From positions 1-32,912 of the forward strand of contig JALEMG010000053.1 in assembly GCA_022768375.1 (NCBI GenBank): a stretch of DNA of 32,912 nucleotides, read 5' to 3'. The notes under the pieces were generated by a model that did not search any database, was not told the DNA's origin, and was given only the letters and a program-made list of their open reading frames with translations. The translations under genes were made by a program, and so were the position numbers. Source of the stretch: Lentisphaeria bacterium. Its GTDB lineage: Bacteria; Verrucomicrobiota; Lentisphaeria; Victivallales; Victivallaceae. Within the stretch, counting starts at the first letter, position 1. Each line of letters begins with the position of its first letter. Below, in pieces: positions 1 through 32,912 of the stretch.

Positions 1-56
1 TGAAAAACAAAGACGCGGCGTCAACCCGTTCCCGCAACCGAATAAAAAAAAGTACG

Positions 57-139
57 GGAAAAAACGAAAGTTTTTTCCTCGGGGTTGCAAGGTTGCGAAA
101 CCTTGCCGGGGGAGTTTGAGGGGCGAGGAGCCCCTCAAA
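57..139. repeat. cluster of three intergenic hairpins
   Basis: Three perfect inverted repeats lie in a row. The first has arms at 57-65 and 70-78 (GGAAAAAAC, GAAA loop). The second has arms at 87-94 and 99-106 (GCAAGGTT / AACCTTGC). The third has arms at 115-124 and 130-139 (TTTGAGGGGC / GCCCCTCAAA). None is followed by a T-run on either strand, so they do not look like simple terminators; an intergenic palindromic repeat unit is more likely. Confidence 0.55.
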
Positions 140-189
140 AACGCGTAATACGTATCACGCCGGCTTGCCTTGTCCCATCGAATCCGCAT

Positions 190-220
190 AAAAAAACTTC
201 CCGTCCACGGAGACGGGAAG
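190..220 (-). terminator. rho-independent terminator of the M24 gene
   Basis: A 9-bp perfect stem (197-205 with 212-220, CTTCCCGTC / GACGGGAAG) with a 6-nt loop is followed on the minus strand by a run of seven T (plus-strand A 190-196). It sits 21 nt after the stop of the minus-strand gene ending at 241. Confidence 0.85.
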
Positions 221-240
221 TCGGAATGATGGCAACGAAC

Positions 241-1410
241 TCAGTCGAGTTTGCAGCAGTTCATGCTCATGAATTTTTTGGAGAGCAGTTCACAGCCGTC
301 GGCGGTGATGATGCAGCCCCGTTCCCAACGCAGACCGTAGCCGTTGCCGGTGAAGAAGGTGTCGATCTGGTAGGTCATATTCTCCTGAAGTTTGTACTTG
401 CTGGTGGTTTCGATCCACGGGCTTTCGGTCTCCATGATGCCGAGGCCGTGAACGGGGCCGTAGAGCATGTAATCCTTCCATCCTTCGGCGCAGCCCCAGT
501 CGTAGTACCGCCGGGCGATGCTGGAGGCTTCGACCCCGGCTTTCATCAGTTCAAAGGTGAACTTGTGGGCGCGGAGGCCGAATTCCACCAGCGCGAGTTG
601 TTCTTTGGGAAGTTTGCCGAAGTAGACTGGCAGACCGATGGAACTGCTGTACCCTCCGACGCGGGCGCCGATATTGAGTTGGATGATTTCGTTCTTTTTG
701 AGTTTCGCTCCGGTGGGGCGGCTGATGCCGTTGCTGGTGCGGTCGCCGCCGAAGCAGTAGAGGCTGTGCCCCTCGTACTCTCCGCCGTTGGCGTAGATTT
801 CCCGCTGGGCAATGCCGATGGCCTGAAATTCGGTCATGCCGGGTTTCAACTCGTTAAGCATGGCCTGGACCGCTTTTTCCGCGACCTTGAAGGCTTTGCG
901 GTGGCAGTTGAGTTCGTTCCCGCTCTTGACCCAGCGGAGGGGGCGGAAGACTTCGTCCGCGGCGACCACCCTGACCCCGGGCAGTTGCGCGGCCACGGCG
1001 TCCAGCGTCGGTTTGGTCATGACAGCGGTGCCCACCAGCCCGAGGGAGCGGAGTTTGCGGCTGCCCATGGCCATTTTCACCACGTCCGGGTACTTGGCCA
1101 GCGGGATGCCGGGGTAGTCCGGTTCGGCGGATTCGCGGTAGTTGAGCATGAGGGCGATCTTGGGGATCACGCTGCGGCCGACGGCGTACTTGTAACTCTC
1201 CGGGCCGATGAGCAGGACCGCGTCGCCCTCGGCGGGCACGAAGACCCCCGCCTGTTCAAAGGTCGGCCAGTATTCGGTCAGATAACGGACATTGGCGAAG
1301 TCGGATTCGGTGCCGTGCACCAGACAGGCATCCAGCCCGGCGGCTTTGATCCGGGCCTGAAATTTCGCAATGCGGTCCCAATATTCCTGTTTCGGAATGG
1401 TGTATTTCAT
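241..1410 (-). CDS. M24-family (Xaa-Pro aminopeptidase/creatinase fold) protein, metal site degenerate
   Basis: This 389-residue protein has the two-domain creatinase/aminopeptidase P layout: an N-terminal creatinase-like domain (about 1-160) and a C-terminal pita-bread domain (about 165-385). The ATG at 1410 is chosen because AGGAG lies 9 nt upstream; an in-frame TTG at 1419 directly abuts the ribosome site. M24 metallopeptidases bind two metals through D, D, H, E and E. Here the first Asp is Asn246 (in LNIGA), the second is Ser257 (GGYSSS), the usual Glu of the EPG motif is Asp350, while His321 (HGLG) and Glu363 remain. It is therefore unlikely to be a normal dimetal aminopeptidase. Creatinase, which works without metal, is the family precedent, but the substrate here is unknown. 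The gene is monocistronic with its own promoter and terminator. Confidence 0.85.
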   Translation of the reverse strand: MKYTIPKQEYWDRIAKFQARIKAAGLDACLVHGTESDFANVRYLTEYWPTFEQAGVFVPAEGDAVLLIGPESYKYAVGRSVIPKIALMLNYRESAEPDYPGIPLAKYPDVVKMAMGSRKLRSLGLVGTAVMTKPTLDAVAAQLPGVRVVAADEVFRPLRWVKSGNELNCHRKAFKVAEKAVQAMLNELKPGMTEFQAIGIAQREIYANGGEYEGHSLYCFGGDRTSNGISRPTGAKLKKNEIIQLNIGARVGGYSSSIGLPVYFGKLPKEQLALVEFGLRAHKFTFELMKAGVEASSIARRYYDWGCAEGWKDYMLYGPVHGLGIMETESPWIETTSKYKLQENMTYQIDTFFTGNGYGLRWERGCIITADGCELLSKKFMSMNCCKLD

Positions 1411-1664
1411 GGTAATCAACTCCTGAATTGTGAATTTTTTTGTCGGAAAAGAAGACGGATGCTCAAGAAAGACGAATTTCCCGCGGGGTTTCCCGAAAAC
1501 GGAAGCGGGGCAATGCGGTCTAAGTCCCGGCGGGGATGTAATTGAACGACAGCCGCCACTTCCGTGTGCGGTCGGCGCGTCCGTCCGTCGTCGGCGGTTC
1601 GATCCGGCAAACTGATTTGAACATTATGCCTCTCCCCTGTTGGCAATCCCGGTTCTCACGGATT

Positions 1665-1692
1665 AATGTAGCACCGCCGGGAGGAATGTCAA
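1665..1692 (-). promoter_or_regulatory. sigma70-type promoter for the M24 gene
   Basis: On the minus strand there is TTGACA (1687-1692), a 16-nt spacer and TACATT (1665-1670), preceded by TGC as an extended -10. It leaves a leader of about 240 nt before the start at 1410. Confidence 0.6.
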
Positions 1693-1860
1693 GTGCGAAA
1701 AACGATTTTACGGGGCGGCTGACATGCCGGCGTTCTTTTTTTATGAAATCTCAAGGTTCTGTACTAACAGAAACCTGTTTTTCCGTTCCGTGCGGTCAGC
1801 CGCCTCCCGCTTCCGCCGTCGCCAAGACTATGGCGGACAGGCAACCCTGCCCTTTCTTTG

Positions 1861-1888
1861 GTTACTTTCTTTCGCGAAAGAAAGTAAC
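1861..1888. repeat. 28-bp perfect palindrome
   Basis: GTTACTTTCTTTC-GC-GAAAGAAAGTAAC reads the same on both strands over 28 bp. A related palindrome follows at 1907 and a shorter one lies at 22580, which suggests a dispersed palindromic family. Confidence 0.75.
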
Positions 1889-1906
1889 GCGGTCGCCTTT
1901 TCTTGT

Positions 1907-1938
1907 CTTACTTCTTTTCCCGCGAGAAAAGAAGTAAG
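1907..1938. repeat. 32-bp near-perfect palindrome
   Basis: The arms CTTACTTCTTTTC and GAAAAGAAGTAAG pair around a central CCGCGA; only one symmetric position pair in the centre differs. It lies 18 bp after the 28-bp palindrome and shares the purine-rich arm / CGCG centre design. Confidence 0.7.
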
Positions 1939-2014
1939 CCGCTGGACCACGTCCGGGCAGCACCCAGGGGCGGATTTCTTTACTTTCAGTTCTCTTTTAG
2001 TACAGAGCCAACCT

Positions 2015-2056
2015 CAAAAAAGCGCGAGGCCCGGAAATTCGCACTTCCGGACCTCG
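2015..2056 (-). terminator. rho-independent terminator of pnp
   Basis: The arms 2025-2036 and 2045-2056 form a 12-position stem with one mismatch and an 8-nt loop. On the minus strand this is followed by CGC and a run of six T (plus-strand A 2016-2021). It lies 20 nt past the pnp stop. Confidence 0.8.
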
Positions 2057-2075
2057 TGTGACATGCGGGCGGGGA

Positions 2076-4190
2076 TTACTCGTCGAGTTCCTTGAGCGCG
2101 GCCTTGCGGCTGAGCCGGATTTTTCCGGCATTGTCGATGTCGATGACCTTGACCGTGACGTAATCGCCTTCGTTGCAGATGTCGGTGACTTTATTGACCC
2201 GGTAATCGGCCATCTCGGAGATGTGGAGCAGACCGTCCAGTCCGGGCAGGATCTCCACGAAGGCGCCGAAGTCGCGGATGGTGACCACTTTGCCGCGGTA
2301 GATCTTGCCGATCTCCGCTTCGGCGGTGCAGGCCAGCACGCGTTCTTTGGCGGCGTTGAGTTGTTCCAGATTGACGGCCATGATCTTGACGGTGCCGTCC
2401 TCCTCCACGTCGATGCTGGCGCCGGTCTCGTCGGTGATGGAACGGATGTTCTTTCCGCCGGGGCCGATGAGGGCGCCGATCTTGTCCGGATTGATCTGGA
2501 CGACGTCGATGCGCGGGGCGCGGGGGCTGATCTCCGGCCGGGGCGCGGGGATGCAGGCTTCGATGACGTCGAGGATCTTGAGCCGGGCGACGCGGTTGCG
2601 TTCCATGGCTTCGCAGAGCAGATCAATGGGAATGCCGGGAAGTTTCAGATCGAGTTGGAATCCGGTGATGCCCTGTCGGGTGCCGCAGACCTTGAAGTCC
2701 ATATCGCCGAAGTGGTCCTCGGCGCCGAGGATATCGGTCAGCAGCAGCCGTTCCCCGTTGTCTCCGGTGACCAGTCCGCAGGAGATCCCGGCCACCGGCG
2801 CGGAAATGGGAATCCCGGCGTCCATCAGAGCCAGCGTGGCGCCGCAGACGCTGGCCATGCTGGTGGAACCGTTGGAACTCATGATCTCGGAGACACAGCG
2901 AATGACGTAGGGGAAATCCTTGGGCACGACCTTGGAAACGGAACGCTCGGCGAGATTGCCGTGACCGATCTCGCGGCGTCCGGGACCGGAGATGCGGCCG
3001 ACTTCCCCGACGCTGTAATTGGGGAAGTTGTAGTGCAGATAGAAGCGTTTCACCGCATTGCCGGTGACGCTGGTCAGGTCGTCGAATTCCTGAGCGTCCT
3101 TTTCATTGCCCAGCGTGGCGATGACCAGCGCCTGGGTTTCGCCGCGGGAGAACAGCGCGCTGCCGTGGACCACGGGCAGCACCGCGACTTCGGCGGAGAG
3201 CGGACGGATGTCGGTGACGCTCCGGCCGTCGGGACGGAAGTGTTTCTCCAGAATCAGTTTGCGGGTGACGGTACGAACGTAGTCGTCGAATCCTTTGGCG
3301 GTCTCCAGATTGAAGTCGGCGTCGCTCATGTCGGCGAACTGCGCCCGCAGCGCGGCCCGGGCGTCGGCAAGCAGGGTATTCAGCGCGTTCTGGCGGTTCT
3401 CCTTGCCGGGGATGGTGCAGGTGGCTTCGATGGTGGGGGCGCAGAAATTCTCCAGCGCGGTCTGGAGCGCTTCCGGCACGAGGAAGTAATGATACTCCTT
3501 TTTGGCGCGGCCGGCGATTTTCGCCAGTTCGATCTGGGCGGCGCACTGCCGTTTGATCGCTTCGTTGGCGCAGTACATCGCCTCGCGCATCTCGGCCTCG
3601 CTCACGAATTCCGCTTCACCCTCGATCATGATGACCTGATCCGGGCGGCCGGCGTAGATGAGTTCCAGCGTGCTTTTCTCCATCTCCTTGCGGGTGGGGT
3701 TGACGATGTACTGTCCGTCGACCTTGCCGACCCGCACCGCGCCGATCGGCCCGTCAAAGGGCAGATCGGAAAGCATCAAACTGGCGGAAGCGCCCACCAT
3801 AGCCAGCACGTCGGCGTCATTGACTCCGTCGGCGCTGAGCAGCATGCACTGGACCTGGACCTCGTTGAAGAACCCTTTGGGAAAGAGCGGCCGGATGGGG
3901 CGGTCGATCATGCGGCAGGTGAGGATCTCCTTGGTGGAGGGACGGCCTTCCCGCTTGATGTATCCTCCGGGGAACTTGCCCGCGGCGCTGTATTTTTCCC
4001 GATAGTCGACCTGAAGCGGAAAGAAGTCGCTGCCTTCCCGGGGTTCTCCCGAGCAGGCGGCGGCGATCACGATGGTGTCGCCGAGGCGCACCAGACAACT
4101 GCCGTTGGCCAGACCGGCCATTTTCCCGGTGGAGATCTCCATGGTCCGGGCATCATCCAACTGGAAGACGATTTTTTTCTCCTCACCCAT
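2076..4190 (-). CDS. pnp: polyribonucleotide nucleotidyltransferase (PNPase)
   Basis: Phosphorolytic 3'-5' exoribonuclease acting in RNA turnover. The 704-residue length is normal. In order it has the first RNase PH-like domain, an all-alpha linker, the second RNase PH domain with the active-site run LTDILGAEDHFGDMDFKV (the two catalytic Asp are kept), a KH domain (IGALIGPGGKNIRSI) and an S1 RNA-binding domain (YRGKVVTIRDFGAFVEI) close to the C-terminus. The ATG at 4190 follows an AAGGAA ribosome site. It is the last gene of the minus-strand block but has its own promoter at 4496-4524, giving a leader of about 300 nt. E. coli pnp controls its own expression through a leader stem-loop; whether this leader does so is not shown. 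Confidence 0.97.
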   Translation of the reverse strand: MGEEKKIVFQLDDARTMEISTGKMAGLANGSCLVRLGDTIVIAAACSGEPREGSDFFPLQVDYREKYSAAGKFPGGYIKREGRPSTKEILTCRMIDRPIRPLFPKGFFNEVQVQCMLLSADGVNDADVLAMVGASASLMLSDLPFDGPIGAVRVGKVDGQYIVNPTRKEMEKSTLELIYAGRPDQVIMIEGEAEFVSEAEMREAMYCANEAIKRQCAAQIELAKIAGRAKKEYHYFLVPEALQTALENFCAPTIEATCTIPGKENRQNALNTLLADARAALRAQFADMSDADFNLETAKGFDDYVRTVTRKLILEKHFRPDGRSVTDIRPLSAEVAVLPVVHGSALFSRGETQALVIATLGNEKDAQEFDDLTSVTGNAVKRFYLHYNFPNYSVGEVGRISGPGRREIGHGNLAERSVSKVVPKDFPYVIRCVSEIMSSNGSTSMASVCGATLALMDAGIPISAPVAGISCGLVTGDNGERLLLTDILGAEDHFGDMDFKVCGTRQGITGFQLDLKLPGIPIDLLCEAMERNRVARLKILDVIEACIPAPRPEISPRAPRIDVVQINPDKIGALIGPGGKNIRSITDETGASIDVEEDGTVKIMAVNLEQLNAAKERVLACTAEAEIGKIYRGKVVTIRDFGAFVEILPGLDGLLHISEMADYRVNKVTDICNEGDYVTVKVIDIDNAGKIRLSRKAALKELDE

Positions 4191-4495
4191 GATACCAACA
4201 ATTCCTTTTTATTTTTGGGTTGACACTGCGAGCCGTGCACAAGCGGAGAGAGGAGGCGCGGTTCCCCCGCGGCCGGGATGCGGCGGCGAAAAGGGCGCCG
4301 GCGGCGGAATCCCGGTATCGCCGCCCCGATGTCTCCGCATCCGGGCGGCGATAACGACCGAATTCCACGGGCCGAATCCGCCCGCCGCCACGAACCGGAA
4401 CGGAGAATCCCTCCCCGCCCCCGGAGAAATTTTACCCTCTCCGAAACCGGGAGCCCCTCCCGCCGTTCATGACGCTGAAGTCTAAAATTAAGGAT
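4191..4495 (-). promoter_or_regulatory. long GC-rich leader of pnp
   Basis: About 300 nt between the predicted pnp start point and its ATG holds no convincing gene. It is very GC-rich, with several self-complementary GCCGGCGGC and CCGCGG stretches, so it should be strongly folded. A role in pnp autoregulation is an inference from the E. coli case only. Confidence 0.45.
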
Positions 4496-4524
4496 AATAT
4501 AGCACCGGAACGCTATTTTTGCAA
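4496..4524 (-). promoter_or_regulatory. promoter for pnp
   Basis: On the minus strand: TTGCAA (4519-4524), 17-nt spacer, TATATT (4496-4501) preceded by TGC. The -35 box overlaps the last codons of the upstream thioredoxin/TPR gene (stop at 4513). Confidence 0.7.
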
Positions 4525-5649
4525 GTCCGGCACCTGGATCCGGGGCGCGGCGACCAACAATTTGCCGTAGTAAAGCAGCGCCTGTTTCGCGCCGTCCTGC
4601 CGCTTGGCGTCGCCGGCGAAACAGGAATAGGCGGTCTGGGCCAGTTGTTTCGCCAGATCGGTCCGGCCGACGGCGTGGACGATTTTCGCGTATTCAATGG
4701 CGAACATGCCCCGCTCAGTCCGGTCCTTGAATCCGGAGGAGCGCCACCCCGCGTCGGCGAGTTCCAGCACCCGGGCCGGATTCAGCGTCTCCACCGGCCG
4801 TCCCATCTCCGCGACGGCGAACGCCATCAGCACCCCCGGCTGATCCGCGAATTCCTTCCGCACCCGGGTGAAAAATTCCGGCAGTCCGGCTTCGCGCCCG
4901 GGCTGGTTAAGCAATTTGTATTCCGCTTCGAAGAACCGGTGCCGTCCGGGGTTTTTCCGCTGCGCCTCGTGGACCAGTTTCAGCGCGTCGTCCATGCGGT
5001 TGAGTTTGCGGACCAGCAGCGCCAGTTGCGCCTCCAGCAGTTCGATGCTGTCGGGAGACTTCTCCCATTCGCCGTGCAGCAGGTCCGCCGCGTCCGCGAA
5101 TTTCCCTTCCCGCACCGCGGTGTTGACCGCCCGGGAGAACCGGTGCTTGCGGATCTCCTCCTTGAGATCGAAGGTCCCGGCGAGGCACTGGGCCAGTACG
5201 CCGGGCAGCGCCGCGCTCCGGCCCTGCCACAGCAGGGTGTTTTCCTTGTTCAGCACCAGCGCCAGCGGCAGACGCTCCGCCGCGACCCCCGCCGTTTCCA
5301 GCATGGCGCCCCGGCTGTCCACGTTGATCGGGAAGCCCAGCCGCACGGCGCCGGGGAAGCGCTTGAGCCGCTCCTCCGTGCCGACGGCGATGCCGACGAA
5401 CGCCGCATCCTTGCCGAATTTCTCCGCGATCCCGGCGATCCGGGAAAAATCCGCCAGCGCCGCCTGATTGGGCGTCCACAGATACAGAACGGTGAATTTC
5501 CGATCCCCTTTCATCCGCGCCAGCGTCCGGCTCTGCCCGTCCAGCCACACCGGGGAGGGCAGCGCGGCGATCCGGCCGCCGATCTCCGTTTCCGCCGCCG
5601 CCGTCAGCGCGAGGGCCAGCAGAGGCGCGAGGACCCGCGCCCGGTTCAT
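4513..5649 (-). CDS. secreted thioredoxin-fold protein with TPR-like C-terminus
   Basis: 378 residues with a signal peptide (about 1-19, cleavage near TAAA-E), then a TlpA/thioredoxin-like domain (about 25-165: FTVLYLWTPNQAAL, later LPLALVLNKENTLLW) and a helical, TPR-like tail. The CxxC redox pair expected after the W-T-P turn is absent (NQAA instead), so it cannot act as a standard thiol oxidoreductase; a binding or scaffold role is more likely. The start at 5649 overlaps the stop of the BamE-like gene in an ATGA, implying translational coupling. The following pnp promoter lies inside its last codons. Exact function is unknown. Confidence 0.8.
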   Translation of the reverse strand: MNRARVLAPLLALALTAAAETEIGGRIAALPSPVWLDGQSRTLARMKGDRKFTVLYLWTPNQAALADFSRIAGIAEKFGKDAAFVGIAVGTEERLKRFPGAVRLGFPINVDSRGAMLETAGVAAERLPLALVLNKENTLLWQGRSAALPGVLAQCLAGTFDLKEEIRKHRFSRAVNTAVREGKFADAADLLHGEWEKSPDSIELLEAQLALLVRKLNRMDDALKLVHEAQRKNPGRHRFFEAEYKLLNQPGREAGLPEFFTRVRKEFADQPGVLMAFAVAEMGRPVETLNPARVLELADAGWRSSGFKDRTERGMFAIEYAKIVHAVGRTDLAKQLAQTAYSCFAGDAKRQDGAKQALLYYGKLLVAAPRIQVPDLQK

Positions 5650-6032
5650 TTTTTCACCCCGGCGGCGGCCTCGGCGGGCAGTTCCACATCCGGGATCCGG
5701 TCCCGGTTCTCGATCCGGTGGCGGGTGTAGAAACTGTTGCCCCAGCCCAGCAGTTTGCCGTCCTTGAACAGCAGCGGGAAGCACTCGTCCTCGGTGATGA
5801 ACCCGTCCAGCCAGTTGGTCTCGAAGTAATAGAACCAGACGTCCGGCTGATTGAAACTCTCCCGGCGTTCCGGTTCGCCCATGACCGCGAGCACTTCGGC
5901 TTTGGTCATGCCCACCCGCAGGCGCTTGGAATTCTCCACGTTTTCTTTGGCCCGCTGATACGGATTGACGGCGGCGCATCCCGCCAGCAGCACCGCGCAG
6001 ACCATCGGCAGCCATACATGTTTCATTTTCAT
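5646..6032 (-). CDS. BamE/SmpA-like (DUF3192-type) outer-membrane lipoprotein
   Basis: 128 residues. The lipoprotein signal ends in the lipobox LLAGC (Cys19). A BamE-fold repeat unit follows (RLRVGMTKAEVLAVMGEPERR), the typical 'G-M-T-x-x-E-V ... G-x-P' signature of SmpA/BamE proteins. BamE assists the outer-membrane assembly complex; this copy may instead be a related small lipoprotein. The start at 6032 is set by an ATGA overlap with the ybeY stop; the in-frame ATG at 6026 has a better distance from the GGAGAGGA site and is an equal alternative. Its stop overlaps the next start the same way, so ybeY, this gene and the thioredoxin/TPR gene are probably translationally coupled. Confidence 0.75.
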   Translation of the reverse strand: MKMKHVWLPMVCAVLLAGCAAVNPYQRAKENVENSKRLRVGMTKAEVLAVMGEPERRESFNQPDVWFYYFETNWLDGFITEDECFPLLFKDGKLLGWGNSFYTRHRIENRDRIPDVELPAEAAAGVKK

Positions 6033-6550
6033 TCCTCTCCGGTTGTGAAAGTTTCCATCCGAAAGGGAGGCCGTTCCGGGAAGATCCCGGCGAAATCGAA
6101 ATCCGCCTCCAGTTGTTCCAGACATTCCGCCTCCCGGCGGCGCATCCGCCGCCGCGCCGCCGCGGTCAGATCGTCCTCGCCCGCGCTGTGCAGCAGTCCG
6201 TGCACCAGATACAGCGCCAGTTCCCGGGAGTAGCCGCCGGGCCGGACCGCGCCCTCCCGGGCGGCGGCATCCGGATTGAGAACAAGTTCGATCATGGTCT
6301 CGCCCGGTTCCCACGCGTCCGCCGTGTCGAAGTACGAGTATGTGATCACGTCGGTGGTCCCGGCGTGGCCGAGCAGTTCGCCGTTGTACCGGGTCATGGC
6401 GGCGTCGCCGACGAACAGCAGATTCAGATCCCACGGCGGCTGCGCCGGCAGTCCGGCGGCGGCGGCGGCGGCGGCGGCGAATCGGCGCAGATCACTTTTT
6501 TTCGGAGCCGGATGCCGGGGGTTCCGCCACCGGCAGTGCAGTCGGATCAT
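6029..6550 (-). CDS. ybeY: endoribonuclease YbeY (16S rRNA maturation), variant zinc site
   Basis: Single-strand endoribonuclease for 16S rRNA 3'-end maturation and ribosome quality control. The 173 residues show the family's TDVITY strand (67-71) and the zinc loop H117-G-L-L-H121-S-A-G-E-D-D127. In YbeY the loop is HGxLHLxGxDH; here the third His is Asp127, which could still bind zinc. ATG at 6550 is preferred over GTG at 6553 because GGAG is 7 nt upstream. The start lies inside the end of the pgpH frame (about 59-nt overlap). Eight consecutive alanines near residue 25 come from a CGG/GCC triplet run. The order phoH - pgpH - ybeY is the conserved bacterial cluster, which supports the call despite divergence. 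Confidence 0.85.
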   Translation of the reverse strand: MIRLHCRWRNPRHPAPKKSDLRRFAAAAAAAAGLPAQPPWDLNLLFVGDAAMTRYNGELLGHAGTTDVITYSYFDTADAWEPGETMIELVLNPDAAAREGAVRPGGYSRELALYLVHGLLHSAGEDDLTAAARRRMRRREAECLEQLEADFDFAGIFPERPPFRMETFTTGEE

Positions 6551-8798
6551 CACTTTTCTCCTGTTGGTACGCGATCCGTCCGTGATTGAAACTGATCAGA
6601 TCGGCGATGAAGCACTCCCGGACGATGGCCAGTTCCTCCAGCGTCAACTGGGAGTTGCGCAACTGTCCGCCGCGCAGCCGGCCGATGAAAATATCGCTGA
6701 CCAGAGTTTCGATCTTGGCGGGGGACGGCTTGTTCAGCGAACGGCTGGCGGCTTCGCAGGCGTCGGCCAGCGCGATGATGGTCAACTCCTTGTCCATCGG
6801 CGGCTGTCCGTCGTACCGGAACTGGGATTCCAGCACCGGCGCGGCGTTGGCGTCGGGATTCTCCGCCTGCCGTTCCAGCGCCCGCCGGTAGAAAAAGGAG
6901 ATCAGATCGTCCCCGTGGTGGGTGGCGATCGCCTCCCGGATGAATCCGCACAGCCGGTAACTCCGGGCCAGCGCCAAACCCTCTTTGACGTGGCCGCGGA
7001 TGATGCCGCAACTGCGCTGGGGCGGCATGGCCAGATGGTCTTTGGGACTGTCCACGTTGTTCTCGACGAAGTACTGCGGCATGGCCAACTTGCCGATGTC
7101 GTGAAAGAGCGCCCCGGCTTTGGCCCGGAGGGGATTGGCTTTGATGGCGCGGGCGGCGTCCTCGGCCAGCGTCGCCACGGTCATGGCGTGAAACATGGTG
7201 CCGGGGGCTTCCCGCTTCAACTTCTCCAGCAGGGGGTGATTGTAATCGCAGAGGACCATCAGCGACATGTTGGTGTCGGTGTTGAAGACGAGTTCAAAGA
7301 CGAACACCAGCAGCAGATCCGCCACCGCGCAGGCGAAAGCGTTGGCGAGGATGGCGATTCCGGCGATCTTCCACAGTCTGGCCCCGGAGAGGGAGAACAG
7401 CACATCGCCGTTCACCACCGCCAGGAGGACCGCGCCGCCGAAAAAGATCCGGACGAAGAAACTGCGGTAGTTCCGCACGTCCCGGATGATCAGCGTGGTC
7501 AGCGCGGCGATGGCGAACCACCGCAGCGCCAGTTCAAAGGAGCGGTCGGGCAATACCATCAGCGCCGTCACCGCCGCCACCATGAAGCCGGAGAAAAGCG
7601 CCGTCCGGTTGCCCAGCAGCGTGGACATCAGCGCCGCACCCAGCGGGATCGGCACCATGAAAAGCATCAGTTCATACTCCGGCACCAGCCCGTTGCGGAA
7701 GAACTGAAAGAACAACTGGAGCGCACCGTAGTTCGCCAGCAGGGAGATGATGATGACTGCGCCGCCCAGGGCGATCCGCCGGGTGGAGGTGAAAATTTTC
7801 GGATAGGTCCGGTAGAGGAAAAACAGCGCCGCGGCCATGATGAGGAAGCACAGCCCCATCCGGCCGTAGAACACCGCCACGCCGAATCCGTCCGGCAGGG
7901 ATTCCCGTTCGGCGGCCATCATGTCCACCGTCTCCCGGGTGATGAGTTTGTTGCGTTCCACCAGCAAATCGCCCCGGAGTTTGTGCCGGATGACCGGACG
8001 GACCGCGGCGGCGGCCTCCCGCCGGGCCGCCGCGGTGGCATCCGGGTCGAAGTCGACCGTTCCCGGCTCGAGCAGGCTCTCGATGCTGGTGATGAACTCC
8101 CGGCGGGCATTGCCGGTGAGCCGGAGCGCGTCCGCCAGCGCCAGCGCGCACTCGGCGGGCCGGGGCGGACGGCGGTGATAGTTGCGCCCGTCCGGAGCGA
8201 TGATCCGGAGTTTCGCATTCATCGGCGGCAGTTTCAGCGTGCGTCCGGCGACGCCGTGCCGGACCATCGGGTCCAGCACGTCCTTCAATTCGACGCCGTG
8301 CTGTTTGAGCGCGGCGAGGATCGGTTTGAATTCGAACAGCGCGGCGACCAGCCGGGAACCGGGGTTGTCCCCGGAGACGAAAACGCGCTTTTCCGCCTCC
8401 GTCTGCTCCCGCAACTGGAGCGCCGACAGAAATCCGGCCACGGCCCGGGTCACCTGCTTCTGCCGGTCGGGGTTGATCCGGTAGACCGGGGGCTCCTGTT
8501 CCGCCGCCCGCCGCCGGGCGGCTTCCGTGGCGGGGGTGTCCTCGTACTGGAAATCGCACCGCGCCCAGACGGAAAACGGCGCTTTCTGGCTGTCCGCCCA
8601 AACGGTCAGATCCCGCTGACGGCTGTCGGAAAGGGTCAGCAGTACCGCCGCGACCATCCACGTCAGCACCATGATCAGAATGACCGGCGCCGGGGAACGC
8701 TCAATGCTGGAACTGATGTATTCGCCGTCGATCAGCGGCTTGCCCGGAGTCCGCGTCCGGCGGCGGAAGATGGAGGAAAACGGGCGGTTCCAGTTCAT
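6492..8798 (-). CDS. pgpH: 7TM-HD c-di-AMP phosphodiesterase, PgpH/YqfF family
   Basis: 768 residues in the PgpH order: N-terminal membrane anchor (about 40-57), a large extracytoplasmic 7TMR-HDED domain (about 60-310), seven membrane segments (about 315-500), and a cytoplasmic HD domain with ALFHDIGKLAMP near residue 565 and further ligands HAMTV upstream, then HVKEG and ATHHGDD downstream. The family hydrolyses c-di-AMP to pApA. Start ATG 8798 follows the phoH stop directly (TAAATG). Its neighbours phoH and ybeY match the conserved yqfG-yqfF-phoH grouping of other bacteria. No c-di-AMP cyclase is visible in the window. Confidence 0.92.
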   Translation of the reverse strand: MNWNRPFSSIFRRRTRTPGKPLIDGEYISSSIERSPAPVILIMVLTWMVAAVLLTLSDSRQRDLTVWADSQKAPFSVWARCDFQYEDTPATEAARRRAAEQEPPVYRINPDRQKQVTRAVAGFLSALQLREQTEAEKRVFVSGDNPGSRLVAALFEFKPILAALKQHGVELKDVLDPMVRHGVAGRTLKLPPMNAKLRIIAPDGRNYHRRPPRPAECALALADALRLTGNARREFITSIESLLEPGTVDFDPDATAAARREAAAAVRPVIRHKLRGDLLVERNKLITRETVDMMAAERESLPDGFGVAVFYGRMGLCFLIMAAALFFLYRTYPKIFTSTRRIALGGAVIIISLLANYGALQLFFQFFRNGLVPEYELMLFMVPIPLGAALMSTLLGNRTALFSGFMVAAVTALMVLPDRSFELALRWFAIAALTTLIIRDVRNYRSFFVRIFFGGAVLLAVVNGDVLFSLSGARLWKIAGIAILANAFACAVADLLLVFVFELVFNTDTNMSLMVLCDYNHPLLEKLKREAPGTMFHAMTVATLAEDAARAIKANPLRAKAGALFHDIGKLAMPQYFVENNVDSPKDHLAMPPQRSCGIIRGHVKEGLALARSYRLCGFIREAIATHHGDDLISFFYRRALERQAENPDANAAPVLESQFRYDGQPPMDKELTIIALADACEAASRSLNKPSPAKIETLVSDIFIGRLRGGQLRNSQLTLEELAIVRECFIADLISFNHGRIAYQQEKSDDPTALPVAEPPASGSEKK

Positions 8799-9758
8799 TT
8801 ACCCCTCCCGATGTTCCGCGCCGAAGGCGGTGATGATCTTTTCCAGCAGGGCGTGCCGCACCACGTCGGCGGTGCTGAAGAAGACGAATCCTATCTCGCC
8901 CAGCCCGCGCAACTGCTTCATCGCCCGCTTCAACCCGGACGGTTCGCCGTCGGAGAGGTCGGACTGGGTCGGGTCGCCGGTGATGACGCAGCGGGAGCCG
9001 AACCCCATCCGGGTCAGAAACATCAGCATCTGCTCCGGCGTGGTGTTCTGCGCTTCATCCAGAATGATGAATGCGCCGTTGAGCGTGCGCCCCCGCATGA
9101 ACGCCAGCGGCGCCACTTCGATGATGCTGCGGGAGAGCAGCGAGGCGGCTTCGTCGGCGGGGATCATCTCGTAAAGCGCGTCGTACAGCGGCCGGAGATA
9201 GGGGGAGACTTTTTCCTCCAGCGAGCCGGGCAGGTAGCCCAGTCTCTCCCCCGATTCGCGGGCCGGACGGGTGAGGATGATGCGGTTGACTTCGCCCTTG
9301 AGCAGCATGGAAACGGCCATCGCCATGGCCAGATAGGTTTTGCCGGTGCCGGCCGGACCGATGCCGAAGACCACTTCCTTGTGCCGGATGCCGTCGACAT
9401 ACTCCCGCTGGCGCGGCGAACGGGGCAGAATATCCTTCCTGCCGGTGCCGATGATGATGCGGCTCGACCACAGCGCCCGGAGGGTCTCCCCGTCGGTCGG
9501 CGTGTTGCCCCGCAGGATCATCTCCACGTCGGCGCGGTCCAGTTCCTTGCCGCGCAGCACGAAAATGCGCTGCATGGCGCCCAGCGCGGCCATCGCCTTG
9601 CGGACGCGGTCCGCTTCGCCGCTTGCCTCCACCCAGTTCTCCCGGGCGGTGAACCGGACCTGAAAAACGGCCCGGAAACGGTCAAGCAGCCGGACCTCGT
9701 CCCCGCCGCCCACGGCGCGCAGGGAGAAACCCGGCTCGAAGTAAAACCTCTCGTCCAT
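8799..9758 (-). CDS. ybeZ: PhoH-family ATPase (PhoL/YbeZ type)
   Basis: 319 residues. Walker A GPAGTGKT (134-141), Walker B IILDEAQN (231-238) and GDPTQSDL (261-268) are the hallmark motifs of PhoH proteins, which resemble superfamily I helicase cores and act with YbeY in RNA processing. The N-terminal part (about 20-90) is the short KH-like region found in this family. ATG at 9758 follows the LysM gene after 15 nt with no strong ribosome site, so coupling to upstream translation is likely. It ends exactly where pgpH begins. Confidence 0.93.
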   Translation of the reverse strand: MDERFYFEPGFSLRAVGGGDEVRLLDRFRAVFQVRFTARENWVEASGEADRVRKAMAALGAMQRIFVLRGKELDRADVEMILRGNTPTDGETLRALWSSRIIIGTGRKDILPRSPRQREYVDGIRHKEVVFGIGPAGTGKTYLAMAMAVSMLLKGEVNRIILTRPARESGERLGYLPGSLEEKVSPYLRPLYDALYEMIPADEAASLLSRSIIEVAPLAFMRGRTLNGAFIILDEAQNTTPEQMLMFLTRMGFGSRCVITGDPTQSDLSDGEPSGLKRAMKQLRGLGEIGFVFFSTADVVRHALLEKIITAFGAEHREG

Positions 9759-9773
9759 CGGCCGCCCGCGGCG

Positions 9774-10364
9774 TCAGAGTTTGGGAATGATCAACTTCAT
9801 GCCCGGACGCAGCACGTTCGGGTCCTTGAGAATGTCGGAATTCGCCTTGAAGATCACGTTGCTGTACCGGGCGCTGCCGTAGTGCTTCCGCGCGATCTTG
9901 CCGAGCGTGTCGCCGGAACGCACCTCGTACACCGTGCTTCCGGTCGGGTCCGGCGGCGCGGGTTTGGCCGCCTGCTCCGCCGGGACTTCGGCTTTGGCGG
10001 GCTCCGTCACGGCCTCGGCTTTGGCAGGCTCCGCCGGAGTTTCGACCTGAGCCGATTCCGCCGGAGTTTCCGTTTTCACCGGTTCGTCCGCCGGTTCCGC
10101 GGCGGCGGGCTGTTCCATGGGCGCGGGGTCGCCGGCCGGGGTCAGGGCCGATTCCATCCGGGCGGAAGTCCGTTCCTCGGTGTTGTCGTAAGCGGCGGGA
10201 GCGGAGGCCCGGGGCGCCTGATAGTTCGGATAGTTGCGGGAAATGACCCTTTCCCACGCCTCCTCCTCCTGACTGCGCTGCACTCCGGCCACCCGGGTGT
10301 CGCGGCATCCGGAAACCACGACCGCGGCGACGAGCACCGCGACGGTCCAAAACATCTTTTTCAT
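9774..10364 (-). CDS. LysM-domain lipoprotein with Pro/Ala/Glu-rich linker
   Basis: 196 residues: lipoprotein signal (VVVSGC, Cys20), a charged region, a long low-complexity linker with repeated PAE/PAK units (about 80-145), and a single C-terminal LysM (YEVRSGDTLGKIARKHYG ... RPGMKLIIPKL). LysM binds peptidoglycan N-acetylglucosamine, so the protein probably bridges membrane and cell wall. A strong GGAGGA site precedes the ATG at 10364. It lies between fabF and phoH. Confidence 0.85.
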   Translation of the reverse strand: MKKMFWTVAVLVAAVVVSGCRDTRVAGVQRSQEEEAWERVISRNYPNYQAPRASAPAAYDNTEERTSARMESALTPAGDPAPMEQPAAAEPADEPVKTETPAESAQVETPAEPAKAEAVTEPAKAEVPAEQAAKPAPPDPTGSTVYEVRSGDTLGKIARKHYGSARYSNVIFKANSDILKDPNVLRPGMKLIIPKL

Positions 10365-10422
10365 CGTAACGTTTCCTCCGAAAGCAATTGGTTGTTGACC
10401 TCGACGGCACCTGGCGCCGCCG

Positions 10423-10441
10423 TCCCGGGCCTTCCCCGGGA
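10423..10441. other. hairpin at the fabF stop
   Basis: TCCCGGG (10423-10429) and CCCGGGA (10435-10441) form a 7-bp stem with a 5-nt loop just beyond the fabF stop. No T-run follows, so it may be a processing or mRNA-stabilising hairpin rather than a terminator. Confidence 0.4.
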
Positions 10442-10444
10442 GGC

Positions 10445-11701
10445 TTATCCTTCAAACTTTTTGAACAGCATCGTCCCGTTGTGGCCGCCGAAGCCGAGGT
10501 TGCAGTTCATCGCGTAACGGACCTCGCGCCGGACCGCCGTGTTGGGCGTGTAGTTGAGATCGCACTCCGGGTCCGGATTCTCGTAATTGATCGTCGGCGG
10601 GACGATCCCGGTCAGAATGCTCTGAATGCAGGCGATGCACTCCAGACCGCCGGCGGCGCCCAGCGCGTGGCCGGTGGTGCCTTTGGTACTGCTGATCGCG
10701 ACGCGGCGCGCCGCGTCGCCGAGGGCGAGTTTCAGCGCCGCCGTCTCGAATTTGTCGTTGAGCGAAGTGCTGGTGCCGTGCGCGTTGATGTAATCCAGTT
10801 CGTCCGGGGAGATGCCCGCGTGCCGCAGGGCCATGAGCATGGCCCGGGCCGCGCCGCTACCGTCCGGGGTGGGACTGGTGATGTGATACGCGTCCGCCGT
10901 GGCTCCGTATCCGACCACTTCCGCCAGGATCGGCGCGCCGCGCCGGACGGCGTGGCCGAGTTCCTCCATGACGATGACGCCCGCGCCCTCGGACATGACG
11001 AAACCGTCCCGGTCCCGGTCAAAGGGGCGGCTGGCGTGAAGGGGATCGTCGTTGCGGGTGCTCAGCGCTTTGAGCGCGCAGAATCCGGCCAGCCCCAGCG
11101 GAACCACGCTGGCTTCCGCGCCGCCGGCGAGCATCAGGTCCGCGTCGTCGTGCTTGATGGTCCAGAAGGCTTCGCCGATGGAGTGACAGCCGGTGGCGCA
11201 GGCCGAAACCAGACCGATGTTGGGTCCGCGCAGATCGTAGCGGATGGAAACCGCTCCCGCCGCCATGTCGCTGATCATCATCGGGATCAGAAACGGCGAC
11301 ACCCGGTCGGGTCCGCGGGTGTTGAGCACCATGTCCTCCCGGCCCATGGTGGCCAGACCGCCGACGCCGCTGGAAATCATGCAGCCGAAGCGGTCGCCGT
11401 CCGTCCGCTTGTCCTCGGGATTCGCGGGCAGACCGGCGCTGCGAAGCGCTTCCTCCGCCGCCACAATAGCGTACTGGGTGAAAAGGTCCATCCGCCGGGC
11501 GTCCTTGACGCTGAGATGGGCGCTCATGTCGAAGTTCCTGATCTCGCCGGCAATGCGGGTCCGGAAGGCCCCGGCGTCAAACCGGGTGATCGGCCCGATC
11601 CCGCACCGACCGTTGACCAGCGAATCCCAGAACGACGGAACGTCGTTCCCGACGCAGGAGATCACTCCGCATCCGGTCACCACTACTCTGCGTTCATTCA
11701 T
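10445..11701 (-). CDS. fabF: beta-ketoacyl-ACP synthase II
   Basis: Condensing enzyme that extends acyl-ACP with malonyl-ACP in fatty acid synthesis. 418 residues, normal for FabF. The catalytic triad is intact: Cys168 (SACATG), His308 (NAHGTS) and His345 (TGHALG), with Lys340 next to it; the C-terminal NLGFGGHNG loop is present. The ATG at 11701 follows AAGG at 7 nt and gives the normal N-terminus (RRVVVTG); the frame stays open further upstream but without family sequence. It is downstream of acpP with a 315-nt gap containing a hairpin. Confidence 0.97.
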   Translation of the reverse strand: MNERRVVVTGCGVISCVGNDVPSFWDSLVNGRCGIGPITRFDAGAFRTRIAGEIRNFDMSAHLSVKDARRMDLFTQYAIVAAEEALRSAGLPANPEDKRTDGDRFGCMISSGVGGLATMGREDMVLNTRGPDRVSPFLIPMMISDMAAGAVSIRYDLRGPNIGLVSACATGCHSIGEAFWTIKHDDADLMLAGGAEASVVPLGLAGFCALKALSTRNDDPLHASRPFDRDRDGFVMSEGAGVIVMEELGHAVRRGAPILAEVVGYGATADAYHITSPTPDGSGAARAMLMALRHAGISPDELDYINAHGTSTSLNDKFETAALKLALGDAARRVAISSTKGTTGHALGAAGGLECIACIQSILTGIVPPTINYENPDPECDLNYTPNTAVRREVRYAMNCNLGFGGHNGTMLFKKFEG

Positions 11702-11743
11702 AACAAAACCTTGCCCCAAAGAAGTTGTCCTGTCAAAAGCGAA

Positions 11744-11775
11744 GGGCCGCCAATCGAAAATCCGATCGGCGACCC
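11744..11775 (-). promoter_or_regulatory. stem-loop in the acpP-fabF gap
   Basis: The arms 11744-11756 and 11763-11775 pair over 13 positions. On the minus strand the two non-Watson-Crick positions become G-U pairs, while on the plus strand they are A-C mismatches, so the fold fits a minus-strand RNA. It is followed by an imperfect T-rich stretch, and lies 43 nt upstream of the fabF ATG. It may be a partial terminator after acpP or a leader element. Confidence 0.5.
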
Positions 11776-11838
11776 GCAACCGTCCTGCACCCCGCCCGGT
11801 TTCCGGGCCGCCCGTCGCCGGCTTTCCGACGTTCCGCG

Positions 11839-11990
11839 AAACCGCGCCCTTTTGTAAAGGCTCTCGGCTTCCCGACCTCCGGCAAAACCGCGCCCTTTTG
11901 TAAAGGTCTTCGCCGCTTCCCTCGGTCGATCGGGACTCGGCAGGAGCGCGCCGCCCCTTTCTCTCAAAGGTCTTAGCCGCTTCCCTCGGG
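11839..11990. repeat. direct repeats in the acpP-fabF gap
   Basis: A 22-bp unit (ACCGCGCCCTTTTGTAAAGG core) is identical at 11839-11860 and 11885-11906. A diverged third copy (GCCGCCCCTTT...CAAAGG) lies at about 11949-11970, and copies two and three share a following (T)CTT-GCCGCTTCCCTCGG tail. The copies are 46 and about 60 bp apart. No coding function is seen. Confidence 0.65.
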
Positions 11991-12016
11991 TGCGATGATT
12001 TACGCCGGACGCGAAA

Positions 12017-12253
12017 TCAGTTGGATTTGCTCTCGATGAAAGCGATCGCATCACCGACGGTGGTCAGTTTCTCCGCTTCCTCATCCGGGATCTCCGCTCC
12101 GAAAGCCTCCTCCAGCGCCATGACCAATTCGACCTGATCCAAAGAATCGGCGCCGAGGTCCTCGACGAATTTGGCTTCCGGGGTGACCTGATCCTCGGCG
12201 ACGCCAAGCTGCTCAACGACGATGGATTTGACTTTATCAGCGATTTCGGACAT
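12017..12253 (-). CDS. acpP: acyl carrier protein
   Basis: 78-residue acidic carrier of fatty acyl intermediates. The 4'-phosphopantetheine site is the Ser in [12 protein letters not shown]. Length and helix pattern are standard. Start ATG 12253 has a purine-rich site (GGAAAGGGAAG) upstream. It is the first gene of the block read toward fabF and has a well-formed promoter at 12333-12361. Confidence 0.98.
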
Positions 12254-12332
12254 CTTGACTTCCCTTTCCTGATTGGTTTTAGTGTCCCTGTATTTCCTGA
12301 CCGCGGTCCGACGGTAATATCGAACCTCCTAT

Positions 12333-12361
12333 AATATCGCTTCCCGAGGATGAAAAGTCAA
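12333..12361 (-). promoter_or_regulatory. promoter for acpP
   Basis: Minus strand: TTGACT (12356-12361), 17-nt spacer, GATATT (12333-12338). The leader before acpP is about 75 nt. The -35 box is 45 nt past the stop of the glycosyltransferase gene upstream. Confidence 0.65.
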
Positions 12362-12405
12362 GCGGGAAAAGCCCGGGGTGCATAAAAAAGTCCGCTTTTT
12401 TCCGT

Positions 12406-13794
12406 TTATTTCCGAATAACGGCGTGTTGCGACCGGGTCTCCGGCGCCCGGGACCGAACGTGTCCGACGCCCGGGGACCGCCAGGCCGGAAATTTTTCCA
12501 ATACCGCCCGTCCGGAATGAGGCGCCGCTTCGAGGGAATACGTCCCGCCGGATTTTTTCCGCCGGATCTCCCGGGTCAACCAGCGGGAATCTCCGAGCGT
12601 GAACAATGCGTACACACTGAGGTACGACAGCGCCGGAACCGCAAACACTCCGAAAACGATCGCCCGGATCACCGCCGGAAACGACCGGCGGACGCCGTAG
12701 ACCAGCGCCGGCGGGATCGACCAGAGCGCGGCGCCGAGGAACCACCACGCCAGCATCCGAACCGTTCCGCAGGGACCGCAGAACATCCATACCGCCAGCG
12801 GGATGCCGACCAGCGGCAGCAGCATGTTCAGCCCCAGAAACAGCCAGTGGACCGCGATCAGCGCGTTCCGGGCCGACCACTTCTTCCCCCCGCAGAACAT
12901 CGGAAGCATATTGAGGTTTTCCCGGTAGTCGCTCCGGTTCCAGCGCAGCAGCATCCGGCACAGTTTGAGGTAATCGTGCGGCAGACAGGTCTCCGCCGTC
13001 GCCCTGCGCTGATGGACGATCCGCCAGTCCTCCCGGAGCAGCAGCGTGGCGATGGCCCGGTCTTCCCCGATCGTCGCCGGAGAGCCGAGGAACTTCTGCG
13101 CCAGCCATTCGTCCAGCACCGGAAGCACCGCGCGGCGCCGGTAGGCGCTGAACGCTCCCGGCGTGCAGAACACCACCCCGGCGACGCTCTGCGCCGTCCG
13201 GAGGATCTCGCATCCGTAGACCAGGGCGACATCCATCATCACAGCGAAAAAATTCCGGTCGTTCCGCTTCCCGCGCAGATTGCCGGCCACCGCGCCGACC
13301 CGGGGATCGGCGAAGGGGCGCAGCAGTTCCCGCAGTGCCCCGGGCGCCACCAGCGAATCGCTGTCCACCGTGACGATGAATTCGGTCTCCGCCAGTTTCA
13401 TTCCCCGGTACAGCGCGTGCTTCTTGCCCTGATTGCGCTTCAGGTCGATGACCGTCGGATACCCCGAACGAAGCAGGGAATACAGCGTCGCGGCCACATG
13501 ACGGCCTTCGTTGTAAGCCGGAACGATCACCGTGCAGCCGGGCGGATCGTCCGCCGTCTCCGGACAATCCCGGTAGAACCACGACGAGATCAGCAGAAAC
13601 AGCATGTACGCCGCCCCGGAAAACACCAGACCCGCCGCCAGGATCGAAACCGCGTCCGGCCGGACCGGAAGTTCCGACCGGACCAGCAGCCCGCCCGCTC
13701 CGGCGGTCAGCGACAGGCACAGGACCCACCACCACCGGTCGCGTCGACACAGGGCGGCTTCGATTTTTCGATGAAAGGCCGTTCGGATCTTCAA
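12406..13794 (-). CDS. GT2 family membrane glycosyltransferase with internal deletion
   Basis: 462 residues resembling processive GT2 enzymes (hyaluronan/chitin synthase, NodC, poly-GlcNAc synthase type). Two membrane helices (about 22-75) precede the GT-A domain (CTVIVPAYNEG at 87-97, VDSDS at 143-147, GEDRAIATLLL at 243-253), and at least three helices follow. The region between SLLRSGYP (about 106-113) and VIDLKRNQGKKHAL (about 115-128) is too short: family members carry some 30-40 residues here including the UDP-binding DDGS motif, which is absent. The QxxRW motif reads MLLRW (281-285). Both features suggest an altered or inactive enzyme. The start is a TTG at 13794 overlapping the RND stop (TTGA), with a G-rich ribosome site; the first in-frame ATG would remove the first helices. 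Confidence 0.8.
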   Translation of the reverse strand: MKIRTAFHRKIEAALCRRDRWWWVLCLSLTAGAGGLLVRSELPVRPDAVSILAAGLVFSGAAYMLFLLISSWFYRDCPETADDPPGCTVIVPAYNEGRHVAATLYSLLRSGYPTVIDLKRNQGKKHALYRGMKLAETEFIVTVDSDSLVAPGALRELLRPFADPRVGAVAGNLRGKRNDRNFFAVMMDVALVYGCEILRTAQSVAGVVFCTPGAFSAYRRRAVLPVLDEWLAQKFLGSPATIGEDRAIATLLLREDWRIVHQRRATAETCLPHDYLKLCRMLLRWNRSDYRENLNMLPMFCGGKKWSARNALIAVHWLFLGLNMLLPLVGIPLAVWMFCGPCGTVRMLAWWFLGAALWSIPPALVYGVRRSFPAVIRAIVFGVFAVPALSYLSVYALFTLGDSRWLTREIRRKKSGGTYSLEAAPHSGRAVLEKFPAWRSPGVGHVRSRAPETRSQHAVIRK

Positions 13795-16700
13795 AGGTTT
13801 TCCCCCTTTCGTCCGCGGTACCGTTTCTTCCGCTTCCCGTCGGAGACAAAAAGGAAGTACAGCGCCGGGATCACATACAGCGTCAGCAGCGAGGCGAAAA
13901 GCAGTCCGCCCACCACGCCGACACCGCAACTGGCCCGCAGTTCCGACCCCAGCCCGGACCCGAACGCCATGGGAAGCATCCCCGCGATCGACGCGATGCT
14001 GGTCATCACGATGGGCCGGAACTTCGTCTCCGCGGCCAGCAGCATCGCCCGGCGGGGCGTCTCGCCCCGGGCGATCAGCGCGCCGCACTCGTCCATGATC
14101 AGAATGGCGTTGTTGACGACAATGCCGGTCATCATCACGCCGCCCAAAAGTCCCATCATGGACATGGGCATGCGGAACAGCCACAGCGTCAGATACATGC
14201 CGAGAAATCCCAGCGGGACGGTGAACATGATCAGCAGCGGCTTGAGCCACGATTCCATGATCGCCGCGATCAGCAGGTAGGTCAGCAGCGCGGCCAGAAT
14301 AATGACCTGGACGAATTCCCGCGCCGTCTCGTTCATCATCTCCACGCTGCCGCTCATCCGGACGCCGTACCCGGGCGGCAGGGCGTCCCGGGCCGCTTCC
14401 CCGATCCGGGAGGAGACTTCGCCCAGCGCCTTGCCCGGGGCGGTGTTGGCGTAGAGCCACATGGTGCGCACTTTGTCGTACCGGTTGATGATGACCGGAC
14501 GGGACTCCTCGGCAATGCGGGCGAACACCTCGGTGCCCAGCGGATTATTGGCCAGACGGCCGGGGGTGTTCTGCTTCAACTGCATTTCTCCGGGTTCCTT
14601 GCGGTTCCGGACCCGGATGTCGAATGTCCGGGCGCCGCTGCGGTAGTCCCCCACCACGACGCCGTCCAGCGAGCCCAGGAGCGATTCGTAGAGTTCCGCG
14701 GCGGACAATCCCATATTCTGGAGGATGGTCCGGTCCGGAGTGACGCTGATGTTGACCTTGCGTTCCCGGCGGCTGGAATCCATGTCCCGCACCAGTCCGC
14801 TGTCGGGCATGGTCTCCATCACCTTGCGTTCGGCGGCCTCCAGCACTTCCAGATCCGGTCCGTTGATGACACAGCGGATCTCCGCCCCGCTGCCTCCGAA
14901 GGTCGGCGGGATGGAAAGCGTCACCAGACAGTTGTCCAGATAACTCAACTCCCGGCGGATTTTCGCCTGCAGATCGTCGATGCTCTCTTTGCGTTCGAAC
15001 TTCTCCGTGGTCTTGAGGGTGATCTGTCCGAGGTAGACCGCCGCGCCCACCTGACCGCGGCCGGCGTTGGCCGTGCCTACGGAAATGGCCATGCCCCGGA
15101 TGAAGTCGAACTTTTTCAGATGATCCGCCGCCTCCCGGATCAGTTGCTCCGTGGTTTCCAGATTGTAACTGGTGGGAAATTCGAACTTGATCCGAATTTC
15201 CCCCTGATCGCAGAACGGCAGAAACGACAACCCCACCCGCGGCACCACCAGCAGCCAGACCGCGGCGGCGGCGGCGACCGCCGCCAGCACCAGTTTGCCC
15301 GGATTGCGCATCACCCACGCGATGCTGGCGTCGAACATCCGGCACAGCCGGTCGTATCCGCGATCCCACGGGCGGAACATCCATGCGAGCCGGGAATCCT
15401 CCCGCTTCTCCCCGGACGCGCCGCCTTTCAGCAGCACGCAGGCCAGGATCGGCGTGAGGGTGAAACTCACGAAAAGCGACACCAGCGTCGCGGCCACCAT
15501 CACCCCGGCGAAAGGCACCATCATGCTGCCGATCCGGGTGGTCATCATCATCACCGGGACGAACACCACCACGTTGGTGAGCGCGCTGGCGCTGACGGCG
15601 GCGATGACTTCGGAAGTGCCGTGTTCGGCGGCGGCGCGGATCTCCTCCCCCCGGTCCAGGTGGCGGAAAATATTCTCGATCACCACGATGGAGTTGGTCA
15701 CCAGCACCCCCACCGAACAGCCCAGCGCCAGCAGCGTCATGATGTTGAACGAGTACTGCAGATATGCCATCAGCGCAAACGTGACCACCACCGAGACCGG
15801 CATGGAGATCATGACGATGAACGTGGACTTGGGGTCGTGAAGAAACAGGAACAGCAGCACCGCCGTGAGCACGATCCCGGTGAGAATGCTGCCCCACGCG
15901 TCGTCCACGGAGGCCTGAATGAATTCGCCCGAATCCTTGAACCAGACCAGTTCCATGCCCGTGGGCAGTTCGCCGTTCCGCTTCATCTGTTCCACCCGTT
16001 TGCGGATGCCCCGGATGACTTCAATGGCGTTGGCCTCGCCTTTTTTCACGATGTTGAAACTGGCGGCGGGCCGGCCGTTGACGAATGCCTTGCTGCGGAC
16101 CTCCCGGCTCATGAGTTCGACCTCCGCCACGTCCCGCAGATAGATGCGCCGCCCCTTGAAGGAACCGATCTCCAGCGACTTGATCTCCTCGAAATTCCGA
16201 TAGTCGCCGGTAAAGGTGACGTTCTTTTCGCTGATGCCGCTTTGGATGCGGCCCAGCGGCTTGCGCACGTTGTTGTCCCGGAGTTTTTTCACCACGGAGT
16301 TGAGATCGAGATTCAGCGCGGTGAGTTTCGCCCGGTCGACCAGCACGTGGACCTGCATTTCGTTGGCGCCGTAGACCCGGACCTCGCCCACGCCCGGCAC
16401 CGAGGCGAAGCGGTCGGCGATCACGTCATCGGCGTAGTCGTAAAGATCGTCCTGCGTTCGATCCCCCACCAGAAACACCTGCGCCACGGTGGTGGCGTTG
16501 GTGTCGATCTTGCGGATACGCGGTTCTTTGGCCCCGGCGGGCAGGTCGTCCCGGATGCGGTTCAGCGCCTCCCGGATGTCGGTGGCGGCCACGTCCACAT
16601 CGGTGCCCATATTGAATTCCAACTGGATCCGCGCCTCATCCTCCATGGCCAGACTGGTCACATGCAGGATACCGTCCAGCGAGGAGACCGCGTCTTCGAT

Positions 16701-16898
16701 GCGCTTGACCACTTCGACCTCAATCTCCTCCGGGCTGGCGCCCTCGTATTCGCAGCGGACCAGCACCGTCGGAATCTCCATGTGGGGAAGCAGGTCAATG
16801 CTCAGCCGGGGATAGAGCGAAAGGCCGATCAGGATCAGCACGATGATGAAAGCCGTCATCGCAATGGGACGGCTGACGGACCAGCGGCTGAGGAACAT
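13791..16898 (-). CDS. RND-family inner-membrane transporter, atypical TM4
   Basis: 1035 residues with the duplicated RND plan: TM1 (about 12-30), a large periplasmic porter domain, TM2-6, TM7, a second periplasmic domain and TM8-12. Family strings include PEEIEVEVVKRIEDAV, VPGVGEVRVYGA, and GIVVNNAILIMDE in TM10. The TM4 segment reads SVGVLVTNSIVVIENIF, whereas proton-driven RND pumps carry one or two Asp here (VDDA or VDNA); both are replaced by Thr-Asn. TM10 has VVNN, as in many RND proteins outside the AcrB branch. The ATG at 16898 overlaps the fusion-protein stop (TAATG). Together they should form a tripartite export system, but no outer-membrane channel gene is present here. Confidence 0.92.
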   Translation of the reverse strand: MFLSRWSVSRPIAMTAFIIVLILIGLSLYPRLSIDLLPHMEIPTVLVRCEYEGASPEEIEVEVVKRIEDAVSSLDGILHVTSLAMEDEARIQLEFNMGTDVDVAATDIREALNRIRDDLPAGAKEPRIRKIDTNATTVAQVFLVGDRTQDDLYDYADDVIADRFASVPGVGEVRVYGANEMQVHVLVDRAKLTALNLDLNSVVKKLRDNNVRKPLGRIQSGISEKNVTFTGDYRNFEEIKSLEIGSFKGRRIYLRDVAEVELMSREVRSKAFVNGRPAASFNIVKKGEANAIEVIRGIRKRVEQMKRNGELPTGMELVWFKDSGEFIQASVDDAWGSILTGIVLTAVLLFLFLHDPKSTFIVMISMPVSVVVTFALMAYLQYSFNIMTLLALGCSVGVLVTNSIVVIENIFRHLDRGEEIRAAAEHGTSEVIAAVSASALTNVVVFVPVMMMTTRIGSMMVPFAGVMVAATLVSLFVSFTLTPILACVLLKGGASGEKREDSRLAWMFRPWDRGYDRLCRMFDASIAWVMRNPGKLVLAAVAAAAAVWLLVVPRVGLSFLPFCDQGEIRIKFEFPTSYNLETTEQLIREAADHLKKFDFIRGMAISVGTANAGRGQVGAAVYLGQITLKTTEKFERKESIDDLQAKIRRELSYLDNCLVTLSIPPTFGGSGAEIRCVINGPDLEVLEAAERKVMETMPDSGLVRDMDSSRRERKVNISVTPDRTILQNMGLSAAELYESLLGSLDGVVVGDYRSGARTFDIRVRNRKEPGEMQLKQNTPGRLANNPLGTEVFARIAEESRPVIINRYDKVRTMWLYANTAPGKALGEVSSRIGEAARDALPPGYGVRMSGSVEMMNETAREFVQVIILAALLTYLLIAAIMESWLKPLLIMFTVPLGFLGMYLTLWLFRMPMSMMGLLGGVMMTGIVVNNAILIMDECGALIARGETPRRAMLLAAETKFRPIVMTSIASIAGMLPMAFGSGLGSELRASCGVGVVGGLLFASLLTLYVIPALYFLFVSDGKRKKRYRGRKGENL

Positions 16899-18079
16899 TA
16901 CCGCTTCCCTCCGCCGGAGGTCACGGCAAGCGGCGCGCCGTTGTTGAGGAACGTCTGGCCGCCGATGACGAACCGCCGGCCGACGAGATCCCCGGCGTTG
17001 AGGACTTCGCACCAATTGTCGGAGGTGATGCCCCGCACGATTTCCACGCTCTCGGCCCGGTTCCGGTCATTGACCGTGAAAGCGATGCTCCGGTTGTTGG
17101 CCCGCAGCAGCACCGCGTCGGCGGGCAGACCGTAGTTGGTTTTTTCCTCCAGGATCACCCGCAGTTCGCACAGCATGCCGCTGACCAGACGCAGGGTTTT
17201 CGGCACGGCGATCTTGATTTTGAACGTCCGGCTCTCCGGATCGACGGCGGGGGCCTTCCAGGTGACGGCGGCCCGGCCCGCGACCGCGCCGGAGACCCGG
17301 ATGAACTCCGCCGGGGTGCGGCCCGGTTCGATCGCGGGATAATAGACGGCGCTGATGTGGCAGACCACCTCCAGACGGTCGGGATTCTCCAGTTTCAGAA
17401 TATCCTGCCCGACGGTGACGAACTCGTTCTCCTCCACGAATTTTTCGGTGACGACGCAGTCGAAGGGCGCTTTGATGATGGAATCCTCCAGATTTTTCCG
17501 GGCGATGGCCAGATTGCTCCGGGCCTGCTTCAACTGGCTGGCGGCGTTGGCGATCTCCGCCTGCGCGCTCTGCACCACGGTCTGAGCCCGCTTGTAGGCG
17601 GTTTCGGCATTCTCGAAACTGGCCAGACTGACCGCTTTGGACTCCCGCAAAGTCAGGGCGCGCTCGTAGTCGTGCCGGGTCTGGGCGCAGTTGATCTCGG
17701 CGGTGCGGAGGGCGAATTCGGCGGTTTTCAGCGCGGCCTCCTTGACATTGATCTCGTCCTCCTTGACCACCACCTGATTTTTCAACACCTGACTGTCGAT
17801 GCCGAAAAGGAAGTCCCCCGCCTTGCGCCGGTCCCCCTCGTCCACTTTCAGAACTTCCAGCGTCCCGTTGATCTTGGCGGAGATCGTGGCGCGTTCCACC
17901 GGCGTCACCGTGCCCTGTACCGGGATCTGCCGCCGGAACGTCCGCGATTCCAGATGGCCGACCGTCACCCGGGTGACGCGCTCCGCCGGCGCCGCTTTTT
18001 CCCGCCCGCAGCCGGTGCCGGCGCCCAGCAGCGCCGCCATGCCCAGCAGCAGCGGGAGGGGGTATTTGGCAAGTCTCAT
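16898..18079 (-). CDS. RND periplasmic membrane-fusion lipoprotein
   Basis: 393 residues: lipoprotein signal with Cys24 (GAGTGC), then the HlyD/AcrA-type arrangement of lipoyl half (about 50-90, GTVTPVERATISAKINGTLEVL), a long alpha hairpin rich in Ala, Gln and Arg (about 95-195), the second lipoyl half (KAPFDCVVTEKFVEENEFV), a beta barrel and a membrane-proximal domain. It joins the RND pump to an outer-membrane channel. ATG 18079 has AGGA at 7 nt; the upstream ATG at 18106 in the same frame lacks a ribosome site. First gene of the operon, divergent from the LysR gene. Confidence 0.92.
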   Translation of the reverse strand: MRLAKYPLPLLLGMAALLGAGTGCGREKAAPAERVTRVTVGHLESRTFRRQIPVQGTVTPVERATISAKINGTLEVLKVDEGDRRKAGDFLFGIDSQVLKNQVVVKEDEINVKEAALKTAEFALRTAEINCAQTRHDYERALTLRESKAVSLASFENAETAYKRAQTVVQSAQAEIANAASQLKQARSNLAIARKNLEDSIIKAPFDCVVTEKFVEENEFVTVGQDILKLENPDRLEVVCHISAVYYPAIEPGRTPAEFIRVSGAVAGRAAVTWKAPAVDPESRTFKIKIAVPKTLRLVSGMLCELRVILEEKTNYGLPADAVLLRANNRSIAFTVNDRNRAESVEIVRGITSDNWCEVLNAGDLVGRRFVIGGQTFLNNGAPLAVTSGGGKR

Positions 18080-18112
18080 GATCGGATCCTGATGAAAAGT
18101 CGACATTTTGTC

Positions 18113-18184
18113 TCATAACATAATTGCAAAGACCGAAAAACACAATATATTAAGAATCGGCAAATCATAAGTGAAAGATTATGA
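18113..18184. promoter_or_regulatory. divergent control region with TCATAA/TTATGA operator
   Basis: TCATAA (18165-18170), 8 nt, TTATGA (18179-18184) is a perfect inverted repeat ending 3 nt before the LysR ATG, and another TCATAA half-site lies at 18113-18118 on the pump side. The region is AT-rich in contrast to its surroundings. The design fits a LysR regulator binding between divergent genes and repressing itself; the promoter boxes are not clear. Confidence 0.5.
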
Positions 18185-18187
18185 AGC

Positions 18188-19099
18188 ATGGCGACACTGA
18201 AACAGATTCACGACTTTCTGCTGCTGGCGGAGGAACTGCATTTCGCCCGGGCGGCGGAGAAACTGGGCATTTCCCAGGCGGCGCTCAGTCTGGAGGTGCG
18301 CAAACTGGAACATTCGCTGGGCGCGCAACTTTTTGACCGTTCCGACCGCTGGAAAATCCGGCTCACGGAAGCCGGGCATGCGTACTTCAACCGGATCAGG
18401 CCCCTCCCGGAACTCATGAAAAGCGCCCGGGAAGCGGCGCGGCGGGCCTCCCGGGGCGAGGAGGGGAAACTCTCGGTCATTCTGTCCAACGCGGTGTACG
18501 ACGCATTCGACGTGGGGACGCTGTTCCGGCGGATGTTTCAGCAGTATCCCGGGGTGAAACTCAAGATCCAGGACCGGCTGTCGTCGCCGCAGGCGGCGGA
18601 GATGGTGCGTTCCGGGGAGTGCGACGTGGGGATATTCGCCTACATCCATCACGCTTCGACGCTGGACGGTCTGCGGCACATCCGAATCGTGGAATCCGAC
18701 ATCGCGCTGGCGTTTCCCGCCCGGCACCCGCTGGCGGGCAAGCCCGACCTCAAGATCGAAGACCTGCGCCGCTGCGGTTTCATCTTTCCCGCCCGGGAGG
18801 AGATGCCGGTGCTGCGGCGATTGTTCGAGGAATACTTCATGGCGCGCTGTCACACCCTGCCGGTGATCGAGCACGAGGCGGTCGGCTTCCGGGCCATCCG
18901 CCAACTGGTCGCCGCCGGACTGGGTGTGGCGCTGGTGCCCAGCGACCGGCCGGACCGGAACATCGTGTTCCGCAAACTGCCCGACGGCCTGCGCCGTTCC
19001 ATCGTCGCGGCGTGGGACGAGAGCAATCTCTCTCCGGCGCTGCGCAACTTCCTCTCCCTGGTCCCGAACTGCGAACCGGCGGCCGCCGAAGCGATATGA
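18188..19099 (+). CDS. LysR-type transcriptional regulator
   Basis: 303 residues. The N-terminal winged helix-turn-helix (about 1-60: FLLLAEELHFARAAEKLGISQAALSLEVRKLE in pieces) is followed by a linker helix and a two-lobe effector-binding domain (about 90-295). It is divergent from the RND operon with 108 nt between start codons and an operator-like inverted repeat in the gap, so it probably controls that operon in response to a small ligand. The start at 18188 lacks a clear ribosome site but gives the canonical N-terminus. Confidence 0.9.
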   Translation: MATLKQIHDFLLLAEELHFARAAEKLGISQAALSLEVRKLEHSLGAQLFDRSDRWKIRLTEAGHAYFNRIRPLPELMKSAREAARRASRGEEGKLSVILSNAVYDAFDVGTLFRRMFQQYPGVKLKIQDRLSSPQAAEMVRSGECDVGIFAYIHHASTLDGLRHIRIVESDIALAFPARHPLAGKPDLKIEDLRRCGFIFPAREEMPVLRRLFEEYFMARCHTLPVIEHEAVGFRAIRQLVAAGLGVALVPSDRPDRNIVFRKLPDGLRRSIVAAWDESNLSPALRNFLSLVPNCEPAAAEAI

Positions 19100-19104
19100 A
19101 CGGA

Positions 19105-19143
19105 CCGGGGACCGGCCCCGGGAAAGGGCCGGCCCCGGATTTT
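19105..19143 (+). terminator. terminator of the LysR gene
   Basis: CCGGGG-A-CCGGCCC (19105-19118) pairs with GGGCCGGCCCCGG (19126-19138) with one bulged A and a 7-nt loop, followed by ATTTTC. It is directional for the plus strand; no T-run exists on the other side. Confidence 0.8.
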
Positions 19144-19159
19144 CGCGCGGCGTTTTACT

Positions 19160-20146
19160 TCAGAACGCGGCGTCGAACTGGATGCCGGAGGGGGCGAAGT
19201 CGATGCGGCGGACGAACCGGCAGGCGTCTTCGGCGCCGTACTCCCGCTCCATGCCGCAGTCCTCCCACTCCACCGACAGCGGACCGGCGTAGCCGATCCG
19301 GTTCAGCGCGCGGATGATCCCCTCGAAATCCACCTGTCCGTGGCCCGGACTGCGGAAGTTCCACCCCCGCCCCTCCTGATCGAAGTCCAGGTGCGAACTC
19401 AAAATCCCGCTGACTCCGTCCAGCGTCAGCGCCGCGTCCTTGATGTGGACGTGAAAAATTCTGTCCGGGAAGGCTTCGATGAATTTCACCGGGTCCACCA
19501 TCTGCCAGAGCAGATGGCTGGGGTCGAAGTTGAACCCGAATTCCGGCCGGTGCTCCAGCGCGTCCAGCAGCCGCTTCGCGGTGACGAGGTCGAAGGCGAT
19601 CTCCGTCGGATGCACTTCCAGCGCGAATTTGACGCCGTTTTCCGCGAAAACGTCCAGAATCGGATGGAACAACTCCGCCACGCGCCGGAATCCCCGTTCG
19701 ATCGTCTCTTTGCCCGCCGGCGGGAAACTGTACAGCATGTGCCAGATCGGACTGCCGGTAAATCCGTTGACCACCTTGACGCCCAGATTGGCGGCGGCGC
19801 GGGCGGCGGCTTTCATCGAAGAAATCGCCCATTCGCGCTTGGCTTCGGGATTCCCGGCGCACTCCGCCGGAGCGAAGTTGTCGGTCCGCGCGTCGTCGTC
19901 CGGATCGCAGATCAACTGGCCCGCAAGGTGGTTGCTGATCGCCCACACCCCGAGGCCGTGTTTTGCCAGCAGCGCCCGCTTGTCGTCGCAGTACGCCTTG
20001 CTCTCCGCGCCCTTGAAAACGTCGAAGTGATCGCCCCAGCAGGCCAGTTCCAGCCCGTCGTACCCGGCGCGGCGCATTTTGCCGCAGAGGGTCTCCAGCG
20101 GCAGATCGGCCCATTGGCCGGTGAAGATCGTGACCTTGCGTCCCAT
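19160..20146 (-). CDS. sugar phosphate isomerase/epimerase (AP endonuclease 2-like TIM barrel)
   Basis: 328 residues of the xylose isomerase-like TIM-barrel family (Pfam AP_endonuc_2 type, as in IolE/IolI/YcjR). Metal-ligand positions are visible: Glu in FALEVHPTE, Asp-His in FNFDPSHLLW, His in FHVHIKDA, and Glu in LSVEWED near the C-terminus. ATG 20146 follows GGAGG at 7 nt; a TTG at 20152 is less likely. The upstream oxidoreductase stop is 2 nt away, so the two are co-translated. In similar operons such pairs oxidise a sugar or inositol and epimerise or isomerise the keto product; the substrate is unknown. Confidence 0.88.
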   Translation of the reverse strand: MGRKVTIFTGQWADLPLETLCGKMRRAGYDGLELACWGDHFDVFKGAESKAYCDDKRALLAKHGLGVWAISNHLAGQLICDPDDDARTDNFAPAECAGNPEAKREWAISSMKAAARAAANLGVKVVNGFTGSPIWHMLYSFPPAGKETIERGFRRVAELFHPILDVFAENGVKFALEVHPTEIAFDLVTAKRLLDALEHRPEFGFNFDPSHLLWQMVDPVKFIEAFPDRIFHVHIKDAALTLDGVSGILSSHLDFDQEGRGWNFRSPGHGQVDFEGIIRALNRIGYAGPLSVEWEDCGMEREYGAEDACRFVRRIDFAPSGIQFDAAF

Positions 20147-20148
20147 GT

Positions 20149-21279
20149 TCAAGCCTCCATTTTATACCATTTGTCCGCGGACGCGGCGCCGGCGAGCACC
20201 GAGGCGATGAACGCCATGCCGCGCACGCCGTCGTCCACGGTGGGGAACTCCGACGTATAGGCTTCCCCCGCTTCCCGCGCGGCAATGGCCCGCGCCATAT
20301 CGGAATAGAGGTTGCCGAAGGCCTCGAAGAATCCCTCCGGGTGTCCCGCAGGCAAACGGCTCCACTTCGCGCCCCGGCCCGCCCAGTTGCGGCGCAGCAC
20401 CTGTTGATCGCCGGTGTTGGATTTCACGATCAGCGTTTCCGGGCTCTCCTGATGCCACTCCAGCGCCTTTTTCGTGCCGTAGACCCGGATCGCCAGCGCA
20501 TTCTCCTCGCCGACGGAGACCTGGCTCGCCATCAGCACCCCCCGCGCCCCGTTGTCGAAGCGCAGAAGGACCGTCCCGTCGTCATCCAGTCGCCGTCCCG
20601 GGACCACCGCCGCGAGATCGGCGCAAAGTTCCGTGATCTTGAGGCCGGTCACGTACTCCGTCAGATTCGCGGCGTGACTGCCGATGTCGCCCATGCAGCA
20701 ACTCCTGCCCGCTTTGGCCGGATCGGTCCGCCACAATCCCTGCTTGTTGTCCGGGGTCACCGCCTCGGCCAGCCACCCCTGCGGATACTCCGCCACCACC
20801 TTGCGGACGGTTCCCAGTTCCCCGCCGGCAATGAGTTGCCGCGCCTCCCGCACCATCGGATACGCGGTGTAGTTGTGGGTCAGGCAGAAAAGCCTTCCCG
20901 TCTCGCGCACCTTGTCCCGCAGTTGTTTCGCCTCGTCGAGCGTGGTGGTCATCGGCTTGTCGCACATCACGTCGAAGCCCGCCTCCAGCGCCGCCATCGC
21001 AATGGCGAAGTGGGAGGAATTCGGCGTGACGATCGACACGAAGTCGATCCGGTCCGGCCGTTTGGCTTCCTCGGCGAACATCATCCGGTAGTCCGGGTAG
21101 ACCCGCGAAGGGTCCAGACAGAGTTCCCTTCCCGTCTGCGCGCTTTTCGCCGGGTCCCCGGAGAAACATCCCGCGACAAGCGCGATCAGTCCGTCCAGAC
21201 CGGCCGCCCGGCGGTGCGCCGCCCCGATGAAACTGCCCGGACCGCCGCCGACCATCCCCATGCGGATCTTGCGCTTCAT
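20149..21279 (-). CDS. Gfo/Idh/MocA-family NAD(P)-dependent sugar oxidoreductase
   Basis: 376 residues. N-terminal Rossmann domain with GMVGGGPGSFIGAAHR (8-23); the family EKP motif appears as CDKP, whose Lys is catalytic; MGDIGSHAANL in the C-terminal domain holds the conserved Asp and His. It is expected to oxidise a sugar or cyclitol hydroxyl. Start ATG 21279 lies 4 nt after the xylose isomerase stop with a GGGGTGA site, within a three-gene operon. Confidence 0.92.
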   Translation of the reverse strand: MKRKIRMGMVGGGPGSFIGAAHRRAAGLDGLIALVAGCFSGDPAKSAQTGRELCLDPSRVYPDYRMMFAEEAKRPDRIDFVSIVTPNSSHFAIAMAALEAGFDVMCDKPMTTTLDEAKQLRDKVRETGRLFCLTHNYTAYPMVREARQLIAGGELGTVRKVVAEYPQGWLAEAVTPDNKQGLWRTDPAKAGRSCCMGDIGSHAANLTEYVTGLKITELCADLAAVVPGRRLDDDGTVLLRFDNGARGVLMASQVSVGEENALAIRVYGTKKALEWHQESPETLIVKSNTGDQQVLRRNWAGRGAKWSRLPAGHPEGFFEAFGNLYSDMARAIAAREAGEAYTSEFPTVDDGVRGMAFIASVLAGAASADKWYKMEA

Positions 21280-21283
21280 GGCG

Positions 21284-22318
21284 TCACCCCCGCAGCATCG
21301 CGTTGATGATGTAGTAGTTCAGTTCCTCGTAGTCCCGCTCGGCAATGAGTTGATCCATGAGTTTGTCGTCCAGCGAACGGGAGATCTCCAGCAGTTTGAG
21401 GAAAATACGGCGGCTGTAGTCGAGGTGCTTCAACCCGACGTCGTCCTTCTGCGTCCGCATCACCTTCACGTCCAGACCGACCCATTCGCCGTTGCTGCCG
21501 TAGCCGTGGCGGTCCAGCACCCGCACCTGATTCAGCGCCCGACGCGGGTCTACCGCGCCGAAGGTCAGGTCCTGATCGAACTTCAGCCCGTTCTGGTCGT
21601 TGAGGTGGACGCTCCACAGTTTCTTGTGCGCCAAAGCAAAGCCCATTTCGTCCGAGGGCGAGAGATTCGCCAGCAGCGCGTGCGCCGTTTCGATCAGGCA
21701 TCCCACCCGCTCCGGCGCATTGGTCATCAGCCCCATCGCAATGGCATGGCCGATGGTCGGAATGTAGGTGTGGTCCACCGGCTCGTTGGGTTTGGATTCG
21801 ATCATGATGCGGATGTCGGGGTCGTAGTCCAGCATCGCCTGGATCGCTTCCGCGATGTGCTCCGTAGCCGCCACCGGGTCTTTGGATTCCCGGATGTAGG
21901 TCCCCTCCCGCGCCAGCCACAGCACGATGTTGCGCGTCCCCAGCGCCTTGGCGATGTCGATGGTCCGTTTGCTCCGCTCAATGGCGTATGCCCTGCACTT
22001 CGGACAGTTGTTGGTGTAGCCGCCGTCGATGGTTTCCGGCGCAAACCACATCCGCGGCGCGACGAACTCCGGCACCAGACCGTGGCCGTCCAGCACTTTT
22101 TTCAGTTCGGAAGCCTCCCTGACGATCTGCGCCGGGGTCAACTTCGCCATCTCCGGCACCGCGTCGTCGTCGTGAAACTGCACGCCGTCGAAGCCGAGTT
22201 TCTTGTACAACGCCAGTTTTTCGTTGAATGGGACCGTCTGCCGAACCGCCGGCCCGAAGGGGTCCGCCCCCTCGTGGATGTTCCACGGCCCGAACGAGAA
22301 TCGAAATGTACCCTGCAT
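21284..22318 (-). CDS. xylose isomerase-family sugar isomerase, metal ligand variant
   Basis: 344 residues matching class I (actinobacterial) xylose isomerase strings: FHDDD with catalytic His49, IESKPNEP (Glu174, Lys176), TIGHAIA, IETAHAL (Glu210, His213), LNDQNGLKFDQDLTFGA (Asp248, Asp250) and GLDVKVMRTQ (Asp283). The site equal to Asp245 of Streptomyces XylA is His238 (SVHLN in place of HIDLN), changing one ligand of the first metal. It is also about 40 residues shorter than class I enzymes. The substrate may be a sugar other than xylose. ATG 22318 follows GGAGG at 8 nt. It is first in the operon; a GC hairpin (22341-22362) sits just before the ribosome site. Confidence 0.85.
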   Translation of the reverse strand: MQGTFRFSFGPWNIHEGADPFGPAVRQTVPFNEKLALYKKLGFDGVQFHDDDAVPEMAKLTPAQIVREASELKKVLDGHGLVPEFVAPRMWFAPETIDGGYTNNCPKCRAYAIERSKRTIDIAKALGTRNIVLWLAREGTYIRESKDPVAATEHIAEAIQAMLDYDPDIRIMIESKPNEPVDHTYIPTIGHAIAMGLMTNAPERVGCLIETAHALLANLSPSDEMGFALAHKKLWSVHLNDQNGLKFDQDLTFGAVDPRRALNQVRVLDRHGYGSNGEWVGLDVKVMRTQKDDVGLKHLDYSRRIFLKLLEISRSLDDKLMDQLIAERDYEELNYYIINAMLRG

Positions 22319-22385
22319 GATTGTTTCCTCCCTTTTTTTTCCGCCGCGCAATCCTGCGGCGGTTGACAATTCCCGGGGTCGCCGT

Positions 22386-22400
22386 GGTCGAATCGACCAT
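22386..22400. promoter_or_regulatory. operator-like palindrome TGGTCGA-A-TCGACCA
   Basis: A perfect 7-1-7 palindrome in the 5' region of the xylose isomerase operon, downstream of the candidate -10 box. The position fits a repressor site; the regulator is not in the window. Confidence 0.45.
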
Positions 22401-22463
22401 CCGCGGCTGTCCCTTTCCGGTGTCAAACGTAGCGGGGGCAACACATTTTTTCAACGTTCCGCG

Positions 22464-22482
22464 ATTGTCAAAGGTTGACAAT
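22464..22482. promoter_or_regulatory. operator-like palindrome ATTGTCAA-AGG-TTGACAAT
   Basis: A perfect 8-3-8 inverted repeat just upstream of the candidate -35 of the sugar operon. One half-site (TTGACAAT) recurs at 22363-22370. It also embeds a plus-strand TTGACA box. Confidence 0.5.
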
Positions 22483-22579
22483 TACTCTCATCAGTTTGAT
22501 TTTTTATCTCTTTCTCCGGCAAGGGCCCGGCGGGACCGCGAACGGAAGAAGATGCAAGAGAAAAGCAGGTGGCGGGGGG

Positions 22580-22602
22580 CCTTTCTTTCCGCGGAAGAAA
22601 GG
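22580..22602. repeat. palindrome related to the 1861/1907 family
   Basis: CCTTTCTTTCCGCGGAAGAAAGG has purine-rich arms around CCGCGG with one offset base, the same design as the two palindromes near 1861-1938. Confidence 0.5.
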
Positions 22603-22670
22603 AGCCGAAGAACACGTTCCGCCGGATCGATCACGCGGGGGAAACGGATCCGCCCCCCCCGGTCATCCCC

Positions 22671-22698
22671 TTGCTTTTTTCCCGATTCATGCTATATT
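22671..22698 (+). promoter_or_regulatory. promoter for the UDP-glucose dehydrogenase gene
   Basis: TTGCTT (22671-22676), 16-nt spacer, TATATT (22693-22698) with TGC directly before it. The leader is about 57 nt. Confidence 0.7.
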
Positions 22699-22761
22699 AC
22701 GCGTCGAATTCCCGGAAACCTCCGGCCCTTTTGAAACAGTGAAACCATTGGAGCAAGTCCC

Positions 22762-24126
22762 ATGAACATCCTTTGCATCGGCGCCGGTTATGTCGGCGGC
22801 CCCACCATGGCGGTCATCGCCGATCAGTGCCCGGATCATCGGGTGACCGTCGTCGATATCAACACTTCCCGGATCGCCGCGTGGAATTCCGATTCGCTGC
22901 CGATCTACGAACCGGGATTAGCGGAAGTCGTCGCCCGCTGCCGTAACCGCAATCTGTTCTACTCCACGGATATTCCGCGGGGGATCCGGGAGGCGGACAT
23001 CATCTTTGTCAGCGTGAACACCCCGACCAAGATGTTCGGCGCGGGCGCGGGCAAAGCCGCCGATCTGCAATATCTCGAAAAAACCGCCCGCAGCATCATC
23101 GAATACGCCGAATCCGACAAGATCGTCGTCGAAAAAAGCACTCTGCCCGTCCGCACCGCTCAGGCGTTGAGCCGGGTGCTGCATTCCAATGCCAAAGGAT
23201 TGCATTTTCAGATCGTTTCCAATCCGGAATTTCTGGCCGAGGGAAGCGCGATCCGTGATCTGAAAAACCCCGACCGGGTGCTGATCGGCGGGCTGGAAAC
23301 TTCACAGGGGCGGCAGGCCGTGGACGCCGTTGCCGGAATCTACCGGCGCTGGGTCCCGGAGGAGAAAATCATCACCACCGGCCTGTGGTCCAGCGAACTG
23401 ACCAAACTCGTCGCCAACGCGCTGCTCGCGCAACGAGTGTCCTCGGTAAATTCCATTTCCGCGCTTTGTGAAAAGACCGGGGCCAACATCAACGAAGTAA
23501 CGCGGGTCGCCGGCCTTGACAGCCGAATCGGAGCGAAGTTCCTCAAGGCGGGGGTCGGCTTCGGCGGGTCGTGCTTCAAGAAGGATATTCTGAACTTGGT
23601 TTATCTCTGCGAGTTCTACGGACTTCCCGAGGTCGCGGCCTACTGGGAACAGGTGGTGAGGATCAATGACTATCAGGCGGAACGGTTTGTCCGCAATATG
23701 CTGGCGGCGATGTTCAACACGCTGGCGGGCAAGAAAATCGCCCTTTTCGGATTCGCCTTCAAGCGCGATACCGGAGATACCCGGGAATCGCCCGCCATTG
23801 CAGTGACTCGCCAACTGCATGCCGAACACGCGGAAATCGCGATCTGCGACCCCAAAGCGCTCGACAACGCGAAACTCGACCTCGCGGACCTCGCCGAAGG
23901 CGTCACGTATACCGCCGATCCTTATACCGCCGCCCGGGGAGCGCACGCGATCGCGATTATCACCGACTGGGATGAATTCCGCGATCTTGACTATGCGCAA
24001 ATCTACGACGCGATGAATAAACCGGCGTTTATTTTCGACGGACGCGGTCTCGTCGATGCCGGGAGACTGCACGAAATCGGCTTCAATGTTTACCCGCTGG
24101 GATGCCCGGCGCTGACGCATTTCTGA
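22762..24126 (+). CDS. UDP-glucose 6-dehydrogenase, animal-like type
   Basis: 454 residues. Converts UDP-glucose to UDP-glucuronate with two NAD+. N-terminal Rossmann motif GAGYVGGPT (7-15), central dimer helix, catalytic Cys271 in [19 protein letters not shown], and a C-terminal nucleotide-sugar domain with [15 protein letters not shown] and [10 protein letters not shown]. These strings match metazoan UGDH more closely than the short bacterial Ugd/TuaD type (for example [23 protein letters not shown]). GGAG precedes the ATG at 8 nt. It may supply glucuronate for surface polysaccharide. Confidence 0.93.
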
Positions 24127-24138
24127 CGCGGTATCCGG

Positions 24139-24176
24139 CCGCCGCGGGATGGAATGCACGGCATGTCCCGCGGCGG
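24139..24176. other. 11-bp stem-loop between ugd and macrodomain genes
   Basis: CCGCCGCGGGA (24139-24149) and TCCCGCGGCGG (24166-24176) pair perfectly around a 16-nt loop. No T-run follows on either strand, so it is not a standard terminator; it could adjust relative expression of the two genes. Confidence 0.55.
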
Positions 24177-24206
24177 AAGGAAACACATTCGGAGAGGGGG
24201 AAGGCA

Positions 24207-24743
24207 ATGCTTGAGATCATCACCGGCGACATCACCCGTCTTGAGGCGGACGCTATCGTCAATGCGGCGAATTGTTCCCTGTTGGGCGGCAGCGGCGTGG
24301 ACGGCGCGATCCATCGTGCCGCCGGACCGGAACTGCTGGAAGCGTGCCGGAAATTCAACGGCTGTCCCACCGGCGAAGCCCGCATCACCCCGGGGTTTCA
24401 ACTCCCCGCGAAATTCGTCATCCACACGCCCGGCCCGATATGGCGCGGCGGCGATCACGGCGAGGCGGAACTGCTGAAAAACTGTTACCGCAATTCACTG
24501 GCGCTCGCCCGGGCAAACGGCTGCCGCAGCGTGGCGTTTCCGTGCATCGGCACCGGGGTATACCGCTTCCCCAAAGTCGAAGCGGCAAACATCGCCGTCG
24601 AAACCGTTTCCCTCCATCTGGCCGCCCCGGTGGTGAAGGTGATTTTCTGTTGTTTCTCCGAGGACGACGCCGAAATTTACCGGGCCGTGTGTTCCGCGTT
24701 TCCCCATGATCCGTCCTCCGATCTTGGTCTCGGATTCGTGTGA
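24207..24743 (+). CDS. macrodomain protein, O-acetyl-ADP-ribose deacetylase type
   Basis: 178 residues forming one macrodomain. Binding motifs are [20 protein letters not shown] (about 6-25), [14 protein letters not shown] with the catalytic-loop Asp, [12 protein letters not shown], and [11 protein letters not shown] near the distal phosphate. YmdB/MacroD-type enzymes remove acetyl-ADP-ribose or ADP-ribose from acidic residues. The ATG at 24207 follows GGAGAGGGGG; upstream in-frame codons lack family sequence. It is 80 nt downstream of the dehydrogenase gene and probably co-transcribed. Confidence 0.93.
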
Positions 24744-24753
24744 GACCTACCGT

Positions 24754-25023
24754 TCAGGAATCGAAAATCTTGCCGTTTTGACCGTGTATGAAGGTGTGGG
24801 AAACGGCCAAAGATGGCGTATAACGGAGATGCGAACGGGCGCGTGCATATTGGAGACGTCCGGATTTGGTGGATTTCCGCTTTTTTGCGTATCGTGCCGA
24901 GCGTTCCGCAGCCATCTTGCGGCGACAGGATTCATCGTAGCAGACGGTCTGCTCCGGGTGGTTCCACGCGGGAGTGAATTCTTTCCCGCAGATTCGGCAT
25001 TTGACGGATTTCAGGGTTGGCAT
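24754..25023 (-). CDS. small zinc-binding (CxxC...C...C) protein
   Basis: 89 residues. The first half reads like a zinc finger: CRICGKEFTP (Cys9, Cys12) then VCYDESCRRKMAAERSARY (Cys28, Cys33), followed by a Lys/Arg run. The tail after about residue 50 has no recognisable pattern and may be read-on after loss of an earlier stop. AGGAGG lies 5 nt before the ATG at 25023, which makes it a credible gene despite its size. It converges on the macrodomain gene, stop to stop 10 nt apart. Function unknown; nucleic-acid binding is a guess from the basic stretch. Confidence 0.7.
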   Translation of the reverse strand: MPTLKSVKCRICGKEFTPAWNHPEQTVCYDESCRRKMAAERSARYAKKRKSTKSGRLQYARARSHLRYTPSLAVSHTFIHGQNGKIFDS

Positions 25024-25136
25024 AGTATCCTCCTTTTTTTGCGGCTTTCGATGGATTCACCGTGAATCCGCCATCCGGTCGCGCTGTTGGATTACTATGC
25101 CCTCTCTTTCTGTTATAGGAAGTCGCTTTCTCCTTT

Positions 25137-25164
25137 ATATTTCCCTTTTATCCAGACTTTTCAA
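25137..25164 (-). promoter_or_regulatory. candidate promoter for the small zinc protein
   Basis: Minus strand: TTGAAA (25159-25164), 16-nt spacer, AATATA (25137-25142), in an AT-rich gap of 163 nt. The leader would be about 108 nt. Confidence 0.4.
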
Positions 25165-25186
25165 TACATATAAATATTTGCACTTA

Positions 25187-25960
25187 TTAAACTTTCAACA
25201 CGAACGATTTCAGTTCATCATACTCGCTGCCCACGTTGACTCCCATAAAACCGGGAACGACTTCGCCGATCACACGGCGATGTGTGTGTCCGCAAATCAG
25301 ATAATTGCTGAACAGCGAATCGAACGGCAGTTCATGCACCAAATCTTTCATGCCAGTGTAAAAGCTGTAATGCCCCGGCTCATGTCCGTTCAGCCGGACA
25401 TGCGGCAAATGGTGGGTGCAAAGCGCGGTCGGCATTCCCTTCTTCATCTTCGCATGGATCATGTCGACGTAATAGGCATTGAACGCCATGTACCGGGTTT
25501 CGATGTCGGGGATGCGCCAGTCTTGCCAGCCGTCCCATTCATCGATGCGCTGGTCGTCGCGGACTCGCATTGATCCGTCGAAGAATAAAGTTCCGCCGAC
25601 GAAGTTCACGCCACCGAGTTCGACTGCGCCGATCAGGTCCAGATAAAAGATGCTCGGGTCAGAAAGCGTCTGCTCCTTTAGCTTCTCCAGCGTGACCTCG
25701 AACGTCCGCCCCCAAAACTCGTGGTTGCCGAGAGTTGCTATTACGGGAATAGCATCGGGTATCAATGTCCGCAACATCACCGACAACAGCCGCACCTGCG
25801 GGGGACAAACCGTGTCTCCGGTGAGAACAACCGCATCCGGCGAAACCTCGGCCACGGTCGCAGCGATTTGCGCCAGAAACGGCGACAGATGCTGCCGATC
25901 AATGGCGTCCACCACTGCCTCTTGGCGCAGGTGCAGATCGGACAAACAGAGAAGTTTCAT
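25187..25960 (-). CDS. calcineurin-like metallophosphoesterase
   Basis: 257 residues with all family motifs: D8-L-H10, GDT (48-50), GNHE (78-81), HH (183-184) and GHTH (224-227), which bind two metal ions. No signal peptide or membrane segment, so it is cytoplasmic. It starts 1 nt after the stop of the methyltransferase-Fic gene (TAAAATG) with no separate ribosome site, implying coupled translation. Substrate unknown; pairing with a Fic-type AMP transferase is noteworthy but the functional link is inference. Confidence 0.9.
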   Translation of the reverse strand: MKLLCLSDLHLRQEAVVDAIDRQHLSPFLAQIAATVAEVSPDAVVLTGDTVCPPQVRLLSVMLRTLIPDAIPVIATLGNHEFWGRTFEVTLEKLKEQTLSDPSIFYLDLIGAVELGGVNFVGGTLFFDGSMRVRDDQRIDEWDGWQDWRIPDIETRYMAFNAYYVDMIHAKMKKGMPTALCTHHLPHVRLNGHEPGHYSFYTGMKDLVHELPFDSLFSNYLICGHTHRRVIGEVVPGFMGVNVGSEYDELKSFVLKV

Positions 25961-25961
25961 T

Positions 25962-26786
25962 TTATTGCAGGACTTCCCAGATGCCGTCGCGCTTGCCGTT
26001 TTTCCGGGCGAGAAGATTTTTCTCCTGCAACGCTCTGGTCAGGGTCTTCACGGTACGTTCCGATTTGCCGATTCTTTCCGCAATCATTTTTTGCGTCGCA
26101 CGAGGATTCTCTTTCAGGAACTCCAGTACGGCGGCTTCTTCCAAAGTGCAATTTTTGCACTTTGAATTTGCACTTTGAACTGGCAGCTCGTCTTTCCACA
26201 GTATATGGCAGAAGCGACTCTTGAGTTCATTTTTTCCGTGAAACAGCAGGTTTTCGAAGAACCGCTCCAAAAATTCGGTGGTCGCGAAAATCCCCTGCGC
26301 GTAGTTGTTGTAATTGGCCCGAACCAGCGCATTGCGGAAATACCAAGAGTGGAGCTTGAACGGTTCGTTGTCGACCGCAAAGCCGAATTTACGCAGATAG
26401 AAAATCGTGAAGACTGCGGTCGTTCTGGTATTTCCCTCCATGAACGGATGGATCTGCCACAGGATGTCGATGCCGTAGATGCTGCTCAGGGCGAGCAGCG
26501 AATCCGGCTCGTATGACGGGGCTTTCCAGCCGGGGCGCTTCTCGGCCTTTTTGAGACGCTTTTCCTGTTGGGCGAGTTTCCGTTCGATGACGGCGAGCTT
26601 TCGCTCCAATATCACGATGAGAAAGTTTCCGGTCCCGCAGGCGGGTTCCAGAAAGCGCGATTCGATGCGCTCCGTTTCCTGCTTGACCAAATCCAGCATG
26701 GCGTCGACCTCGCGCCGTGCTGTCATGACTTCGCCGTGATCCACGACGCGTTGTCTGCTGATGACCTGTTTTTCCTTATCGCTCAT
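25962..26786 (-). CDS. chimeric protein: DNA methyltransferase N-terminus fused to Fic domain and winged helix
   Basis: 274 residues in one open frame. Residues 1-109 match the start of an N6-adenine DNA methyltransferase: VDHGEVMTARREVDAMLDLV, then SAM motif I FLEPACGTGNFL (46-57) and SSIYGIDIL (101-109), where motif II should begin. At residue 110 the sequence switches to the middle of a Fic protein, WQIHPFMEGNTRTTAVF (Fic motif 113-121), with SWYFRNALVRANY and ATTEFLERFF after it, then a C-terminal winged helix (about 214-272). The methyltransferase catalytic motif and target-recognition part are missing, as is the N-terminal part of the Fic fold. It looks like the product of an in-frame deletion joining two genes. 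Either half could be inactive; the frame is nevertheless kept and a promoter is present. Confidence 0.8.
   Translation of the reverse strand: MSDKEKQVISRQRVVDHGEVMTARREVDAMLDLVKQETERIESRFLEPACGTGNFLIVILERKLAVIERKLAQQEKRLKKAEKRPGWKAPSYEPDSLLALSSIYGIDILWQIHPFMEGNTRTTAVFTIFYLRKFGFAVDNEPFKLHSWYFRNALVRANYNNYAQGIFATTEFLERFFENLLFHGKNELKSRFCHILWKDELPVQSANSKCKNCTLEEAAVLEFLKENPRATQKMIAERIGKSERTVKTLTRALQEKNLLARKNGKRDGIWEVLQ
26155..26180. repeat. 13-bp tandem repeat inside the Fic gene
   Basis: TTGCACTTTGAAT (26155-26167) is followed directly by TTGCACTTTGAAC (26168-26180), and the inverse AAAGTGCAA lies just before at 26143-26151. It codes for the stretch around SANSKCKNCT between Fic domain and winged helix. 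A change of one unit would shift the frame. Confidence 0.7.
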
Positions 26787-26873
26787 CTCTTACATCATTT
26801 CCGTTCCAGAGAACGTCAAATTTTTCGCATCTCACACCCTCCGCCTATGGCGGACGGCACAAATACCCATTAT

Positions 26874-26901
26874 AATATACAGCCTGCACCTATGAAGTCA
26901 A
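26874..26901 (-). promoter_or_regulatory. promoter for the methyltransferase-Fic gene
   Basis: Minus strand: TTGACT (26896-26901), 16-nt spacer, TATATT (26874-26879). The leader of about 80 nt contains a small CCGCC-TAT-GGCGG hairpin (26841-26853). Confidence 0.6.
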
Positions 26902-26957
26902 CTTTGACGCAACGTATTTCACGAAATTACTGCCGGACGCGGATGTCGGTCTTCGGC

Positions 26958-27335
26958 TTACTGCACATTGCCGCCTCCCAAGCTCACGACCGTCATCCGG
27001 GGCGGCGGGACTTCGCCTGGCGGCATCCACATGGTGATGAGGTCGAAGGTCCGCTTACCCTCGCGGAGCGGCTTGAGGCGGTTGCCGCTGCCGCCGAGGA
27101 CGATGCCCGTCCCGGCGATGACCATGCCCGTGCCAAAGAAGGTGAACGCCCCGCGGATCGGTTTCAGCCGCGCCTCCTCGTCGCAGACCAAGACGATGCC
27201 CCGGTCGAGTTGGACGAGCTGCACGAGGTCGCATCCGATGAGCCGGTACAGCTCATCGAGTGAGCGGTTGGGGTCGGTGGCGAGTTCGATCTTGCTCACC
27301 GTCTTCTCCACGGGATCTATCTTGATCGCTCTCAT
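26958..27335 (-). CDS. DUF3846-like small phage/ICE protein
   Basis: 125 residues resembling the DUF3846 family common in phages and conjugative elements: an N-terminal IKIDPVEKTVSKIEL strand, LDELYRLIGCDLVQLVQL, IVLVCDEEARLKPI and TFFGTGMVIAGTGIVLG. ATG 27335 follows GGGAGG at 8 nt and overlaps the stop of the split zinc-ribbon gene (ATGA). It is the last gene of a minus-strand row of small accessory genes. Molecular function unknown. Confidence 0.75.
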   Translation of the reverse strand: MRAIKIDPVEKTVSKIELATDPNRSLDELYRLIGCDLVQLVQLDRGIVLVCDEEARLKPIRGAFTFFGTGMVIAGTGIVLGGSGNRLKPLREGKRTFDLITMWMPPGEVPPPRMTVVSLGGGNVQ

Positions 27336-27488
27336 CGCTTGATCCTCCCGTTCTTGCCGGGCCAGCCGATGCCCTCGAAGTTGCGGTTGCCGGAACGCAC
27401 CGCGGCGAGTTCGGCGTCCGCCGCCAGCTGGTAGTCGGGGTGCTGGCGCTCCTCCTCGGCGCACTTCATGCAGATGGCGTCCGTGTTG
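27332..27488 (-). pseudogene. 3' part of the split CxxC..CxxC protein gene
   Basis: This piece encodes the C-terminal part (DAICMKCAEEERQHPDY ... GIGWPGKNGRIKR) of a 77-residue protein whose start is at 29060. Joining it with 28978-29060 across the 6-bp GTGTTG repeat restores one frame of exactly 78 codons including stop. The stop overlaps the ATG of the DUF3846-like gene. The insertion separates the two Cys pairs. Confidence 0.85.
27483..27488 (+). repeat. left GTGTTG core (attachment site)
   Basis: Left copy of the 6-bp repeat at the element boundary. The reconstructed empty site reads GCGTCC-GTGTTG-AAGCGG. Confidence 0.75.
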
Positions 27489-27512
27489 TTATGTTGTGAA
27501 ATAAATTATGTT
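27483..27512 (+). repeat. left copy of 30-bp inverted repeat
   Basis: Begins GTGTTGTTATGTTGTG and is identical to the reverse complement of 28928-28957 over 30 bp; with one gapped base the match continues for about 7 more. Confidence 0.9.
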
Positions 27513-27561
27513 TTAAATTCTGATTTTTATGCTATATTATAAGGAAGTACTCACAACATAA
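27489..27561. repeat. left inverted pair of TTATGTTGTGA (arm-site candidate)
   Basis: TTATGTTGTGA at 27489-27499 and its reverse complement at 27551-27561, separated by 51 nt. The same pair recurs at the right end with a 50-nt gap. The candidate promoter -10 (27533-27538) lies between them, so recombinase binding could shut down its own transcription. Confidence 0.7.
27530..27538 (+). promoter_or_regulatory. extended -10 of the element's promoter
   Basis: TGC-TATATT, the same extended -10 as at chromosomal genes in this window. The -35 is poor (TTTTAA at 27511-27516). It would drive the 102-residue and recombinase genes. Confidence 0.5.
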
Positions 27562-27570
27562 GAAAACAAA

Positions 27571-27879
27571 ATGAAATTCGATGAACTCTTAAAAAATCAA
27601 TTGGCAATACGACGTGCTGTTGGTGCGCCTTTCTGTGAATCACGGCTCAAGATATTACAGGAACTAAAGGAACAAGGTTATCGTTCCTCGACACTTCATA
27701 ACTATTCAAAAAGTCTGATTATAGCTGCAACGGTTATACATTCCTATCCCCCGAGTTTTATTTTTGATGATAATACGATAAAAAATATTGTGCAAGATAC
27801 AAAAGTCTATCTGACGACAACGTCAGAACTCTTACATATTGTATCAGAAAAATTTGAACAGCATACTTTTTCGAGGTGA
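27571..27879 (+). CDS. small SAM-like protein of the recombinase element
   Basis: 102 residues, strongly AT-rich codons. The segment ESRLKILQELKEQGYRSSTLHNYSKSLIIAATVI (read in pieces, about 23-57) resembles the N-terminal core-binding (SAM-like) domain of phage integrases, 'Lxxxx-GYxxxTLxxYxxxL', but no catalytic domain follows. It could be an accessory DNA-binding factor or a remnant of a second recombinase. It ends 3 nt before the recombinase ATG, so the two are translationally linked. No clear ribosome site precedes its ATG. Confidence 0.7.
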   Translation: MKFDELLKNQLAIRRAVGAPFCESRLKILQELKEQGYRSSTLHNYSKSLIIAATVIHSYPPSFIFDDNTIKNIVQDTKVYLTTTSELLHIVSEKFEQHTFSR

Positions 27880-27882
27880 AAC

Positions 27883-28875
27883 ATGAAAGAAAAACAGCTG
27901 CTTGGTTATTGGATTTCAGAATTCCTAACAGAAGAACTGATGACATACAGAAAGATGAGCATAAATACAATAAAAAGTTATCGGGACACCTTTGTTTTAC
28001 TGCTGAAATTCATTTCAGAGAAAGAAAAGCAAAATTATATTGACTTCCCGATTAAAAAGTTTTCACCGGCTCTCATAAAAGATTTCATCCAGTATTTGGA
28101 AGCAGAACGACATTGTTCTGCGACAAGCTGCAATCAGCGCCTGGCTGCAATCAAATCATTTTCAAAATTTCTCGGTTATAAATTACCTGATCTAATACAG
28201 AATGTTACCTCCATTGCCTGTATCCATTCCAAGCAAATAATTAAAAAAGAAATGGATTACCTTGCGCATGATGAAATTGATGTTATTCTCAATATTCCTG
28301 ACAGAGAAAAGAAACAAGGTTTTCGGAATTATGTGTTACTATTGTTGATGTTAAATACTGGAGCACGGGCAAGCGAAATTGCGAATCTTCATGTTGATGA
28401 TATCGTTTTTGGCGAATTCCCAACTGTTCGACTAAAGGGAAATAAAACTCGCATGTGCCCTCTTTGGAAAAGAACGTCGGAAAAGATGCAGAATTTGATT
28501 TCTCTGAATGGCGATAGAAAAACGTTCATCTTTTGGGGTGAGAGAAATAATCCGATCACACGACATGGCATATACGAGATTGTTGAAAAAACGATAGCTC
28601 AAGCAAAAACTATTTGCCCATCAATTGCAGCAAAAAAGATAACTCCACATTCACTCCGGCACACAACGGCTATGGAATTGCTCTCCGCTGGGACAGATAT
28701 AAATACAATACGAGCTTGGCTTGGTCACGTATCACTCAAAACAACAAATATTTATGCAACGATTGATTTGGAAACAAAAGCAAAGGCTATTTACAAATGT
28801 TCTGCAAATGTAACAGACACGACACCTGCATGGAAGAATGATGATAAACTCTTAGCCTTCTTGAAAAATCTATAA
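27883..28875 (+). CDS. tyrosine recombinase/integrase
   Basis: 330 residues with an intact catalytic set: Arg162 (NTGARASEI), the beta-hairpin Lys at 185 or 188 (RLKGNKTRM), His256-x-x-Arg259 (HSLRHTTAMELL), His282 (WLGH) and nucleophile Tyr291 (TNIYATI). The N-terminal SAM-like domain (about 10-105) binds the core site. GAGG lies 6 nt before the ATG. It is the only recombinase in the element and probably catalyses insertion and excision across GTGTTG. The AT-rich codon use differs sharply from the surrounding chromosome and marks recent transfer. Confidence 0.95.
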   Translation: MKEKQLLGYWISEFLTEELMTYRKMSINTIKSYRDTFVLLLKFISEKEKQNYIDFPIKKFSPALIKDFIQYLEAERHCSATSCNQRLAAIKSFSKFLGYKLPDLIQNVTSIACIHSKQIIKKEMDYLAHDEIDVILNIPDREKKQGFRNYVLLLLMLNTGARASEIANLHVDDIVFGEFPTVRLKGNKTRMCPLWKRTSEKMQNLISLNGDRKTFIFWGERNNPITRHGIYEIVEKTIAQAKTICPSIAAKKITPHSLRHTTAMELLSAGTDINTIRAWLGHVSLKTTNIYATIDLETKAKAIYKCSANVTDTTPAWKNDDKLLAFLKNL

Positions 28876-28879
28876 AACA

Positions 28880-28951
28880 TTATGTTGTGAAATTATTCTA
28901 CTCCATTCAATCAAATTCAAATTTAACAACATAATTTATTTCACAACATAA
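28880..28951. repeat. right inverted pair of TTATGTTGTGA (arm-site candidate)
   Basis: TTATGTTGTGA at 28880-28890 and its reverse complement at 28941-28951, 50 nt apart, mirroring the left end. Confidence 0.7.
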
Positions 28952-28957
28952 CAACAC
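28928..28957 (-). repeat. right copy of 30-bp inverted repeat
   Basis: Reverse complement of 27483-27512, perfect over 30 bp. It ends 20 bp before the element boundary defined by gene reconstruction. Confidence 0.9.
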
Positions 28958-28984
28958 TTATGTTATATACTGCATAAGTGTTGA
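28953..28984. repeat. right-end palindrome CAACACTTATG...CATAAGTGTTG
   Basis: Perfect 11-bp arms (28953-28963, 28974-28984) around a 10-nt AT-rich centre. It spans the right boundary and includes the right GTGTTG core; the layout is that of a recombinase dimer site. Confidence 0.8.
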
Positions 28985-29060
28985 AGCGGCTCATCGTGAA
29001 GCCGCCGTCCAGGGGCGCGCCGCAACGGTCGCAACGTTTCTTGTTGAAGAATTCGTCCAT
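28978..29060 (-). pseudogene. 5' part of the split CxxC..CxxC protein gene
   Basis: Begins with ATG at 29060 (GGAG upstream) and encodes MDEFFNKKRCDRCGAPL to FNT, with the first Cys pair (10 and 13). Reading then enters the mobile element and stops soon after. With the other part it gives a 77-residue zinc-ribbon protein (C10-x2-C13-x18-C32-x2-C35) of a type frequent in phages and integrative elements. Confidence 0.85.
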
Positions 29061-29096
29061 TTTTCAATGCTCCGTTTTTTCCGACGTGATATTAAA

Positions 29097-29429
29097 TTAA
29101 TCATCGTTGATTTTGATAGCCCAATGTTCCAATCCCCTTCTGTCCACTTCCGCTGAAACGAGTTCAAAAAGTTTCATCCAGTGGTATCGGTCACAGTCCC
29201 ACCCCAAGGTTCTATATTGCTCTCTCTTCGCGCGTTGTTCGTTGTCTTCGTGAATTGCTTCCGACAACTCCTTTTCCAGTAACAGCAGAAAATGGTCTGT
29301 AATCTGCCGTACTTTTTGGCTCGCTTCTTCACAATAATTGGACACGACATATGTTCTGCGTCCAAGGCAATAGCGAAATGCGCAAAAGTAAATTTGCGAT
29401 TCCGCATCGGTGAACATTTCAGTTTTCAT
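29097..29429 (-). CDS. hypothetical protein of the accessory row
   Basis: 110 residues, not recognised. It is helical and rich in charged residues in the middle (LLLLEKELSEAIHEDNEQRAKRE), with no signal peptide or membrane segment. GGAG is 6 nt before the ATG at 29429, and the start overlaps the previous gene's end by 11 nt, so it belongs to the same operon as its neighbours. It lies directly upstream of the split zinc-ribbon gene. Confidence 0.65.
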   Translation of the reverse strand: MKTEMFTDAESQIYFCAFRYCLGRRTYVVSNYCEEASQKVRQITDHFLLLLEKELSEAIHEDNEQRAKREQYRTLGWDCDRYHWMKLFELVSAEVDRRGLEHWAIKINDD

Positions 29430-29664
29430 GCTCTTCTCCGTTCTGCTTTAAGCAATATCCCGGCGCGATCTCATCAAGATAATCCCACTTGGCGATAAGG
29501 TCTGTCGAATAACCGATTTTGCTGAATGCGTGAAAATATTTTTCATGCGTATCGTTTGTTTCAGCGATGAATCCCGTCAGCGGGAGCGGCGGTACATCGC
29601 CGAATACAAGCAGGGCGAGTACCACTCGCCACATTTCCGGCAATTCCTTTTTTCCGTCATGCAT
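29419..29664 (-). CDS. hypothetical small protein of the accessory row
   Basis: 81 residues, not recognised. ATG 29664 is chosen because GGGAGG lies about 10 nt upstream and the start overlaps the end of the preceding gene by 8 nt; longer readings would run through that gene. A hydrophobic patch (VVLALLVFG, about 14-22) is too short for a clear membrane segment. Confidence 0.6.
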   Translation of the reverse strand: MHDGKKELPEMWRVVLALLVFGDVPPLPLTGFIAETNDTHEKYFHAFSKIGYSTDLIAKWDYLDEIAPGYCLKQNGEEHEN

Positions 29665-30058
29665 TTCCCTTGCCCTCCCTTGCGATGATGACATCAAGTT
29701 CATGCCAGTCAGGGTCGTTGTAGAGTCCGCACACTATCCACTTGCCGTCGTCGAAGAGGTAGAGGTACTCGGCGGCGAGTCTGCCCTTGCCGCGGTATTG
29801 GTACTCGTCGACCGAGGGGAACGTGACCGCCTCGCGGTATGCTTCGCCCATGTCGCGGTGGTACGCGGTACAGGTCTCCGGCGTCTCCTTGATCTCGCTC
29901 AACTCGCCGAGGGCGAGGAGCGCCTCGACCTGCTCGGCGGTCTTGTACCAACCGCCGAGGATCGCCCCGGCGTACCCGACGTAGCCGTCCCAGTTCAGCC
30001 GCACCGCCCGGACGCTCCCGTCCGGCTGCTTCATTCCGATTGCCGCGTTCGTGCTCAT
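29657..30058 (-). CDS. phage/ICE-type small protein (MSTxAAIG family)
   Basis: 133 residues. The start MSTNAAIGMKQPDGSVRAV followed by WDGYVGYAGAIL and later TAYHRDMGE is typical of a hypothetical family found in phages and integrative elements ('MST-x-x-x-IG ... DGS-x-R-x-x-x-x-x-WDGY'). Function unknown. A strong AAAGGAG site is 7 nt before ATG 30058. It is the first gene of the minus-strand accessory row that continues through the split zinc-ribbon gene to the DUF3846-like gene. Confidence 0.75.
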   Translation of the reverse strand: MSTNAAIGMKQPDGSVRAVRLNWDGYVGYAGAILGGWYKTAEQVEALLALGELSEIKETPETCTAYHRDMGEAYREAVTFPSVDEYQYRGKGRLAAEYLYLFDDGKWIVCGLYNDPDWHELDVIIAREGKGNA

Positions 30059-30105
30059 CGTGATGCTCCTTTCATCAGTTGAACCGCTTGTCTGCTTGAG
30101 GGAAG

Positions 30106-30134
30106 TGCGGAAATTCAAACTTTGGATTTCCGCA
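30106..30134. promoter_or_regulatory. 9-bp inverted repeat upstream of the accessory row
   Basis: TGCGGAAAT (30106-30114) and ATTTCCGCA (30126-30134), 11 nt apart, lie 48 nt before the first start codon. It may be an operator or a leader hairpin. The rest of 30059-30283 shows no gene or clear promoter. Confidence 0.45.
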
Positions 30135-30283
30135 TTTCTCATTTTAAAGATACGCCGAAAGGTAAGTTTTTTTTGAAAGGACGCCGTTTCGACTCCCGCA
30201 AGGTTTGCATTAGTTCTTGTTGCATAATGGCCGAAACGGTCGGGGATGACCATATTGATAATCAGCGTGTTATGACCTGTGAC

Positions 30284-30308
30284 AAAAATCGGAGTTGACA
30301 CAACTCCG
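30284..30308 (-). terminator. second terminator downstream of the tRNA genes
   Basis: CGGAGTT (30290-30296) and AACTCCG (30302-30308) form a perfect 7-bp stem with a 5-nt loop; on the minus strand it is followed by ATTTTTG. It separates tRNA transcription from the accessory row. Confidence 0.65.
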
Positions 30309-30411
30309 TTTCCAAAAATCTGAGACAAATAGCGGTTTCGCGGCCTCGGAGCTGTGTCCGATAGCAAAAACGGAGTCGCGTAGCGGTGTTTTGAGGTCAA
30401 ATTTCGAGGCT

Positions 30412-30442
30412 GAAAACAGAAAAGCCAGTCGCGTGGACTGGC
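30412..30442 (-). terminator. terminator of the tRNA-Gly/tRNA-Phe unit
   Basis: GCCAGTC (30424-30430) and GACTGGC (30436-30442) form a 7-bp stem; on the minus strand TTTTCTGTTTTC follows. It lies 15 nt beyond the tRNA-Phe CCA end. Confidence 0.75.
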
Positions 30443-30456
30443 GTAGACACAAAAAA

Positions 30457-30532
30457 TGGTGGCCGGACCCAGAATCGAACTGGGGACACGGGGATTTTCA
30501 GTCCCCTGCTCTACCAACTGAGCTATCCTGCC
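30457..30532 (-). tRNA. tRNA-Phe (GAA)
   Basis: 76 nt with encoded CCA. Anticodon loop CTGAAAA inside the stem GGGGA/TCCCC, D arm AGCTCAGTTGGTAGAGC, T loop TTCGATT. The acceptor GGCAGGA / TCCGGCC pairs except for A4 opposite G69. Second in a tRNA pair, 6 nt after tRNA-Gly. Confidence 0.95.
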
Positions 30533-30538
30533 ACAAAC

Positions 30539-30614
30539 TGGAGCGAGTGACCGGAATCGAACCGGCGACAATCACGTTGGCAACGTGATGCTCTACCAAC
30601 TGAGCTACACTCGC
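30539..30614 (-). tRNA. tRNA-Gly (GCC)
   Basis: 76 nt with encoded CCA. Acceptor GCGAGTG / CACTCGC is perfect; anticodon stem TCACG/CGTGA with loop TTGCCAA; T stem GCCGG/CCGGT closing TTCGATT. Driven by the promoter at 30631-30659. Confidence 0.97.
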
Positions 30615-30630
30615 ACCCTGCAATGCGCTT

Positions 30631-30659
30631 AATATACCCCGCTTGAACACGTTTGTCAA
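30631..30659 (-). promoter_or_regulatory. promoter of the tRNA unit
   Basis: Minus strand: TTGACA (30654-30659), 17-nt spacer, TATATT (30631-30636), start expected about 15 nt before tRNA-Gly. Near-consensus boxes fit a stable-RNA gene. Confidence 0.85.
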
Positions 30660-30669
30660 GCGGTTTTTT
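30639..30669 (+). terminator. plus-strand terminator overlapping the tRNA promoter
   Basis: CCGCTTGA (30639-30646) and TCAAGCGG (30656-30663) form a perfect 8-bp stem with a 9-nt loop, followed on the plus strand by six T (30664-30669). It would stop antisense transcription coming through the tRNAs; for the decarboxylase transcript on the minus strand it offers a hairpin without a T-run. Confidence 0.6.
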
Positions 30670-30670
30670 C

Positions 30671-31849
30671 TCACTTTTTCCCGGAATCCACGAAATACAC
30701 CGGCAGCGGCGGAAATCCGTTGAACTCCACCGAGGCGTAACTCGACGTGTACGCCCCGCAACTCAGCCAATACACCCGGTCCCCCGATTTGATGTACGCC
30801 GGCAACGGATTGCGGAAGTATTCGTACATCACATCCTGACTGTCACACGTCGGCCCCGCGATGATGAAGTCTTCACACGCCTCGCCCCGGGCTTCACAGT
30901 ACAGCGGATACTTGATGCTCTCGTCCCACGTCTCGATCAATCCGTTGAACTTGCCCACATCCAAATAAAGCCAGCGGTCCAGTCCGGTAGTGGATTTCTG
31001 GCTGACCAGCACCACTTCGCTGGCGATGATCCCCGCTTCGCCCACCAGCGAACGGCCGGGTTCCAGAATGATCTCCGGCAGATTCTCTCCGAAGTCCTCC
31101 TCCAAGTAGCGGGTGATCTCGTCGGCGTACACATCCATCGTATTGGTCTTGCTGATGTAACTGGCCGGGAAGCCACCGCCCATATTGATGAGATCCGGCT
31201 TGATCCCCTCCTCCTCCAGATAGTCGAAAATATACCGGACTTTGGCGATGGCGGAGTCCCAAGTGCCGATTTCCCGCTGCTGGGAACCGACGTGAAACGA
31301 TACCCCGGCCGGCTTCAAACCGAGTTCCCGGGCCAGCGTGAGCAGGTCAATCGCCATGTCCGGGTGGCAGCCGAACTTTCGGGAAAGCGGCCAGTCCGCC
31401 GTTTCGCTGCCCTCGGTAAGCACCCGGCAGAAGACACGGGAACCGGGGGCCTCCTTGCCGATGTTGCGCAGATCCGGTTCGCTGTCGGTGGCAAAGAGGC
31501 GAACCCCTTTCTCATAAAAGTAACGGATGTCCGTCCGCTTTTTGATGGTGTTGCCGTAACTGATGCGTTCGGGAGCAATGCCGAGACTCAGTACCCGGTC
31601 CAGTTCATAGCGGGAAGCAATGTCGAAGTTGGAACCCAAGTCCCGCAGCAGTTCCAGCACTTCCACCGCGGGGTTGGCCTTGACCGCGTAATACACTTTG
31701 GCAAAAGGGAAATACTCCTTGAGTTCGGCGTATTTCCGCCGGATCCGGTCCAGATCGACGATCAGGCACGGCGTATCGTGCCGGTCCGCCTCGGATTTCA
31801 GCGCTTTCCAACTGTTTTCTGAGTAATATTCCCGCACGTCGACTCGCAT
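30671..31849 (-). CDS. fold-type III PLP decarboxylase (ornithine/lysine decarboxylase)
   Basis: 392 residues with an alanine-racemase-type barrel and C-terminal beta domain. PLP Lys57 is in YYAVKANP; GGGFP (224-228) binds phosphate; EPGR (263-266) follows; Cys335 in GPTCDSQDVM is the ornithine decarboxylase active-site Cys from the partner subunit. It makes putrescine and/or cadaverine; the sequence alone does not separate ornithine from lysine preference. ATG 31849 has AGGAGG at 7 nt; the ATG at 31855 is only 1 nt from that site and is unlikely. It has its own promoter and lies upstream of the tRNA pair on the same strand. Confidence 0.93.
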   Translation of the reverse strand: MRVDVREYYSENSWKALKSEADRHDTPCLIVDLDRIRRKYAELKEYFPFAKVYYAVKANPAVEVLELLRDLGSNFDIASRYELDRVLSLGIAPERISYGNTIKKRTDIRYFYEKGVRLFATDSEPDLRNIGKEAPGSRVFCRVLTEGSETADWPLSRKFGCHPDMAIDLLTLARELGLKPAGVSFHVGSQQREIGTWDSAIAKVRYIFDYLEEEGIKPDLINMGGGFPASYISKTNTMDVYADEITRYLEEDFGENLPEIILEPGRSLVGEAGIIASEVVLVSQKSTTGLDRWLYLDVGKFNGLIETWDESIKYPLYCEARGEACEDFIIAGPTCDSQDVMYEYFRNPLPAYIKSGDRVYWLSCGAYTSSYASVEFNGFPPLPVYFVDSGKK

Positions 31850-31890
31850 CGTCATGCCTCCTTCTCTCAACTTCTGAATGACAGATGTTA

Positions 31891-31918
31891 AAAATACTTC
31901 CGCTTGCCGGTATTGCAA
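31891..31918 (-). promoter_or_regulatory. promoter of the decarboxylase gene
   Basis: Minus strand: TTGCAA (31913-31918), 16-nt spacer, TATTTT (31891-31896); leader about 35 nt. Confidence 0.5.
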
Positions 31919-32003
31919 GTGAAATTCGCAAAAAAACGGGATTTTTTCTTCCGACGGGCGCGGCGGGCCGCCGCCGGGGGACTGTTTCCGCCGCTTCCGG
32001 GGA

Positions 32004-32032
32004 TTGACAAAAAAAGTTTGCCATGCTATATT
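32004..32032 (+). promoter_or_regulatory. strong promoter for the structured RNA / coiled-coil gene
   Basis: TTGACA (32004-32009), 17-nt spacer, TATATT (32027-32032) with TGC before it. Transcription should begin near 32039, leaving nearly 300 nt before the next start codon. Confidence 0.8.
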
Positions 32033-32104
32033 CAAGCGCAAGTCAACCCGAAAGGAGGAACTACTTATCGAAATAGTGAACTGACGAACATCATACCAGT
32101 CTAA

Positions 32105-32240
32105 AGGCGTGTCCTTGCAAACTACCACAATTGTATCAAACGCCTTACCCATGTCAAAGCCCTTTGTGCCGTGTATCCATCATACATGGTGCATTTCGGT
32201 TTGCATTGGCATGGGCGCTGTGGTAGGCGTGCAAGGACGT
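32105..32240 (+). ncRNA. candidate structured RNA (long rod-like hairpin)
   Basis: Nested arms: GTCCTTGCA (32111-32119) with TGCAAGGAC (32230-32238); CTACCAC (32122-32128) with GTGGTAG (32220-32226); CCCATG (32148-32153) with CATGGG (32210-32215); CAAA (32155-32158) with TTTG (32200-32203); and an 11-pair apical helix 32166-32176 with 32182-32192 that includes G-U pairs. An alternative stem AAGGCGT (32105-32111) with ACGCCTT (32140-32146) would exclude the outer arms. The asymmetric internal bulge in a long rod recalls 6S RNA, but I cannot assign a family; a riboswitch-like leader of the next gene is equally possible. Confidence 0.55.
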
Positions 32241-32332
32241 GTAAACTCGGGATGCACCTCTTTTTTGCGGAGGGCTCCGAGCAGATCCGGCGGCGTCAAG
32301 CCGTCTCACCCATTAAGAAAAAAGGTCGTTAC

Positions 32333-32806
32333 ATGCGCACAATCGTCATCTGCCTGATTATCATTGCCATATCGGGAGGATATGCCTACCACCGGCATAA
32401 CATGGAACTCGAACGGAGGCGACAGGAGGAAATCCGGCTCGCCCGGGAAAAGGCTCAGCGGGAAGCAGAGGAAAAGGAACGCCGCGCGAAAGAAGCCGCG
32501 GAGCGGGAAAAACAGCGGGTCCGGGAAGAAAAACGGCAGGCGGCGATGGTCCAAATCGCCGCGCTGGAACAGGAACTGGCCGCCCGGAAAACGGAACTGG
32601 CCGAATCAAAGAAGCAACTCGCGGAATCCGCCGCCAAGTTCGGCAGCGCCGGAAAACGGCTTGACAAGGAAATTTCGGCACTGACCGGACGCATCGACGC
32701 ATTGAACGCGGAACGTCAGCGTCTAACCGAGATACTGAACAGCAACAAATACCGATGCTATGCGCGCTGCATTAAGGGCATCTCTATTTATTCGGGGATA
32801 AATTGA
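32333..32806 (+). CDS. membrane-anchored coiled-coil protein
   Basis: 157 residues. One N-terminal membrane segment (RTIVICLIIIAISGGYAY, about 2-19), then a long Glu/Arg/Lys/Ala-rich helix (about 25-140) with heptad-like spacing, typical of a coiled coil. The start at 32333 fits the membrane segment; its ribosome site is weak (GGTCG). The last residues (CYARCIKGISIYSGIN) differ in character and may come from DNA inserted near 32776. Function unknown. Confidence 0.65.
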   Translation: MRTIVICLIIIAISGGYAYHRHNMELERRRQEEIRLAREKAQREAEEKERRAKEAAEREKQRVREEKRQAAMVQIAALEQELAARKTELAESKKQLAESAAKFGSAGKRLDKEISALTGRIDALNAERQRLTEILNSNKYRCYARCIKGISIYSGIN

Positions 32807-32912
32807 GATGACGCTGGCAAAGGAACGCGAGAGGATGTACATTACAGCATCAATGACAGGAGGACAGGATGCTGAACGGATTATTTGACATAGACAATCG
32901 TCTGGATTATCT
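32776..32912 (+). mobile_element. possible left end of an IS element (partial)
   Basis: TTAA (32772-32775) precedes GGGCATCTC, followed by a hairpin CATCTCtATTTAT (32779-32791) with ATAAATtGAGATG (32798-32810). A new gene starts 59 nt later. The layout is consistent with an IS5-type end inserted at TTAA, but the other end lies outside the window and this cannot be verified. Confidence 0.3.
32869..32912 (+). CDS. partial CDS, possible IS transposase N-terminus
   Basis: ATG at 32869 with a strong GGAGG 5 nt upstream, open to the window end (14 full codons, MLNGLFDIDNRLDY). The short start resembles the N-termini of some IS5-type transposases ('FFD-x-x-x-RL-x-x-L'). Too short for a firm call. 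Confidence 0.4.
   Translation, partial: MLNGLFDIDNRLDY

Follow-up and report, generated by a model that had tools for sequence, protein, structure and literature searches.

A reduced RIT-derived element with a 20-bp linker that probably entered a small Lentisphaeria gene by tyrosine recombination

Background

RIT elements, found in many phyla by a search here that gave 377 relatives, are recognised by three adjacent, overlapping tyrosine recombinase genes (ritA, ritB, ritC), a recombinase of the RitC subgroup, and terminal inverted repeats with an overlapping palindrome and RIT-like end sites. The sections of PMC3414803 drawn on here give a length of about 3.5 kb and an inverted repeat of '28-9 bp' overlapped by a palindrome, left uninterpreted and described as a poor fit to the usual sites, and call the need for three enzymes difficult to understand. 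RitA has two sequential core-binding domains (PMC8138268, sections consulted), and in 2023 RIT movement was listed as not tested, with no laboratory-reproduced transposition known (PMC10214605, sections consulted).

GInt islands and strand-biased circularizing elements (SEs) share with the unit described here a 6-nt exchange region that can draw its bases from the target or flank (sections of PMC5385486 and PMC10214605), but they depend on a conserved set of four genes (GinABCD; intA, tfp, intB, srap), reported essential for recombination, whereas the unit has two genes and a 20-bp linker; judged from those two ORFs, assigned to RitC and a RitA domain, the four-gene set including tfp/ginC and srap/ginD is absent. 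The Tn554 family likewise comprises tyrosine recombinase transposons with a 6-bp footprint (PMC10214605, sections consulted), but with two recombinases plus TnpC. Judged from the single RitC-type recombinase of the unit, the TnpA, TnpB, TnpC set is not present. Tn916 resembles the unit in its 6-bp coupling sequences, for which a match to the target is not required, and differs in being a large conjugative element with Int and Xis.

Layout of the inserted unit

The window, by which we mean the whole 32,912-nt stretch analysed (contig JALEMG010000053.1, assembly GCA_022768375.1, Lentisphaeria bacterium), contains at positions 27483-28977 an inserted unit of 1495 bp, which is flanked by copies of GTGTTG and is AT-rich (G+C 34.7%, vs 61.1% elsewhere in the window). 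Two plus-strand ORFs, of 102 and 330 aa and separated by 3 bases, span the unit, whose overall layout is S-element-S'-linker-S, where S is GTGTTG and S' its reverse complement. The features are as follows.

27332..27482 (-): 3' portion of the split host gene (77 codons)
27483..27488 (+): S at the left junction: GTGTTG, an outer spacer of 6 bp
27483..27530 (+): left terminal inverted repeat including S, with the outer site TTATGTTGTG at 27489 and the second site at 27506, 17 bp further in
27551..27561 (-): third left end site, inverted, TCACAACATAA, just upstream of the first ORF
27571..27879 (+): 102-aa protein, a free-standing RitA N-terminal domain by profile match
27883..28875 (+): 330-aa tyrosine recombinase, RitC type by profile match
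28880..28893 (+): third right-end site TTATGTTGTGAAAT
28910..28957 (-): right terminal inverted repeat, which carries an outer and a second site and has S' (CAACAC) as its end
28952..28957 (+): inner spacer S' (CAACAC), the reverse complement of S
28958..28977 (+): linker of 20 bp, TTATGTT-ATATAC-TGCATAA, in which two inverted half-sites abut
28978..28983 (+): S at the right junction: GTGTTG, again as outer spacer
28978..29060 (-): 5' portion of the split host gene (77 codons)

The interrupted host gene

When the two flanks were joined, a 77-codon frame resulted, whose protein weakly resembled a double zinc ribbon, with an E of 0.0056 that falls short of the curated cut-off. Homologues of this gene were found in 20 of 148 genomes (own included), at 25 places, of which 23 are places other than the window's two gene halves. 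The insertion site was covered and uninterrupted in 18 of these 23 places in related genomes, while the remaining five match the protein only in part and so do not bear on the site, and CAACAC stood at the site in 10 of the 13 places compared as DNA. The insert is therefore no native part of the host gene, and the 6-mer probably stood at this place before the insertion. The original prediction had described a 1495-bp AT-rich insert splitting a 77-codon gene, whose exact removal restores the reading frame, and had proposed a search for empty sites among homologues; that search was run, and both descriptions held. An origin as sequence native to the gene family, or as an assembly artefact, is hardly credible given the 18 uninterrupted places, the RIT-type ends and the spacer duplication, even though the unit is single-copy (a DNA search of its own genome, 94.75% complete, returned no further copy) and the assembly is a draft of 64 contigs.

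The two proteins

The 330-aa recombinase scored 376.9 bits against the RitC profile, compared with 74.6 for RitA and 33.8 for RitB, which places it in the RitC subgroup, and it was 41-45% identical to RitC of eight RIT loci. Its catalytic residues, Y291 being the tyrosine, are present, as read from the invariant columns of the RitC alignment. The 102-aa protein matched a RitA N-terminal domain profile, built from 51 domains with the window's own sequence excluded, at 40.8 bits (best of 2000 shuffles, 7.8). Some trios contain a RitA that lacks this N-terminal domain (L028, L156, L173), so the domain looks like a separable module.

A profile search within the inserted unit gave no match to RitB or to the catalytic part of RitA. 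By contrast with RIT elements, therefore, the adjacent, overlapping ritA, ritB and ritC are replaced by RitC and a RitA N-terminal domain only, the latter as a separate protein, in 1.5 kb; RitC, the RitA N-terminal domain, inverted repeats with an overlapping palindrome and location inside genes are common to both. The unit is thus RIT-derived by its RitC, its RitA domain and its end sites, but not RIT in the strict sense. The prediction of a small element with one tyrosine recombinase and one small protein is accordingly borne out, while the view that it could be placed in no named family finds no support. No second copy of the two-gene form was detected in the genomes and sequences searched, and no circle reads were seen.

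A full RIT, inserted here or elsewhere, could have lost RitB and the catalytic part of RitA by internal deletion, leaving a remnant that is dead or dependent on a helper, and we regard this as quite possible, if somewhat short of an even chance. RitB or a fragment of it was present in all 97 comparison loci (including the best 80 of the 377 relatives); a decayed RIT on an Agrobacterium plasmid (L026) retains a whole RitC with only fragments of RitA and RitB; and the window RitC deviates at 8 of the 60 columns that at least 95% of the other sequences conserve, the second highest number among 92 sequences, a pattern compatible with either solo specialisation or relaxed constraint. However, neither a RitB match nor the RitA catalytic part is left in the unit, the small ORF stops near the end of the RitA domain, and a ribosome-site-like GAGGTG, seen on sequence inspection, runs straight into the ritC ATG. 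Nor did a helper come to light: with RitA and RitB as queries, the other recombinases picked up in the genome (94.75% complete) were an XerD (above the cut-off) and an XerC-like protein (just below). The reading in which RitC and the small RitA-like domain would act without RitA catalysis or RitB, making the two-gene unit autonomous, has in our judgement about an even chance of being right.

Two further observations concern RitC relatives. On two viral contigs (L183, L184), RitC lacked the first 64 profile positions and no RitA or RitB match lay upstream; these copies are probably decayed. PDB chain 9i5v_14, labelled translation inhibitor RaiA, matched the window recombinase at 1.2e-18 over 225 residues, and its label looks misplaced.

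End sites

The terminal inverted repeats (27483-27530 and 28910-28957) are 88% identical over 48 nt, with the first 30 perfect, and a palindrome at 28952-28983 of the window overlaps the right one, in keeping with the RIT description. We surveyed the ends of 40 loci, window included, picked for having both outer arms found. An outer site TTATGTkG was followed by a second copy 16-18 bp further in at 39 of 40 left and 38 of 40 right ends, and an inverted third site lay within 35-125 bp at 36/40 left and 37/40 right ends, usually at 74-75 bp (27/36 left, 22/37 right); with shuffled ends, only 0.8 to 1.5 of 40 loci reached this pattern. The window carries all of these sites, the third at 65 and 64 bp, showing at the level of sequence that the RIT end anatomy of three sites per end is kept in its unit.

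Spacers and linker across loci

A first scan covered 90 sequences (window, L025-L033, L035-L114), required S' to be the inverse of S, and tolerated a single mismatch each in the arms and in the spacers; it returned 23 sites, compared with none in a control of one mononucleotide shuffle. The second scan, which used the palindrome and a matching arm at the opposite end without reference to the spacers, covered 98 loci (window, best 80 of 377 relatives, 8 plasmid loci and 9 others); L159, apparently the same contig as L047, had been set aside ahead of the count, and L026 was also outside the set. The linker was found in 41 of these 98 loci, while a linker with both arms was missing in 57, a total that includes any cut by contig ends. 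At the linker end the order is arm, S', 20-bp palindrome (arms NNATGT / ACATNN), S, target. L090, whose opposite end falls beyond the contig, was dropped from the spacer counts, one row was counted for each two-linker locus (L047, L057, L070), and near-identical copies were retained in the resulting 40 loci.

The two outer spacers were identical in 21 of the 40 usable loci (20/39 without the window), the inner spacer was the inverse of the adjoining outer one in 25 (24/39), and all three agreed in 15 (14/39). With spacers permuted among loci, the two pairwise matches came out at 0.7 and 0.8 of 40, and sliding both windows by 0, 1, 2 and 3 bases gave outer-spacer identity in 21, 6, 3 and 2 of 40. 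When one locus per distinct linker was taken, 12 of 32 had all three spacers exact. The linker was on the left side of the body in 26 loci and on the right side in the other 14. Outer spacers were unequal in 19/40 loci (by more than one base in 10/40), and the inner spacer was not the exact inverse of the outer in 15/40; strict spacer identity is thus not required. The 40 loci carried 33 different outer spacers, so that GTGTTG, which had been predicted to be a defined 6-bp core, is by sequence comparison a 6-bp spacer shared with the target, with no fixed core. The consulted sections of PMC3414803, PMC2864759, PMC10214605, PMC8138268 and PMC5385486 contain no RIT description with target-matched spacers, the 20-bp linker or a one-recombinase form.

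Empty site and multiple copies in other genomes

A DNA methylase gene of E. coli plasmids is intact in L034 and interrupted by the RIT in L028. The empty site in L034 has GACCCG once and no linker, and the filled site in L028 reads GACCCG, 20-bp linker, CGGGTC, element, GACCCG; because the linker is absent from the natural empty site, it arrives with the element. One complete genome of the phylum contained four RIT copies, identical from RitC outwards to both ends, in which the side of the target spacer GTTGTG taken by the linker never varied, while body orientation was split two vs two. In two of the four, a single-base difference marked one outer spacer (ATTGTG or CACAAT), which would follow from one junction retaining the spacer of the target and the other that of the element. 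L035 and L036, from one Bryobacterales genome, likewise had bodies in opposite orientation; the four copies and this pair share target types, which makes the fixed linker side weaker evidence than it appears. On Mesorhizobium amorphae plasmid pM0123d, L100 and L102 had the same body-adjoining spacers (CAGCGG, CCTCCA) with the linker at opposite ends, and CCTCCA was the native sequence at the corresponding position of one IS66 copy among the three whole ones set against L100.

Some single loci showed additional features. The inner spacer of L102 is identical to the outer one that L100 has at one of its junctions, as if it were a 6-bp memory of an earlier site. Inverted copies of neighbouring sequence flank the RIT in L025 (1195-1752 and 5058-5615; 558 bp, 98%) and in L027 (494-730 and 5112-5348; 237 bp), and L070 has inverted flank copies at both ends and linkers on both sides; such long inverted flanks could have been made by recombination of two RIT copies at like targets. 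Other flanks match IS66 transposase genes or IS21-type istA (L031, L100, L029), and those of L035, L040, L043 and L047 are putative group II intron sequence.

Proposed origin and mechanism

Taken as a whole, the insert is probably a reduced RIT-derived element that entered the gene by tyrosine recombination across the 6-bp GTGTTG spacer. The linker would contribute two half-sites, so that a full core site (arm-S'-arm) would remain at one end after insertion. The excised circle would be body-S'-linker-S, with two core sites in opposite directions, and opening it at either one would give S-body-S'-linker-S with the body either way round, which are the layouts seen in the four copies and in L035/L036. 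Recombination between the two direct copies of S would excise the circle and restore the gene exactly, and S with S' would invert the body in place; since all three spacers match in the window, exact restoration by excision would be expected and inversion would be possible. Heteroduplex resolution of the kind reported for GInts (PMC5385486, sections consulted) could account for mismatched spacers.

The host's Xer recombinases could instead drive the movement in the manner of IMEX elements, whose ends host XerCD recombines at dif, with RitC as an accessory. The genome encodes XerD and XerC-like proteins, and the circle junction predicted on sequence inspection, CATAA-GTGTTG-TTATG, has a dif-like layout; yet the end sites are the RIT ones and the RitC catalytic residues are intact, and we consider this route very unlikely. 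For the RIT-derived element moved by its own recombinase, the S'-linker-S strand of the window has a predicted hairpin fold (-9.7 kcal/mol, z -4.8), which makes a single-strand route conceivable, like the one used by integron cassettes.

A wider proposal, tentative and rather doubtful as a whole, is that the unit is the smallest autonomous RIT relative, with RitC and a detached RitA domain replacing the trio, and that RIT linkers serve as a built-in second crossover site, letting integrated elements keep one complete core site, invert in place, and carry, in the inner spacer, 6 bp from an earlier target that may guide where they insert next. With a natural one-recombinase version, the need of RIT for three recombinases could be tested directly, and the spacer-linker-spacer anatomy predicts exact junctions for excision, inversion and target choice.

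Neighbourhood in the window

The ORF at 25962-26786 (-) is an apparent fusion of an MmeI-type methyltransferase piece, a Fic motif piece and a winged-helix end. Adjacent tRNA-Phe and tRNA-Gly genes (30457-30614, -) lie at the edge of a lower-GC stretch from about 24700 to 30700, which may be an island.
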